From: Candidatus Avidehalobacter gallistercoris
GTDB lineage: Bacteria > Bacillota > Dehalobacteriia > UBA4068 > UBA4997
Reading direction: 5' to 3'
Assembly (NCBI GenBank): GCA_018715045.1
Contig: DVMH01000029.1
Location: 1-55,374, forward strand
Length of the DNA stretch: 55,374 nt
Of the stretch, positions 1 to 55,374 are shown piece after piece. Position numbers and translations under genes: made by a program. Numbering within the stretch: the stretch's first letter is position 1; each line of letters opens with the position of its first letter. Below the pieces are notes generated by a model. That model was not told where the DNA came from. It was given only the letters and a program-made list of their open reading frames with translations, and did no database searches.

Positions 1-1
1 C

Positions 2-583
2 AAGGTGCATGAGGTTCGCCGCCGTGATTTGCCGCCGGTGGACGATGATTTTGTCAAAGATATGCGTGAGGACTGCGATACCGTGGCCGAGCTGCGCGAG
101 AAGCTGCGTGAGGAGCTGAATGAAAAGGCCGAGCAGATGGCGGTGGATGTGGCGCAGAACAAGGTGCTGGAGCAGGTTGTCGCCAATGCCGAGATGGAAG
201 TGCCGGCCATTATGATCGACAATAAGCTCGATCAAATGCTGGCCGATTTTGAAAACCAGTTGCAATATCAGGGGTTGACGCTGGAAAGATTTTTCCAGCT
301 GACCAACAGCACTCGTGCCGACTGGAAAGCCAAACAGCAGGATCGGGCGGAAACCGCGGTGAAGCAGGATCTGGTGCTGGAAGCCATTGTCAAGGCGGAG
401 AATATCCAGGCGGAGGAAGCCGACCTCGATAAACAGATGCAGGAGATTGCCGATACCTATGGCAAGACTTTGCAGGAGATTAAAAGCACGTTTTCCAGTA
501 ACGACCAGCTGCGTTTCTTTGAGTATAATGTGAAGATGTTGAAAGCCATTGAGTTTATCAACACCAACGCGGTCATTAAATAA
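2..583 (+). CDS. tig: Trigger factor, C-terminal part (5' end outside window)
   Basis: Ribosome-associated chaperone and peptidyl-prolyl isomerase that shields nascent chains. Only the end of the PPIase domain and the helical C-terminal substrate-cradle domain are present; the reading frame is open from the first bases. The KVHEVRRRDLPPVDDDF stretch matches the family's junction between the PPIase and C-terminal domains, and the rest is long charged helices. The order tig–clpP–clpX–lon–yihA is the usual Firmicutes arrangement, which strongly supports the call. The upstream start cannot be judged here. Confidence 0.95.
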   Translation, partial: KVHEVRRRDLPPVDDDFVKDMREDCDTVAELREKLREELNEKAEQMAVDVAQNKVLEQVVANAEMEVPAIMIDNKLDQMLADFENQLQYQGLTLERFFQLTNSTRADWKAKQQDRAETAVKQDLVLEAIVKAENIQAEEADLDKQMQEIADTYGKTLQEIKSTFSSNDQLRFFEYNVKMLKAIEFINTNAVIK

Positions 584-619
584 ACTGGACATACATTTGA
601 CAACTGAAGGAATTTTTTA

Positions 620-652
620 GTGTGCGTATAAACCGTTGGTCTATACGCATAC
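620..652 (+). promoter_or_regulatory. Stem-loop in the tig–clpP gap
   Basis: An 11-bp stem (GTGTGCGTATA with TATACGCATAC, one G·U pair) encloses an 11-nt loop that can itself pair ACC with GGT. It lies between tig and the clpP ribosome-binding site and has no proper T-run, so it looks like a processing, stabilising or attenuation structure rather than a strong terminator. Confidence 0.5.
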
Positions 653-687
653 TATTTCTAAGACTTTTGGGGTGGAGGATAATGCTG

Positions 688-1272
688 ATGAATATGTTGA
701 TTCCGATGGTAGTGGAGCAGACCAGCCGCGGCGAGCGCTCCTACGATATCTATTCCCGGTTGCTGAAAGACAGGGTGGTATTTCTTGGCAGCGAAATTAA
801 CGACGATGTGGCCAACCTGACGATTGCTCAAATGCTGTTTTTGGAATCGGAGGATTCCGAAAAGGATATCCATTTGTATATCAACAGCCCTGGCGGTTCA
901 ATTACTGCGGGTATGGCTATTTTTGATACAATGCAGTATATCAGGCCGGACGTCAGCACCATCTGTATCGGCATGGCGGCTTCAATGGGAGCTTTCCTGC
1001 TGACGGCGGGAGCGATTGGCAAGCGTTATGCCCTGCCGAACAGCGAAATTATGATCCATCAGCCGCTGGGCGGTACGCAAGGGCAGGCAACAGATATTGA
1101 GATACACGCCAAGCGCATTATTCAGATGAAAGAAAAGCTGAACCATATTATGGCGGAGCGTTCCGGTCAGACGTATAAAAAGATCGCGGCAGATACTGAG
1201 CGTGATTTCTTCATGAGCGCCGAGGCTGCCAAAAAGTATGGCCTGATTGACGAGGTTATTGATAAACACTGA
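688..1272 (+). CDS. clpP: ATP-dependent Clp protease proteolytic subunit ClpP
   Basis: Serine peptidase that forms the 14-subunit degradation chamber used by ClpX and other Clp ATPases in the cytoplasm. The catalytic triad is visible: Ser in GMAASMGAF, His in MIHQPLGG and Asp in TERDFFMS. I chose ATG 688 ([12 protein letters not shown]) because GGAGG at 674–678 is 9 nt upstream, giving 194 residues, the usual ClpP length. An in-frame ATG at 682 would be only 3 nt from the SD. The open frame reaches back to 622 but would run through the hairpin at 620–652. clpX follows directly. Confidence 0.97.
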
Positions 1273-1323
1273 ACCGCCGGTATACGGCATTGATAGTGTA
1301 TTATAAAAAGGAGTGGATATTTC

Positions 1324-2592
1324 ATGCCGAAAGAGCCGGATGATAGGGAGCTGAAGCGCTGTTCTTTCTGCGGCAAGACGCAGAATCAGGTGCGGAAGTT
1401 AATTGCCGGGCCGGGCGTTTGTATTTGCGACGAATGTATCGAGCTTTGCGCTGAGATAATCGACGAAGATATTTACCGTGCCGAAAACGCCGCCGAGCAG
1501 GAAATACTGGGGGAAATTCCGAAGCCGCAGGAGATTAAGGCCGTACTGGACGATTATGTTATCGGGCAGGAAAAAGCTAAACGCGTGCTTTCGGTGGCCG
1601 TTTACAACCACTATAAACGCATCAAAAGCGGTGGCATGACCGATGGGGTGGAGCTGCAAAAAAGTAATATTCTGATGCTGGGTCCGACAGGTAGTGGCAA
1701 AACGCTGCTGGCCGAGACGCTGGCAAAAATCCTGAACGTGCCTTTTGCCGTGGCCGACGCCACATCGCTCACGGAGGCTGGGTATGTGGGCGAGGATGTG
1801 GAGAATATACTGCTGAAGCTGATCCAGGCGGCGGATTATGACATTGAACGCGCCCAGCACGGCATTGTATATATTGATGAAATTGATAAAATCGCCCGCA
1901 AAAGCGAGAATCCATCCATCACGCGGGATGTTTCCGGCGAAGGCGTGCAGCAGACGCTGCTGAAAATTCTGGAGGGTACGGTGGCCTCAGTACCGCCGCA
2001 GGGTGGCCGCAAACATCCCCACCAGGAGCTTTTGCAGATTGACACTACCAATATTCTGTTTATCTGCGGCGGGGCGTTCTGCGGTATTGAAAACATCATC
2101 AAGCAGCGGGTGAACACCAAAACGCTGGGTTTTGGCTCTGAAATTGCCGCTACCCGCGCCGAAGAAGACGCCATTCTCGCCAAGGCTATGCCGGAGGATT
2201 TGCTGAAATTTGGTCTGATACCGGAATTTGTCGGGCGTTTGCCGATTATGGTGACGCTTTCCTCATTGGATAAGGACGCGCTGATTCGCGTTATGACCGA
2301 GCCGAAAAACGCGCTGGTCAAGCAGTATCAGAAGCTGTTCGAACTGGACGGTGTTGATCTGCGCTTTAATGATGACGTAATCGCGGCAGCCGCAGATGAG
2401 GCTTTGTGCCGGAAGACCGGGGCGCGGGGGCTTCGTTCCATCTTTGAGGAGATGATGATGGACACCATGTTTGACCTGCCCAGCCGCGACGATGTGACTG
2501 AATGCGTCATCACGCTGGATACCCTGCAAAAGCATCAACCGCCTCTGCTGATCACCAAAGCCAAGGCGGATAATCACAAAACCACTGCTTAA
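1324..2592 (+). CDS. clpX: ATP-dependent Clp protease ATP-binding subunit ClpX
   Basis: AAA+ unfoldase that recognises tagged substrates and feeds them into ClpP. The N-terminal zinc-binding domain has Cys13, Cys16, Cys35 and Cys38. Walker A is GPTGSGKT near residue 120, the pore loop is GYVGED, and Walker B is IVYIDEIDK. The 422-residue length is normal. The start is preceded by AAAAAGGAG. It is cotranscribed with, or independently expressed after, clpP across a 51-nt gap, and a hairpin terminator follows. Confidence 0.97.
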
Positions 2593-2600
2593 GCGTTTTA

Positions 2601-2630
2601 CCCCCGGCGGCAACCGGGGGTTTATTTTAT
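2601..2630 (+). terminator. Terminator after clpX
   Basis: CCCCCGG and CCGGGGG arms enclose a 6-nt loop and are followed by TTTATTTTAT. Confidence 0.85.
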
Positions 2631-2643
2631 CCGGGGTTTATGC

Positions 2644-2676
2644 TATAATTAAACACTAACAACGTTAAAACACTAA
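2644..2676 (+). promoter_or_regulatory. lon promoter region with 9-bp direct repeat
   Basis: TATAAT (2644–2649), preceded by TG in the extended -10 position, lies 45 bp before lon. Just downstream the 9-mer AAACACTAA occurs at 2651–2659 and 2668–2676, a 17-bp period. The repeat sits over the expected start of transcription, so it could be an operator. It does not match CIRCE or the CtsR box. Confidence 0.5.
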
Positions 2677-2694
2677 GTATGCGGAGGTATATTT

Positions 2695-5082
2695 ATGCCA
2701 AACGATAACGATAAACAGGGCTGGCAGCACGATTTTCCGGCTTTTGCGGAAAACTTGTCGGCCAGCGGGGCGGAACTGCCGCCGGGTTGTGTGGAAATGC
2801 CGATGATACCGCTGCGCGGTATGCTGGTGTTCCCGCACTCATTGGTGCATTTGGACGTTGGGCGAGAGCGCAGCATCCAGGCTTTGGACGAGGCCATGCT
2901 GACCGGGCGAGAGCTGTTTTTTGCCATGCAGAAAGACGTGCAGGTGGAAGACCCCGGCCCGGACGATATTTATGACGTGGGCACGGTGGGCGAGATCAAG
3001 CAGGTGCTGAAATTGCCAGGTGGCACAGTGCGCCTGCTGGTGGCGGGTCTGCACCGTGCCAGACTGCAATATTACAGCCAACTGGAACCATATGCTGTGG
3101 CGGTGGTGCAAGAGCAGCCGGACAGCCGTGGGAACGAGCCGCTGGCTGAGGCGTTGAAGCGTCGTTTGCAGGAGGCTTTTGCCAATTTTGCCGCACTGAA
3201 CAAGAAATACCCGCCAGAGGTGGTGGCGCGGGTGAACGCGATCGAAAATGCGGGAGAGGCGGCGGACACTGTGGCCGGGAACCTGTTTCTGCAGCTGGCT
3301 GAGCGTCAAAGGGTGTTGGAGACATTCGATTTGCAGCAGCGCATTGAGCTGTTGCTGGAGATAATCGTCAAGGAGACGGAGATCCTTGAGCTGGAGCGCA
3401 AGATAGGTAACCGCGTTCACAGCCAGATTGACCGCAACCAGAAAGAATACTATTTGCGGGAACAGCTGCGCGCCATTAACCGTGAACTGGGCGAGGCGGA
3501 AGATAGAAGCGGTGAAATTGAAGAATACCGCGAACGCATGGCCAAACTTGATCTGCCAGATTTTGTGATCGAGCGGCTGGAAAAGGAATTCGCCCGCTTA
3601 AAGCATATGCCTCCCCTGACGGCGGAGGCCAGCGTGCTGGAGAATTATATCGACTGGGTGCTGGACATTCCGTGGCGTGTTTGCACCGAGGATAACCATG
3701 ACCTGGCGGAAGCCGAGCAGATACTGAACGAAGATCATTTTGGCCTGCAAAAAGTCAAGGAGCGCATTTTGGAGTATTTAGCGGTGCGGCAGCATTCCGG
3801 TAATCTGAAAGGGCCGATTTTATGCCTGGTGGGGCCGCCCGGCGTGGGCAAAACGTCGCTGGCTGTGTCGATCGCGCGGGCGCTGGGGCGCAAATATGTG
3901 CGGGTATCTTTGGGAGGCGTGCATGACGAGGCGGAAATTCGCGGCCACCGGCGAACGTATATTGGTTCGCAGCCGGGACGCATCATGCAGTATATCAAAA
4001 ATTCCGGCGTGGCCAATCCGCTGTTTTTGCTGGACGAGATCGATAAAATGGCCAGCGATTTCCGCGGCGATCCGGCCAGCGCAATGTTAGAGGTGCTTGA
4101 CCCGGCGCAGAATTCCACGTTCAGTGATCATTATCTGGAACTGCCTTATGATCTGTCCAAGGTGCTGTTCATCACCACTGCTAACGTAGAGCAGGATATT
4201 CCTGAGCCGCTGTGGGACCGCATGGAGATCGTGCGGCTGGACAGCTATACCGAGGACGAAAAATACCAAATCGCTGTGCGGCATCTGCTGCCCCGCCAGC
4301 GGCAGGAGCACGGCCTGACGTCACGGCAGATTTCGGTGTCGTCGGGTGCGCTGCTGGAGATTATACGCAGCTATACCCGCGAGGCCGGCGTGCGCAGCCT
4401 GGAACGCCAGCTGGCTAAGCTTTGCCGTAAAGCCGTTAAGGGCATTGTGAGCGGCGATTGGGAGAAATTGAGCGTCAGCCGCCGTAACTTGGTAGATTTG
4501 CTGGGCGAGCCGGATTATCACTATGATCTGGTGGACAAAAAAGACCGCGTGGGTGTGGTGAATGGTCTGGCCTGGACGGCGGCGGGCGGCGACACGCTGA
4601 CTGTGGAAGCGCAGTTGTTGCCCGGCAAGGGAAGCCTGACGCTGACCGGCCAGTTGGGCGACGTGATGAAAGAGAGCGCGCAGGCAGGCTGGACTTATCT
4701 GCGTTCTATTGGCGCGAAATTCGGCGTGCCGGAGGACGTGAGCAAGCTGGATATTCACATTCACGTGCCGGAGGGAGCGATACCGAAAGACGGCCCCTCC
4801 GCCGGGATAACAATGGCGACGGCGCTGGCCTCGGCTTTCTCCGGGAGACCGGTACGTCACGATGTGGCGATGACCGGGGAGATAACTCTGACCGGGCGAG
4901 TGCTGCCGATCGGCGGACTGAAAGAAAAGACCATTGCCGCCCACCGGGCAGGCGTGAAAACTGTAATTATTCCTAAAGAGAATAAACGTGATCTGCCGGA
5001 ACTGCCACAGGTGGTGCGCGATAATCTGCGCTTTGTGACGGCGGAAACATTGCAGGATGTTTTGAACGAGGCCTTGGTTTAG
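2695..5082 (+). CDS. lon: Endopeptidase La (Lon protease)
   Basis: Homo-oligomeric ATP-dependent protease that degrades misfolded and regulatory proteins in the cytoplasm. It has the N-terminal LON substrate domain ([13 protein letters not shown] near residue 40), an AAA+ domain (Walker A GPPGVGKT, residues 380–387; Walker B FLLDEIDK) and the C-terminal peptidase with the Ser-Lys dyad (Ser702 in KDGPSAG, Lys743 in GGLKEK). About 40 polar residues precede the LON domain, slightly more than usual. GGAGG precedes ATG 2695. It has its own promoter, and yihA follows after 15 nt. Confidence 0.96.
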
Positions 5083-5097
5083 ACGGGAGTTTATATT

Positions 5098-5709
5098 ATG
5101 CAGATCAAGCGGGCAAACTATCTTTTGACGGCGGTGAAAGCCGCGCAATATCCGGAGCAACAGCTTCCAGCGGTGACGTTCTGCGGGCGCTCCAATGTGG
5201 GTAAAAGCAGCCTGATTAATACGCTGCTGAACCGCCGTAATCTGGCGCGCACCAGCTCCCAGCCGGGCAAGACCCGCACTATCAATTTTTATGATATCGA
5301 CGGCGCATGGTATCTGGTTGATTTGCCTGGCTATGGCTATGCCAAGGTGGCGAAAGCCGAACGCGAAAACTGGCGGGTTATGATTGACGAGTATCTGGAA
5401 AAATACCGCGGGCCGAAGCTGTTTGTGCAGCTTGTGGATATTCGCCATGAACCGAGCGCTTTGGACTGCCAGATGTGGGAATGGCTGGTGGCGGCGGGCG
5501 CGCCCGCTCTCATTGTGGCCACCAAGTCGGATAAGATCAGCCGGGGAGCGCGGGCCAAACATTTGGCGTTGATCGGACGAACGCTCCATGTCAACGCGGC
5601 GGATATCATACCGTTTTCTGCCGTTACGCGCGACGGGCGGGATATTTTGCTGGACGAGATTGAGGCTTATTTGCAGGCGGTGAGCGAGGGGGCTATGAAC
5701 GAGGCATGA
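5098..5709 (+). CDS. yihA: Ribosome biogenesis GTPase YsxC/EngB family
   Basis: Small P-loop GTPase needed for late 50S subunit assembly. The G1 motif is GRSNVGKSS, the G3 region is DLPGYGYAK and the G4 motif is TKSDK. At 203 residues it is family-typical. It sits right after lon, a conserved neighbourhood, and its last four bases overlap the next start (ATGA), implying translational coupling to the phosphoesterase gene. It is also known as ysxC or engB. Confidence 0.95.
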   Translation: MQIKRANYLLTAVKAAQYPEQQLPAVTFCGRSNVGKSSLINTLLNRRNLARTSSQPGKTRTINFYDIDGAWYLVDLPGYGYAKVAKAERENWRVMIDEYLEKYRGPKLFVQLVDIRHEPSALDCQMWEWLVAAGAPALIVATKSDKISRGARAKHLALIGRTLHVNAADIIPFSAVTRDGRDILLDEIEAYLQAVSEGAMNEA

Positions 5710-6512
5710 GCGGCGAAAGAACCTATAAAGCGCTGATTGTGGGCGATGTGGTGGGCAAGTGCGGTCGTGACGCCTTTGAAAAGGCTCTGCCGGAGTTGCA
5801 ATGGCAGCTAGACGTGGATTTTACGCTGGTGAATGGTGAGAACACCAGCAATGGACGCGGGCTAAACCGCCGTGATTTTGATTTTTACCGTGATTTGGGC
5901 GCGGACGCGGTAACGTTGGGAAACCACCTCTACGGCAATCGCGAGATAAGCAGTCTGCTGGACAAGGAAGAGCGGCTGGCGCGTCCTGCCAACCTGCCGC
6001 CTGCGACGCCTGGCTCACCCTATCGCATTGTGCCCTGCGGGGATCTTAAAATTGCTGTGCTGAATCTGCTGGGGCGGGTGTATATGAATATGCCGGCGTT
6101 GGATTGTCCTTTCCGCCGGGCAGAGGAGCTGCTGCACGAAATTCATGCCATCACCTCCATTATTCTGGTGGATTTTCACGCCGAGGCCACCTCGGAGAAA
6201 CTGGCGCTGGCTCGCTTTCTTGACGGTCGGGTGACGGCGGTTTTCGGCACGCATACTCATGTACAGACCAGCGACGCGCGCATACTGCCGCGCGGCACGG
6301 CATATCTTTCTGATGTGGGCATGACGGGGGCTTATGATTCCATACTGGGTGTGGAGAGCGAGCAAGTGATTAACCGCTTTTTGACCGGGCGAACCGAGCC
6401 GTTTAAAGTGGCGGTGGGCGAGGCGGAGTTTGACGCGTTATTGTTGGAATTTGATGCGGCAGGCAAGGCGCTTCATGCGGAAACTATCAGAAAAATGGTG
6501 CGCATGGATTAA
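5706..6512 (+). CDS. YmdB-type metallophosphoesterase (TIGR00282 family)
   Basis: Calcineurin-like phosphoesterase; the Bacillus relative YmdB hydrolyses 2',3'-cyclic nucleotides. Visible motifs are GDVVGKCGR at the N-terminus, LVNGENTSNGRG, LGNHLYG and GTHTHVQTSDAR followed by LSDVGMTG. The usual GNHTWD is changed to GNHLYG; the metal-binding Asn-His pair is kept but the following residues differ, so specificity may be altered. At 268 residues it has normal length. It overlaps yihA by 4 nt and is probably coexpressed with it. Confidence 0.88.
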   Translation: MSGERTYKALIVGDVVGKCGRDAFEKALPELQWQLDVDFTLVNGENTSNGRGLNRRDFDFYRDLGADAVTLGNHLYGNREISSLLDKEERLARPANLPPATPGSPYRIVPCGDLKIAVLNLLGRVYMNMPALDCPFRRAEELLHEIHAITSIILVDFHAEATSEKLALARFLDGRVTAVFGTHTHVQTSDARILPRGTAYLSDVGMTGAYDSILGVESEQVINRFLTGRTEPFKVAVGEAEFDALLLEFDAAGKALHAETIRKMVRMD

Positions 6513-6527
6513 GATTCGTTTGCGTTT

Positions 6528-6616
6528 TGCCGTAAAATTTTTGGTTTGCTGCCGTAAAATCGCTGACGCCACTGCTTGACATGCTGAATTGACCGCCAAA
6601 ACCGTTGATTTTACGG
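6528..6616. repeat. Short repeat unit TGCCGTAAAAT, direct and inverted copies
   Basis: TGCCGTAAAAT occurs at 6528–6538 and 6550–6560, and CCGTAAAATC (6552–6561) is exactly inverted as GATTTTACGG at 6607–6616. The three copies fall in the 206-bp gap before the symporter gene, upstream of a TACAAT -10 candidate near 6650, so they could be operator sites or a long-range hairpin. Confidence 0.5.
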
Positions 6617-6718
6617 TGGTCTGTATACATTATGCAAAATTTGTGCTACAATACTTTACGATTGACCGGGCAGCCGGTCACTTTTTTGAGCTGAAAAAGA
6701 GCGGAGGAGAGTTGCGGC

Positions 6719-8116
6719 ATGGATTTTCTGAGTATGGTTGAACAGGTGAACGGTGCGGTGAACGGCTTTATCTGGGGCGTGCCGGCGATGGCCTGCATTA
6801 TTGGCGTGGGGCTTTGGCTGTCGCTGTGCACTGGGTTTGTGCAGTTGCGCCGCTTTGGTTATGCGATACGTCACACGCTGGGCAAGGTTTTTGGACGTCA
6901 TCAGGCGGGCGAGGGTATGCTTACCCAATTTCAGGCCGTCTGTACGGCGTTGGCGGGCACGGTTGGTACCGGCAACATTGCGGGAGTGGCGGGTGCAATT
7001 GCCATTGGCGGCCCTGGCGCAGTATTCTGGATGTGGGTCTCCGCTTTTCTGGGTATGTGTACCAAGTTTGCCGAGGTAACGCTGGCGGTACATTTCCGTG
7101 AGTATAACGCGCAGGGCGATGTGGTAGGCGGCCCTATGTATTATATCAAAAACGGTCTGGGTAAAGGCTGGCACTGGCTGGCAGTTCTTTTTGCCTTATT
7201 TGGTATGCTGGCGGTGTTTGGCACGGGCAACGCTACTCAGGCCAATACTATTGTTTCGGCTATTGATACGGCTCTGGCGAATTACGGGCTGCTGACGGAA
7301 GATATGACGGGCACAGCCAATCTGGTGCTGGGCTGCGTTATCGCGTTGCTGGTGGGGCTGATACTGTTCGGTGGGGTGAAGCGTATCGGACGGGTGACAG
7401 AAAAGCTGGTGCCGTTCATGGTGGTGCTTTATATCGTACTGGGCATTGGCGTGTTAGTGCTGAACTGGGAGCGAATGCCCGGTGTGCTTTACTCTATAAT
7501 TTATGGCGCGTTTAACCCGGCGGCGGTGACGGGCGGCGTTGTCGGCAGTGCTTTCCTCTGCCTGCAAAAGGGCGTGGCGCGCGGCATATTTTCCAACGAG
7601 GCCGGCTTGGGTACAGGGTCTATCGCTCATGCCTGTGCTGACGTTGGGCAGCCGGTGCAGCAGGGTCTGTTTGGCATTTTTGAGGTTTTTGCCGATACAA
7701 TCGTTATCTGCACGCTAACCGCGCTGGTGATACTGTGCAGCGGCACGCCGGTCGTATACGGCGAAGCAGCGGGGGCGGAGCTGACTATTGCCGGCTTTAC
7801 CGAAGTATACGGCGGCTGGGTTTCTATTTTGATGGCGTTGGCGATGTGCTGCTTTGCCTTTTCCACCATCATCGGCTGGGGGCTATATGGCGCGCGTTGT
7901 GTGGAGTTTCTGTTCTCCTCGCGGGCTATCAAGCCGTTCATGGCGCTTTACGTGTTGGTAGCGATTCCGGGAGCGACGCTGGATCTGGGGCTTTTGTGGA
8001 GCATTGCCGAGACGTTCAACGGGCTGATGGCGATACCCAATCTGATCGCACTGCTGTTGCTTTCCGGTACGGTGGTGCGTCTGACGCGGGCATATTTTGC
8101 CGGTGAAAAGGCGTAA
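6719..8116 (+). CDS. Alanine/glycine:cation symporter (AGCS family)
   Basis: Sodium- or proton-coupled amino-acid uptake protein of the cytoplasmic membrane. The AGCS signature region GTGNIAGVAGAIAIGGPGAV (near residue 82) and GIFSNEAGLGTGS are clear, and about ten hydrophobic segments are spread over 465 residues. GGAGGAGAG precedes ATG 6719. It is monocistronic or leads a two-gene unit with the broken PHP gene 42 nt downstream. The substrate (alanine, glycine or similar) cannot be decided from sequence. Confidence 0.92.
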   Translation: MDFLSMVEQVNGAVNGFIWGVPAMACIIGVGLWLSLCTGFVQLRRFGYAIRHTLGKVFGRHQAGEGMLTQFQAVCTALAGTVGTGNIAGVAGAIAIGGPGAVFWMWVSAFLGMCTKFAEVTLAVHFREYNAQGDVVGGPMYYIKNGLGKGWHWLAVLFALFGMLAVFGTGNATQANTIVSAIDTALANYGLLTEDMTGTANLVLGCVIALLVGLILFGGVKRIGRVTEKLVPFMVVLYIVLGIGVLVLNWERMPGVLYSIIYGAFNPAAVTGGVVGSAFLCLQKGVARGIFSNEAGLGTGSIAHACADVGQPVQQGLFGIFEVFADTIVICTLTALVILCSGTPVVYGEAAGAELTIAGFTEVYGGWVSILMALAMCCFAFSTIIGWGLYGARCVEFLFSSRAIKPFMALYVLVAIPGATLDLGLLWSIAETFNGLMAIPNLIALLLLSGTVVRLTRAYFAGEKA

Positions 8117-8158
8117 AATTTAGTATATTTCGTCAAAAAATATACAGGAGGCAGGGCA

Positions 8159-8986
8159 ATGTTGAAAGGCAGATTTGATATGCACACGCATACCACCGCG
8201 TCTGACGGGGTGTTCACACCAGCCGGGCTTGTGCATATGGCATATGAGCTGGGGCTTTCTGGCCTGGCGATAACTGACCATGATACTTTGCACGGCCTGG
8301 ACGAAGCGGGTGACGCGATTGCTGCGCTGAATATGCGGCTGCTGCCCGGCGTGGAGCTTTCCTGTGAATATGCGTTTTCCGGCGGGCCGGCGCGCGAGGT
8401 GCATATGCTTGGCTATTTTATCGAGAAGCCGGGCGAGGAGCTTTATGCTAGGCTGGCTGAATTGCAGGCTTACCGCTGGCGGCGCGGGCAGAAAATACTG
8501 GACATACTGGCGGCGTTGGGCATGGATATTCGCGGCGATTGGACGGCTGCATATGCCGAAAACGGCTCGCTGGGGCGTGGGCTGATCGGGCGGAAACTGG
8601 TGGAGGCGGGTTATGCTGCAGATACTGACGAAGCATTTGACCGTTGGCTTTCACCGGGAAAACCTGCTTGTGTACCTCGCCTGAAGTTGGCCGCTGCCGA
8701 GGCCATTGAGCTTTTGCATCGGAACGGTGCTGTGGCAGTGCTGGCGCACCCGGTGCAAATTGGTGACGACCGTTTGATCAAACCATTGGCATAGGCCGGG
8801 CTGGACGGTATGGAATGCTCTCACCCTGATCACAATACCGCGCAGGAGCAGCATTATCGTAATATGGCGCGGGAACTTAAGCTGGCTGTTTCAGGTGGCT
8901 CAGACTGCCATACCGGAGAACTTGGCAGTCATACGGCGACAGAGCAGGAATTGGCTGTGCTGTTGGGGCGCTATTGTAAGCGTTAA
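8159..8986 (+). pseudogene. PHP-domain phosphoesterase interrupted by in-frame TAG
   Basis: The metal-dependent PHP phosphoesterase family acts on nucleotide or RNA-derived phosphates. Metal-site motifs in order are MHTHTTASDG, ITDHD, ELSCEY and VLAHP, then a TAG at 8792–8794 (codon 212). The same frame continues without further stops to TAA at 8984–8986 and encodes AGLDGMECSHPDH and SGGSDCHTG, which are the remaining conserved metal-binding motifs. The intact product would be about 275 residues, normal for the family. TAG is an ordinary stop elsewhere in this window (lon, spoIIIAB, spoIIIAE), so this is most simply a nonsense mutation or base-call error; readthrough is possible. GGAGG precedes ATG 8159. 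Confidence 0.85.
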
Positions 8987-9073
8987 GGGGCGTTAAATTG
9001 GCGCAAATTGGCGGCAATATAAAACCGCTTTTCCGCGTATACTAGCAAAAACAGCGAGAGGCAGGCGGCAATA

Positions 9074-9370
9074 TTGAACGAACAGCAGGAAAAGGGCGGA
9101 ACGCTTAATTTGGAACTTTTGCCCTGCTTTGGCGGCAGTCGGGAGATCAGCCCGACAGAGCAGGCGCTGCAGCGCCAGGTGGCGGCCCTGGAGGAAAGGC
9201 TTGAGCAGATGCGGCTTTCCCGCCGGGTGCTGATGCGTATTTTAGAGCGCACCGAACAGGACAGACGTGTGGAATTAGAAAATCTGCGGCGCGAGAATGA
9301 CCGTCTGCGCAAGAAGAATTATTTTCTGGCCAGGCTTAGTTGGGAGAATATACGCCAGCGGCGGCAGTAA
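9074..9370 (+). CDS. Small coiled-coil protein of unknown function
   Basis: I do not recognise this 98-residue protein. From about residue 28 to 85 it is a continuous charged helix with heptad-like leucines (EERLEQMRLSRR, LENLRRENDRLRKK), so a coiled-coil dimer is likely. No signal peptide or membrane segment is seen. The start is TTG with a weak GAGAGGCAGG upstream. It follows the PHP gene by 87 nt, and a weak hairpin terminator comes after it. It could be a regulator or scaffold, but nothing shows which. Confidence 0.6.
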   Translation: MNEQQEKGGTLNLELLPCFGGSREISPTEQALQRQVAALEERLEQMRLSRRVLMRILERTEQDRRVELENLRRENDRLRKKNYFLARLSWENIRQRRQ

Positions 9371-9894
9371 ATAGAGGCGCACCTTGTTACAAGTGTGACA
9401 GGGCGCTTTTTTAACACAAAAGAAAGGCGCGTATGGAAAATACCGGCAGGCCAGGGAGGAGATAAAAGAACTTTCGACGGTTAAGGTTAATATAGATAAT
9501 TTGCTGAGGCTCGACGATAGCAAAGTAAAAACAGTTCAGCAAAAGAAAACCGCTGAACTGTTGACTGATTTTTGATCTGGCGTAAGCCAGACTAAAATGT
9601 TTCGGTTAAAGGGAGAAATGCGCCGCTGTTCAAATTTGTTTGGATGGTAAAAGGGGTTGTGAAACTGCTGTCTCCAACAAGCTAAATGCTCTATTCGGTA
9701 TTGGCTGAATAGAGCATTTTCGCATAATTGCTACTATATATTCCCAGCTTGCTATGTTTTTCAGGCGCTTTAGTTATGGGATTAATTGTATATGTAGCAA
9801 TTTGATTTGTATTATGCTAATAGGTAAATCTGTATATTATTGTTGCTATATGTAATGTTTCTTCATAAAAACAACTTTTTCTGGCAAAATAGAC
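9371..9894. other. Gene-free stretch with hairpins and a short decayed reading frame
   Basis: There is a weak terminator-like hairpin (9376–9412). An open frame without a start codon (about 9400–9574) reads REEIKELSTVKVNIDNLLRL and ends TAELLTDF, possibly gene debris. AGTTCAGC/GCTGAACT (about 9533–9560) and CTGGCG/GCCAG (about 9579) can form hairpins. A strong terminator hairpin lies at 9684–9720. No credible intact gene is visible. Confidence 0.5.
9684..9720. terminator. Strong hairpin, probably bidirectional terminator
   Basis: AAATGCTCTATTC (9684–9696) pairs perfectly with GAATAGAGCATTT (9707–9719) around a 10-nt loop. T-rich sequence follows on the plus strand and A-rich sequence precedes it. 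Confidence 0.75.
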
Positions 9895-9923
9895 TAGACA
9901 AGCAGACTTTTTAAGAGTAAAAT
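9895..9923 (+). promoter_or_regulatory. guaB promoter
   Basis: TAGACA (9895–9900), a 17-bp spacer, then TAAAAT (9918–9923). The leader after it holds a GC-rich hairpin (CGCCCC/GGGGCG near 9947–9964) before the SD. Confidence 0.6.
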
Positions 9924-9955
9924 AGAGAAAATATAGCTTGACCGCACGCCCCTGA

Positions 9956-11449
<1,494 letters not shown>

Positions 11450-11473
11450 AGCGATGGGTGCAGTAAAGCAAAC

Positions 11474-11510
11474 AAAAGGAGGGCGCAGATGTGCCCTCCT
11501 TTTGATTTTT
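11474..11510 (+). terminator. Terminator after guaB
   Basis: AAAAGGAGGGC (11474–11484) pairs with GCCCTCCTTTT (11493–11503), followed by GATTTTT. Confidence 0.9.
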
Positions 11511-11511
11511 G

Positions 11512-11540
11512 TTGTAATATACGGCAAAATATGCTACAAT
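11512..11540 (+). promoter_or_regulatory. Promoter of the LCP–radC–dnaE group
   Basis: TTGTAA (11512–11517), a 17-bp spacer, then TACAAT (11535–11540), about 40 bp before the LCP start. Confidence 0.65.
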
Positions 11541-11582
11541 ATTATGGTAATTGTGATAGTATTTTTGCGGGAGGTTTAATAT

Positions 11583-12569
11583 ATGGCTAAGAAAAAAACC
11601 GATGAGCAAGTGGCCAGACCCCAACGTAAATGGGGCGGCCTGCTGCTGAAAATCGTTATTATGCTGCTGGTGCTGCTGGCTGGGGTGCTGATCGCTTTCC
11701 ATATTATGAGCGAGCGCGCCATCGAAGAGATCGTGCCGGATCGTTCGGCCACCAATTATCTGGACGACCGGGTGAATATACTGGTGCTGGGTACCGATGC
11801 GGAAGATGGCGTGCATGGCCGTGCCGACAGTATTATGGTGTTCAATGTTGATTTGGTGAATTACCGCGTCAATGTGCTTTCCATTCCGCGCGATAGCCGG
11901 GTGGATATTCCCGGTTACAAGAACAAAACCAAGATAAATCACTCGTTTGCTTACGGCGGCGTTGATCTGACGCGTCAGACGGTAAGTGAGCTTCTGGGCA
12001 TACCGATCGATTATTATGCCACTACTAATTTTGCGGGCTTTGAGGATATTGTCGAAGCGGTTGGCGGCGTGTATATTGACGTGCCGAAGCGCATGAAGAC
12101 TCACACATGGTATGGCGATATCGACCTGGAGCCTGGCTATCAGCTGCTTGACGCTGAGCAGGCGTTGGGCTTTGTGCGCTATCGTTATGATGCGGGCGGT
12201 GATATCGCGAGGGCGGAGCGGCAGCAGCTGTTCTTGAAAGCGGTGTATAACCGGGTGGTGCATTTGGACGACCCAACCAAGCTGCCGCAGGTCATAACCA
12301 GCATTCTGGGTATGGTGGAAACTGATTTGAGTTATGTGCAGCTGGCGGCGCTGGTTGATCATTTTAAGGATATTGATATCGACGCGGCTTTCACGAATGA
12401 GACGGTGGGCGGATATTCGCAGACTATCGGCGGAGCCAGCTATTGGATTATTGATGAGGACGCGATGGCGGATGCAGTGCAGCGCCTGTTCTATGACGAA
12501 CCACAGCCGCTGCCCGAAACCGGGGCAGACACGTCTGACAGCGAAAATGACGAGAAGGACGATAGGTAA
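11583..12569 (+). CDS. LytR-CpsA-Psr (LCP) family cell-wall ligase
   Basis: LCP proteins transfer lipid-linked polymers onto peptidoglycan or glycoproteins at the outer face of the membrane. A basic N-terminus is followed by one membrane anchor (about residues 20–42), then the LCP core: VNILVLGTDA, RADSIMVF, SIPRDSRVDIPG, KINHSFAYGG and the Arg-rich GFVRYRYDAGGDIARAERQQ. The conserved Asp and Arg residues that bind the pyrophosphate are kept. The acidic C-terminal tail (about 25 residues) is variable in the family. GGGAGG lies before ATG 11583, and radC follows after 27 nt. Confidence 0.92.
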   Translation: MAKKKTDEQVARPQRKWGGLLLKIVIMLLVLLAGVLIAFHIMSERAIEEIVPDRSATNYLDDRVNILVLGTDAEDGVHGRADSIMVFNVDLVNYRVNVLSIPRDSRVDIPGYKNKTKINHSFAYGGVDLTRQTVSELLGIPIDYYATTNFAGFEDIVEAVGGVYIDVPKRMKTHTWYGDIDLEPGYQLLDAEQALGFVRYRYDAGGDIARAERQQLFLKAVYNRVVHLDDPTKLPQVITSILGMVETDLSYVQLAALVDHFKDIDIDAAFTNETVGGYSQTIGGASYWIIDEDAMADAVQRLFYDEPQPLPETGADTSDSENDEKDDR

Positions 12570-12596
12570 ATAACTCAGGGGGGAGCTGGGTGAGCG

Positions 12597-13355
12597 ATGG
12601 CGGAGATTGCCGGAAAGCAGAAAAAGCAGTCTGGTCTGCACGCCGGACACCGTCAGCGTATGCGGCATCGCGTAAGGCAAAGCGGCGCGGCCAGCCTGGC
12701 CGATCATGAGTTGCTGGAAGTACTGCTTTATTTTACGCTGCCGCGCGGTGATACCAATGCACTGGCTCACCAGCTGCTGGTGCGTTTTGGTTCGCTTTCC
12801 CGCGTGCTGGAGGCCGAATATGACGAACTGCTGGAAGTGCCTGGCGTGGGTGAAAACACGGCTTTTCTGCTGAGTTTTCTGCCGACGCTGTTTCGGCGTT
12901 ATCAAATGGACAGAAACGGCAAAAAACGAATCTTTGGCTCCACCCGGGCGTTTGAGCAATACGTCTGCGATTTGTTTATAGGCGAGAACCGCGAGGTGTT
13001 GTATTTGATTTGCCTGAACGCCGGTATGCACGTATTGAACAGCGTGCGCTTGGCAGAGGGTGATATCGGCAGTGTGAAGATCTCTGTGGCCGAGGTGGTA
13101 CGGGCGGCCAAAAAGCAACACGCCAGGAATGTGGTGTTGGCGCATAATCACCCCGGCGGAACGCTTAAGGCGAGCAATGAGGATTTTGAAGTTACCCGCC
13201 GCTGCATGCGGGCGCTCTCGGAAGCAGGCATTAATCTGGTGGAACATTTGTTGGTTTCCGGTGATAAGACGTTCAGCTTTGCCGAACATAATTATATGTA
13301 CGCTATTCGCGAGGAGGTGCAAAACCCTCTGAAACAGCCTGATGATGATTTTTAA
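12597..13355 (+). CDS. radC: RadC family protein (JAB/MPN metalloprotein)
   Basis: Historically named for DNA repair, but its biochemical role is unsettled. The N-terminal helix-hairpin-helix region (LLEVPGVGENTAFLL) is followed by the JAB domain with the zinc motif AHNHPGGTLKASNED. At 252 residues it is slightly longer than the usual 220–230 because of N- and C-terminal extensions. A GGGGGAG stretch precedes the start. It sits between the LCP ligase and dnaE and ends 16 nt before dnaE, so the three are probably one transcript. Confidence 0.93.
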   Translation: MAEIAGKQKKQSGLHAGHRQRMRHRVRQSGAASLADHELLEVLLYFTLPRGDTNALAHQLLVRFGSLSRVLEAEYDELLEVPGVGENTAFLLSFLPTLFRRYQMDRNGKKRIFGSTRAFEQYVCDLFIGENREVLYLICLNAGMHVLNSVRLAEGDIGSVKISVAEVVRAAKKQHARNVVLAHNHPGGTLKASNEDFEVTRRCMRALSEAGINLVEHLLVSGDKTFSFAEHNYMYAIREEVQNPLKQPDDDF

Positions 13356-13371
13356 ATTTTGAGGTATTAAA

Positions 13372-16300
13372 ATGGTTGAATTTGTGCATTTGCATAATCA
13401 CAGTGAATATTCACTGCTGGACGGCGCAGCGCGTATCAAAGATATGGTGGCCAAATGCGCGGCGCTGAATATGCCGGCGGTGGCAGTGACTGACCACGGC
13501 AATATGTTCGGCGTACTGAAGCTCTATGAGGAGTGCAAAAAGGTCTCCAAGGCACGCGCAGCAGAAGGACTGCCCGGTATCAAGCCGGTGATTGGCTGCG
13601 AGTTTTATGTCGCGCCGCGTTCCCGCTTTCTCAAGGAGGGAAAAGAGGACAAAAGCGCCTATCACCTGATCCTGCTGGCTGAAAACCAGCAGGGCTACCG
13701 CAATTTGTGTAAACTGAACGCCATTGCATATTTGGAAGGCTTCTATTATAAGCCGCGTATTGACCATGAGGTGCTGCGTGCCCACAGCGAGGGGCTGATC
13801 TGCCTTTCCGCCTGTTTGGCGGGCGAGGTCATTCAAGCCATGTTGGAGGGTGATAACGATGCAGCTTATGCTGTGGCGCAGGAATATCTGGACATTTTCG
13901 GCAAGGATAACTATTTTATCGAGCTGCAAGACCATGGGCTGGAGGAACAGCGCCTGACCAATCCGCTGTTGATAAAATTGGCGCATGATCTGGGTATTGG
14001 GCTTGTGTGTACCAATGACTGCCATTATATTGACCGAGAGGATTCGAAGTGGCACGATATGCTGCTTTGTGTGCAGACGGGGCGGCTGCGCAGCGATCCG
14101 TTGCGTATGCGTTTTCCCAACAGCGAGTTTTATTTGAAATCGCCGGAGGAAATGCAGCAGCTGTTTGGCGAATGGCCGGAGGCTATCGCCAACACCGTTA
14201 AAATCGCCGAGCGCTGCCATGTAAATCTGGACAAGCATGAAAAAGTGGATCTTCCGGTGGTACAGGTGCCAGAGGGCTATGATTTAGAAAGCTATCTCCG
14301 TCATCTCTGCGAGGAGGGTATCAAAAAGCGCTATCCAGTGGTAACGGCGGAATTGCGCGAGCGGCTGGAATACGAGCTGAATATTATTATTCATATGCGT
14401 TTTCCCGGCTATTTCCTGATCGTCTGGGATTTGGTCAACTTCTGCCATCAAAACGGTATCCGTGTGGGCCCGGGGCGCGGCTCCGCCGCCGGTTCGCTGG
14501 TAGCATACTGCCTTGGTATCACCAACATTGACCCAATTAGATACAGCCTGATTTTTGAACGTTTCCTGAACCCGGAGCGCGTCAGTATGCCGGATATTGA
14601 TACCGACTTCTGCGTGGTGCGCCGGGGCGAGGTTATCGACTATCTGGTTGAAAAGTACGGTGCAGAAAATGTGGGGCAGATTGTTACTTTCGGCACAATG
14701 AAATCCAAGTTGGTGGTGAGAGACGTCGGCCGGGCGCTGGATTTGCCAATTCCTGAGGTGAATAAGATCGCCAAGTTGATTCCCAATGATCTGCATATGA
14801 CGCTGCCGGAAGCGCTTTCAGAATCCGCTGAACTTAAGCAGATGTATGACGAGGACGAGCGCATACATGAGCTGATGGATATTTCCATGAAACTGGAGGG
14901 TATGCCGCGCCACACCGGCACGCATGCGGCGGGCGTAGTTATTGCTCCTGCTCCGGTGACAGATTATATGCCGTGCTTTAAGATTGGCGAGAATATTTTG
15001 ACCACGCAGTTTGAAAAAGAGCAGGTGGAGGAGCAGGGCCTGGTCAAAATGGATATTCTGGGGCTCCGCACGCTGACAGTTATCGGCGACGCGCTGGATA
15101 ATATCCGCCAAAGCCAGGGTATTGAGCTGGATATTGACAATATACCGCTGGACGACCCGGAGGTTTATGCCATGTTGTCGGCAGGCGAGACCGATGGCGT
15201 CTTCCAGTTGGAAAGTGACGGTATGCGCACCTATCTGAAAGCGCTGCATCCGGAGCGTATCGAAGATATTATCGCTATGGTGGCGCTCTATCGTCCCGGC
15301 CCTTTAAAAGGCGGAGTGGTTGGCGATTTCATCAAGCGCAAGCATGGCGAAACCAAGGTGGTCTATCCTCATCCGATGCTGAAACCGGTGCTGGAGGAGA
15401 CTTATGGCGTGATGATCTATCAGGAACAGATCATGCAGGTGGCCAGTACAATGGCGGGCTTCACGCTTGGCCAGGCCGACGAGCTGCGCCGCGCCATGGG
15501 CAAAAAGAAGGCCGAAGTTCTGGTGGCCAAACGCCAGGATTTTCTGGAGGGCGCCAGCCGGAACGGCGTGGATGATCAAACGGCCAATGAGGTTTTTGAC
15601 CTGATGGAGTTTTTCTCCGGCTACGGTTTCAATAAGAGCCATTCCGCTGCCTATGGTATCGTGACGTATCAGACGGCATATCTGCGCTGTCACTATGGCG
15701 CGGAATACATGGCGGCGATTTTAACCAGCTTCATGGAAAATGCCGATAAGGTTACGACGTATATCGAAGCCTGCCGCAAAGGCGGGCTGGAGATTTTGCC
15801 GCCTGACATTAACTTATCTTATACCAACTTTTCGGTGTCGGACGGCAAAATACGCTTTGGGCTGGCGGCTATCAAGGGCGTGGGGCGTGAGGTAATTAAT
15901 CAGATCATTGCCGAGCGCGAAAAAGGCGGCGCTTTTACCTCTCTGACTGATCTTTGCAGCCGCATTGTCATCAATAAGCGCATTTTGGAGGGTTTGATAC
16001 GTTCCGGCGCGCTGGACAGCCTGGGCGGCAAGCGTTCGCAGTATCTGGCGGTGTATGAACAGGCGCTGGATATCGGCCGCCGCTATGCCGAGGAGCAGGC
16101 CTCACAGCAGCTTTCCCTGTTTGATTTTGGTGTGGAGCAGAAGCAGCTTTTGGAGGTTGATCTGCCGCAGATCGCCGAGCTTTCCAAAATGGAACTGCTG
16201 CACATGGAGAAAGACAGCATCGGCTTTTACATTTCTGGCCATCCGTTGGACGAATATACCGAAAAGCTGAAACCAATTATCAACCATCATCTGTCTGAGC

Positions 16301-16893
16301 TGCCAGAGCTTTCTGACCGGGCGGCGCTGCGCGTGGCGGGTCTGGTGACAGGTAATCAGAACCGGCTGACCAAAAACGGCGACAGCATGGCCATTTTCAC
16401 GCTGGAAGATAAAACCGCATCCGTGCGCTGCGTTGTGTTTCCCAAGGCATATGCTGTCAGCCGCAGCGCTATCACCGACAATGCGCCGGTGTTGGTGAAC
16501 GGTCGCTTGCAGGTTGAGGACGAGGAGCGTTATACCATTATCGTGGATTCTGTTTTTGCGCTGGACGGCATGGATTTTCTTGCCGTGCCTAAGGGGATGG
16601 AAGCGCCCAAGCCGAAGCAGGAGCCAGAAAGCCGCTATCCCCGCCGCCGGCGTGAGTCTCAGCCGGAACCGCCGCGTGCCGTGGTATATGTGCGCGTACC
16701 GGATTCGTCGCATTTGGCGGATATCAGGCGTCTGGCAGCCGACAAGGCAGGCAGCTTTGACGTGGTGCCGTATTATAGCGATATCCAGCGCTATCAGCGC
16801 GGTCTCGGTATACAGGTGGACAGCGATGTGATTGATTTATATAAGGTGCAATTTGGTGAAAGCAATGTCGTTGTTCGCGTGGCGCAAAAATAA
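13372..16893 (+). CDS. dnaE: DNA polymerase III alpha subunit (DnaE type)
   Basis: Replicative polymerase. In order: N-terminal PHP domain (HLHNHSEYSLLDGAA, TDHGNM), the catalytic core with the PDIDTDF aspartates near residue 408 and GPGRGSAAGSLVAYCLGI, a tandem helix-hairpin-helix region, an OB-fold (LRVAGLVTGNQNRLTKNGD) and a C-terminal module resembling the tau-binding part. At 1173 residues it matches the E. coli-like DnaE class. Only a weak SD (GAGGT) is seen. Firmicutes usually also carry PolC; none is in this window. Confidence 0.97.
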   Translation: MVEFVHLHNHSEYSLLDGAARIKDMVAKCAALNMPAVAVTDHGNMFGVLKLYEECKKVSKARAAEGLPGIKPVIGCEFYVAPRSRFLKEGKEDKSAYHLILLAENQQGYRNLCKLNAIAYLEGFYYKPRIDHEVLRAHSEGLICLSACLAGEVIQAMLEGDNDAAYAVAQEYLDIFGKDNYFIELQDHGLEEQRLTNPLLIKLAHDLGIGLVCTNDCHYIDREDSKWHDMLLCVQTGRLRSDPLRMRFPNSEFYLKSPEEMQQLFGEWPEAIANTVKIAERCHVNLDKHEKVDLPVVQVPEGYDLESYLRHLCEEGIKKRYPVVTAELRERLEYELNIIIHMRFPGYFLIVWDLVNFCHQNGIRVGPGRGSAAGSLVAYCLGITNIDPIRYSLIFERFLNPERVSMPDIDTDFCVVRRGEVIDYLVEKYGAENVGQIVTFGTMKSKLVVRDVGRALDLPIPEVNKIAKLIPNDLHMTLPEALSESAELKQMYDEDERIHELMDISMKLEGMPRHTGTHAAGVVIAPAPVTDYMPCFKIGENILTTQFEKEQVEEQGLVKMDILGLRTLTVIGDALDNIRQSQGIELDIDNIPLDDPEVYAMLSAGETDGVFQLESDGMRTYLKALHPERIEDIIAMVALYRPGPLKGGVVGDFIKRKHGETKVVYPHPMLKPVLEETYGVMIYQEQIMQVASTMAGFTLGQADELRRAMGKKKAEVLVAKRQDFLEGASRNGVDDQTANEVFDLMEFFSGYGFNKSHSAAYGIVTYQTAYLRCHYGAEYMAAILTSFMENADKVTTYIEACRKGGLEILPPDINLSYTNFSVSDGKIRFGLAAIKGVGREVINQIIAEREKGGAFTSLTDLCSRIVINKRILEGLIRSGALDSLGGKRSQYLAVYEQALDIGRRYAEEQASQQLSLFDFGVEQKQLLEVDLPQIAELSKMELLHMEKDSIGFYISGHPLDEYTEKLKPIINHHLSELPELSDRAALRVAGLVTGNQNRLTKNGDSMAIFTLEDKTASVRCVVFPKAYAVSRSAITDNAPVLVNGRLQVEDEERYTIIVDSVFALDGMDFLAVPKGMEAPKPKQEPESRYPRRRRESQPEPPRAVVYVRVPDSSHLADIRRLAADKAGSFDVVPYYSDIQRYQRGLGIQVDSDVIDLYKVQFGESNVVVRVAQK

Positions 16894-16983
16894 GACGATT
16901 GATTTTACACTGAAAAGGTGATACTATAAAATAGGCTGCAAATTCGGAAAATTTTAACGTATATTTGACAGGAGGGAATAGAT

Positions 16984-17196
16984 ATGGCCAAAATTACCAA
17001 GGAAATGGGCATTATTGAGGCGGTACAGCAGTATCCGCAGACGATCGAGGTTTTCATGAACTTCGGAATGGGCTGCCTGGGCTGCGCTGCCGCACATTTT
17101 GAAACGATCGAGCAGGGCGCTCTTGCTCACGGTATGGACGTCGAGGCGCTTATGATTGCGTTGAATGCTGCCGCTGACGAAGCAGAAGCGCAATAG
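16984..17196 (+). CDS. DUF1858 domain protein (putative redox disulfide protein)
   Basis: A 70-residue single-domain protein. The family often accompanies hybrid-cluster proteins and is predicted to use a CXXC disulfide; here the motif is GMGCLGCAAA (Cys near residues 35 and 38). The N-terminal KEMGIIEAVQQYPQTIEVF helix is family-typical. GGAGG lies before ATG 16984. It stands alone between dnaE and hslO, which is itself a redox-regulated chaperone, so a shared thiol-stress role is conceivable but unproven. Confidence 0.85.
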   Translation: MAKITKEMGIIEAVQQYPQTIEVFMNFGMGCLGCAAAHFETIEQGALAHGMDVEALMIALNAAADEAEAQ

Positions 17197-17270
17197 CGGC
17201 ACATCTGTCTCATCGTGTGGCTATTTTGCTTGCGACGCGCACTTATTAGTGCGGCTTGTTCGTAATAATA

Positions 17271-17332
17271 ACCCCACTCCTTGTATTTGCACTGCTCTTG
17301 CATTTCTGCATGGGGTGGGGTCAGGTGTTTTT
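17271..17332 (+). terminator. Possible terminator between DUF1858 gene and hslO
   Basis: ACCCCAC (17271–17277) pairs with GTGGGGT (17315–17321) across a long loop; TTTTT follows only after CAGGTG, so termination may be weak. Confidence 0.4.
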
Positions 17333-17361
17333 CTGATGTTGTATGATTGTGAGGTGTAACA

Positions 17362-18375
17362 ATGACTAAGCCTGACTATTGCCTGCGCGGTGTAAGCGAG
17401 GATGGCAGTGTGAAGATCTGGCTGGCCGCAACGACCAATCTCTGCGAGGAGGGGCGTCGCCGGCATGACGCGTGGAGCGTTGCCGGAGCCGCGTTGGGGC
17501 GTCTATTGACCGCAGGCGTGTTCTTTGGGCAAAATTTGAAAAACGAACAGGACAGCGTAACCTTGCGCATTAATGGCGACGGCCCCTTGGGAGCATTGAC
17601 CGTGGTGGCTGCCGCCGACGGCACGGTGCGCGGCACGGTGGGCGCGCCTCATTTGGAATTGCCGTGCCGGGCGGACGGCCATCTGGCCGTGGGCGACGCT
17701 GTTGGTAAAGGAACTCTGACCGTGATTAAGGATATGGGATTTGGCGAGCCGTATTCCGGCACGGTGGAGCTTCTTTCCGGTGAGATCGGCGACGACATTG
17801 CAGAATATTTTGTGGAATCTGAGCAGACCCCGGCGGCTGTCGGTCTTGGCGTTCAGATCGCGCCGGACGGCACAGTGGGCGCGGCGGGCGGCTTCATGCT
17901 GCAAGTGCTGCCCCATGCCGACGAGATGACTGTCAAGCAGTTGGAGCTGAATCTGGCCAATCTGCCTTCTGTCAGCCAGATGGTGGCCGACGGGTTAACT
18001 TTGCCTGAAATGGGCAATGAGATTATGTTGGGGGTGCCGTGGCGGGAGCTTTCCCGCACGCCTCTTTCTTACCGCTGCACGTGCAGCCGCGAGCGCTTGC
18101 GCGGGGCGCTTATCAGCATGGGGTATAAGGAACTGAAAGCGCTTTACGACGAAAAGCAGGCGGAGGATGCGCCGGCAGAGGTGGTCTGCCGCTTTTGCGG
18201 GGAGAAATACCAGTTTACCCCGGCTGAATTGAAGCAGATGGTGGACGAACTTGACCGAGAGCGGTTCCGACGTTTTGCGGACAGTCTGAAAAATCAGATG
18301 AGCGCCGCGCTGGAGCAGCAGGATGTAGCGGCGGAACAGGCGGCAAGAAGCGCTGAGCCTACGGATAAAGCATAA
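17362..18375 (+). CDS. hslO: Redox-regulated chaperone Hsp33
   Basis: Cytoplasmic holdase activated by oxidation. The C-terminal zinc switch is seen as CTCSRE (CxC) and CRFCGEKY (CxxC), with the N-terminal beta-domain showing GDGPLGALTVVA and the central FGEPYSGTVEL region. About 45 extra, Ala/Gln-rich residues follow the zinc site, making the 337-residue protein longer than the usual 290. ATG 17362 follows a GTGAGGTG sequence. It is apparently transcribed on its own. Confidence 0.95.
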   Translation: MTKPDYCLRGVSEDGSVKIWLAATTNLCEEGRRRHDAWSVAGAALGRLLTAGVFFGQNLKNEQDSVTLRINGDGPLGALTVVAAADGTVRGTVGAPHLELPCRADGHLAVGDAVGKGTLTVIKDMGFGEPYSGTVELLSGEIGDDIAEYFVESEQTPAAVGLGVQIAPDGTVGAAGGFMLQVLPHADEMTVKQLELNLANLPSVSQMVADGLTLPEMGNEIMLGVPWRELSRTPLSYRCTCSRERLRGALISMGYKELKALYDEKQAEDAPAEVVCRFCGEKYQFTPAELKQMVDELDRERFRRFADSLKNQMSAALEQQDVAAEQAARSAEPTDKA

Positions 18376-18401
18376 TAAAACAAAAAAAATTGCTAAAAGT
18401 C

Positions 18402-18430
18402 TTGCATATATGTTTGCCTTATGTTAAAAT
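18402..18430 (+). promoter_or_regulatory. rplS promoter
   Basis: TTGCAT (18402–18407), a 17-bp spacer, then TAAAAT (18425–18430). Confidence 0.65.
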
Positions 18431-18440
18431 ATTAAAGCAT

Positions 18441-18530
18441 ATTATGCCGCCCCAGCAAATTTTTGGGGAACAGGCGGTCCGCTGCCGCAGGCTTTTCGAT
18501 TGGCCGGCGCTATGAACGCTTGGGAAGTTG
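18441..18530 (+). promoter_or_regulatory. Structured rplS leader
   Basis: A leader of about 100 nt can fold CCGCCCC with GGGG or GGCGG (mutually exclusive pairings) and then CCGC with GCAGG. Firmicutes rplS mRNAs are known to carry an autoregulatory L19 leader; this may be the equivalent, but I cannot match its consensus by eye. Confidence 0.4.
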
Positions 18531-18544
18531 AAGGAGGAACAGAA

Positions 18545-18886
18545 ATGAACGTAATCGAAGAATTGGAAAAAGAGCAGCTGCGCAGCGATATCCCGGACTT
18601 TAAACCAGGCGATACCGTGCGTTTGTCGATCAAAGTCGTCGAGGGCGGCAAGGAAAGAATCCAGCAGTATGAGGGCGTGGTCATCAAGCGCCAGAACAGC
18701 GGTATCCGCGAGACGTTTACCGTGCGCCGGGTCAGCTATGGCGTGGGCGTGGAAAAAACTTTCCCGATTCATTCGCCCCGCCTGGACAGGATTCAGGTTA
18801 TACGCCGTGGCCGCGTGCGTCGCGCTAAGTTGTATTACCTGCGCAATCTGACCGGTAAGGCGGCTCGTATCAAGGACATTCGCTAA
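18545..18886 (+). CDS. rplS: 50S ribosomal protein L19
   Basis: Structural protein at the 30S–50S interface. The sequence from [13 protein letters not shown] through FKPGDTVRL and [12 protein letters not shown] to [10 protein letters not shown] is canonical; 113 residues is normal. ATG 18545 has GAAGGAGG upstream; a longer in-frame start at 18500 would add 15 non-conserved residues from the leader. In most bacteria rplS closes the rpsP–rimM–trmD operon; here it stands alone with its own promoter and terminator. Confidence 0.97.
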
Positions 18887-18901
18887 ATTCTGTTCAAACA
18901 C

Positions 18902-18940
18902 ATAAGCACAAGAGTCATGCCGGCTTTTGTGCTTATTTTT
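18902..18940 (+). terminator. Terminator after rplS
   Basis: A 13-bp stem (18902–18914 with 18924–18936, one G·U pair) with a 9-nt loop, then TTTTG. Confidence 0.85.
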
Positions 18941-18978
18941 GTTCTCAATGGACTCGGCGCGGCTTTGGCAAAAAATGC

Positions 18979-19007
18979 TTGTATGGGCGCATTAAGTGTG
19001 GTATAAT
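18979..19007 (+). promoter_or_regulatory. efp promoter
   Basis: TTGTAT (18979–18984), a 17-bp spacer, then TATAAT (19002–19007). Confidence 0.75.
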
Positions 19008-19073
19008 ATATAGGGTTAATTTAATTCGATTATAAGCTGAAGCCTTTTTCAGCCTATTGGGGAGGTATTTTTC

Positions 19074-19628
19074 GTGATTTCCAGTAATGATTTTCGTAAC
19101 GGCGTATCTATTGACTTAGACGGAGAGGCTTTTGTTGTTGTCGATTTCCAGCATGTTAAGCCTGGCAAGGGCTCCGCATTTGTGCGGACGAAGCTGAAAA
19201 ACGTACGCACCGGCGGTGTGGTGGAACGAACCTTTGCTGCGGGAGAGAAAGTGCCGAAAGCGCATTTGGAACGCAAGCAGATGCAGTATCTGTATAATGA
19301 CGGCGACTATGTATTTATGGACAATAACACCTATGACCAGATGAGCCTGACCGCCGAACAGATCGGCCCCAAGCTTAAATATCTGAAAGAGAACATGGAT
19401 CTTTATATTCTGTTCTTTAAGGGGGCAATTTTGGGCGTGGATTTCCCGCCGCAGGTTGAGCTGACTGTGACCGAGACTGAGCCCGGTATCAAGGGCGATA
19501 CCGCCACCGGCGGCACCAAGCCTGCTACTACCGAGACCGGCGCGATCATCAAGGTTCCGTTCTTTATCAACGAGGGCGACGTTATTCGCGTCAACACTGA
19601 GACTGGCGAATATATCGAGCGCGTTTAA
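19074..19628 (+). CDS. efp: Elongation factor P
   Basis: Relieves ribosome stalling at polyproline. Three beta-barrel domains are visible: an N-terminal KOW-like domain ([20 protein letters not shown], with [17 protein letters not shown]), a central OB domain ([12 protein letters not shown]) and the C-terminal VKGDTA-like motif ([18 protein letters not shown]). The usually modified tip residue falls at the PGKG loop lysine. GTG 19074 is preceded by GGGGAGG. 184 residues is standard. The Cys-rich CD1247-type gene and spoIIIAA follow. Confidence 0.97.
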
Positions 19629-19717
19629 TTGCTCTTTTGGGGCAGATTGAATAAACGCCCGGTTTATGCGTATGCTTATTAGCGAATACAGAAGCAACGA
19701 AAAAGGAGGTTTTGCTG

Positions 19718-20191
19718 ATGTGTGAATTGAAAGAAAGAGTTGTGTTTTTGCAGGGTTTAGCCAAGGGTATGGAGCTTGACGAGGACTCCAAGGAAGGTAA
19801 GCTGATCAGCTCAATGCTGGATATCATGGCTGATATGGCTGATGCGCTTGGCGAGATGTCTGAAGATTTGGATGAAGTGTATGATTACGTTGACGAGCTG
19901 GACGAAGATCTTTCCGAGGTTGAGGATGAGGTGTTCGGCGAAGATGAGTGCGACTGTGGCTGCGACGATGATTGCTGCTGCGATGATGATGAGTGCGACT
20001 GTGATGATGACGATTATGTGGAAGTGACTTGCCCCAATTGCCATGAGACGGTTTGCTTCAGCTCTGATATTTTGGATGCCGACGAGCCGATTGAGGTTGT
20101 CTGCCCGGTGTGTGACGCGGCGGTTTTCTCTAATGACGCTGATAATGTTGAGGTCGAGGGCGAAAAAGCCGACGGCAATAAAGAGGACTGA
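19718..20191 (+). CDS. CD1247 N-terminal-type protein with Cys/Asp-rich metal-binding-like middle
   Basis: The first 65 residues are an acidic helical region of the type found upstream of spoIIIAA in many clostridia (KERVVFLQGLAKGMELDED). Residues of about 70–100 are almost only Asp, Glu and Cys, and the C-terminus has two CxxC pairs (CPNC and CPVC) like a rubredoxin or zinc-ribbon knuckle. ATG 19718 has AAGGAGG 8 nt upstream; the earlier TTG would be too close. The function is unknown. The composition suggests divalent-metal or zinc binding. A terminator separates it from spoIIIAA. Confidence 0.7.
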   Translation: MCELKERVVFLQGLAKGMELDEDSKEGKLISSMLDIMADMADALGEMSEDLDEVYDYVDELDEDLSEVEDEVFGEDECDCGCDDDCCCDDDECDCDDDDYVEVTCPNCHETVCFSSDILDADEPIEVVCPVCDAAVFSNDADNVEVEGEKADGNKED

Positions 20192-20214
20192 GACTTAAGC
20201 CAAAAGTAAAATTG

Positions 20215-20245
20215 AGAGTCACCCTGTTGGGTGGCTCTTTTTTTG
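20215..20245 (+). terminator. Terminator before spoIIIAA
   Basis: AGAGTCACCC (20215–20224) pairs with GGGTGGCTCT (20229–20238), loop TGTT, followed by a T-run. Confidence 0.9.
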
Positions 20246-20272
20246 TGCCTAAATGTCGTTGGGGGGCTTGTT

Positions 20273-20299
20273 CTATTCGCGTTTTGTTGCAAATACAAT
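20273..20299 (+). promoter_or_regulatory. Possible sigma-E promoter of the spoIIIA operon
   Basis: CTATT (20273–20277) and AATACAAT (20292–20299), 14 bp apart, resemble sigma-E elements (ATATT and CATACAAT). The known mother-cell control of spoIIIA supports this; the sequence match alone is moderate. Confidence 0.45.
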
Positions 20300-20325
20300 T
20301 TAGCGTGACGGGAGGAGGGATGCGT

Positions 20326-21234
20326 ATGCCGAAAGACGTGCCGGAAATGTTGATGAATCAGTTGTTGCCGGAGCTGGCTGCGGTGATAAGCGGCACAGAT
20401 ACGGCTGGTTTGCAGGAAATTCGCCTGCGGGTGGGGCAACCCGCGCGTCTGCGGATGCCTGGGGGCGAACAAACGCTGCCGCTTGTCTGGACTGGTGATT
20501 TGCAGCAGCGGCAGCTGATGCGCCTGCTGGATAATTCTGTTTATGCTTACGAGGAGCAACTGAAGCAAGGCTTTATAACTCTTGTGGGCGGCCACCGGGT
20601 CGGTTTGGTGGGCGAGGCCTGGTATGACGAGGGCCGCTTGGGCGGCTTCCGTGATATATGCAGTTTGAACGTGCGGGTGGCGCGTGAGGTCATTGGGGCG
20701 GCGGCGCCGTTTTGGCCATGGGTTATTGCCGGGGGGCGTGTGATGAGAACATTGCTTGCCGCACCGCCTGGCGCCGGCAAAACCACGCTGTTGCGCGACA
20801 TGGTGCGGCAGCTGTCTGATGGTTTGGCGGGTATCGCGCCGCTTAACGTGGGCGTAGCCGACGAGCGCATGGAACTTGGCGCGGTGTGCGGCGGCACGGC
20901 GCAGCTGGATCTGGGCAGTCGTACTGATATCATTTCAGCCTGTGATAAGGCGCGGGCGGTGGAAATATTGCTCAGATCGATGGGGCCGCAGCTGGTGGTT
21001 ACGGATGAGATTGGCAGCGCGGCTGACACGCAGGCGCTATTAAACGCGCTGAACGCTGGGGTGGGGGTGCTGGCCAGCGCTCATGCGGCAAACTATGACG
21101 AACTTTCGGCGCGGCCACATTTGAGCGGACTGGTGACGTCAGGTTTTTTCGAACGCATCATCTTTCCTGTGCGAAGGGGCGAGGGGCTTTGCCCCGGCGC
21201 TGTTTACGATGGGCAGGGGGTACGGCTAATATGA
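20326..21234 (+). CDS. spoIIIAA: Stage III sporulation protein AA
   Basis: Cytoplasmic secretion-type ATPase that powers the SpoIIIA–SpoIIQ channel linking mother cell and forespore. Walker A APPGAGKTT and Walker-B-like LVVTDEIG are clear, along with the N-terminal EIRLRVGQPARL region. ATG 20326 is chosen because GGAGGAGG (20311–20318) lies 7 nt upstream; ATG 20320 is too close. It leads the eight-gene operon, and its stop overlaps the spoIIIAB start (ATGA). Confidence 0.95.
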   Translation: MPKDVPEMLMNQLLPELAAVISGTDTAGLQEIRLRVGQPARLRMPGGEQTLPLVWTGDLQQRQLMRLLDNSVYAYEEQLKQGFITLVGGHRVGLVGEAWYDEGRLGGFRDICSLNVRVAREVIGAAAPFWPWVIAGGRVMRTLLAAPPGAGKTTLLRDMVRQLSDGLAGIAPLNVGVADERMELGAVCGGTAQLDLGSRTDIISACDKARAVEILLRSMGPQLVVTDEIGSAADTQALLNALNAGVGVLASAHAANYDELSARPHLSGLVTSGFFERIIFPVRRGEGLCPGAVYDGQGVRLI

Positions 21235-21743
21235 TGGGGGTTTGCGGTGCGGCGGCGGTTCTGTTGGCTTGTATCAGTGTGTTCGGTGAATTACGGCAGG
21301 CGTTGGCGCGGCGGGTGCGGGAGCTGGAGAGCTGGCTTATGGCGGTGCGTGTTTTGCAGACAGAAATCACGTTTGGCGCGCTGCCGCTTTCCCGGCTGTG
21401 CGACAATATAACGGCGCAGACCGAGGGTACGGCAACGGCTTTTTTTCAAGAGCTGGGAAAACGTTTAGCCGCCGGTGAAAATCTGGCGGCAAGCTGGCAG
21501 GAATTATTGGAGAAAAATGCGGCGGGAACGCATCTTCTGTCGGGCGATACGATGGTGCTGCAAGAGCTGGGCGCAGGGCTTGGCGCTTCGGGGCTGGCAC
21601 AGCAGAAACGCCTGTTGGCGCTGACGGAGGAACGTTTGCAGGCGCTACGGGCAGAGGCGGCGGAGCGGTACCAACGGCTGGCACGGTTACTTTCGGCGCT
21701 GGGATGGAGCAGCGGCCTGCTGTTGATCTGCCTGGCGCTTTAG
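21231..21743 (+). CDS. spoIIIAB: Stage III sporulation protein AB
   Basis: Membrane protein of the SpoIIIA complex, distantly related to type II secretion GspF. It has an N-terminal hydrophobic helix (GVCGAAAVLLACI), a helical cytoplasmic part including LLALTEERLQALR, and a C-terminal membrane helix (LSALGWSSGLLLICLAL). 170 residues from ATG 21231 is normal. The start overlaps the spoIIIAA stop, implying coupled translation. No strong SD of its own is seen. Confidence 0.92.
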   Translation: MMGVCGAAAVLLACISVFGELRQALARRVRELESWLMAVRVLQTEITFGALPLSRLCDNITAQTEGTATAFFQELGKRLAAGENLAASWQELLEKNAAGTHLLSGDTMVLQELGAGLGASGLAQQKRLLALTEERLQALRAEAAERYQRLARLLSALGWSSGLLLICLAL

Positions 21744-21758
21744 GAATGGGAGGGGCAT

Positions 21759-21956
21759 ATGGACGTTAGCTTGATATTTTTTCTGGCAGGACTGGCGATC
21801 GCAGTGACAGTGATCAATGCCCTGTTAAAGCAGGCTGGTCGCGAAGAGTATAGCTATCTGGTGCTGTTGGCGGGGCTGGTCATTGCTCTCTTGCAGGTAT
21901 TGCCTTTAGTGCTCTCGCTGTTCAACGAGGTGCAGAGCGTATTTAATTTATACTGA
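21759..21956 (+). CDS. spoIIIAC: Stage III sporulation protein AC
   Basis: A 65-residue protein made of two membrane helices separated by the conserved KQAGREEY loop, exactly as in the family. GGGAGG lies before ATG 21759. It and SpoIIIAD are paralogous small membrane parts of the channel. It is followed immediately by spoIIIAD. Confidence 0.93.
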   Translation: MDVSLIFFLAGLAIAVTVINALLKQAGREEYSYLVLLAGLVIALLQVLPLVLSLFNEVQSVFNLY

Positions 21957-21977
21957 TTGCATCGAGGGTGGCGCGCG

Positions 21978-22370
21978 ATGGAATTATTTTTTATGCTGGC
22001 CGGAGTGGTGTTGGCGGGGGTGTTTGTGTCGCTGCTGTTGAAGCAAAGTGGGCTGCCGGTTCTTTCATATCTGCTGGCGCTGACGGTGTCAGCTCTGGTA
22101 TTGTTGCGTCTGCTGCCGCTGCTGGCGGAGATTTTTGTGGTGTTTCGGCGGTTGGCGGAGGGTGCGGGCCTGTCCGGACAGTATTTGAGTATTATACTGA
22201 AAATTCTGGCGATAAGCTATGCCGCCGAATTTATTGCAAGCCTTTGCCGTGACGCGGGCGAGAGCGCCTATGCTGCCAAGGTGGAGCTGGCCGGGAAGAT
22301 TTCGGTGATGCTGCTGGCAGTGCCGGTTATCGTGAATATTCTGGACGCAGTGCTGCAAATTTTGCCGTGA
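21978..22370 (+). CDS. spoIIIAD: Stage III sporulation protein AD
   Basis: Four-helix membrane protein, about 130 residues. The KQSGLPVLSY loop mirrors the SpoIIIAC loop (KQAGREEYSY), showing the shared origin. ATG 21978 follows GAGGGTGG; the open frame begins at 21957 but the extra residues are not conserved. It ends 15 nt before the spoIIIAE start. Confidence 0.92.
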   Translation: MELFFMLAGVVLAGVFVSLLLKQSGLPVLSYLLALTVSALVLLRLLPLLAEIFVVFRRLAEGAGLSGQYLSIILKILAISYAAEFIASLCRDAGESAYAAKVELAGKISVMLLAVPVIVNILDAVLQILP

Positions 22371-22385
22371 GGGGCGGTGTACGAT

Positions 22386-23525
22386 ATGCGAGTTTGGCGA
22401 GGACCAGCGCTGTGGCTGCTGCTGGCGTTTTGGCTGCTGCCGGGAATGGCGCTGGCAGTGGATACAGCTGGCGTTACTCCGGATATGACTGAACTGGAGC
22501 ACAGTATAGATGAAGTGGGGCAGTATCTCGGTGAATATCTGCCGGGCGGCGGTTTGGACGAGCTTTGGCGGCAGGCACGGCAAGGGGAGATAGAGCTTTC
22601 ACCTCAGTTGTTTGCGGAGGCAGCGTCGCAGGCATTCACACGTGAGATCAGCGGGGCTTTAGCGCTGTTTGGGCAGCTGCTGACGTTATCAGTGTTCACC
22701 ATGTTGTTGGCGCGCTTTGAACAGAAAGGCGTAGGGAAATTAGCTGTCAGTGTGGTTTATCTGGCGTTCATGGGGCTGGCGGTGCAGGTATTCCGGCTCT
22801 GCGGCGACACGGCGGGCGAGGCCGTCCATCTGATGAGCGACTTTATCTATGCGCTGCTCCCGGTATTGTTAACGCTGCTGGTATCGCTGGGTGGCGCGTC
22901 GTCTGTGGCGTTGTTTAACCCTGCATTGCTGTTCGCTGTCAGCGTGTCGTTGCATATCCTGCGGTTTTTCGTGCTGCCGCTGCTCTATATCAGCGGAGCG
23001 CTGACATTGTTCGGGAAACTGCCCGCCGGGGTGAAACTTTCCGGTCTTGCTAAGCTGGCTCGGGATTTGGCGATGGGCGTGTTCACGATCATGCTGTCGG
23101 TGTTCACAGCATCCCTTTCGCTGCTGGGGCTTTCCGGTGCAGCGTTGGATGGCCTTGGCTTCCGTGCGGTTAAAAGCGCCAGTGGTATCTTTATCCCTGT
23201 GGTGGGACGCACGATCGCTGATGTGATGGATACTGTGGTCGGCACGGCTCTGCTTCTGAAAAACGTGATTGGTGTGGCGGGCATTGTGGTGCTGGCATTG
23301 CTTTGCGTACTGCCTGCTGTTAAAATCCTGCTGCTGTATGTGTGTTTCCGGCTGACGGGAGCGTTGTGTGAGCCGCTGGGCGACGAGGCGTTGGCAGGGC
23401 TGTTGAATGCGCTTGCGGGTGTGGTGGTGCTGTTTTTTGCGGTGGTTGCCGCGGCGGCTATCTTCTTTTTTTTTCTGATCAGCATAATTATCGGTATGGG
23501 CAACATCATGCTGGCGCTGCGTTAG
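22386..23525 (+). CDS. spoIIIAE: Stage III sporulation protein AE
   Basis: Large polytopic membrane component of the feeding-tube channel. It has a cleavable-looking signal peptide (ALWLLLAFWLLPGMALA), an extracytoplasmic segment to about residue 85, then seven or eight membrane helices, with a very Phe/Ala-rich last segment. 379 residues is family-typical. ATG 22386 is about 10 nt after GAGGGG; a GTG at 22377 is too close. It ends in TAG. Confidence 0.94.
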   Translation: MRVWRGPALWLLLAFWLLPGMALAVDTAGVTPDMTELEHSIDEVGQYLGEYLPGGGLDELWRQARQGEIELSPQLFAEAASQAFTREISGALALFGQLLTLSVFTMLLARFEQKGVGKLAVSVVYLAFMGLAVQVFRLCGDTAGEAVHLMSDFIYALLPVLLTLLVSLGGASSVALFNPALLFAVSVSLHILRFFVLPLLYISGALTLFGKLPAGVKLSGLAKLARDLAMGVFTIMLSVFTASLSLLGLSGAALDGLGFRAVKSASGIFIPVVGRTIADVMDTVVGTALLLKNVIGVAGIVVLALLCVLPAVKILLLYVCFRLTGALCEPLGDEALAGLLNALAGVVVLFFAVVAAAAIFFFFLISIIIGMGNIMLALR

Positions 23526-23547
23526 GCGGCGAAAGGGGGCGGAGCAG

Positions 23548-24099
23548 TTGGCTCTGGTGGATATATTGACGGCGGTGACGCGGCAGGCGCTGATATTATC
23601 TGGCCTGGCGCTGTTTCTGGAGGTAATGCTTCCCGCCGGGCAGGTGAAGAAATACGCCCGGTTGGTGATGGGGCTGCTGCTGGCGGGTGCGCTGCTGGCT
23701 CCGCTTTGCGACATGAGGGGTGGGGCGGTTTCGGCATCAATATTTGTCGCGCCGCCCGATAATACCGAGGCGATCATTGCGGCGGGCAGCAATCTTTCCG
23801 AACAGGCGGAGCGCGAGGCCGAGCAGGAGCTTGTTGCTGAGGTGGAGCAGCAGCTGACCGCTTTCAGCGAATTGCAGGAGGGCGTGGTTAAGGCTGAGGT
23901 AAATGTGGAACTGGCGGAAGGCAATGAAATGCCCGGTCATAATTGGGGACGAGTTGTCATATTGTTAAGCGTGGCCGATGGAGAAAACGTGCAGGCGCAG
24001 GCGATCGCCGATAGCGTCAAACGGAGCGTAGCGGCGTTCTACGATTTGGATGAAAACGCCGTGCAGGTATCGGTGGCTTCCTACGCGGCGGGTGATTGA
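23548..24099 (+). CDS. spoIIIAF: Stage III sporulation protein AF
   Basis: Two N-terminal membrane helices flank the conserved LEVMLPAGQVKKYARLVMGLLL segment (positions about 30–50), followed by a ring-building-motif-like soluble domain (KAEVNVELAEGN, then a strand-helix-strand with DSVKRSVAAFYDL). TTG 23548 is used with AAAGGGGGCGGAG upstream. 183 residues is close to the family norm. The soluble domain probably faces the intermembrane space. Confidence 0.9.
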   Translation: MALVDILTAVTRQALILSGLALFLEVMLPAGQVKKYARLVMGLLLAGALLAPLCDMRGGAVSASIFVAPPDNTEAIIAAGSNLSEQAEREAEQELVAEVEQQLTAFSELQEGVVKAEVNVELAEGNEMPGHNWGRVVILLSVADGENVQAQAIADSVKRSVAAFYDLDENAVQVSVASYAAGD

Positions 24100-24118
24100 A
24101 ACTTGGTCGAGGTGCGTT

Positions 24119-24700
24119 ATGGAATTTTTTAAGCCGGAATTTTTGGCGAAGCTGGGTTTGGGCGAAAAGGAAAAACGACGGCTGCCGTTGCTGCTTTTGC
24201 TGCTGGCAGTGGGTTTGCTGCTGATGGGCTTGTCATCGTGGTCGGCGCGGCAGGATAGAACGGACGTGCCGTATGGCGGCGCCGAAACGCTGCCGCAGGC
24301 GGATACGGAATTGGACGAAGAAACGGCGTTGGAGCAGAAGCTGGCGGAGATACTTGGCAAGATCCGCGGAGCTGGCGAGGTGTCCGTCGCTCTGACATTT
24401 GCGGAGAGTGGGCGTACGGATTACGCCGTGAACGCCAGCACTACAATCCGCACGACAGAGGAAAATGATCAGAACGGAGGCTTTCGCAGCACCACTGAGC
24501 AGACGAGCAGTGATGATCTGGTGCTGGCAGAAGGGAATGCCAGTCCAGTGGCGGTGCGTCAAAGCAGTCCGGAGGTGCAGGGGGTGCTTGTGGTAGCGGC
24601 TGGGGCGGACGATCCGGCGGTTTGTCGCCAGATGGCCGAGGCGCTGCAAAACCTGCTGGATATTCCGGCGCATAAAATTGTAATCTGCCCGGCGGACTGA
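24119..24700 (+). CDS. spoIIIAG: Stage III sporulation protein AG
   Basis: Forms a large ring of the channel in the intermembrane space of the engulfed forespore. One membrane helix (RLPLLLLLLAVGLLLMG) is followed by a flexible region and the ring-forming domain (LAEILGKIRGAGEVSVALTF, then EVQGVLVVAAGADDPAVC). ATG 24119 has TCGAGGTG upstream. The insert of about 60 residues, rich in Thr, Asn and Gln between the two halves of the domain, matches the family's beta-ring insertion. Confidence 0.93.
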   Translation: MEFFKPEFLAKLGLGEKEKRRLPLLLLLLAVGLLLMGLSSWSARQDRTDVPYGGAETLPQADTELDEETALEQKLAEILGKIRGAGEVSVALTFAESGRTDYAVNASTTIRTTEENDQNGGFRSTTEQTSSDDLVLAEGNASPVAVRQSSPEVQGVLVVAAGADDPAVCRQMAEALQNLLDIPAHKIVICPAD

Positions 24701-24728
24701 CGGGTTAATAAAGAAAGGGGTTTATCAG

Positions 24729-25463
24729 ATGAAAATTTGGGAAAAGCAGGAAACCGGGCGGTTGGCTGGATTAAAGCGGCTGGCTCTGAACAAATGGACA
24801 CTGACGTTTGCGGTGATGCTGATCATGCTTTCCGCTTATCTGGGGCTGGAAGAGAATGAGCGCCGTCTGGCGCAGCAGGATGTGCTTTATGTCACAGATA
24901 CCTTGCCATATGATGTGCAAAAAGTGAGTGGCGAGGGCACGGGCAAAATAGAGCTGCTTGACGACGGTCAGGAAACAGAAGACGGGCAGGACATGACGGA
25001 TAATAATGATAAGGCTGAGGGAAATAATACTGAACCGGCCGTGGGCGATGATTTGGCAGATTTGCAGCAGGATCTCGATAAGGCCGGGGAGTTTTCAGTC
25101 AACAGCGACAGTGATTTCTTCATTAACTATCGGCTGGAGCGCGAAAAGGCACGCTCACGCCAGTTGGAGCTTCTGCAGGGGTTGATCGACGACAGCTCGA
25201 CGTCGGAAACGGTGCGCGAAGCGGCGCAACAGCGTATCATGTCGCAGGCGGAGGCCATCGAGCAGGAGCTGCTTCTGGAGAGTCTTCTGGTGGCTAAATA
25301 TGGCGGTGAGGCGGCAGTGTTTATTCAGCCGGCTAAAATCAACGTGGTACTTTCCGGCGGCAAAGAGACCTTAAGCGACAGCGAGGCAGCTAAAATCGCG
25401 GCGCTGGTGGATAACTATACCAAAATCGGCTATGAGAACGTCATTGTGGTGTTGAAAGAATAG
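24729..25463 (+). CDS. spoIIIAH: Stage III sporulation protein AH
   Basis: Partner of SpoIIQ in the channel. One N-terminal membrane helix (KWTLTFAVMLIMLSAYLGL), an acidic linker rich in Asp, Asn and Gln (about residues 80–115), then the YscJ-like domain (SDSDFFINYRLEREKARSRQ to NYTKIGYENVIVVLKE). AAAGGGG lies before ATG 24729. It is the last gene of the operon; a new vegetative-type promoter follows. Confidence 0.94.
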   Translation: MKIWEKQETGRLAGLKRLALNKWTLTFAVMLIMLSAYLGLEENERRLAQQDVLYVTDTLPYDVQKVSGEGTGKIELLDDGQETEDGQDMTDNNDKAEGNNTEPAVGDDLADLQQDLDKAGEFSVNSDSDFFINYRLEREKARSRQLELLQGLIDDSSTSETVREAAQQRIMSQAEAIEQELLLESLLVAKYGGEAAVFIQPAKINVVLSGGKETLSDSEAAKIAALVDNYTKIGYENVIVVLKE

Positions 25464-25496
25464 CGGAAAGCTGTGGGCAAATCCGCAAAAAGGCGG

Positions 25497-25525
25497 TTGT
25501 ATTCTGCGGGGCTTTCTGTTATAAT
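25497..25525 (+). promoter_or_regulatory. Promoter of the Asp23–AmaP–DUF2273–nusB group
   Basis: TTGTAT (25497–25502), a 17-bp spacer, then TATAAT (25520–25525), 30 bp before the Asp23 start. Confidence 0.75.
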
Positions 25526-25555
25526 TAACTTATCAATACATCGGAGGTGTTTCTC

Positions 25556-25975
25556 ATGGACGAACAGATTTTGGAGGTTGAGGTTCAAAATCAGGAGGAT
25601 ACAAATACCGTAAAAATTGCTAACGATGTGGTGGCGACGATTGCGGGCATTGCTGCGGCGGAGATTTCCGGTGTGGCCAGCATGAGCGGCGGCATGGTCA
25701 GCGGCATTTCGCAGATGCTGGGCAAAAAGCAGCTCACTAAGGGCGTTAAGGTGGAAATTGTCGAAAAAGACGTGACGCTGGATATCAGCATCGTGGTGGA
25801 ATACGGTCGGAAGATCCCAGAAGTTTGCGGCGCTATTCAGCAGGCCGTAAAGCAGGCTGTGGAGGATATGACGGGTCTGAACGTCACTGCCGTAAACGTC
25901 CACGTTACGGGCGTTCAGTTCGTAGAGGAAGCTCCGGCGGAGGAGGTTTCCCCGGAAGCTGCACCGGAGGAATAA
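25556..25975 (+). CDS. Asp23/Gls24 family envelope stress protein (YqhY-like)
   Basis: Small cytoplasmic protein that in relatives is tethered to the membrane by AmaP. Core motifs are VVATIAGIAAAEISGVASMS and a second half ending DMTGLNVTAVNVHVTGV. ATG 25556 is 8 nt after GGAGG. The acidic, proline-rich C-tail is variable. Following spoIIIAH and preceding amaP, DUF2273 and nusB, it matches the conserved yqhY neighbourhood in Firmicutes. Confidence 0.93.
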   Translation: MDEQILEVEVQNQEDTNTVKIANDVVATIAGIAAAEISGVASMSGGMVSGISQMLGKKQLTKGVKVEIVEKDVTLDISIVVEYGRKIPEVCGAIQQAVKQAVEDMTGLNVTAVNVHVTGVQFVEEAPAEEVSPEAAPEE

Positions 25976-26100
25976 GCCTTGTGGCTCTTAAAATTTGCTT
26001 TGCCTGTTCGCAGGGGCTATCGGCGTTTTGCCATAGCCCTTTGCTGGGTTGGCGGGGTAAAATCTATGCGTAGTTGACCTGGTTAAAAGGTGGTATTTTT

Positions 26101-26661
26101 ATGCGTGTTTTAGAAAAGCTGTTGCTGTTTGTGCTTGTGCTGCTGGTGTTGGCGGCAGGAATTGCCGGTATGGCTTGCTGCTTTATGCCGGCAGAGCAAG
26201 TGGTGTATTGGCTTAATTTGATTATTTTTGCTGCGGCTGCCAGCCGCTGGCTGGTGCTGATTGGCTCTGGATTGCTGATATTGCTGGCTGTGCTGCTGTT
26301 TTTTGGTGTGGTCTGCCGGAACGGCGGCAAAAAGAGCGAACCTCGCGTTGCCAATGTTGTAAAAGTGGGCGGCGAGGGCAGCAATGTGCAGATTAGCACC
26401 CAGGCTGTAGATTGCATTATTCAGCAGCAAAAACTGCAATTCCCCGACGTTATCGGTCTGGAAAGCAAAATTTCTGACGCTGCTGAGGGCGCTGCGGTTA
26501 TTCTGAAAGTTACCGCTAATGCCAGAGCCAATATGCAGGAGCTGGCGGCCAACCTGCAAACCGCTGTCAGGCAGCAGCTGGAAAGTATGGTGGGTCTTAA
26601 GGTAAATACCGTCAAGATTATCATTGCCGATGTGATCAGCGAAGCAGAGCCGAAGGCTTAA
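26101..26661 (+). CDS. amaP: Alkaline shock response membrane anchor protein AmaP
   Basis: Two N-terminal membrane helices (LLLFVLVLLVLAAGIAGMACC and LVLIGSGLLILLAVLLFFGVV) followed by an Asp23-like soluble domain (ISTQAVDCIIQQ, VILKVTANARAN, MVGLKVNTVKIII). AmaP anchors Asp23 at the membrane. 186 residues is normal. Its start (ATG 26101) has a weak AAAAGGTGG upstream. It lies between the Asp23 gene and the DUF2273 gene, as in other Firmicutes. Confidence 0.9.
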   Translation: MRVLEKLLLFVLVLLVLAAGIAGMACCFMPAEQVVYWLNLIIFAAAASRWLVLIGSGLLILLAVLLFFGVVCRNGGKKSEPRVANVVKVGGEGSNVQISTQAVDCIIQQQKLQFPDVIGLESKISDAAEGAAVILKVTANARANMQELAANLQTAVRQQLESMVGLKVNTVKIIIADVISEAEPKA

Positions 26662-26682
26662 CACGGCGGACGGAGGTGCACG

Positions 26683-26913
26683 ATGAATTACGTTGATTGG
26701 TGCAAACAGTTTTATGCCGCACACCCCGGCGTGTGCCTCGGCGTGGCCGGCGGGTTGTTATTGGGCTTGTGCTTTGCGGTGTTCGGCTTCTGGCGGACGC
26801 TGGTGGTGGCCGTGTGCGGGGCGGTTGGTCTGTTTATCGGCTGGCGGCTTGATGCCGGCGATAGCCCGGATTCATGGTTTGACCAGCTGCGGCAGAAATT
26901 TAACCGCAAATAG
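26683..26913 (+). CDS. DUF2273 small membrane protein
   Basis: 76 residues with two membrane helices (VCLGVAGGLLLGLCFAVFGF and LVVAVCGAVGLFIGW) and the family ending in a short amphipathic tail (SWFDQLRQKFNRK). Members are found with Asp23 and AmaP and are thought to belong to the same envelope-stress assembly. CGGAGG lies before ATG 26683. Confidence 0.88.
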   Translation: MNYVDWCKQFYAAHPGVCLGVAGGLLLGLCFAVFGFWRTLVVAVCGAVGLFIGWRLDAGDSPDSWFDQLRQKFNRK

Positions 26914-26942
26914 AATGCGCATTTAATGAGGAGGACAATCTT

Positions 26943-27590
26943 TTGAGTAGGCATAAGGCGCGTGAGGCGGCTTTCCAGATGCTGTTTCAGCTTTTAGAAG
27001 GTGAAAATGAATGGCAGATGACGGGTGGAACGCTGGCGGAAGCCAGGCTTACGCCAGATAACGAGACGTTTGCGCGGAAGCTGGCCGAGGGTGCGTGGAG
27101 CAAGCGCTTTGAGATGGAGCAGTATATTCGCAAGTTTGCCGCTTCCTGGCAGTACGAGCGCCTGTTCTCGGTGGACAAGGTGCTGCTGCATTTGGCGATG
27201 TATGAGCTGAAATATTTGCCGGAGACTCCCTCGCCTATCGTGATCAACGAGGCGGTGGAGCTGGCCAAGCAATACGGTACCGACGACTCCGCGCCGTTTG
27301 TGAATGCCGTGCTGGATAACTTCCGCATTAAGGCGTTGGAGCAGCAGCAACCGGAATATCAGCCGGACGAGACGGCTATTGCCAACGCTCAGGCTTTGTA
27401 TGAGCAAAAAGCTCAGGCGTTGGCGGTATCTGAGCCGGAGTATAAAGAAACGCCAAAACCACAGTATATGCCGATTACCGAGCAAATGGGTAAACGCGGT
27501 TTCCGTAAAATCAGCAAAAGAGAGCAGACGGCGGCAGACAAAATTCTGCCGGAACCGGAGGATGAAGAGCCTTTTCGCCGCAGCCGCTGA
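26943..27590 (+). CDS. nusB: Transcription antitermination factor NusB, extended C-terminus
   Basis: Binds BoxA RNA with S10 during rRNA transcription. The NusB fold covers about residues 1–135 (SRHKAREAAFQMLFQL, VLLHLAMYELKYLPETPSP, VINEAVELAKQYG, FVNAVLDNF). A further 75–80 residues, charged and proline-containing, follow, which the family normally lacks. TTG 26943 is used, with GGAGG upstream. It closes the Asp23 operon, and a 14-bp terminator follows. Confidence 0.93.
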   Translation: MSRHKAREAAFQMLFQLLEGENEWQMTGGTLAEARLTPDNETFARKLAEGAWSKRFEMEQYIRKFAASWQYERLFSVDKVLLHLAMYELKYLPETPSPIVINEAVELAKQYGTDDSAPFVNAVLDNFRIKALEQQQPEYQPDETAIANAQALYEQKAQALAVSEPEYKETPKPQYMPITEQMGKRGFRKISKREQTAADKILPEPEDEEPFRRSR

Positions 27591-27681
27591 TGGGTAAAGG
27601 CATTGATTAATTTTTCTGCTACATGAGTTTCGTTTTGCTGTACTGGATTTCACAGGGAGAATTATCTAAGCTCTAAAATAT

Positions 27682-27725
27682 AAAAATTAACCCCCGTACC
27701 GTTGTCGGCATGGGGGTTAATTTTT
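27682..27725. terminator. Bidirectional terminator between nusB and ilvA
   Basis: AAAAATTAACCCCC (27682–27695) and GGGGGTTAATTTTT (27712–27725) form a 14-bp stem with T/A runs on both sides; nusB and ilvA converge here. Confidence 0.9.
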
Positions 27726-27862
27726 ATAGCTGGGCTGCGGTAAAGCTTTTCCAATCTATGAACTGCTCATATTTAGTGAGAAAACATTATCTGAGATCGC
27801 AGGCGTGGGTAAGAAATACAGTACTGTGGATAATATTGATGGAAAGCTGTTGCGTTTCTGGC

Positions 27863-29101
27863 TTAATAAATGCGTTTTACGGCAAAACCTTCGTCCTGCA
27901 ATGCTTCTAAAACCTCCTGAATGTGCAGGTGGCCGTTGGTTTCCACCGTTACTTCCAGCACAACCTTGTTGGAATAGCGGTCGATTGCCTTGAACTGGTT
28001 ATGCTGGAGCTCGATAACGTTGGCGTTGTGCTGTGCCAGCAGGCTGGCCACTTTCACGAGCTGCCAGGGCTTGTCGGGCAGCTCCACAGAGAAGCACATA
28101 ATGCGCCCGCGGCTGATCATGCCCTGGTTGATGATGGAGGAGATGGTTACCATGTCAATGTTGCCGCCGGAGATGGGGCAGACAATTTTCTTGCCCAGGG
28201 CAGCGCGCTTTTTGACGGCAGCCAGCGATACCACGCCGGAGGTCTCAGCAACAAGCTTGTGCTTCTCAAGCACCAGCAGGAACGCTTCCATAATATCTTT
28301 TTCGGTCACGGTGATTATGTCGTCCAGATACTGCGAGCATAGGGCAAATGTCAGATCGCCGGGGCAGCGCACTGCCACGCCCTCTGCACAAGTCTTCATG
28401 CTCTCCAACGTGCAGGGGCGGCCGTTATCAATGGATTTTTTCATTGACATCGCGCCAATCGGCTCCACGCCGATCACTTTGATATCAGGGCGTATTGCCT
28501 TTGCTGCCATGGCAATTCCTGCCGCCAGTCCGCCGCCGCCAATAGGAACGAGAATTTCGTCCGCGTCTGGCAGCTCCTGTAAAATTTCCAACGCAATGGT
28601 GCCCTGGCCGCAGATGACCTCATAATCGTCAAACGGATGAATGAACGTATAGCCATTTTCAGCGGCCAGCTGGATGGCCTTGTCGTATGCTTCGTCGAAA
28701 ACGTCGCCTGCAATCACCACGTCCGCGCCATAGCTTTTGGTGGCCTCAACTTTCAAGAGCGGCGTTACATTCGGCATGACAATGGTAGCCTTAACACCTC
28801 CCATTTTGGCGGAAATGGCGCAGCCCTGCGCGTGGTTGCCGGCACTGGCGGCGATAATGCCGTGCGCACTTTCCTCGCGGGAGAGCGAGCTTATCTTGTT
28901 GTACGCGCCGCGAATTTTGAACGAACCGGTGCGCTGCAAATTCTCCGGTTTGATGTAAACTTCCGAGCCGTATTCCTGACTGAAGAAAGCGCTGACCATA
29001 AGCGGGGTGGGCAACAGCACGTTGCGCAGATGCTCCTCGGCCTTTTGCACGTCCGCCAGGTGGTCACGGCTTAAGTATTCTTCGATTTGTTGCTTATCCA
29101 T
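27863..29101 (-). CDS. ilvA: Threonine ammonia-lyase with C-terminal ACT domain
   Basis: PLP enzyme that deaminates threonine to 2-oxobutanoate. The PLP lysine is in GSFKIRGAYNK, the cofactor phosphate loop is VPIGGGGLAAG, and ISGGNIDM lies near the end of the catalytic domain. A C-terminal ACT domain (VELPDKPWQLVKVASLLAQH) suggests allosteric control. At 412 residues it matches the single-ACT (TIGR01127) type. No other branched-chain genes are nearby, so it may be catabolic. Its SD (GGAGG) and promoter are clear. Confidence 0.93.
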   Translation of the reverse strand: MDKQQIEEYLSRDHLADVQKAEEHLRNVLLPTPLMVSAFFSQEYGSEVYIKPENLQRTGSFKIRGAYNKISSLSREESAHGIIAASAGNHAQGCAISAKMGGVKATIVMPNVTPLLKVEATKSYGADVVIAGDVFDEAYDKAIQLAAENGYTFIHPFDDYEVICGQGTIALEILQELPDADEILVPIGGGGLAAGIAMAAKAIRPDIKVIGVEPIGAMSMKKSIDNGRPCTLESMKTCAEGVAVRCPGDLTFALCSQYLDDIITVTEKDIMEAFLLVLEKHKLVAETSGVVSLAAVKKRAALGKKIVCPISGGNIDMVTISSIINQGMISRGRIMCFSVELPDKPWQLVKVASLLAQHNANVIELQHNQFKAIDRYSNKVVLEVTVETNGHLHIQEVLEALQDEGFAVKRIY

Positions 29102-29132
29102 GCGATGCCTCCAAGTTATATAATAATCACTT

Positions 29133-29161
29133 ATTATAAAACTTTATGCGTAAATAGTCAA
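29133..29161 (-). promoter_or_regulatory. ilvA promoter
   Basis: On the minus strand: TTGACT, a 17-bp spacer, then TATAAT, about 30 bp before the ilvA start. Confidence 0.85.
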
Positions 29162-29561
29162 TATTTTTTATGCCGGGGGTATGACTGGCAAATTGAATGT
29201 TTGGCGTATCCCTGTTAAATTTATACGCTGAAATAGGTTCATATTATAGTTTATCGTTTATACCTGCCCGTTGCCGAAGTTTTTTCAGTTGTGTAAAGCT
29301 CATCGCACATATCGATGGGCAAGAGTCTGATGCTGCTTGTGGTCTGTTAGCACCGATACCGGCAGCTATATGTTAAAATATTTTATCTGTTCTATGGAAT
29401 AAAGCAGTCGAGCGAAGTGTTTTGGTCTGTTGCTGTCCGTAGGCATAAAGCCTCGGTAACGCGGATACAGAGTTGCTAACAGGCATAATAATTTCTTAAT
29501 GGTTAAACTTCCTTGCAGCATCAAGGCTTATAACCTTGGTATAATTGCTTGTCAAAATAAC
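29162..29561. other. Gene-free stretch with possible structured RNA
   Basis: No gene is visible. CTGTTAGCA (29344–29352) and TGCTAACAG (29474–29482) are perfectly inverted and enclose nested pairings (TCCG/CGGA around AGGC/GCCT near 29448–29496), so a 140-nt folded RNA is possible. CAAGG/CCTTG (29522–29538) forms another small hairpin. Confidence 0.35.
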
Positions 29562-29590
29562 TTGACGGCGGAGCCAGAAAATGCTATACT
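29562..29590 (+). promoter_or_regulatory. tRNA-Val promoter
   Basis: TTGACG (29562–29567), a 17-bp spacer, then TATACT (29585–29590), 17 bp before the tRNA. Confidence 0.85.
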
Positions 29591-29607
29591 TAGCAGGAAC
29601 AGAATGT

Positions 29608-29684
29608 GGAGGCGTAGCTCAGTTGGTTAGAGTGCTTGCTTGACATGCAAGAGGTCACTGGTTCGATTCCAGTCGTCTCCACCA
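29608..29684 (+). tRNA. tRNA-Val (anticodon GAC)
   Basis: 77 nt including an encoded CCA. The acceptor arms GGAGGCG/CGTCTCC pair with one G·U. The anticodon stem CTTGC/GCAAG holds the loop TTGACAT, anticodon GAC. The T-loop GTTCGATTC is canonical. It has its own promoter and terminator. Confidence 0.95.
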
Positions 29685-29694
29685 AAAAACAGTG

Positions 29695-29728
29695 AAACGC
29701 CCTGATACTGCAGTATTGGGGCGTTTTT
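29695..29728 (+). terminator. Terminator after tRNA-Val
   Basis: AAACGCCC pairs with GGGCGTTT around an inner GATACTGCAGTAT hairpin, then TTTTT. Confidence 0.9.
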
Positions 29729-30041
29729 GTTTTGTTCTTACACGATTTTATTTACAATGTTCCAAATTGATTTTGTGTTCTTGTTTGCAAGTTGTGAATG
29801 ATAGTATGAATACCACAAGTAAATAGTAAGAGGAGTCCTGTTTATTGTGATTTCTCATTCTGCCTGTCCGCTCCATAAAGTGAGGAAGGGCGGGAAGCGG
29901 CGCAGCAATTTGCCAGAGAAAACAACGCCGCCGACAGGCTGAAATGATGTAGATTTGTTCATAGTCTTGTGTTATACTTTTCTCAAAGAAACAGAGCGAA
30001 AAAACGGAATTGAGATATTTAATTTTAAGGAGGACATTATT
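29729..30041. other. AT-rich gene-free stretch, left edge of accessory island
   Basis: No intact gene. A short GC-rich block (about 29861–29943) can encode KGGKRRSNLPEKTTPPTG in one frame and looks out of place in its AT-rich surroundings; it may be mobile-element debris. AAGGAGG at 30027–30033 belongs to the next gene. No copy of the tRNA 3' end was seen downstream, so integration at tRNA-Val is not shown. Confidence 0.35.
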
Positions 30042-30605
30042 ATGCTGTCAGAAGAAAGAAAAAAAGAGCTTAATGCTCTAATAGAGCGTGCGTCTTGTGC
30101 TGGAGATGAATATTATTTCGATATGGAACAAGATGAGTTTGACGAGGAAATGGAAGGATGTGAAGATGAAGAATTTTACAAAGGGTTCTGCCGCCAAAGA
30201 GAAATAGGGTTTGAGGCTTATCAAAAGGAGATTGCTGAATTATTTACGCATATCACGTCTGCCGAAGAACTCCATTACATGATTGCAGATTATAATTATG
30301 ATGATGGAATGTTTACAGTTGAACAGATTGTAATGAATCCTGCTTGCGATATAGTTACCGCCAAAATGGTGTACTGGCTTTGCCAGCCGAGATATTATTA
30401 TGATAATTATGGTAGTCCGTCAAAGTGTAGTGAAGAAGATGTGAACCGAGATGTGGCGTTACTCTTAACAAAAATGGAGGCAAAAGCTATTTCGAATGGC
30501 TTCCAGACTGGACTTGAATGGAATGGAGAATTAGTTGATGAACAACTCGATAATCTTGATTTCACACAGGAGCCATATTGCCATGTGCCTGTAGAATTTA
30601 GATAA
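30042..30605 (+). CDS. DUF4274 domain protein
   Basis: A 187-residue acidic cytoplasmic protein. The central SAEELHYMIADYNYDDG followed by NPACDIVTAKMVYWL is the DUF4274 signature; the domain's function is unknown and it often occurs singly in accessory regions, sometimes suggested as immunity-like. ATG 30042 has AAGGAGG 8 nt upstream; an open frame extends upstream to 29955 but lacks an SD. Base composition is distinctly AT-richer than the core genes, in line with transfer. Confidence 0.75.
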   Translation: MLSEERKKELNALIERASCAGDEYYFDMEQDEFDEEMEGCEDEEFYKGFCRQREIGFEAYQKEIAELFTHITSAEELHYMIADYNYDDGMFTVEQIVMNPACDIVTAKMVYWLCQPRYYYDNYGSPSKCSEEDVNRDVALLLTKMEAKAISNGFQTGLEWNGELVDEQLDNLDFTQEPYCHVPVEFR

Positions 30606-30720
30606 TAATTTTCCTTGATCGAGCAACACACAGTAAAACTAAATAAACTACCCATCACGAACAGCCAAGAAAATCGACTGTCCTTTTTCTATGCTGACAG
30701 GCGGAAAGGAGCGACTCACT

Positions 30721-30867
30721 ATGACGAAACGGAGAGAGAAACCCCGCCAGGAGTTGACCGCCGCTCCTCTGGAATTGGACGGGATAAAGCGGCGTTGGCA
30801 GCCATTTCTTGAACGTCTGCCGGAGTACCGGATGATTTATGAAGAAATCCTGTTCGGGAAGAAGTAA
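30721..30867 (+). CDS. Small basic protein, 48 residues, unknown
   Basis: ATG 30721 to TAA 30865–30867, with AAAGGAG 9 nt upstream, so translation is plausible. The product is basic at the N-terminus (MTKRREKPRQELTAAPLELD) and ends MIYEEILFGKK. Its GC content is higher than that of the neighbouring island genes, suggesting a separate origin such as a conjugative-transposon fragment. No function can be given. Confidence 0.5.
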   Translation: MTKRREKPRQELTAAPLELDGIKRRWQPFLERLPEYRMIYEEILFGKK

Positions 30868-30941
30868 TCTCATACCGAAGTATCAGGAGCATTAAAGTGC
30901 TTCTGACACTTTTTCGTCGATATTTTGGCTGGAAAAGACTT

Positions 30942-30971
30942 TTGGGAAGGAGATACAGAGTATAATATAAT
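30942..30971 (+). promoter_or_regulatory. Promoter of nucleoside-phosphorylase-like gene
   Basis: TTGGGA (30942–30947), an 18-bp spacer, then TATAAT (30966–30971); an overlapping second TATAAT starts at 30961. It argues against the ATG at 30974. Confidence 0.5.
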
Positions 30972-31003
30972 AAATGGATTTTATATTAGATGGGGTGAGG
31001 ATT

Positions 31004-32044
31004 ATGTATCGTTATCCTATAGACAATTTAGAGAAGCTTTCAAGACCTTTTGCGGTTAGTCCGGAAGATCATTCAATGGGGAATTCTTTAGTTCAATATA
31101 TGGGAATTAAAATTCACCCGCTACTAAAAGAATATAATTATGAGAAAATTGTAGTGCAGGGGAAATTTGACCGTTCCTCCGGAATATCTTATAAAGAGAA
31201 AACTAATAAATTGTTTAACTATATTCGTCCTACTGCTCAGATTAGTGACGAAATACTATATTTAAATTGTTTTCCGGGATTAGATTATGTCTTTCACTAT
31301 GGGAATGTTATAAAATCCTATCTTTCTTTAATGCAAAAGCCTTGCAACGTCTCAGGCATACTTCCTTCGGAAGAAGTATGTTGGACGGCTATAGCAGAAT
31401 CTGATTTAAAGTCTGTGCCTAAGTCGCATACAGTAATTATGGGGTATGTTGAGGGGTTGCAAAACATATCTTCCGATACTATATGGCATGGTACTGGTAA
31501 TTTTTTGTGGAAAAGTGTCTGTTTATCCTCCGGTGATGCCATTCTTCTTGGATGCAAGCATACATATTGGGGAGAAATTGCTGGAAGAATTGTATGCTAT
31601 TTGGCGTTAAATGGAGTCAAAAGAATTATATATTCTGGGAAATTAGGAACTTTAAATCCTAATTTAATTCCCAATTTAACAATTGCCACAGGCAATTCTA
31701 GCATTTTACCAAATGGGAAAGTCATAGAGTGGGATAATCTATTTGACGGTATAACTGACTCCCAAATATATTATGGTAGGCACATAACAGTGCCATCTGT
31801 CATGCAAGAAACAAAAAAATGGTTAAAAGCTAATTGCGGTGTGGCTGATTTTGTTGATCCAGAAATTGGACATATGGCACTTGCTGCTGCAAATTATGGT
31901 GTTGAATTTTCGTACTTACATATCATCTCAGATAATTTATCACACAAGTATGAATTTGATCTTTCAAACGAAAGAAAAACTACAGTAATACAAAATAGAA
32001 GTACTCTATTTAGAAAAATTAGAGAAGCAATTACGCGCCTTTAG
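31004..32044 (+). CDS. Nucleoside phosphorylase-like protein
   Basis: The C-terminal half (about residues 175–330) resembles the phosphorylase/nucleosidase fold: GVKRIIYSGKLGTLNP is the usual strand-glycine loop, NLTIATGNSSI a following strand, and FVDPEIGHMALAAANYGVEF occupies the place of the substrate-binding Met-Glu segment. The first 150 residues match nothing I recognise. I use ATG 31004 (GGGGTGAGG just upstream), because ATG 30974 lies at or before the likely transcription start. This gives 346 residues. No neighbouring purine genes occur; a defence or nucleotide-signal role is speculation. Confidence 0.6.
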   Translation: MYRYPIDNLEKLSRPFAVSPEDHSMGNSLVQYMGIKIHPLLKEYNYEKIVVQGKFDRSSGISYKEKTNKLFNYIRPTAQISDEILYLNCFPGLDYVFHYGNVIKSYLSLMQKPCNVSGILPSEEVCWTAIAESDLKSVPKSHTVIMGYVEGLQNISSDTIWHGTGNFLWKSVCLSSGDAILLGCKHTYWGEIAGRIVCYLALNGVKRIIYSGKLGTLNPNLIPNLTIATGNSSILPNGKVIEWDNLFDGITDSQIYYGRHITVPSVMQETKKWLKANCGVADFVDPEIGHMALAAANYGVEFSYLHIISDNLSHKYEFDLSNERKTTVIQNRSTLFRKIREAITRL

Positions 32045-32138
32045 ATTATGGGATTGCTCATTTATAGAAAAATTGCTCTTTAATAGATAGACTTGCAAGT
32101 TGAAAACAAATCTATTTATTAAAGGAGAGATGAAAATT

Positions 32139-32363
32139 ATGAGTCAATATGATGAATATGCCAAATTGGTTAGGGGTACAACTCGTGATACTACTACCAG
32201 GGGATTTCAGGCAAAATTGACTTTGCCTAGTTCTGTAACATTGCCGAGGACGGGCGATTATTATTGTTTTAGCAATTATATAATATATGTAATATCAATA
32301 TTGGTTCTGCGAGGTGATATTATGGATAAAAAAAGAAATATCGCTCTTTGTGCAGAAGCTTAG
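32139..32363 (+). CDS. Small protein with LPxTG-like C-terminal arrangement, unknown
   Basis: 74 residues. AAAGGAG (32121–32127) precedes ATG 32139. Residues 35–39 read LPRTG, then a hydrophobic stretch (NYIIYVISILVL) and a charged tail (RGDIMDKKR), the order of a sortase sorting signal. No N-terminal signal peptide is seen, which argues against surface display; a short membrane or precursor peptide is as likely. Its end overlaps the XRE gene in another frame. Confidence 0.4.
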   Translation: MSQYDEYAKLVRGTTRDTTTRGFQAKLTLPSSVTLPRTGDYYCFSNYIIYVISILVLRGDIMDKKRNIALCAEA

Positions 32364-32568
32364 AAAAGTTTTTTCTAATAACTTGGCTGTTTGCAGAAAA
32401 AATCAAGGTTACACACAGGAAAAAATATCGGAAATGGTAGGCATTAGTCAGGCTTTTTATTCGCAAGTTGAACTTGGTAACAATTTAGTTGGATTACCAG
32501 TTTTAATGAAGTTGACTAATGTTCTTGATGTTAGTGCTAATACATTATACGGACAGCTTGCAAAATGA
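32314..32568 (+). CDS. XRE-family helix-turn-helix regulator, start uncertain
   Basis: The HTH is clear: NNLAVCRKNQGYTQEKISEM followed by VGISQAFYSQVELGNNLVGL. With GTG 32314 the protein is 84 residues but that start overlaps the SD (GAGG 32311–32314). The best-spaced start, ATG 32322, reads MDKKRN and stops soon after; removing one A from the A7 run at 32328–32334 would give MDKKEISLFVQKLR and join the HTH frame. A frameshift, slippage or sequencing error in the run is therefore likely. It probably controls the island genes. Confidence 0.7.
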   Translation: MILWIKKEISLFVQKLRKVFSNNLAVCRKNQGYTQEKISEMVGISQAFYSQVELGNNLVGLPVLMKLTNVLDVSANTLYGQLAK

Positions 32569-32931
32569 AGATATGATTGATATAAGTAAGCCTGTTATGA
32601 TGTTATCCAATAGGTCAGAAAGATAAATTACTTTGATAACAAGACTAAAGACGCCGTACTTGCTGCCTGACGGAAAGGACAGCAGGAGCCTGTTATTTGC
32701 GTTTTCTAGCGCCAGACTCTGGTGATGAGTTGTTGTATCGACCGTTTTTCATTACTGCGATAACATACCCCAAGTTTATGTGGTGCCGTTTTGATGGAGA
32801 TGAAGAAACGACGCCAGTATGGGCGGATTTTACCGTTAAACTACGCGAGGTTAAGCCCAATGATTGAAAGCAGCCCGGCCTATAAACAGGCTATTTGTGG
32901 AGATGCAAGAAGAGTTTTCGCCCAAAATGAT

Positions 32932-32978
32932 AAAGAACGCCCAAGCGGTGTGCTTGCGGGGTTCTTTCTTATTTTTTG
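32932..32978 (+). terminator. Terminator-like hairpin in the island
   Basis: AAAGAAC (32932–32938) pairs with GTTCTTT (32961–32967) around an imperfect CCCAAGC/GCTTGCGGG inner stem, followed by CTTATTTTTT. Confidence 0.65.
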
Positions 32979-33140
32979 TACATGGTTTTTACACGGACAA
33001 ATACCGGTTAATTCATGGTGTATAGGTTCTGTGAGCGCCTGGATATCTCAAACAGCTCTTGGGCTGTTCTAATGTTCATATATCGGCCATTACTTTCGTT
33101 TTTTGTATATATTTTCATCTAATTGTAGCGTTAAGCTTTA

Positions 33141-33170
33141 GTATGCTTTTCAGGTATAAATATGGCATAC
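33141..33170 (+). promoter_or_regulatory. Possible LysR-type operator (GTATGC/GCATAC)
   Basis: GTATGC (33141–33146) and GCATAC (33165–33170) are inverted, centred about 60 bp before the predicted transcription start, the usual LysR activation position. GGTAT/ATACC is nested here too. A similar GCATA-AA-TATGC palindrome lies in the lysR promoter. Confidence 0.45.
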
Positions 33171-33181
33171 CAAACAAGTAT

Positions 33182-33210
33182 TTGATATGATAAAACTATT
33201 AGATTATAAT
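33182..33210 (+). promoter_or_regulatory. Promoter of the flavodoxin pair
   Basis: TTGATA (33182–33187), a 17-bp spacer, then TATAAT (33205–33210). Confidence 0.7.
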
Positions 33211-33337
33211 ATGGGCATAGTTGATGTGGCAGCTATATTGTTTATAGAAAAATAAATATCGGTGAGGAACTTTTCTCATGTGCGATTGTTTGAATCAAAT
33301 TTATTGCCGAATTTTTCGATAAAGGATCGTGTTCGTT

Positions 33338-34006
33338 ATGAAAAAATACTTTTTGGGGATAGTCGCTTTAGTCTTGCTGTTTGCTCTGACAAGCTGCGCA
33401 GGTTCTGATCAGAATGATACTTCAACAAGCAGTCAAGGAAACGACAATGTGCAGACAGGTAATTCATTGTCAACGGAGGCGGAAAATGGCGACTCTGCTG
33501 AAAGTACTGAACCTGAAATATTGGTGGCCTATTTTTCGGCTACTAACAATACAGCTGGAATAGCGGCGGATATTGCCGAAAGCCTGGATGCTGATCTATA
33601 TGCCATTACACCAGCAGAAGCCTATACGGCGGCGGATTTAGACTATAACAATGACAACAGCCGTACCAGTATCGAAATGAACGATCCGGATTCCCGTCCG
33701 GCTATTGGCGGCGACAGCGTGGAAAACATGGCCGACTATAATATTGTGTTTATAGGCTATCCGATTTGGTGGGGGCAGGCGCCGCGCATCATCAGTAGCT
33801 TTATGGAAAGCTATGATTTCAGCGGCAAAACTATCGTACCTTTTTGTACATCCGGCAGCAGCGATATCGGTTCCAGCGCCGCCAACCTTCAGACTCTGAC
33901 CGTAGATGCGGTTTGGCTGGCCGGGCAGCGCTTCAGCAGTAATGCTTCACATGATTCTATTGTGGAATGGCTGAACAGTTTGGCAATTAACGTCAGCGCA
34001 GAATAA
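33338..34006 (+). CDS. Flavodoxin-domain lipoprotein
   Basis: A lipoprotein signal (VALVLLFALTSCAG, lipid Cys at residue 20) is followed by a Ser/Thr/Asn-rich linker to about residue 65 and a flavodoxin domain to the end. The FMN-phosphate loop is YFSATNNT (the classic Gly replaced by Asn), with NSRTSIEMNDPDSRPAI, FIGYPIWWGQAPRII and PFCTSGSSDIGSS as further flavodoxin hallmarks. ATG 33338 follows AAAGGA by 11 nt. The protein should be membrane-anchored outside the cytoplasm and carry electrons. The next gene encodes a close sister domain, so a duplication is evident. Confidence 0.85.
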   Translation: MKKYFLGIVALVLLFALTSCAGSDQNDTSTSSQGNDNVQTGNSLSTEAENGDSAESTEPEILVAYFSATNNTAGIAADIAESLDADLYAITPAEAYTAADLDYNNDNSRTSIEMNDPDSRPAIGGDSVENMADYNIVFIGYPIWWGQAPRIISSFMESYDFSGKTIVPFCTSGSSDIGSSAANLQTLTVDAVWLAGQRFSSNASHDSIVEWLNSLAINVSAE

Positions 34007-34085
34007 AAATGTACGTCTTTTCTGTTTGCAAATTGCTGCCAAAGCCGTAAATTGATCTAAATAAATTAAAAGGAGACTGATTAAA

Positions 34086-35171
34086 ATGTTGAAAAAGTTG
34101 CCAATGAACAGAACCAGATTGAACATAATATTGTTCTTTTGCACGATTTTGACTTTTATTTTGCCTGCAACTGCTTGGGCTGCGGTTGAGGACACCGGCT
34201 TTTCTGATGTGAAGGCCGACGCTTGGTATGCCGACGCCGTTGTGTATTGCCGGGAAAACGGTTTGATGAATGGCAATTCGGCTACCGAATTTGACCCGGA
34301 AGACAGTTTGACCAGAGCCATGTTGGTTACAGTGCTTTATCGTCTGGAGGGTGAACCGGTGGTTGACGGTGACGATGGCTTCAGTGACACGACTGATGGA
34401 CAGTGGTACAGCGACGCTGTTTTATGGGCCATGCAGCAGAGCATAGTTAATGGTTATGGCGAAGGGCTTTTTGGACCCAATGATGCGATCACACAGGAAC
34501 AACTGAATCTGATTATGAGCCGGTATACTGAAGAGGCTGTGACGCAGGATATTCCCACCTTTACCGGCGACGCCAACCCCGCTACGCGGGCACAGGTGGC
34601 GGCAGTAATGTTGAATTTATCCACCTTTTTCCCGGGGACTTCTGCGGACGAAGAAAATGACAATCAAGGCAGTGAGCCGAAAATTCTGGTGGCATATTTC
34701 TCTGCTACCAATAATACGGAAAATGTAGCACGGCATATTGCTGCGACCCTCAATGCCGATCTTTACGAGATTACCCCGGAAACACCATATACTTCGGCAG
34801 ATTTGAACTATAACAATGCCAACAGCCGCACCAGCATTGAAATGAATGATCCTGATTCCCGCCCGGCCATTGGCAGCGACAGTGTGGCTAATATGGCTGA
34901 TTATGATACTGTGTTTATCGGATATCCGATTTGGTGGGGGCAGGCGCCGCGTATCATCAGTACATTTATGGAGACATATGATTTCAACGGTAAAACCATT
35001 GTGCCTTTCTGCACTTCTGGCAGCAGCAGTATCGGCAGCAGTGCCACTGGGCTGCATAGTTTAGCCGACGGTGCTGTTTGGCTGGATGGTCGCCGCTTCT
35101 CCGGCAGTACTTCTCAGATTGAAGTGGCCGCTTGGGTAAACGGCTTGAATTTGACGGCAGCAGGCAAATAA
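34086..35171 (+). CDS. Secreted SLH-domain–flavodoxin fusion protein
   Basis: A signal peptide (IILFFCTILTFILPATAWA) leads into two S-layer homology repeats (FSDVKADAWYADAVVYC near residue 39; FSDTTDGQWYSDAVLWA near 99), a degenerate third repeat, then a flavodoxin domain from about residue 198 (ILVAYFSATNNT to the C-terminus). SLH repeats bind cell-wall polymers, so the flavodoxin would be displayed on the wall. The domain is nearly the same as in the preceding lipoprotein. AAAAGGAG precedes ATG 34086; the 79-nt gap and single promoter suggest cotranscription. SLH–flavodoxin fusions are unusual. Confidence 0.88.
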   Translation: MLKKLPMNRTRLNIILFFCTILTFILPATAWAAVEDTGFSDVKADAWYADAVVYCRENGLMNGNSATEFDPEDSLTRAMLVTVLYRLEGEPVVDGDDGFSDTTDGQWYSDAVLWAMQQSIVNGYGEGLFGPNDAITQEQLNLIMSRYTEEAVTQDIPTFTGDANPATRAQVAAVMLNLSTFFPGTSADEENDNQGSEPKILVAYFSATNNTENVARHIAATLNADLYEITPETPYTSADLNYNNANSRTSIEMNDPDSRPAIGSDSVANMADYDTVFIGYPIWWGQAPRIISTFMETYDFNGKTIVPFCTSGSSSIGSSATGLHSLADGAVWLDGRRFSGSTSQIEVAAWVNGLNLTAAGK

Positions 35172-35194
35172 TAAGATATATTGTTAGCAAAAAG

Positions 35195-35232
35195 AAAGAA
35201 CTCCGAACCGTATTGGTTCGGAGTTCTTTTTT
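35195..35232. terminator. Bidirectional terminator between flavodoxin and alcohol dehydrogenase genes
   Basis: AAAGAACTCCGAACC (35195–35209) pairs perfectly with GGTTCGGAGTTCTTT (35215–35229), with T/A runs on both sides. Confidence 0.95.
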
Positions 35233-35242
35233 GCTGCTGCTT

Positions 35243-36409
35243 TTACATGCTGGCTTTTAAAATGCTGATGATTTCCTCTTGTGTCAGCACCTTATAGCCA
35301 CCGTCCATAATGAATGAGCCTTGGGCGATCCCTTCCAGCATATCATCGGTGACGCCAAGCTCTTTGATATTCATGACCAGACCGATTTCCCGCATCCAGT
35401 TTTCCATGCGTTCCAGCCCCTCGGCAGCGATTTGCGCGTCGGTTTTGCCAGCTGGATCGACATTCCAGACATTGATGGCGAACCGTTTGAATTTCGGCAG
35501 GCCATATGGGCAGATATGACGGTAATATGCCATGGAGACGGCGGAAAGGGTCATGCCGTGGGTTGCGTCGGTATAAGCGCCGATAGACTGGCCGATCATA
35601 TGCACCATCCAGTCGGTGGTTTTACCCATTGCCACCAGTGTATTGAGCGCCCAGGTTGCTGTCCACATGATATTACTGCGAGCTTCATAATTCTTGGGGT
35701 CTTTGACGGCAATGCGGGCGCTGTGGATCAGAGAGCGCAGCAATCCCTCGCTGATATAATCGGAGGTGTTGTCGTCTTCGCCGGAGAAATACTGTTCGGT
35801 AATATGATTCATAATATCGTAAATGCCGGCAACCATCTGGTATTGCGGCAGCGTATATGTGAATACCGGGTTTAGAACAGCAAATTTGGGGAACACATTG
35901 GAACCGAATACATGGCCTATCTTCAGCTTGCTGGCGTGGTTGGTGATGACCGCGCCGCCATTCATTTCCGAACCGGTGCCCACCATGGTCAGAACGCAGC
36001 CCACCGGTATGATCTTATTGTCCACGTCCGCCATGCGCAGATAATATTTATCCCAGGGGTCTTCTTCGCAATAGGCCGAAACAGAAACCGCCTTGGCATA
36101 ATCACAAACCGAGCCGCCGCCAACGGCCAGAATCAAATCTACCTCATTTTGGCGAGCAATTTGACAGCCCTCATACAGTTTTTCTACGGTAGGGTTGGGC
36201 ATTACGCCAGGATCCTCAAAAACAGTTTTGCCATTAGCTTTTAAGATGGCCATAACCTCGTCATAGATGCCGTTTTGCTTGATCGAACCGCCGCCATATG
36301 TCAGCATGATCTTGGCTCCGTATTTGGGCAGCTCCTCATTCAGGAATTTTAGCGAATCCTCGCCAAAATACAGTTTGGTGGGGTTGCAGTAAGAAAAATT
36401 ACCTAACAT
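35243..36409 (-). CDS. Iron-containing alcohol dehydrogenase (butanol dehydrogenase type)
   Basis: Group III metal-dependent dehydrogenase, NAD(P)H-linked, cytoplasmic. The nucleotide-binding AVGGGSVCDYAKAVS, TMVGTGSEMNGGAVIT and the later GIYDIMNHITEQYF and THGMTLSAV segments carry the Asp/His metal ligands. 388 residues is normal. GGAGG precedes the start. It converges with the flavodoxin genes and follows lysR on the same strand, and is a likely target of that regulator. The natural substrate (aldehyde to alcohol) is not known. Confidence 0.92.
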   Translation of the reverse strand: MLGNFSYCNPTKLYFGEDSLKFLNEELPKYGAKIMLTYGGGSIKQNGIYDEVMAILKANGKTVFEDPGVMPNPTVEKLYEGCQIARQNEVDLILAVGGGSVCDYAKAVSVSAYCEEDPWDKYYLRMADVDNKIIPVGCVLTMVGTGSEMNGGAVITNHASKLKIGHVFGSNVFPKFAVLNPVFTYTLPQYQMVAGIYDIMNHITEQYFSGEDDNTSDYISEGLLRSLIHSARIAVKDPKNYEARSNIMWTATWALNTLVAMGKTTDWMVHMIGQSIGAYTDATHGMTLSAVSMAYYRHICPYGLPKFKRFAINVWNVDPAGKTDAQIAAEGLERMENWMREIGLVMNIKELGVTDDMLEGIAQGSFIMDGGYKVLTQEEIISILKASM

Positions 36410-36482
36410 TGTTTTGCCTCCTTAATATTAGAAATTTTACAACGGTTTTGGGCATGGAATACATTTGCCTCACCGTACTTAC

Positions 36483-36512
36483 ATTATAAATCGAAATGCC
36501 TGATATAACCAA
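36483..36512 (-). promoter_or_regulatory. Alcohol dehydrogenase promoter
   Basis: On the minus strand: TTGGTT, an 18-bp spacer, then TATAAT. Plus-strand AATGC (36511–36515) and TATGC (36524–36528) lie just upstream and resemble the motif seen at the lysR and flavodoxin promoters. Confidence 0.5.
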
Positions 36513-36531
36513 TGCTTAGTTTTTATGCTTA

Positions 36532-37422
36532 TCAACACTTATCAATACCCCAAAAGCATTTGACGTGAGCGATGAATTTGGTTGCCGCCGGGCTGAATGG
36601 TTGCCCTTTTTTCCACGCCAATACACTGGTGGCGGTTAACAGCGGATAAAGCGGCCGGTAGGTTATTTTGGTTTGATCCCAAAACGGCAGGGAGCCCTCA
36701 ATTGACAGCGAATATGCCAAACCGCTGTTTACCATGATCGCTGCGTTGGTATTTAAATTGCTGGTGAACAACACATGCAGCTGTTCATAATAATCGCCGA
36801 ACCAGCTGGCCAGTTCTCGCTGTACATTTATCCGGCGAGGCAAAATCAGCGGTTTATCGGTCAGATCATCGGCGGTAATATATGACTTGGCTGTCAGAGG
36901 GTCGTCAGAGCGCATCACAACTACCCATGTTTCTTTCATTCCCAGGCGGATAAAGTCGTATTTCTCAATATTGATAGGCTCCAGCAGCAGGCCAATGTCT
37001 ACCAGACCCTGATTCATCTGCTCTTTTACCTGGTCAGCAGTGGCTGTATATAAATCAAAAGTGACCCGGGGATATTTTTGATGAAACGAAGCGAATAGAT
37101 CCGGCAGCAGCTGCACCGAGGCGATCTCGCCGCTGCCAATGGTGATTTTGCCTTCCACCTGTTCTTCCTGTTCCAGCAGTTCCTGTTCTGTTTTATCCAC
37201 CAACTGCAAAATTTCCTCAGCCCGACGGCGCAGTAAAATGCCCTCGTTGGTAAGTGTGATTTTGCGGGTGCCGCGGTTAAACAGTTTAACGCCGATTTCT
37301 GCCTCCATTTGCGCCAGCTGGCGGCTTAGAGTGGGTTGGGTGATATGCAGCGATTCTGCTGCTTTTGTGATGCTTTCTTCCCGGACTACCGTCAGAAAAT
37401 AGCGAAGAACTCTGATTTCCAT
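36532..37422 (-). CDS. LysR-family transcriptional regulator
   Basis: An N-terminal winged helix-turn-helix (ITKAAESLHITQPTLSRQLA) with the usual LysR linker (GVKLFNRGTRKITLT) and a periplasmic-binding-like effector domain (VEGKITIGSGEIASVQLLPD onward). 296 residues is standard. An AAAGGAGCT sequence precedes the start. Upstream of the alcohol dehydrogenase on the same strand and beside the flavodoxin pair, it probably activates both; a GCATA-AA-TATGC palindrome inside its own promoter suggests autoregulation. Confidence 0.92.
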   Translation of the reverse strand: MEIRVLRYFLTVVREESITKAAESLHITQPTLSRQLAQMEAEIGVKLFNRGTRKITLTNEGILLRRRAEEILQLVDKTEQELLEQEEQVEGKITIGSGEIASVQLLPDLFASFHQKYPRVTFDLYTATADQVKEQMNQGLVDIGLLLEPINIEKYDFIRLGMKETWVVVMRSDDPLTAKSYITADDLTDKPLILPRRINVQRELASWFGDYYEQLHVLFTSNLNTNAAIMVNSGLAYSLSIEGSLPFWDQTKITYRPLYPLLTATSVLAWKKGQPFSPAATKFIAHVKCFWGIDKC

Positions 37423-37459
37423 AGCTAGCTCCTTTCAATATCTATGCCTGTTTGGTTAT

Positions 37460-37488
37460 ATTCTAGCATAAATATGCCTCTAAAGCAA
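37460..37488 (-). promoter_or_regulatory. lysR promoter with palindromic spacer
   Basis: On the minus strand: TTGCTT, a 17-bp spacer, then TAGAAT. The palindrome GCATAAATATGC (37466–37477) lies in the spacer. Confidence 0.55.
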
Positions 37489-38004
37489 TGTTTTCCAGGC
37501 TGAATTGCAGCATTGCGACAGTAAGTACATTGAAGTTTGTTCTGGTTGACTTTCTTCATTATTTGTTTCGTAAGTATAACTGGCCATGGTTGCAGATAAA
37601 AGTACATATTCCAAATAGATATTACCCATAAAATGCTCCGCTTCAAAATGATGTTGCCAATGCCAGGGGCGCCATTAAAATGCCGGACGGTACAAATCTT
37701 CAGGAGATATCAGGCGCTGTACAGTCGGTTGATCTGGAGCCAAATGCTGCTTATAATAACTGCATGTTTAAGGTTATATAAATCTGCCCGTATGTGTTTA
37801 TCAGCAAGAATGTAGATTAAAGAATTAACGAGTTCTGGTAGCATGGACGGTTTCGGCTGCGGATATTGCCGGAATGTTCATCAGCTGGGAGTTTGTTGCG
37901 GCGTGACGGCAGGCTGAAATTGCCGTAAATTACCTGCAAGCTTTTGGTGCAGTGGACTGTAAAATTCTTGTTCTGCTATGGAAGTGACCGGAAAAATATG
38001 TTAT
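37489..38004. other. Gene-free stretch with gene remnants
   Basis: An open frame without a good start (about 37633–37781) reads AIKMPDGTNLQEISGAVQSV and ends NNCMFKVI; another short piece (about 37850–37907) reads WTVSAADIAGMFISWEFVAA. They may be remains of one or two decayed genes of unknown family. Confidence 0.4.
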
Positions 38005-38049
38005 ACTATCACTACGGCGGTTAACCTCCGGGGTGATAGTTTTGTTTTT
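38005..38049 (+). terminator. Hairpin terminator just before the glycosidase gene
   Basis: ACTATCAC (38005–38012) pairs with GTGATAGT (38033–38040), with inner pairing of GG/CC blocks, followed by TTTGTTTTT. It ends 11 nt before the next start codon, so it may act as an attenuator. Confidence 0.7.
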
Positions 38050-38060
38050 AAGGGGGAAAT

Positions 38061-39680
38061 ATGATGAAAATTTGGCGGAATTTACTGCTGCTGGCGCTGC
38101 TTTGCCCGGTGCTGGCTTATCTGGCGTTGCCGTTCTGGCCGAGGACTGTGGGAAGCTCGGTGGCGGTGGCGGCGCCTAATGTCAACGCTGACGTGGAAAT
38201 GCGCGGTATTTGGGTGTCTACAGTGATTAATCTGGATTACCCGGCAGCGCCGACTGCCTCGGAGCAGGAATTGAAAAAGCAGGCGGACGAAATTCTGGAC
38301 AATGCGGCAGCCTTGGGCTTTAATACGGTGTTTTTGCAGGTGCGCCCCTGCGCGGACGCTTTTTATCAATCCGATCTGTATCCGTGGAGTATTTATCTGA
38401 CGGGAACGCAGGGCGAGGCGCCGGAGAATGATTTTGACCCGCTGGCATATTGGGTGGCGGGTGCGCATCAACGCGGTTTGGAGCTGCACGCGTGGATAAA
38501 TCCCTATCGCGTTACCCGTGCGGCGGCTGAATGGGATAAGCTGGCGGCGGATAATCCTGCTAAAATGCACCCGGAATGGGTGGTCAAATACAAGGACAAT
38601 TATTATTTTGATCCGGGTATCCCGGCGGTACGTCAGCTGGTTATCGATGGCGTGGAGGAGCTTTTGGAAAATTATGCCGTCGATGGAATACATATGGACG
38701 ACTATTTTTATCCCGGTACGGATTTTGACGACGCAGCTACCTATGCTAAATACGGCGCGGGGTTTGCCGATATCGGCGACTGGCGGCGTGATAACGTGAA
38801 CCAGTTGGTGCAGGGTTTGCATAAGTTTATGGAGAAGAACGCTCCGAAAGCGGATTTTGGTATCAGCCCGGCTGGCATTTGGGCGAGCAAGACGCTGAAC
38901 CCTGCGGGTAGCAACACCACCAGCACGTATTCTTCCTATTATAATATGTATGCCGACACCAAGCTCTGGGTGGAGGAGGGCTGGCTGGATTATATCGCGC
39001 CGCAGATTTACTGGGAGCGCGGCCACAAAACAGCGGATTTCACTGCGCTGCTGGACTGGTGGTGTGATGTGACCAGCAGCACTGGCGTCAAGCTCTATAT
39101 CGGTCTGGCGGATTATAAGACGTTGGAAGCCAAGGCCAGCGACAACGCCTGGTTTGATGGTAAGGAAATCGCTGCACAAATGGCGGCTTGTGCGGCTAAT
39201 GAACAGGTGGCCGGAACAATTCACTTCCGTTATGGTTCGGTGGAAGCAAGTCCGGCGTTGAAACGCGTTGTGGCGGCGGCTTATACTGGGAGCGGCGTAT
39301 CTAATCCGGTTGATGGCAATACTGTGAGCGTACCGGGTGAGGTTTCAGTGCTGCTGGACGGCGAGAAACTTATATTTGACGTGCCGCCTTATGTGGAGAG
39401 CAGCCGTGTGATGCTGCCTATGCGTGTGATATTTGAAGCGCTGGGTGCAACGGTGGACTATAACGCGGGCAAAATTACTGCCCAGAAAGGGCAAACTGTG
39501 GTGCGTATGGAATTAGGCTCAGACAAAATGCAGGTGGCTGAAGAGATCAAGACGCTGGACGTTCCGGCCAGGGCTCAGAGCGGGCGGACGCTGCTGCCGC
39601 TCCGTGCGGTATCGGAAGCTCTCGGCTGCAAGGTGGACTGGAACAACGCCACTAAAACCGTAACGATCACGACAGAATAA
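38061..39680 (+). CDS. GHL10-type glycoside hydrolase with C-terminal copper-amine-oxidase-like domain
   Basis: An exported protein with an N-terminal hydrophobic segment (NLLLLALLCPVLAYLAL). The TIM-barrel domain (about residues 45–400) shows EMRGIWVSTVINLDYPA, ALGFNTVFLQVRPCADAFY, HAWINPYRVT, AVDGIHMDDYFYPG and IAPQIYWERGH, typical of the GHL10 (DUF187) family, which acts on envelope glycans. The C-terminus (about 425–538) is a copper amine oxidase N-domain-like repeat (LPMRVIFEALGATVDYN, LPLRAVSEALGCKVDWN), here probably a wall-binding module. AAGGGGG precedes tandem ATGs at 38061 and 38064. Confidence 0.88.
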   Translation: MMKIWRNLLLLALLCPVLAYLALPFWPRTVGSSVAVAAPNVNADVEMRGIWVSTVINLDYPAAPTASEQELKKQADEILDNAAALGFNTVFLQVRPCADAFYQSDLYPWSIYLTGTQGEAPENDFDPLAYWVAGAHQRGLELHAWINPYRVTRAAAEWDKLAADNPAKMHPEWVVKYKDNYYFDPGIPAVRQLVIDGVEELLENYAVDGIHMDDYFYPGTDFDDAATYAKYGAGFADIGDWRRDNVNQLVQGLHKFMEKNAPKADFGISPAGIWASKTLNPAGSNTTSTYSSYYNMYADTKLWVEEGWLDYIAPQIYWERGHKTADFTALLDWWCDVTSSTGVKLYIGLADYKTLEAKASDNAWFDGKEIAAQMAACAANEQVAGTIHFRYGSVEASPALKRVVAAAYTGSGVSNPVDGNTVSVPGEVSVLLDGEKLIFDVPPYVESSRVMLPMRVIFEALGATVDYNAGKITAQKGQTVVRMELGSDKMQVAEEIKTLDVPARAQSGRTLLPLRAVSEALGCKVDWNNATKTVTITTE

Positions 39681-39708
39681 CTAATATTATATATAGGGGG
39701 CTGCGAAT

Positions 39709-40029
39709 ATGGGCAAAGTGGTTTTGGTAAATACTGATTATATCCCTGGCCGCGAATTTGAGCTTTTGGGGCTGGTGAAGGGGAATACTATTCAATCAAA
39801 GAACATTGGGCGGGATTTTACGCAGGGCTTACGGCAGATAGTGGGCGGCGAGCTTAAAGCGTATACTGACATGATGTCGAAAGCGCGTGACGAGGCCTTG
39901 GAGCGCATGGTGCAGGAGGCTGAGACGCTGGGTGCGGATGCAGTGGTTAACGTGCGTTTTGCTTCGGCGGCCGTGATGGCGGGCGCGGCAGAGATTTTGG
40001 CATATGGCACGGCGGTGCGATTTAAATAA
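39709..40029 (+). CDS. YbjQ/UPF0145 family protein
   Basis: 106 residues, the full family length. Conserved parts are GREFELLGLVKGNTI, the central DFTQGLRQIVGGELKAYTDM and EAETLGADAVVNVRF. Members assemble as pentamers; heavy-metal binding has been suggested but the role is unclear. GGGGG precedes ATG 39709. The stop TAA shares its last base with the gluQ start (ATG 40029). Confidence 0.9.
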   Translation: MGKVVLVNTDYIPGREFELLGLVKGNTIQSKNIGRDFTQGLRQIVGGELKAYTDMMSKARDEALERMVQEAETLGADAVVNVRFASAAVMAGAAEILAYGTAVRFK

Positions 40030-40967
40030 TGGCGCGGGTTTGCGGGCGTTTTGCTCCCACCCCCAGCGGGGCGATGCACCTGGGGAATGCTTTCAGCGCG
40101 CTTTTGGCCTGGCTGGATGTACGCCACGCCGGGGGCAGGCTGATACTGCGCATTGAGGATCTTGACGCCGAACGCTGCCCGGTAAAGAACGCCGAACAGC
40201 TGATGGCCGATTTGCGTTGGCTGGGACTGGACTGGGACGAAGGCGGCTTGACTGACGTCTACCGCCAAAGCAAACGCAGTGAGTATTATCAAGCGGCTTT
40301 TGATGAACTGGCCGCGCGGGGGCTGCTTTACCCCTGCTTTTGCAGCCGGGCCGAGCGTTTGGCTGCCAATGCGCCGCACCGCGAGGACGGAGCAGTGGTA
40401 TACGACGGGCGATGCCGTGCTTTGAGCGCGGTGCAGATAGCGGAGCGCCAAGCCTCCGGCATAAGGCCGGCCTGGCGTGTGATTGTGCCTGACTTGGATG
40501 TGGCTGTGCAAGACGGTAATTTAGGCGAGTATCGTGAGAATCTGTCGTCGGACTGCGGCGATTTCATCATTCGGCGTGCAGACGGCGTATTTGCCTATCA
40601 GCTGGCGGTGGTGGCTGATGATGCTGCTATGGGGGTTACCCATGTGGTGCGCGGGCGTGATTTGCTGCCTTCGGCGGCACGGCAAAGCTGGCTGCATGAA
40701 ACGTTGGGCTATAAACCACCGCAGTTTTATCATGTGCCGCTGTTGCTGGCGGCGGACGGCAAACGGCTGGCTAAGCGCGACAGGGCGCTTTCACTGCGAG
40801 AACTGGCGCAAAAGCATCGCCCGGAGGAGATAATCGGTCTTTTGGCGTGGTGGGCGGGGCTTTTGGCGGAGCCCGCCCCGGTATCGCCTGGCGAGCTGAC
40901 GGCGGAATTTGACTGGCGGCGGGTATCCCAACACGATATTTGGGCAGTTCTGCCAGAGAATTGGTAA
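40029..40967 (+). CDS. gluQ: Glutamyl-Q tRNA(Asp) synthetase
   Basis: A catalytic-domain paralogue of glutamyl-tRNA synthetase that attaches glutamate to queuosine in tRNA-Asp. The HIGH-like motif is FAPTPSGAMHLGNA, the KMSKS-like motif is KRLAKRDRALS, and the zinc site is formed by CFCSRAE and a later YDGRC. The anticodon-binding domain is missing, so it cannot be a normal GluRS; 312 residues agrees. It overlaps ybjQ by one base and precedes cysS by 25 nt. The gene is much commoner in Proteobacteria. Confidence 0.92.
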   Translation: MARVCGRFAPTPSGAMHLGNAFSALLAWLDVRHAGGRLILRIEDLDAERCPVKNAEQLMADLRWLGLDWDEGGLTDVYRQSKRSEYYQAAFDELAARGLLYPCFCSRAERLAANAPHREDGAVVYDGRCRALSAVQIAERQASGIRPAWRVIVPDLDVAVQDGNLGEYRENLSSDCGDFIIRRADGVFAYQLAVVADDAAMGVTHVVRGRDLLPSAARQSWLHETLGYKPPQFYHVPLLLAADGKRLAKRDRALSLRELAQKHRPEEIIGLLAWWAGLLAEPAPVSPGELTAEFDWRRVSQHDIWAVLPENW

Positions 40968-40992
40968 TATTAACGGGAAAAGGAGCGAAAAG

Positions 40993-42405
40993 ATGGCGAT
41001 TTTTGTCTATGACACGATGGCGGGGCGAAAAGTGAAATTTGAGCCGCGGCACGAGGGTAAGGTGGGTATTTATGCTTGCGGTCCTACAGTGTATAATTAT
41101 ATCCACCTGGGCAATGCGCGGCCCATTGTGGTTTTTGATTCAATAAGGCGTTATTTTAAGTACGCGGGTTATGATGTGACTTATGTGCAGAATTTCACCG
41201 ACGTGGACGATAAAATCATTAACCGGGCGAATGAGGAGGGTATCGCTCCTGGCGAGGTGGCGGAAAAGTACATCGCGGCCTATTTTGAGGACGTGCAGGA
41301 GTTGAACGTGCTGCCCGCCGATTATCACCCAAGGGTGACCGAGCATATGCCGGATATTATCGCCCTGGTGGAGAAGCTGATTGAGCGCGGCGTAGCCTAT
41401 GAGGTGAACGGCGACGTGTATTTTGCCGTGGAGAAATTTGCTGATTACGGCAAGCTTTCCGGCCGCGATTTGGACGATATGCTGGCGGGAGCGCGGGTGC
41501 AGATTGGCGATCAGAAGCGCAATCCGATGGACTTTGCCGTGTGGAAAGCGGCGAAGCCCGGCGAGCCTTACTGGGAAAGCCCTTGGGGCAAGGGACGTCC
41601 TGGCTGGCATATTGAATGTTCGGCCATGAGCCGCAAATACCTCGGCGATGGCTTTGATATCCATGGCGGCGGGGCAGATTTGATCTTTCCCCATCACGAA
41701 AACGAGATCGCGCAGGCCGAGGCGGCCACCGGCTGCTGTTTTGCGCGGCATTGGTTGCACAACGGCTTCATTACTGTGAATGACGAGAAAATGAGCAAGT
41801 CCCTTGGCAACTTCTTCCTGCTGCGTGATATTCTGGAAAAATTCCCCGGTGACGTGGTGCGTTTCTTCTTGCTGAACACGCATTACCGCAGCCCCATCGA
41901 CTTTGATGACGAAAAGTTACAGGTGGCGGCGAAAAGCCTTTCCCGTATCCGCAACGCTTACGGCTTGCTGAATGAAGCAGTCAAGGCGGGCGGCGGTCAG
42001 GATGCTGCGGCGACGGAGCATCTTGCTGCGGCGACAGCTACGTTGCAAACTGCCTTTGCCGCTGCGATGGATGACGATTTTAACACGGCGCTTGCGATTG
42101 CGGCGATATTTGACTACACCAAAGTTTTGAACAGCTATGCCAAGGCTGCGGATCTGGCGGCGCTCAATGATGCCAAAGCGGCGCTGGATGCGATCGATGG
42201 CGTGATTGCTTGCATTAAGCCTAAGGCCAGGGCGGGCGGCGACTCACTTACACCGAAGCTGATGGAGCTGATCATCGCGATCCGCCAACAGGCACGCGCC
42301 AACAAGGACTGGGCGACTGCCGACCAGATTCGTGACGAGCTTAAGAAGCTGGGTATCGTGCTGGAGGACGGCGCGGATGCGGTGCATTGGAAATTGGCCG
42401 ACTAA
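40993..42405 (+). CDS. cysS: Cysteinyl-tRNA synthetase
   Basis: Class I synthetase. HIGH-like IHLGNARP follows [10 protein letters not shown]; the zinc ligands lie in the first Cys, WHIECSAMS and [15 protein letters not shown] is exact ([11 protein letters not shown]). The C-terminal anticodon-binding helices follow. ATG 40993 ([13 protein letters not shown]) has AAAAGGAG upstream; the frame is open back to 40909, within gluQ, but without an SD. 470 residues is normal. mrnC follows as in most Firmicutes. Confidence 0.97.
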
Positions 42406-42462
42406 AAGCAGAGCAAAACGCGGAATTGAGGGATAACCACGAACGGATTTGAAGTAAAAGCA

Positions 42463-42855
42463 TTGATTGACCAGCCGGAACTGCTGCCGGCTTTGACGCT
42501 GGCCTATATCGGCGACGGGTTTTATGAACTGACAGTGCGCAATCATCTTCTATCAGCAGGCGTACGCAGGGTGGACGATCTGCATACTCAAGCCATTGCT
42601 TTGGTGCGGGCTGGTACACAGGCTGAACTGGCGCGGCGGTTACTTTCCGAGCTTGACGGGCAGGAACAGAGCGTGTTCCACCGGGCGCGCAACGCCAAAG
42701 GGCAGCATACCCCCAAAGGGGCGACCCCAGGCGAGTATCATGCCGCCACAGGCTTGGAAGCGCTGGTGGGCTATTGGTATCTGACCGGGGCGGCGGCTCG
42801 GCTTGAGCGCTGTTTTACCGTTTTATGGGAAATTGAGGGAGAAAAAAATGCTTAA
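42463..42855 (+). CDS. mrnC: Mini-ribonuclease III
   Basis: Removes precursor ends of 23S rRNA. The RNase III half-domain is clear: ALTLAYIGDGFYELTVRNHLL carries the catalytic Asp and Glu region, and TGLEALVGYWYL the second acidic motif. The only in-frame canonical start is TTG 42463, but homology-like residues (NGFEVKA) lie upstream to about 42439 and GAGGGA sits at 42428–42433, so initiation at ACG 42439 or ATA 42433 is possible. The end overlaps thyX by 8 nt. Confidence 0.9.
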   Translation: MIDQPELLPALTLAYIGDGFYELTVRNHLLSAGVRRVDDLHTQAIALVRAGTQAELARRLLSELDGQEQSVFHRARNAKGQHTPKGATPGEYHAATGLEALVGYWYLTGAAARLERCFTVLWEIEGEKNA

Positions 42856-43531
42856 AGTAACATTGCTTGACTATACGCCGGAGCCGGAAAAGCTGGTGGC
42901 AGCGGCGGCGCGCCTGTGCTATTCCAGCCAGGGTGCGGACGAACTGATGGACAGCTTTACACCGGAAAAGGTGCAGAGTTTTGTGCAGAAACTGGTCTCC
43001 CTGGGGCATGAAAGCCCGATGGAGCACGTCAGCTTTACTTTTGCCGTATCTGGTATCAGCCGCGCCTGTTCGCACCAGCTGGTGCGTCACCGTGTTGGCG
43101 TTTCTTTTTCGCAGAAATCGCAGCGCTATGTAAAAGAGAAGCAGTTTGAGTATGTAACGCCGCCTAAAGTGGCCGCCAACCCGGAACTTAAGGCCAAATT
43201 TGATAAAGCGATGGCCGGTGCGCAGGCGGTTTATGAAGAACTGCTGACGGCGGGTGTTCCAGCGGAGGACGCGCGTTTCGTTCTGCCTAATGCCGCTTCT
43301 ACCAGTCTGGTGGTGACGATGAACGTGCGGAGCCTCTGGCATTTTTTCCAGTTGCGCTGCTGCAATCGGGCGCAATGGGAAATTCGCACGTTGGCTAACG
43401 CCATGCTGGCCGAGGTACGGGAAGTTGCTCCGCTGCTTTTTGCCAAGGCAGGGGCGACGTGTGACAGCCTTGGCGTCTGCTTTGAGGGCGCGATGAGCTG
43501 CGGCAAGTGTAAAAACGTATTGTCGCGGTAA
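42848..43531 (+). CDS. thyX: Flavin-dependent thymidylate synthase
   Basis: Methylates dUMP using methylene-THF and FAD. The ThyX signature appears as RHRVGVSFSQKSQRY, which has eight residues between RHR and the conserved Ser instead of the usual seven. SHQLVRHR and LPNAASTSLVVTMNVRSLWHF are also typical, and the C-terminus has CGKCKNV. ATG 42848 follows GAGGGAG and overlaps the mrnC stop, suggesting coupling. 227 residues is normal. Confidence 0.95.
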   Translation: MLKVTLLDYTPEPEKLVAAAARLCYSSQGADELMDSFTPEKVQSFVQKLVSLGHESPMEHVSFTFAVSGISRACSHQLVRHRVGVSFSQKSQRYVKEKQFEYVTPPKVAANPELKAKFDKAMAGAQAVYEELLTAGVPAEDARFVLPNAASTSLVVTMNVRSLWHFFQLRCCNRAQWEIRTLANAMLAEVREVAPLLFAKAGATCDSLGVCFEGAMSCGKCKNVLSR

Positions 43532-43624
43532 GCGATGATAGCGCTCTATCTTGCGCTTATATTGGGTTATCAGATAATGAACTATGGCGTTTTATTAAGT
43601 TAGCGTATAAATTAAGAGGTAAAA

Positions 43625-44422
43625 ATGCCGAAAAAAACCTACAACAACGAATATAGACCACAGAATAAGCGCCGTGAAGCGCCTGAGCAGGACGTTATCC
43701 GTGGCAAAAATCCAGTGCTGGAGGCGCTGCACAGCGGACGCACTCTGAATAAGGTGTTGGCGGCGGCAGGGCAGGAGGCGGGCTTTCTGCGGCAGGTGCG
43801 GCAGCTTTGCCGGAAAAACAGTGTTCCGTATCTGGAGATGGAGCGCGCCAAGCTGGATGCGGTCTATCCTGGCCACCGCGGTGTAGTAGCGCTTTGCGCG
43901 CCGTTTGCCTATGCCAGCTTGGAGGATATTCTGGCACAGGCTATAGAGAAAGGTGAACCACCGCTGCTGGTCGTGCTGGCAGGCGTGGAGGATCCCCACA
44001 ATCTTGGCGCCGTTTTGCGCACGGCCGAAGGTATTGGGGCGCACGGCGTGATTATTGCCAAGCACGGCGCCGCTCCGGTTAACGAGACAGTGGTGCAGGT
44101 GGCGGCGGGCGCGGCGGAATATATGCCGGTGGCTCGTGTTTCCAGCATTGCTGTCACTCTGGATAATTTGAAGAAGCAGGGCGTTTGGGTATGCGGTACA
44201 CGTATGGAGCAGGCTGATACGTTGTGGCAGGCGGATCTGACCGTGCCTCTGGCCGTGGTTATGGGCAGTGAGGGCAAAGGTCTGCCGAAGCTGGTGGCAG
44301 ATAAATGCGACTTTTTTGTCAAGATTCCCATGCGCGGCAAAATCAACTCGTTTAACGTTAGCGCCAGCTGTGCTATGATTTTGGGCGAGGTGTTAAGACA
44401 AAGAAGCCAGAAGAGATCATAG
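43625..44422 (+). CDS. rlmB: 23S rRNA (guanosine-2'-O-)-methyltransferase RlmB
   Basis: SPOUT-fold methyltransferase for G2251 of 23S rRNA. The substrate-binding N-domain (VIRGKNPVLEALHSGR) is followed by the SPOUT core with LAGVEDPHNLGAVLRTAEG, VVMGSEGKGLPKL and IPMRGKINSFNVSASCAM. 265 residues includes a basic N-terminal extension. AAGAGGT lies before ATG 43625. It is the last gene of the ybjQ-to-rlmB run. Confidence 0.95.
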   Translation: MPKKTYNNEYRPQNKRREAPEQDVIRGKNPVLEALHSGRTLNKVLAAAGQEAGFLRQVRQLCRKNSVPYLEMERAKLDAVYPGHRGVVALCAPFAYASLEDILAQAIEKGEPPLLVVLAGVEDPHNLGAVLRTAEGIGAHGVIIAKHGAAPVNETVVQVAAGAAEYMPVARVSSIAVTLDNLKKQGVWVCGTRMEQADTLWQADLTVPLAVVMGSEGKGLPKLVADKCDFFVKIPMRGKINSFNVSASCAMILGEVLRQRSQKRS

Positions 44423-44574
44423 CAGATCATATGCTTTGTTGCGGGCTTGTTTTGCTCTGTTGGCGCAATGTCGTTACCTTGCCTTGCATGATCGCTTTGT
44501 GTATCTAACGCACTCTGGCGCTTTTGAGAGTGATGGCAGTATCTAATTCCATAGTAAAAAGTGTTGTATACTAA

Positions 44575-44612
44575 AAAAATCCGCCAAACGGACTTGCCTT
44601 TAGCGGATTTTT
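44575..44612. terminator. Terminator after rlmB
   Basis: AAAAATCCGC (44575–44584) pairs with GCGGATTTTT (44603–44612) around an 18-nt loop. The rpsF -35 element lies within its loop. Confidence 0.85.
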
Positions 44613-44622
44613 CTGTTAAAAT
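44594..44622 (+). promoter_or_regulatory. rpsF operon promoter
   Basis: TTGCCT (44594–44599), a 17-bp spacer, then TAAAAT (44617–44622), overlapping the upstream terminator. Confidence 0.65.
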
Positions 44623-44713
44623 ATTAAGGCTGGCTATGCTGGCAGATTTTGTTTTTTAATCCCTGCCGTTCATGCTTTGTGGGCGGCCAGAAGTCCGAAG
44701 GGAGGTGCTGAAT

Positions 44714-45001
44714 ATGCGTGATTATGAAGCTATGTACATCCTGCGCCCGGAAATGGCGGAGGAAGAGTACGCGGCTGCTGTTGAAAAATTCAACGCACTG
44801 ATTCAGGCAAATGGCGGCGAAGTTGTGAAAACCGATATCTGGGGCAAGCGCAGACTGGCCTATGAGATCGAAAAACTTCGCGAGGGTTACTATGTATTGG
44901 TGACCTTTAAGGCCGAGCCTGAGCTGCCGCAGGAGCTGGAACGCAATTTCCGTATTGCGGACAGCGTTTTGCGCTATCTCGTTACCCGCTTGCCTGAATA
45001 A
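44714..45001 (+). CDS. rpsF: 30S ribosomal protein S6
   Basis: Binds S18 on the platform of the small subunit. [11 protein letters not shown] at the N-terminus and [19 protein letters not shown] are conserved. ATG 44714 follows GGGAGG; the frame is open to 44672 but without an SD. 95 residues is normal. It is the first gene of rpsF–ssb–rpsR. Confidence 0.97.
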
Positions 45002-45015
45002 GAGGTGTGAAAGTT

Positions 45016-45453
45016 ATGTTAAACCGAATTGTTTTGATCGGCCGCCTGACGCGTGATCCCGAACTGCGTTTTACCCCAAACGGTAAAGCTGTCTGTTCTT
45101 TTACGCTGGCGGTGGATCGCCCTTTTTCCGGGCAGGATGGGAACCGTGAGGCCGATTTTATCAGTATCGTGGTTTGGAACAAACAGGGTGAGAATTGTGC
45201 GCAATATCTTGCCAAAGGTCGTATGGCAGCTGTTGACGGGCGTTTGCAGATTCGTAATTACGAAGGCAACGACGGTCAGCGCCGTTATGTGACAGAGGTT
45301 ATTGCCGACAGGGTGGTTTTCCTTTCCCCAAAGGGTGAGGGAGCCAGTGCTGGCGGGTATACTGCTGCCCCGGCTGCGCCCGCGTTTGGCGGCAGCTTTG
45401 GCGCAGCGCCTGGCGATGATATGCCGATGACCAGCGATGACCTGCCCTTTTAA
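45016..45453 (+). CDS. ssb: Single-stranded DNA-binding protein
   Basis: OB-fold protein that coats ssDNA. The fold runs from [18 protein letters not shown] to about residue 105, followed by a Gly/Ala/Pro linker and the acidic tip DDLPF that recruits partner enzymes. ATG 45016 lies about 9 nt after AAGAGGTG; GTG 45007 overlaps the SD. 145 residues is typical. Located between rpsF and rpsR as in most Firmicutes. Confidence 0.97.
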
Positions 45454-45507
45454 GTTTGAAATGATACCGCTTTTTGCGGTTGTATTCTGATAAGGAGGAT
45501 ATGCAAA

Positions 45508-45774
45508 ATGGCTGAAGAAAAAGCAAGAGAAGAACGCCGGCCGTTCCGCGGCAACCGTGGCCGCCGCAGCCGCCGTCGCGTTTGCCGTTTCTGCGTTGAT
45601 AAGGCGGAATATATCGATTACAAGGATACCGCCAAGCTGCGCAACTATATCACCGAGCGCGGTAAGATTTTACCTCGCCGTGTTTCTGGTAACTGCGCCA
45701 AGCATCAGCGTATGCTGACCGAGGCGATCAAGAAGAGCCGCGTGGTGGCTCTGCTGCCCTACACCGCTGAGTAA
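45508..45774 (+). CDS. rpsR: 30S ribosomal protein S18
   Basis: Partner of S6. The N-terminal tail is Arg-rich ([20 protein letters not shown]), with a CxxC-like pair (VCRFC), followed by the conserved [20 protein letters not shown] and [20 protein letters not shown] precedes ATG 45508. It ends the operon; a terminator shared with convergent degV follows. Confidence 0.97.
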
Positions 45775-45802
45775 GCGGCGCGGCCAAGCGAATATAAAAG
45801 AG

Positions 45803-45838
45803 AAACCCCGTACGGCAGGCGCCGGGCGGGGTTTTATG
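45803..45838. terminator. Terminator between rpsR and degV
   Basis: AAACCCCG (45803–45810) pairs with CGGGGTTT (45827–45834), with a GC-rich inner stem and T-run; it also has the form of a terminator for the minus-strand degV gene. Confidence 0.8.
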
Positions 45839-45848
45839 CTGTGTTGGT

Positions 45849-46700
45849 TTATGCGCCGGCAAAGCTGGCAGGCTCCGGGCCTACGCTGATGACCAGGCCT
45901 CCTTTGTCGCAGTAGACGCCCAGCGCCGGGTTGATGGAGCCAAGCAATATCTGCGCTGGGCAGAGTAGGCGTTCGATGGCTTCGCGGTATTTTTCGGCCA
46001 TTTCAAGATTTTGAAAGTGGGCGATACCGACGATGGCTTTGGAGAAATCATCCGCCTTGCTGGCGATGCGTTCCAGCATTTTCTGGAATGTTTTGTCGGC
46101 GCCGCGCGCCTTATCTACCACAATAACCTTGCCGTCGATGACCTCGATAATACCTCGTATGTTCATTTTTTCGATGATTTTGCCGGCGTATTTGTTCACT
46201 CGTCCGCCCTTAATGGCATTATCGTATTTCTCCAGAATAACCACAATGCTGGATTGTTGGTAATATTCCGACAACCTTTGCCTGATTTCCTCCAGCGTTT
46301 TGCCTTTTTCCTTTAAGAGCGCGGCCAGCATGACCTGAAATCCCTGGGCGAAAGATCCCTCTCTGGTGTCATGGACGACGATTTTCTTTGGCGAACCTTG
46401 CGCAGCCAGATTAGCCGAATTGAAACTGCCGGAAAGTTCAGAGGATAGCGTCAGGCAGAGGATTTCCTCTTCCTCGGCAGCTTCAAACGCCTGCGCGTAG
46501 GCATGGGGCGTGGGCTGTGAGGTTTTGGGCATATCGGCGGCGGCGGCGATTTTTGAGAGCGCATCTTCCGTTGAGATATCCTCGCCGGGGGTATAATCTT
46601 CACCATCAACCTGTAAGTGCAGCGGCACTACGCTGATGTTGTGCTTGGCCAGAAATTCCGGCGGCAGATCCGAGCAGCTGTCTGTGATGATTTTAAACAT
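45849..46700 (-). CDS. DegV family fatty-acid-binding protein
   Basis: DegV/FakB-type proteins bind a fatty acid and present it to a kinase. The N-terminal FKIITDSCSDLPPEF, the pocket motif TSQPTPHAY and SSELSGSFNSA are conserved. I use ATG at 46698–46700 (AGCGAGGT upstream), giving 283 residues; the frame extends upstream by 26 residues without an SD. No fakA-type kinase is in the window. It converges with rpsR. Confidence 0.92.
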   Translation of the reverse strand: MFKIITDSCSDLPPEFLAKHNISVVPLHLQVDGEDYTPGEDISTEDALSKIAAAADMPKTSQPTPHAYAQAFEAAEEEEILCLTLSSELSGSFNSANLAAQGSPKKIVVHDTREGSFAQGFQVMLAALLKEKGKTLEEIRQRLSEYYQQSSIVVILEKYDNAIKGGRVNKYAGKIIEKMNIRGIIEVIDGKVIVVDKARGADKTFQKMLERIASKADDFSKAIVGIAHFQNLEMAEKYREAIERLLCPAQILLGSINPALGVYCDKGGLVISVGPEPASFAGA

Positions 46701-46963
46701 GAGTATCGACCTCGCTTTGTGCCCTTTGGCAGTTCGTTGATGCTCAGTTAACACAAGCATTAATCTGAACGAGTGCATTTTGTTTTCTATATTATATCAC
46801 ATCGTTTATAATATTAAAACCCCCAAATACTTTTCCGCGGCAGAATTTTACAATTTTTTTTTCTTTGCGCGAATTTAAAGGAAAAAAGCATCGCGGCGAG
46901 AATATATATAAGTTGTCTGCCTTATAATTCAGCGGGCGAAATAGATTTTATGAGGTGTTTGGT

Positions 46964-47599
46964 TTGAGAGCTATTATTTTCGGCTTGGCTGCCGTGTTTC
47001 TTTATGGCGTGATGGTTGGCGTTAAAAGCCTGATTGGTATGTTTCGTTATGATAAAAGCTGCTGGCCGCTGGCTTTCAGCTACGTTGCTTATATTGTATT
47101 TGTGCCGCTGACGTTTTTTATCCCCGGCCTTTATCCCAGCCTGAGCGAAGCGGATTTTTCCGGCCACAGCCTGTGGAAAGTTTGTTTGCTGCTGTTGCTG
47201 GTCTTTATGTGGCTGATACTGGGTTTCTGTATCAAAGCATCGTATCAGCGCATTATCACCGGCGAAAGTTATTGGAAGCCGCGTGATGTAGCCAAAAAGC
47301 GTATCCTGATTGGTCTGGCAGCGGCGGGCGTGGGCGGCGTGGTCTGGCTGACTGGCCTGACCGGGCATTTGCAGTTTTTAAAAGGATGGTGGGAAAAATC
47401 CTGCATTATTCTTTCGCTTTACTTAGTGGTGCAGGGCCTGGTGCTTATCGTCCGCAACTTTAAGTACCTGAAAGACCGCCCGAAAGAGCGCGTTAAAACC
47501 GCTGATGAGTCGGCGCCTAAAAAGGCCGCCAAAAAAAGTAGCAAACCTGCTTATCAGCACATAAGCTATAAAGGGCAGAAAAAAAAGAAGCAGCAGTAA
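46964..47599 (+). CDS. Integral membrane protein of unknown function
   Basis: 211 residues with four likely membrane helices (RAIIFGLAAVFLYGVMVGV, PLAFSYVAYIVFVPLTFFI, VCLLLLLVFMWLILGFCI and one or two near residues 115–150) and a strongly basic C-terminal tail ending in KGQKKKKQQ. I do not recognise the family. TTG 46964 lies about 9 nt after GAGG, and GTG 46955 is an alternative. It is flanked by divergent degV and a long gap, so it is probably a single-gene unit. Confidence 0.65.
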   Translation: MRAIIFGLAAVFLYGVMVGVKSLIGMFRYDKSCWPLAFSYVAYIVFVPLTFFIPGLYPSLSEADFSGHSLWKVCLLLLLVFMWLILGFCIKASYQRIITGESYWKPRDVAKKRILIGLAAAGVGGVVWLTGLTGHLQFLKGWWEKSCIILSLYLVVQGLVLIVRNFKYLKDRPKERVKTADESAPKKAAKKSSKPAYQHISYKGQKKKKQQ

Positions 47600-47719
47600 T
47601 GCTTATTCTGCCCGATTCTGGCCGAAGATTATATGACCTCTTGCTTATGGTTTCCTCCAATTTAAGACTAATAAATTTGAAAAAATGTCAAATTATTAAG
47701 ATTTTTCCTAAAAAAAGGC

Positions 47720-47748
47720 TTGCTAAATGTGGAAAAAGGGTTTATAAT
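47720..47748 (+). promoter_or_regulatory. Promoter with no obvious downstream gene
   Basis: TTGCTA (47720–47725), a 17-bp spacer, then TATAAT (47743–47748). The next 115 nt hold no ORF and end in a 16-bp hairpin. Confidence 0.7.
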
Positions 47749-47754
47749 AGACCT

Positions 47755-47870
47755 GCAACAGCGGTTCAGTGGTGAATTCTCCTGCCGCATCATGAATTTT
47801 GAAAAGCTCACACAACTATACACTATCACAGCAACAAGAGTCGCGCGTTAGCGCGGCTCTTGTTGCGTTC
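47755..47870 (+). ncRNA. Candidate small RNA
   Basis: A predicted transcript of about 115 nt from the preceding promoter, lacking a convincing ORF. Its end is a 16-bp stem (47831–47846 with 47851–47866, one G·U pair, loop GTTA). No T-run follows, so the 3' end is uncertain, and I cannot match it to a known RNA family. Confidence 0.4.
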
Positions 47871-47937
47871 AGGATATGATAGCGGCGTGTCTGCTGTGTC
47901 AAAGGGTGTTATTGCCTACCGTTATTACGCTTCTGGC

Positions 47938-47966
47938 TTGTCAGCAGCTAGAATTCATGTTAGAAT
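47938..47966 (+). promoter_or_regulatory. rsmE–mtaB promoter
   Basis: TTGTCA (47938–47943), a 17-bp spacer, then TAGAAT (47961–47966), 29 bp before rsmE. Confidence 0.7.
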
Positions 47967-47995
47967 AATACTAATAAGCAGAAGGAGGGCGCGTC

Positions 47996-48748
47996 ATGCG
48001 GTTTTTTCTGGAGGACGTGGCAGCGGTGGACGACGAAGTGACGTTATCTCCCTCGGACAGCCGGCATTTAAGCCGGGCGCTGCGCCGGACGGTGGGCGAT
48101 AAGATAACCGTTGTCAGCGCCAACCGGGTTTTTGAAGCGGAACTGACGCAGGTGGGCGACACTGTGCGTGCACGGCTGCTGGCGGAGTTGGCGGCATACA
48201 GCGAGGCGCCGCTTAATTTGATTTTATTGCAGGGGCTGGCTAAGGGCGAGCGCATGGAGATAGTCATTCAGAAAGCGGTTGAATTGGGCGTAAGCCGTAT
48301 CGTACCGCTGGCACTGGAGCGCAGCGTGATAAGGCTGACCGGTGATAAGGCTGAGGCCAAGCGTGCCCGCTGGCAGAAGATTGCTGATGCGGCGGCCAAG
48401 CAATGCGGGCGGACGCGTCTGGTGGAGATTGCTCCGGTGCAGGGTCTTGCCGAAGCGCTGGCGGCATTGCCGCCGGACTGTAGGGTTTTGATGCCCTGGG
48501 AGGAGGCGGACGGCCACACGGTGGGCGTGGCGTTGTCTGAGGCGCTGGCGGAAGCGGCTCCTGCGGCCTGTGCGGTTATCATTGGGCCGGAGGGCGGTCT
48601 GGCAGCGGCGGAGGCGGAATTGGCGGCGGCGCGGGGAGCGCGGCTGGTGACGCTGGGTAAACGGATTTTGCGGACGGAGACGGCGGCCATTGCGGTTCTA
48701 TCTATTGTGATGTATCAATGGGGTGATTTGAATGGACGGGAGGTGTGA
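47996..48748 (+). CDS. rsmE: 16S rRNA (uracil-1498-N3)-methyltransferase
   Basis: SPOUT-fold enzyme that methylates U1498 near the decoding site. An N-terminal PUA-like domain (SDSRHLSRALRRTVGDKITV) precedes the knot with LLQGLAKGERMEIVIQKAVE, IIGPEGGLAAAEAELAAA and the C-terminal LGKRILRTETAA. 250 residues is standard. GAAGGAGG lies before ATG 47996. mtaB follows by 3 nt, as commonly seen; prmA, often upstream, is absent here. Confidence 0.95.
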   Translation: MRFFLEDVAAVDDEVTLSPSDSRHLSRALRRTVGDKITVVSANRVFEAELTQVGDTVRARLLAELAAYSEAPLNLILLQGLAKGERMEIVIQKAVELGVSRIVPLALERSVIRLTGDKAEAKRARWQKIADAAAKQCGRTRLVEIAPVQGLAEALAALPPDCRVLMPWEEADGHTVGVALSEALAEAAPAACAVIIGPEGGLAAAEAELAAARGARLVTLGKRILRTETAAIAVLSIVMYQWGDLNGREV

Positions 48749-48751
48749 AGC

Positions 48752-50098
48752 ATGGCGGAAAATATGACGGAACGCCGTTTTGCCATCTTTACACTGGGGT
48801 GCAAGGTTAATCAGGAGGAAAGCGCCGCTATCGCAAATGTGTTTTGCGAGCATGGCTGGCAGGAGGTGCCGTTCGGCGAGGCAGCAGAGGTGACTGTTGT
48901 GAACACCTGCACCGTGACGCAGGTGGCCGAGAAGAAAAGCCGCAATATGCTGCGCCGGGCGCGGGCGGCCAACCCCCGGACATTTGTGGTTGCCACCGGG
49001 TGTTATGCCCAACTGAAGCCGGAGGAAGCGGCGGCGTTGGGTTTGGATTTGGTGCTGGGGGCGAATGAGAAGCATCGCCTTTACGAGCTTTCGGCGGCGG
49101 GGGCGGAGAAGAAGCGCCTGAACGCTTATCAGCCGGAAATAGCAGTCATGCCGGCGCGCGATGTGAGAGATTACCGCGAGATTGGTAACAGGCACAGCCG
49201 CACTAGCCGTACCCGTGCTTTTGTGAAGATTGAGGACGGCTGCAACCAGTTTTGCAGCTACTGCATTGTGCCGTATGTGCGTGGGCCGGTCAGGAGCCGC
49301 CCATTGTCTGCCGTGCTGGCTGAAATTGCCGGACTGGTGCGGGATGGTTACCGCGAGGTGGTGCTGACGGGCATACACGTGGGGGCTTACGGCACCGACT
49401 GGGGTGAGCATGACGCATTTGCCCGGCTGGTGGAGCAGGCAGCGGCGGTGCCGGGTCTGGCGCGTCTCAGGCTGGGGAGCGTAGAGCCGTATGAGGTTTC
49501 TGACCGCCTGCTGGAGTTGGCGGCGGCCAGTTCCGTTATCTGCCCTCATTTTCATGTGCCGTTGCAGGCAGCCAGCAGTAAAGTGCTGCAGTTGATGGGT
49601 AGGATGTATGATTTGGCTTTTTATGAGGAGCTGTTGGTGAAGATCCGTGCCTTGCTGCCTGAGGCGGCGGTGACGACGGACATAATCGCGGGCTTTCCCG
49701 GTGAGACAGATGTGATTTTTGCGGACGAGCTTTTGGCGGTGCGGCGTATGGCTTTTGCCGATGCGCACATTTTCCCTTATTCGCGGCGTCCGGGAACTCC
49801 GGCGGCAATGTTTGCCGGGCAGGTGCCGAATGTGGAAAAGAACCGCCGGGCGGAAGAGATTTCCCACGTGGTGGCGGAGACGCGACGTGAGTTCAGGGAA
49901 CGGTTTATCGGGCGGGAGATTGAGTTTCTGCCGGAGCGGGAGCAGAAAAAAGACGGCGTAAGCGGGCTTTGCGGCTACACGGCGAATTATCTGCCGGTAT
50001 TTGCGCCCGAACTGGACGCAGCATATGGCGAGATATGCCGCGTTTGCGTGACTGGTTTGACGGCGGACGGGGAATTGCTGGTGACAGGGCTGGAATAA
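48752..50098 (+). CDS. mtaB: tRNA threonylcarbamoyladenosine methylthiotransferase MtaB
   Basis: Radical-SAM enzyme that converts t6A37 to ms2t6A37. The N-terminal cluster cysteines lie in TLGCKVNQEE, VNTCTV and ATGCYAQ; the radical-SAM triad is CNQFCSYC. A TRAM domain is at the C-terminus. 448 residues is normal. GGGAGG lies before ATG 48752, and it is probably cotranscribed with rsmE. Confidence 0.95.
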   Translation: MAENMTERRFAIFTLGCKVNQEESAAIANVFCEHGWQEVPFGEAAEVTVVNTCTVTQVAEKKSRNMLRRARAANPRTFVVATGCYAQLKPEEAAALGLDLVLGANEKHRLYELSAAGAEKKRLNAYQPEIAVMPARDVRDYREIGNRHSRTSRTRAFVKIEDGCNQFCSYCIVPYVRGPVRSRPLSAVLAEIAGLVRDGYREVVLTGIHVGAYGTDWGEHDAFARLVEQAAAVPGLARLRLGSVEPYEVSDRLLELAAASSVICPHFHVPLQAASSKVLQLMGRMYDLAFYEELLVKIRALLPEAAVTTDIIAGFPGETDVIFADELLAVRRMAFADAHIFPYSRRPGTPAAMFAGQVPNVEKNRRAEEISHVVAETRREFRERFIGREIEFLPEREQKKDGVSGLCGYTANYLPVFAPELDAAYGEICRVCVTGLTADGELLVTGLE

Positions 50099-50233
50099 AG
50101 CTTTTTCACTAATGACTTCCGCTTTGCTGCGCTAAATTCTGCGGCAAAATTATTAAAGCTCAGGAGCAGGCGTTGCGCAAAAGTTAGTGATTCGTCTTGA
50201 GAAATTACATAATAAAAAAGGAGCGTGTTGAAA

Positions 50234-50575
50234 ATGGCGGATTGTTTATTTTGCAAGATCGCAGCGGGGGAGATACCCTGCAATAAGGTTTACGAGGATG
50301 ATGATGTGCTGGCATTTCGCGATATCGCACCGAAAGCGCCGACGCATATTCTGATCATTCCCAAAAAGCATATCGCCCATCTGGCCGACTGCACGGAGGA
50401 GGACGCTGTGTTGTTGGCAAAAATTCAATTGCTGGCTAAACTGCTGGCTGATGAGGAGGGCATTGCCAAAAGCGGTTTCCGCGTCGTCAGCAACAGCGGC
50501 GAGGACAGCGGTCAGGAGGTGGCGCATTTGCACTATCATCTGCTGGGCGGCAAAAAATTGGGCGATATCTGCTGA
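50234..50575 (+). CDS. HIT family nucleotide hydrolase (HinT-like)
   Basis: Purine nucleoside phosphoramidase type. The N-terminal CLFCKIAAGEIP with its CxxC zinc site and the C-terminal histidine triad AHLHYHLLGG are conserved. ATG 50234 is 10 nt after AAGGAG; GTG 50225 overlaps it. 113 residues is typical. It lies between mtaB and rpsU, a conserved order in Firmicutes. Confidence 0.95.
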   Translation: MADCLFCKIAAGEIPCNKVYEDDDVLAFRDIAPKAPTHILIIPKKHIAHLADCTEEDAVLLAKIQLLAKLLADEEGIAKSGFRVVSNSGEDSGQEVAHLHYHLLGGKKLGDIC

Positions 50576-50605
50576 AGCGGCCAAGCAAAAATTGCTAAAT
50601 AACTG

Positions 50606-50634
50606 TTGACTAACCGGTGAAAACATTATATAAT
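50606..50634 (+). promoter_or_regulatory. rpsU promoter
   Basis: TTGACT (50606–50611), a 17-bp spacer, then TATAAT (50629–50634). The 115-nt leader includes a TATGCCGC/GCGGCATA hairpin. Confidence 0.85.
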
Positions 50635-50752
50635 ATCTAAGTGGTTAATATTGATAATTGTATGCCGCCTGCGGCATATATCATTTTTGCGAGGATATGA
50701 TCCTGCAAGTTCTCAACTGCATTGCCTGTTGATTGCGAGGGGAGGGAAATTT

Positions 50753-50929
50753 GTGAGCGAAGTCAAAGTTGGAAAAAATGAATCCCTTGACAGTGCTTTG
50801 CGTAGGTTTAAGCGGACTTGTCAGCGCTCTGGCGTTATGAGCGAAATCCGTAAGCATGAACACTATGAGAAGCCCAGCGTCAGACGCAAGAAGAAATCTG
50901 AAGCTGCCAGAAAACGCAAGTGGAAGTAA
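50753..50929 (+). CDS. rpsU: 30S ribosomal protein S21
   Basis: 58-residue basic protein: [37 protein letters not shown] and a Lys/Arg-rich end are canonical. GTG 50753 follows GGGGAGGG; the frame is open upstream to 50651 but this is leader sequence. A terminator follows. Confidence 0.96.
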
Positions 50930-50934
50930 TTAAT

Positions 50935-50970
50935 AAAGCTCCGGGTCTTATGGCTCGGAGCTTTAGTTAT
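50935..50970 (+). terminator. Terminator after rpsU
   Basis: AAAGCTCCG (50935–50943) pairs with CGGAGCTTT (50956–50964), followed by AGTTAT. Confidence 0.7.
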
Positions 50971-51118
50971 ATTTAAACAGGCCGTGGCGGCTGATGGAAC
51001 CTAATGCTAATGTAATCTTTGAGAGGATTTTGCCTGCGGCCGTTTGGCGGCGCGGGTTGCGCGGAAACGTTGGTTTGTGGTATTATAGTGGTAAGAATTT
51101 GCAGAAATTGGGTGATGA

Positions 51119-51925
51119 ATGATGATTACGGGAATTGAGGCGGTTTCTGCCAGGGTGTTGGATATTTTTGCGGTAGCTCCCGGCATTTTTGAGCTGACGC
51201 TGGACGCGCCGCAGGTGGCGGCTAAGGCCAGGCCAGGGCAGTTTTTGATGGTGAAGCCTAACGCGTTGGGGCAGCCTTTTTTGGGGCGGCCGATGGGCAT
51301 ATTTGACGTAGATGCAGAAAAGGGCGGCGTTACCATACTTTTTGAGGTGCATGGCGGCGGCACACTGTTGCTGGCGCAGGTGAAAAAGGGCGACATGCTG
51401 CCTTTGCTGGCGCCGCTGGGGAATGGTTTCACTCTTGTGGATAATGATCGCCGGGCTCTGGTTATCGGCGGGGGTATCGGTGTGGCGCCGCTTTATCCGC
51501 TGCTTTTGGAACTGAAAAAGCGTGATGTTTATACCGAAACTTTGCTCGGCGCACAGACGGCGGAGCGCGTGTTGGCGCTGGACAGGCTCTGTAAACTGGA
51601 CATGGCGATAACTACATTCACTGACGATGGCAGTATGGGCGTTCAGGGTTATCCGACGCAGGGTCTGGCCGAACTTATCAGGGAGGCACGCATAGATATT
51701 GTCTATTGCTGTGGGCCGATGCCCTTAATGCGCGGCGTGGCCGAGATATGCGCGGCTGCGGGCGTAGAGTGTCAGGTATCGCTGGAAGAGCGCATGGGGT
51801 GTGGTTTTGGTATCTGTGTGGGCTGCGTGGTGAACCATCGAGCAGCGGACGGTACTATCAGTAAAAAGCGCGTTTGCTATGACGGCCCCGTGTTTGAAGG
51901 GAAAGAGGTGTTTTGGCATGACTAA
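51119..51925 (+). CDS. pyrK: Dihydroorotate dehydrogenase electron transfer subunit
   Basis: Passes electrons from PyrD to NAD through FAD and a [2Fe-2S] cluster. The FAD-binding GRPMGIFDV and NAD-binding VIGGGIGVAPLYPLL regions and the cluster motif MGCGFGICVGC with a later RVCYDG Cys are present. It overlaps pyrD by 8 nt. No strong SD is seen (GGGTGATG before the ATG pair 51119/51122). The rest of the pyrimidine operon is outside the window or elsewhere. Confidence 0.95.
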   Translation: MMITGIEAVSARVLDIFAVAPGIFELTLDAPQVAAKARPGQFLMVKPNALGQPFLGRPMGIFDVDAEKGGVTILFEVHGGGTLLLAQVKKGDMLPLLAPLGNGFTLVDNDRRALVIGGGIGVAPLYPLLLELKKRDVYTETLLGAQTAERVLALDRLCKLDMAITTFTDDGSMGVQGYPTQGLAELIREARIDIVYCCGPMPLMRGVAEICAAAGVECQVSLEERMGCGFGICVGCVVNHRAADGTISKKRVCYDGPVFEGKEVFWHD

Positions 51926-52841
51926 GCTGGCGGTGGAATTTGCCGGTATCAAAGCGAAAAACCCGGTATTTACGGCTTCCGGTACCTGTGGTTATGGCCG
52001 GGAGTTGAATGAAATATTCCCGATTGAGCGTCTGGGTGGTATGATGGTGAAAGGCACTACGCTGGCGCCGCGTCTGGGGAACGACGGACCGCGCATCGCT
52101 GAGGCTCCTGCTGGTGTGTTGAACTGTGTGGGTTTGCAGAATCCGGGTTTGGATAATGTGCTGGCCGAGCAGCTGCCGTGGGTGCTTCAACATGACGTAG
52201 CGGTGTTGATGAATATTGCAGGCGGCGAGCCAGCTGATTATGCCGAGATCGCCCGGCGTGTGAACGATGTGCCGGGTCTGGCCGGGTTGGAGGTTAACAT
52301 TTCCTGTCCTAACGTGAAAGCGGGGGGCATGGCGCATGGGGCTAATCCTCAAACAGCGGCGGCGGTGGTTTCCGCCGTGCGTGAAGCGACGAAGCTGCCG
52401 CTGGTGGTGAAGCTTTCACCCAACGTGACGGATATTACTGAAATCGCGCGCGCTGTGGAGGCGGCTGGGGCTGATGCGGTCTCACTTGTCAACACATTTT
52501 TAGCCATGGTTATCGATGTTAAACGACGGAAACCTCTGCTCGGCAATGTGACCGGCGGGCTGTCGGGGCCGGCTATTCGTCCAATTGCCGTGCGTATGGT
52601 GTATCAGGTGGCGCAGGCGGTGAAAATCCCGATTATCGGCATGGGCGGTATTACCTGCGCTGAGGACGCCTTGCAGTTTATGCTGGCCGGGGCTAATGCG
52701 GTGGCGGTGGCTGCAGCGACAATGAGCGATCCCTTAGCGCCGCTGAAAATCATTGAGGGTCTGGATCTTTGGCTGGAGCATGAGGGCGTCGCAGATATCA
52801 ATGAGATCATCGGCGCGGCGCTGCCGGGCGGCGGAAGATAA
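51918..52841 (+). CDS. pyrD: Dihydroorotate dehydrogenase B, catalytic subunit
   Basis: Class 1B FMN enzyme of pyrimidine synthesis. It shows the opening NPVFTASGTCGYG, GGMMVKGTTL, the active-site segment VNISCPNVKAGG and the FMN-phosphate site IIGMGGI. Coupling to pyrK through an 8-nt overlap fits the 1B heterotetramer. 307 residues is standard. ATG 51918 lies downstream of GGGAAAGAGGTG. Confidence 0.96.
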   Translation: MTKLAVEFAGIKAKNPVFTASGTCGYGRELNEIFPIERLGGMMVKGTTLAPRLGNDGPRIAEAPAGVLNCVGLQNPGLDNVLAEQLPWVLQHDVAVLMNIAGGEPADYAEIARRVNDVPGLAGLEVNISCPNVKAGGMAHGANPQTAAAVVSAVREATKLPLVVKLSPNVTDITEIARAVEAAGADAVSLVNTFLAMVIDVKRRKPLLGNVTGGLSGPAIRPIAVRMVYQVAQAVKIPIIGMGGITCAEDALQFMLAGANAVAVAAATMSDPLAPLKIIEGLDLWLEHEGVADINEIIGAALPGGGR

Positions 52842-53051
52842 AATTTTGCTTGAAAGAAATGTTCCAATTCGATTATGTGTTTCCAGCCATAAACTCTAAA
52901 TATTGATATGAATACAGCGAATAACCAATCAGATAGCCTTTCACTGAAAAAGGAAAGTTATTTTAAGGCTTACATTTAAGTAGGCACAAAATATTGCATA
53001 GATTGTATTTTATAGATAAAGATAAATATTGTTTTGTGAAAGGGAGTACAA
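52842..53051. other. Intergenic stretch after pyrD
   Basis: AT-rich, with no gene seen until the small ORF at 53052; no convincing terminator is visible right after pyrD. Confidence 0.4.
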
Positions 53052-53213
53052 ATGTTGTACATTCAGATAATTACAATTCTTGCTTTAGTGCTTACAGTGT
53101 TTTTTAGTTATGACGAATATAAAAAAGGTACAATGAAACTTCACAATTTTAAGATTATATGTGTGTGCGAATGTATTGCTCTTTTTGGAATGATATATTT
53201 GATTTTAACTTAA
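53052..53213 (+). CDS. Small membrane protein, 53 residues
   Basis: ATG 53052 has AAGGGAG 6 nt upstream and ends at TAA 53211–53213. Two hydrophobic segments (YIQIITILALVLTVFFSY and CIALFGMIYLILT) are joined by a basic loop (DEYKKGTMKLHNFK). Unknown family. The AT-rich composition differs from flanking core genes. The terminator at 53353 is a possible end of its transcript. Confidence 0.55.
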   Translation: MLYIQIITILALVLTVFFSYDEYKKGTMKLHNFKIICVCECIALFGMIYLILT

Positions 53214-53352
53214 CGCAGAACAATAGCAGCTTGTTGAATGGTCTAAAAGGAGCAGGATTGGAATACGCCTTGTTCTCTGGTGAATAAATCTGCATAAGCT
53301 TAATCTAACTCTACTCCGAGAACACAAAAGTGATTTGGGAGAAAGAAATAAG

Positions 53353-53397
53353 AAAAGATACCTTCTTCTCAATGTTGAGAGAGGGTATCTTTTTTTG
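53353..53397. terminator. Strong hairpin terminator before the DASS transporter gene
   Basis: AAAAGATACC (53353–53362) pairs with GGTATCTTTT (53384–53393), extended by TCTTCTCA/TGAGAGA, then TTTT. It can serve the small ORF and, in reverse, the transporter gene. Confidence 0.85.
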
Positions 53398-53504
53398 GCA
53401 AGAAAAGCATTAGCCGAACTTGTCATGTAAAAGGTTAACAGACTCTGATAAAACTTTTTCACCTGTTTGTTCAATCCGGAAGATGGCGTGCTCTGGCACT
53501 GCTG

Positions 53505-54971
53505 TTATATCGTACAGAAATACGGCCAAAATTTCATTAATAACCAACCGGCAACAGAAATCAGGAAGATAGTGGCAACGGTCTGGTTTACGCCGTGCTG
53601 GAACAGGAAGCCTGGAGATAGGCCGTAGCCTAGCGGAATGGCGCGGATTGAAGTTGGCAACATATAAGCTGCGTTGAAAGCGGCGGAGGTGATGTAGATA
53701 TACGGTATTGGGTTCAGCTCTGCGGTTTGTGTTACGCTGATGACGATGGGCAGGGCGATGGCTGCTGCGGCAGTGTTACTGGCGGTTTCGGCCAGCATTA
53801 CAGTGAACGCGGTAAACACCAGAATGGTGATGAAACCGCCGGTGAGGTTCAGATGCGATACGATACCGGCAATGGCGGCGGCCGCACCGGTGTCGGTGAT
53901 GATGGCGCCAAGCGCCGTGCCGCCTGCAAAGATGAATAATAGACCCCACAGCACACCCTGCTCAGCCTCTTTCCAACTCAGCAGGGAGGAACGTTCCTTC
54001 TTGCAGGATGGCGTGATGATAACCAGCATACCCAGCAGCAGGAATACATATGCGGGCTTCAGACCCGGGAGCAGCGACGCGTATAGCGGACGCAGGAATG
54101 CCAGCACTGTGGCCAGGCAGAAGATGAACAGTCCGATTTTCTCATCGCGGTTCATGGCGGGCAGTTTGGCATATTCTGCCAGAAAGAAATCTTTGCTTCC
54201 CGGCAACGTTTTTTTATCCAGTTTAATGGAGAAAATCAACGCAAGGTTTAATATGCAGATTACGGCCAGCATTGGCAGCAGGTGCAGCGACCATGAAACA
54301 TAGGCGTATTCCTGCCCGGTGAGCTGCTCAAAATAATCCACCGCTACCAGATTCATTGCGCCGCCTAATGGTGTTCCCAGACCGCCAATACCGCTGCCCC
54401 AGGCAATTGCCACCATAATGACGGCGGCAATGCGGCTTTGGCGGATATCCGTTTCACCGACGAATTTCAGCATGGAAATGGCGATCGGTATCATTACGGC
54501 GCAGACAACTGCGTTGGGCAGCAGCATCGAAAGAAGCGTGGCCAGCATGAACCAGACGATTATCTGCTGGTTGATTCTGGGGCCGATGACACACAGCGCC
54601 CGTATGGCGAGCCGCTTGTCCAAACCGCATTTTTCCCAGGAGATGGAGAGCAGATCTGCTCCCAGCAACAGAATTGTTATCTCGCTGAAATATTTGCCGG
54701 TGACAGAGCTCATTGGCACGAGATCTAAAAAGGCGTTTATGATGATGGGCAGAAAGGCGGTGACGGCTACCGGCACTGGCAACAGCACCCACCAGACACA
54801 CATCCAAAGCAGCAGACCTACCGCTGCTTGCACGGGAAATTCAAAGCCGTCAAGCAAGAATAGGCAGGCTGCAAAAAAAAGCGGTCCCAGTACTAAGCTG
54901 AACGCTTTTTTGCCGTTCAGTTTATAGTGCGGCGGCAGTGGTGCGTGGATATGAGCACGACGTGTTGGCAT
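53505..54971 (-). CDS. DASS/SLC13 family anion transporter
   Basis: Sodium-coupled transporter for dicarboxylates or sulfate. About twelve membrane helices; paired family motifs include MLPNAVVCAVMIPIA with GSGIGGLGTPLGG, and MLAETASNTAAAAIALPI with AYMLPTSIRAIPLGYG. ATG at 54969–54971 follows GAAAGGAGGGG, giving 488 residues. An upstream extension of the frame (to 55040) has no SD. Substrate cannot be decided; C4-dicarboxylate such as succinate is plausible in an anaerobe. Confidence 0.9.
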   Translation of the reverse strand: MPTRRAHIHAPLPPHYKLNGKKAFSLVLGPLFFAACLFLLDGFEFPVQAAVGLLLWMCVWWVLLPVPVAVTAFLPIIINAFLDLVPMSSVTGKYFSEITILLLGADLLSISWEKCGLDKRLAIRALCVIGPRINQQIIVWFMLATLLSMLLPNAVVCAVMIPIAISMLKFVGETDIRQSRIAAVIMVAIAWGSGIGGLGTPLGGAMNLVAVDYFEQLTGQEYAYVSWSLHLLPMLAVICILNLALIFSIKLDKKTLPGSKDFFLAEYAKLPAMNRDEKIGLFIFCLATVLAFLRPLYASLLPGLKPAYVFLLLGMLVIITPSCKKERSSLLSWKEAEQGVLWGLLFIFAGGTALGAIITDTGAAAAIAGIVSHLNLTGGFITILVFTAFTVMLAETASNTAAAAIALPIVISVTQTAELNPIPYIYITSAAFNAAYMLPTSIRAIPLGYGLSPGFLFQHGVNQTVATIFLISVAGWLLMKFWPYFCTI

Positions 54972-55031
54972 GATATATGCCCCTCCTTTCGGGAAGCGTT
55001 TTTTATCGCAAAATGCGATCTTCTTCTTTAT

Positions 55032-55060
55032 AGTATACATCGCGGCTTTAAATTTGCCAA
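55032..55060 (-). promoter_or_regulatory. DASS transporter promoter
   Basis: On the minus strand: TTGGCA, a 17-bp spacer, then TATACT. The leader holds an ATCGCA/TGCGAT hairpin. Confidence 0.7.
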
Positions 55061-55142
55061 ATATATATATAATATTAAAACAATAAGTTTTGCAAATGAT
55101 TAAATACTACTGCCTCTGCGGCGGAAAAATTGCCGTGGCTGA

Positions 55143-55171
55143 TTGACAATCGCGGCTTTTTGCATTAAAAT
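55143..55171 (+). promoter_or_regulatory. tuf promoter
   Basis: TTGACA (55143–55148), a 17-bp spacer, then TAAAAT (55166–55171), about 85 bp before tuf. Confidence 0.8.
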
Positions 55172-55257
55172 ATAGATTGAAAATATCTGGATATACTCTC
55201 AGATATAGGTTTGTCTTGATTAGTCGGAAACAGATAAAAATTTATGGAGGAAGAAAA

Positions 55258-55374
55258 ATGGCAAAACAGAAATTTGAACGCACAAAGCCGCATGTAAACA
55301 TCGGAACCATTGGTCACGTTGACCATGGCAAGACGACTCTGACAGCGGCGATCACCCGCTGCCTGGCCTCTGCC
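55258..55374 (+). CDS. tuf: Elongation factor Tu, N-terminal part (3' end outside window)
   Basis: GTPase that delivers aminoacyl-tRNA. The first 39 residues, with [20 protein letters not shown] and the G1 motif GHVDHGKTT, are diagnostic. GGAGGAAG lies before ATG 55258. It has its own promoter and no upstream rpsL–rpsG–fusA, so it is either a second tuf copy or a gene separated from the str operon. Confidence 0.97.

What the first reader, a model, noticed from the sequence alone, without database searches (positions are those of the whole stretch)
31004..32044. Nucleoside-phosphorylase-like protein with an unassigned N-terminal half, next to a small protein and an XRE regulator
The C-terminal half shows phosphorylase-fold features (IIYSGKLGTLNP; VDPEIGHMALAA), while the first 150 residues are unfamiliar. 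It shares an island with a 74-residue ORF and a regulator. Nucleosidase-fold domains act as effectors in several phage-defence systems, so a small nucleotide-sensing or defence cassette is possible. Only the fold resemblance comes from the sequence.
Basis: partly seen in the sequence, partly recalled or inferred. Interest (0 to 1): 0.55.

Follow-up and report, generated by a model that had tools for sequence, protein, structure and literature searches.

The report
Mobile nucleosidase-like gene of unknown substrate
A bacterium has picked up, at a tRNA gene where mobile DNA likes to insert, an intact gene for a rare enzyme that probably snips the base off a purine nucleoside or nucleotide; its closest relatives sit in plasmid gene clusters for altered DNA bases, so a role in nucleotide or DNA-base chemistry fits at least as well as phage defence.

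Summary
The ORF is real: 346 aa, 31004-32044. It belongs to an unnamed, rare subfamily of the purine/uridine phosphorylase (NP-I, PF01048) superfamily, with full-length relatives on 4 Streptomyces plasmids (38-39% identity) and Klebsiella plasmids (about 26%), and a broken copy in a Clostridia MAG. One relative passes Pfam's cut-off; the window protein alone does not. Catalytic Glu287 and Asp310 are kept, but Lys replaces the phosphorylase phosphate-binding Ser, which suggests a hydrolase. The 'unassigned' N-terminal half is as conserved as the C-terminal half; its fold stays unassigned. The gene lies in a 3.2-kb, 37% GC insertion at tRNA-Val, the site a 16-kb integrative element uses in the nearest relative. 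The XRE ORF is frame-offset from its natural start and the 74-aa ORF looks truncated, so the proposed regulated cassette is weak. In all 4 Streptomyces loci the gene sits between a DpdA-like transglycosylase and a kinase in a FolE-QueD-QueE (7-deazaguanine) cluster; the broken Clostridia copy adjoins an HD-CE/HATPase gene. I favour a mobile nucleoside/nucleotide N-glycosidase tied to nucleotide-base chemistry; a defence effector is possible but unshown. Nothing was tested biochemically.

The parts
31004..32044 (+). P0001, NP-I (PNP/UDP phosphorylase) superfamily protein, 346 aa: N-terminal unit about 18-138, NP-I core about 139-346; E287 and D310 at the catalytic Glu/Asp positions, K213 at the phosphorylase Ser position
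29608..29684 (+). tRNA-Val (GAC), attachment site; left border of the insertion
29689..32921 (.). about 3.2-kb low-GC insertion (GC about 37%, window 52%) relative to the nearest relative; the tRNA terminator that follows attR in the relative is displaced to about 32922-32995
30051..30605 (+). ORF with DUF4274 domain inside the insertion (43.7 bits, cut-off 27)
32139..32363 (+).
32314..32568 (+). XRE-type HTH regulator ORF (PF01381, 41.4 bits); its natural ATG (32322) is out of frame, offset at a run of seven A at 32328-32334

Best explanation
P0001 is a horizontally acquired, intact member of a rare, unnamed NP-I subfamily and most likely cleaves the N-glycosidic bond of a purine nucleoside or nucleotide (inferred): Glu287 would hold the ribose, Asp310 would protonate the base, and the lack of the phosphorylase Ser suggests hydrolysis rather than phosphorolysis. 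The N-terminal ~135 residues are not a loose sensor but a conserved part of the enzyme that probably shapes the substrate site (inferred). In Streptomyces plasmids the family works inside a 7-deazaguanine base cluster, directly between a DpdA-like base-exchange enzyme and an NMP-kinase-like protein, where it would release or exchange the base of (7-deaza)guanine nucleosides or nucleotides (inferred). In the window the gene has been carried as cargo into tRNA-Val (insertion shown; role there inferred): an accessory nucleotide-processing enzyme of a mobile element. Shown: family membership, conservation, insertion, neighbourhoods. Not shown: activity, substrate, expression.
For: Relatives: tblastn of P0001 hits 9 of 72,556 plasmid records, 4 Streptomyces (38-39%, 93-98% covered) and 5 Klebsiella (26%, 72-93% covered). 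PF01048: relative L003 26.5 bits over the cut-off 25.1, 5 of 6 members at E<=1. Motif alignment with E. coli Mtn, DeoD and Amn and a Bacteroides AMP nucleosidase: Glu in 6 of 6, Asp in window and Klebsiella, Asn in 4 of 4 Streptomyces, Lys in 6 of 6 at the Ser position, as in the Bacteroides AMP nucleosidase. Structure: VIA list all NP-I, Z up to 6.6. Context: FolE, QueD, QueE, DpdA-like, TMK-like, DUF2797 and methyltransferase in 4 of 4 Streptomyces loci (annotations); DpdA-like vs phage DpdA hhalign 99.4%, E 4.9e-21. Insertion at tRNA-Val.
Against: P0001's own Pfam score is below cut-off. The only usable model is poor (pLDDT 48.7, pTM 0.47) and no Foldseek match reaches E 0.001 (best 1.6e-3). 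The window has no que, dpd or kinase partner: of 18 query proteins (16 partners, plus the NP-I and XRE proteins themselves) only the last two matched the window. The 3 phage dpd loci read lack the gene, so it is no fixed part of such clusters. Klebsiella (transporter-NUDIX-aminotransferase) and the Clostridia MAG (HD-CE/HATPase) have other contexts. The profile comparison with AMP nucleosidase is not significant. The Asp/Asn split rests on 7 sequences.
Confidence: 0.5

Rival explanations
1. It is a phage-defence effector: a nucleotide nucleosidase that, once triggered, destroys a purine nucleotide pool, as the ATP-cleaving PNP effectors of Detocs and CBASS do.
For: Mobile, low-GC insertion at a tRNA hotspot; very patchy distribution (only the query's own genome in 61, 43 and 398 genomes searched); the Clostridia relative is followed by HD-CE and HATPase_c_3 genes, and of three plasmid relatives of that ATPase one lies beside a type I restriction system.
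Against: No PADLOC match; no SLOG domain; no sensor partner in the insertion; 4 of 4 Streptomyces relatives sit in a base-biosynthesis cluster; 0 of 3 other HATPase loci carry the gene, so that link is a single case.
Confidence: 0.22
2. It is an ordinary purine salvage nucleosidase or phosphorylase that happens to be divergent.
For: Catalytic Glu/Asp kept; all listed structural neighbours are NP-I enzymes, mostly of salvage.
Against: Absent from the 8 other genomes of the genus and from 397 of 398 genomes of the phylum sample; lies in a mobile insertion; relatives are on plasmids; long conserved N-terminal unit without a match in Pfam, NCBIfam or PHROGs.
Confidence: 0.18
3. It is decaying cargo of a dead mobile element with no current function.
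For: The XRE ORF is frame-offset and the 74-aa ORF looks truncated; no second attachment copy remains in the window; the Clostridia relative is itself broken by stops and frameshifts.
Against: P0001 is fully open over 346 codons (about 1e-12 by chance), has a ribosome-binding-like GGGGTGAGG before ATG 31004 and keeps the catalytic residues.
Confidence: 0.1

Closest known systems
NP-I superfamily (PF01048: PNP, uridine phosphorylase, MTA/SAH nucleosidase)
   Same: C-terminal core, GxxG glycine motif, catalytic Glu287 and Asp310
   Different: extra conserved ~135-aa N-terminal unit; insertion-like KHTYWGE motif in the first glycine loop; Lys213 in place of the phosphate-binding Ser
AMP nucleosidase (Amn; E. 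coli type with PF10423 and short Bacteroides type)
   Same: NP-I core preceded by an N-terminal domain (E. coli type); Lys at the GKxG position as in Bacteroides AMP nucleosidase; PDB 1ybf is VIA rank 3, tied with its neighbours
   Different: no PF10423 match; profile comparison no better than column shuffles; much shorter than the E. coli type
PNP effectors of Detocs/CBASS (Cap17)
   Same: NP-I core, mobile location
   Different: no TIR/PNP-associating SLOG domain, no PADLOC hit, no sensor partner; known activity on ATP read in passages of PMC11249213 and PMC10952713
7-deazaguanine DNA-modification (dpd / phage FolE-QueD-QueE-DpdA) clusters
   Same: Streptomyces relatives are embedded in such a cluster between a DpdA-like gene and a TMK-like gene
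   Different: the window has none of these partner genes; three phage clusters read lack the NP-I gene; passages of PMC11888242 on bacterial dpd islands name no such enzyme

Membership tests
NP-I superfamily (PF01048) | profile homology over the curated cut-off | tested here: met
   met through the 38%-identical relative L003 (26.5 vs 25.1 bits); P0001 itself 13 bits, below the cut-off; 5 of 6 members at E<=1
NP-I superfamily (PF01048) | catalytic ribose-binding Glu and base-site Asp/Asn | tested here: met
   E287 in 6 of 6; position 310 Asp in P0001 and Klebsiella, Asn in 4 of 4 Streptomyces
NP-I superfamily (PF01048) | NP-I fold | tested here: inconclusive
   poor model (pLDDT 48.7); 50 of 50 VIA rows are NP-I enzymes, Z 6.0-6.6; best Foldseek E 1.6e-3
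Nucleoside phosphorylase proper | phosphate-binding Ser of the VGSxG motif | tested here: not met
   Lys213 in 6 of 6 members; the role of the Ser is recalled
AMP nucleosidase (Amn, E. coli type) | N-terminal AMNp_N domain (PF10423) | tested here: not met
   no Pfam match at E<=10; local hhalign score 15.0 lies within column-shuffle decoys (60 made, top values 17.8, 16.7, 15.3, 15.1)
Detocs/CBASS PNP effector (Cap17) | SLOG domain (PF18178) joined to the PNP domain | tested here: not met
   only PNP_UDP_1 listed at E<=10
Detocs/CBASS PNP effector (Cap17) | signalling partner genes in the same operon | tested here: not met
   flanking ORFs are DUF4274, a 58-aa ORF, the 74-aa ORF and the XRE ORF
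Detocs/CBASS PNP effector (Cap17) | cleavage of (d)ATP | not testable with these tools
   needs an enzyme assay
7-deazaguanine DNA-modification cluster | que/dpd genes beside the gene | tested here: not met
   not in the window; met for 4 of 4 Streptomyces relatives
Regulator-controlled cassette with the XRE gene | intact regulator in operon with P0001 | tested here: inconclusive
   HTH ORF open, but its natural ATG is in another frame; an assembly error cannot be excluded

The most novel reading that the evidence does not exclude
A new nucleotide-level step of DNA-base hypermodification: an NP-I N-glycosidase that works with a DpdA-like base exchanger and an NMP kinase to swap or purge the base of free (deoxy)guanine nucleotides, so that 7-deazaguanine enters the nucleotide pool. 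The Asp-type branch (window, Clostridia, Klebsiella), found without que/dpd genes, would then be the counterpart that removes bases from the nucleotides of competing elements: a defence acting on modified or foreign nucleotides.
Probability: 0.1. Interest if true: 0.75.

Novelty: new variant of a known kind. Interest (0 to 1): 0.42.

Why it matters
If right, it adds an unrecognised enzyme type to 7-deazaguanine chemistry on plasmids and gives a direct substrate test. The family has two natural classes at the base-binding position (Asp in 3, Asn in 4 sequences) that predict substrate differences: a 7-deazapurine has no N7 to protonate, which fits Asn in the Streptomyces cluster. It also warns against calling every mobile PNP-like gene a defence effector.

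Tried and rejected
Homology of the N-terminal half to the AMP-nucleosidase N-terminal domain: attractive by eye (strand-strand-helix order), but no Pfam match and the hhalign score is inside the shuffle range; not claimed. Relatives in phages, IMG/VR viral contigs and E. coli genomes by DNA of the Klebsiella gene: none found. More relatives in genome samples: only the centre genomes themselves matched. Single-sequence AlphaFold model: useless (pLDDT 32.6). BFVD fold search: no match at E<=0.001, best hit a Moumouvirus purine phosphorylase at E 0.016. The HD-CE/HATPase partner as a conserved companion: rejected, 0 of 3 plasmid relatives read have the NP-I gene nearby (3 of the 192 records were read). 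The island as a copy of a plasmid segment: no DNA match. AMP nucleosidase PF10423 in 21 genomes of the neighbourhood: 0.

Literature: searches. Read as passages only: PMC9584410, PMC6884629, PMC11249213, PMC10952713, PMC11888242, PMC12839542. Not held: doi 10.1093/nar/gkad657, PMC10966956. I do not claim that the Streptomyces cluster is unpublished; those searches did not return it among the listed papers.

Full report
OBSERVATION. The ORF is open from ATG 31004 (or 30974) to 32044. At its base composition an open run of 346 codons has a chance near 1e-12. P0001 matches PF01048 (Phosphorylase superfamily) only at 13 bits, below the cut-off of 25.1, over residues 254-342, and nothing in PADLOC or PHROGs; NCBIfam gives only a sub-threshold phosphorylase match.

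RELATIVES. tblastn against 72,556 plasmid records gave 9 records: four Streptomyces plasmids (38-39% identity, 93-98% of the query) and five Klebsiella records (about 26%, 72-93% covered); three of the five Klebsiella copies match only the first 76% of the longer Klebsiella protein. One genome contig of an uncultured Clostridia MAG (L001) has a copy whose pieces are 48-65% identical but which is broken by frameshifts and stops. No relative was found in phage records, viral contigs or, by DNA of the Klebsiella gene, in E. coli genomes. Genome searches matched only the centre genome itself: 1 of 61, 1 of 43, 1 of 398, 1 of 397, 1 of 394. The samples overlap in part. The family is rare and patchy.

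WHAT IT IS. The Streptomyces relative L003 passes the PF01048 cut-off (26.5 bits, E 5e-6) and 5 of 6 family members match at E<=1. An alignment with E. coli Mtn, DeoD and Amn and a Bacteroides AMP nucleosidase puts VDPEIG on the catalytic 'VEMEA' motif (E287) and IISDN on 'ISD' (D310). E287 is in 6 of 6 members; position 310 is Asp in the window, in Klebsiella and in the Clostridia piece (read), and Asn in 4 of 4 Streptomyces proteins. The glycine motif reads GKLG: Lys replaces the Ser that in phosphorylases binds phosphate (recalled), and the Bacteroides AMP nucleosidase has Lys there too. PMC9584410 (passages) says that of the Amn active site only M404, E405 and D428 are conserved in its wider homologues. 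I infer a nucleosidase (hydrolase) rather than a phosphorylase.

STRUCTURE. The single-sequence model failed (pLDDT 32.6). With the Clostridia pieces the model reached pLDDT 48.7, pTM 0.47: still poor. Foldseek's best PDB rows are MTAN and uridine phosphorylase at E 1.6e-3 to about 1e-2, none under 0.001, with G proteins and others mixed below. VIA-align lists 50 entries, all NP-I enzymes (PNP, uridine or adenosine phosphorylase, AMP nucleosidase), Z 6.0-6.6, rows tied; the tool warns that Z under 8 may be a common arrangement. The fold is therefore supported mainly by sequence, and only mildly by structure. The N-terminal part was barely tested by that list.

N-TERMINAL HALF. Residues 18-138 are 40-42% identical to the Streptomyces proteins and 25% to Klebsiella, against 39-40% and 29% for residues 139-346; 21 and 28 invariant columns fall in residues 1-138 and 139-346. 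So this half is part of the enzyme, not an exchangeable sensor. A link to the AMP-nucleosidase N-terminal domain was suggested by eye and not supported.

NEIGHBOURHOODS OF RELATIVES. In L003-L005 the annotated order is QueD, QueE, FolE, a 271-273-aa hypothetical protein, the NP-I gene, a thymidylate-kinase-like protein, DUF2797, a methyltransferase, then NUDIX genes; L006, without annotation, has the same set by tblastn. No QueC is annotated within the 8-kb flanks of L003-L005. The 271-aa protein is homologous to phage DpdA: tblastn hits 18 of 50,697 phage records, several annotated 'DNA guanine transglycosylase', and hhalign against three phage proteins gives 99.4% probability, E 4.9e-21. Its annotated end overlaps the start of the NP-I gene by 4 bases in L003-L005. 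Three phage loci with the same base-synthesis genes (L042-L044) lack the NP-I gene, so it is not essential to every such cluster. Klebsiella (L007): NP-I gene, EamA transporter, NUDIX, DegT aminotransferase. Clostridia L001: the broken NP-I gene is followed by pieces of an HD-CE domain (44.9 bits for one piece, cut-off 27) and a HATPase_c_3 gene; three plasmid relatives of that ATPase, of 192 records found, were read and have no NP-I gene, and one lies beside a type I restriction system.

THE INSERTION. The gene lies in a stretch of 37% GC in a 52% window, right after tRNA-Val. In the nearest relative, G002 (flanking threonine-dehydratase-like gene 95% and alcohol-dehydrogenase-like gene 94% identical; gene names recalled from sequence), the same tRNA-Val is followed by an integrase-like ORF (named from its sequence by recall) and, 16.3 kb on, by an exact copy of the tRNA 3' part; the DNA just after that copy matches window 32922-32995 at 77%. 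So the window carries a different, about 3.2-kb insertion at the same attachment site; no second tRNA copy remains in the window. Inside it are a DUF4274 ORF, a 58-aa ORF, P0001, the 74-aa ORF and the XRE ORF. The XRE reading frame does not include its natural ATG; the 74-aa ORF runs on through that start region, and only its first 44 residues have a weak relative on a Paenibacillus plasmid, in a 690-base gene (E 0.2). Of 18 query proteins (16 partners of the relatives, plus the NP-I and XRE proteins) only the last two match the window.

MECHANISM AND VERDICT. Best supported: a mobile NP-I N-glycosidase acting on a purine nucleoside or nucleotide, with the family's clearest role in 7-deazaguanine base chemistry. 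Class of enzyme: likely; substrate: open; role in this host: open. The Asp/Asn split agrees with purine versus 7-deazapurine substrates, but on seven sequences. Defence stays possible through location and one neighbour, without direct support. Known PNP effectors cleave ATP and are joined to a SLOG family domain (PMC11249213 and PMC10952713, passages); the latter is absent here. Novelty: a new variant of a known kind (NP-I core with a conserved N-terminal unit that matches no family here, and a gene context that the searches listed did not return).

Noticed in passing
G002:C9:14783-31214 (L036, L055): About 16.3-kb integrative element with an integrase-like ORF in tRNA-Val, bounded by an exact copy of the tRNA 3' part: the same attachment site as the window insertion.
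   Followed up: partly
32322-32568: XRE-type ORF whose natural ATG is one frame away from the HTH-coding frame, at a run of seven A: frameshift, slippage site or assembly error.
   Followed up: no
33329-35171: Two flavodoxin-like genes in tandem, with a 300-nt stretch repeated at 77% identity; the second has S-layer-homology-like repeats before its flavodoxin part (recalled, not searched).
   Followed up: no
L003, L004, L005, L006: Streptomyces plasmid clusters with FolE-QueD-QueE, a DpdA-like transglycosylase, a TMK-like kinase, DUF2797 and a methyltransferase, no QueC annotated nearby: a candidate 7-deazaguanine modification system.
   Followed up: partly
L001:8001-12568: Row of broken genes: NP-I-like gene, HD-CE domain pieces, then an open HATPase_c_3 gene and a 186-aa gene; a HATPase gene followed by a 582-base gene is also on an Aliarcobacter plasmid (L058).
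   Followed up: partly
30051-30605: DUF4274 ORF with an acidic N-terminal part in the same insertion; function unknown.
   Followed up: no
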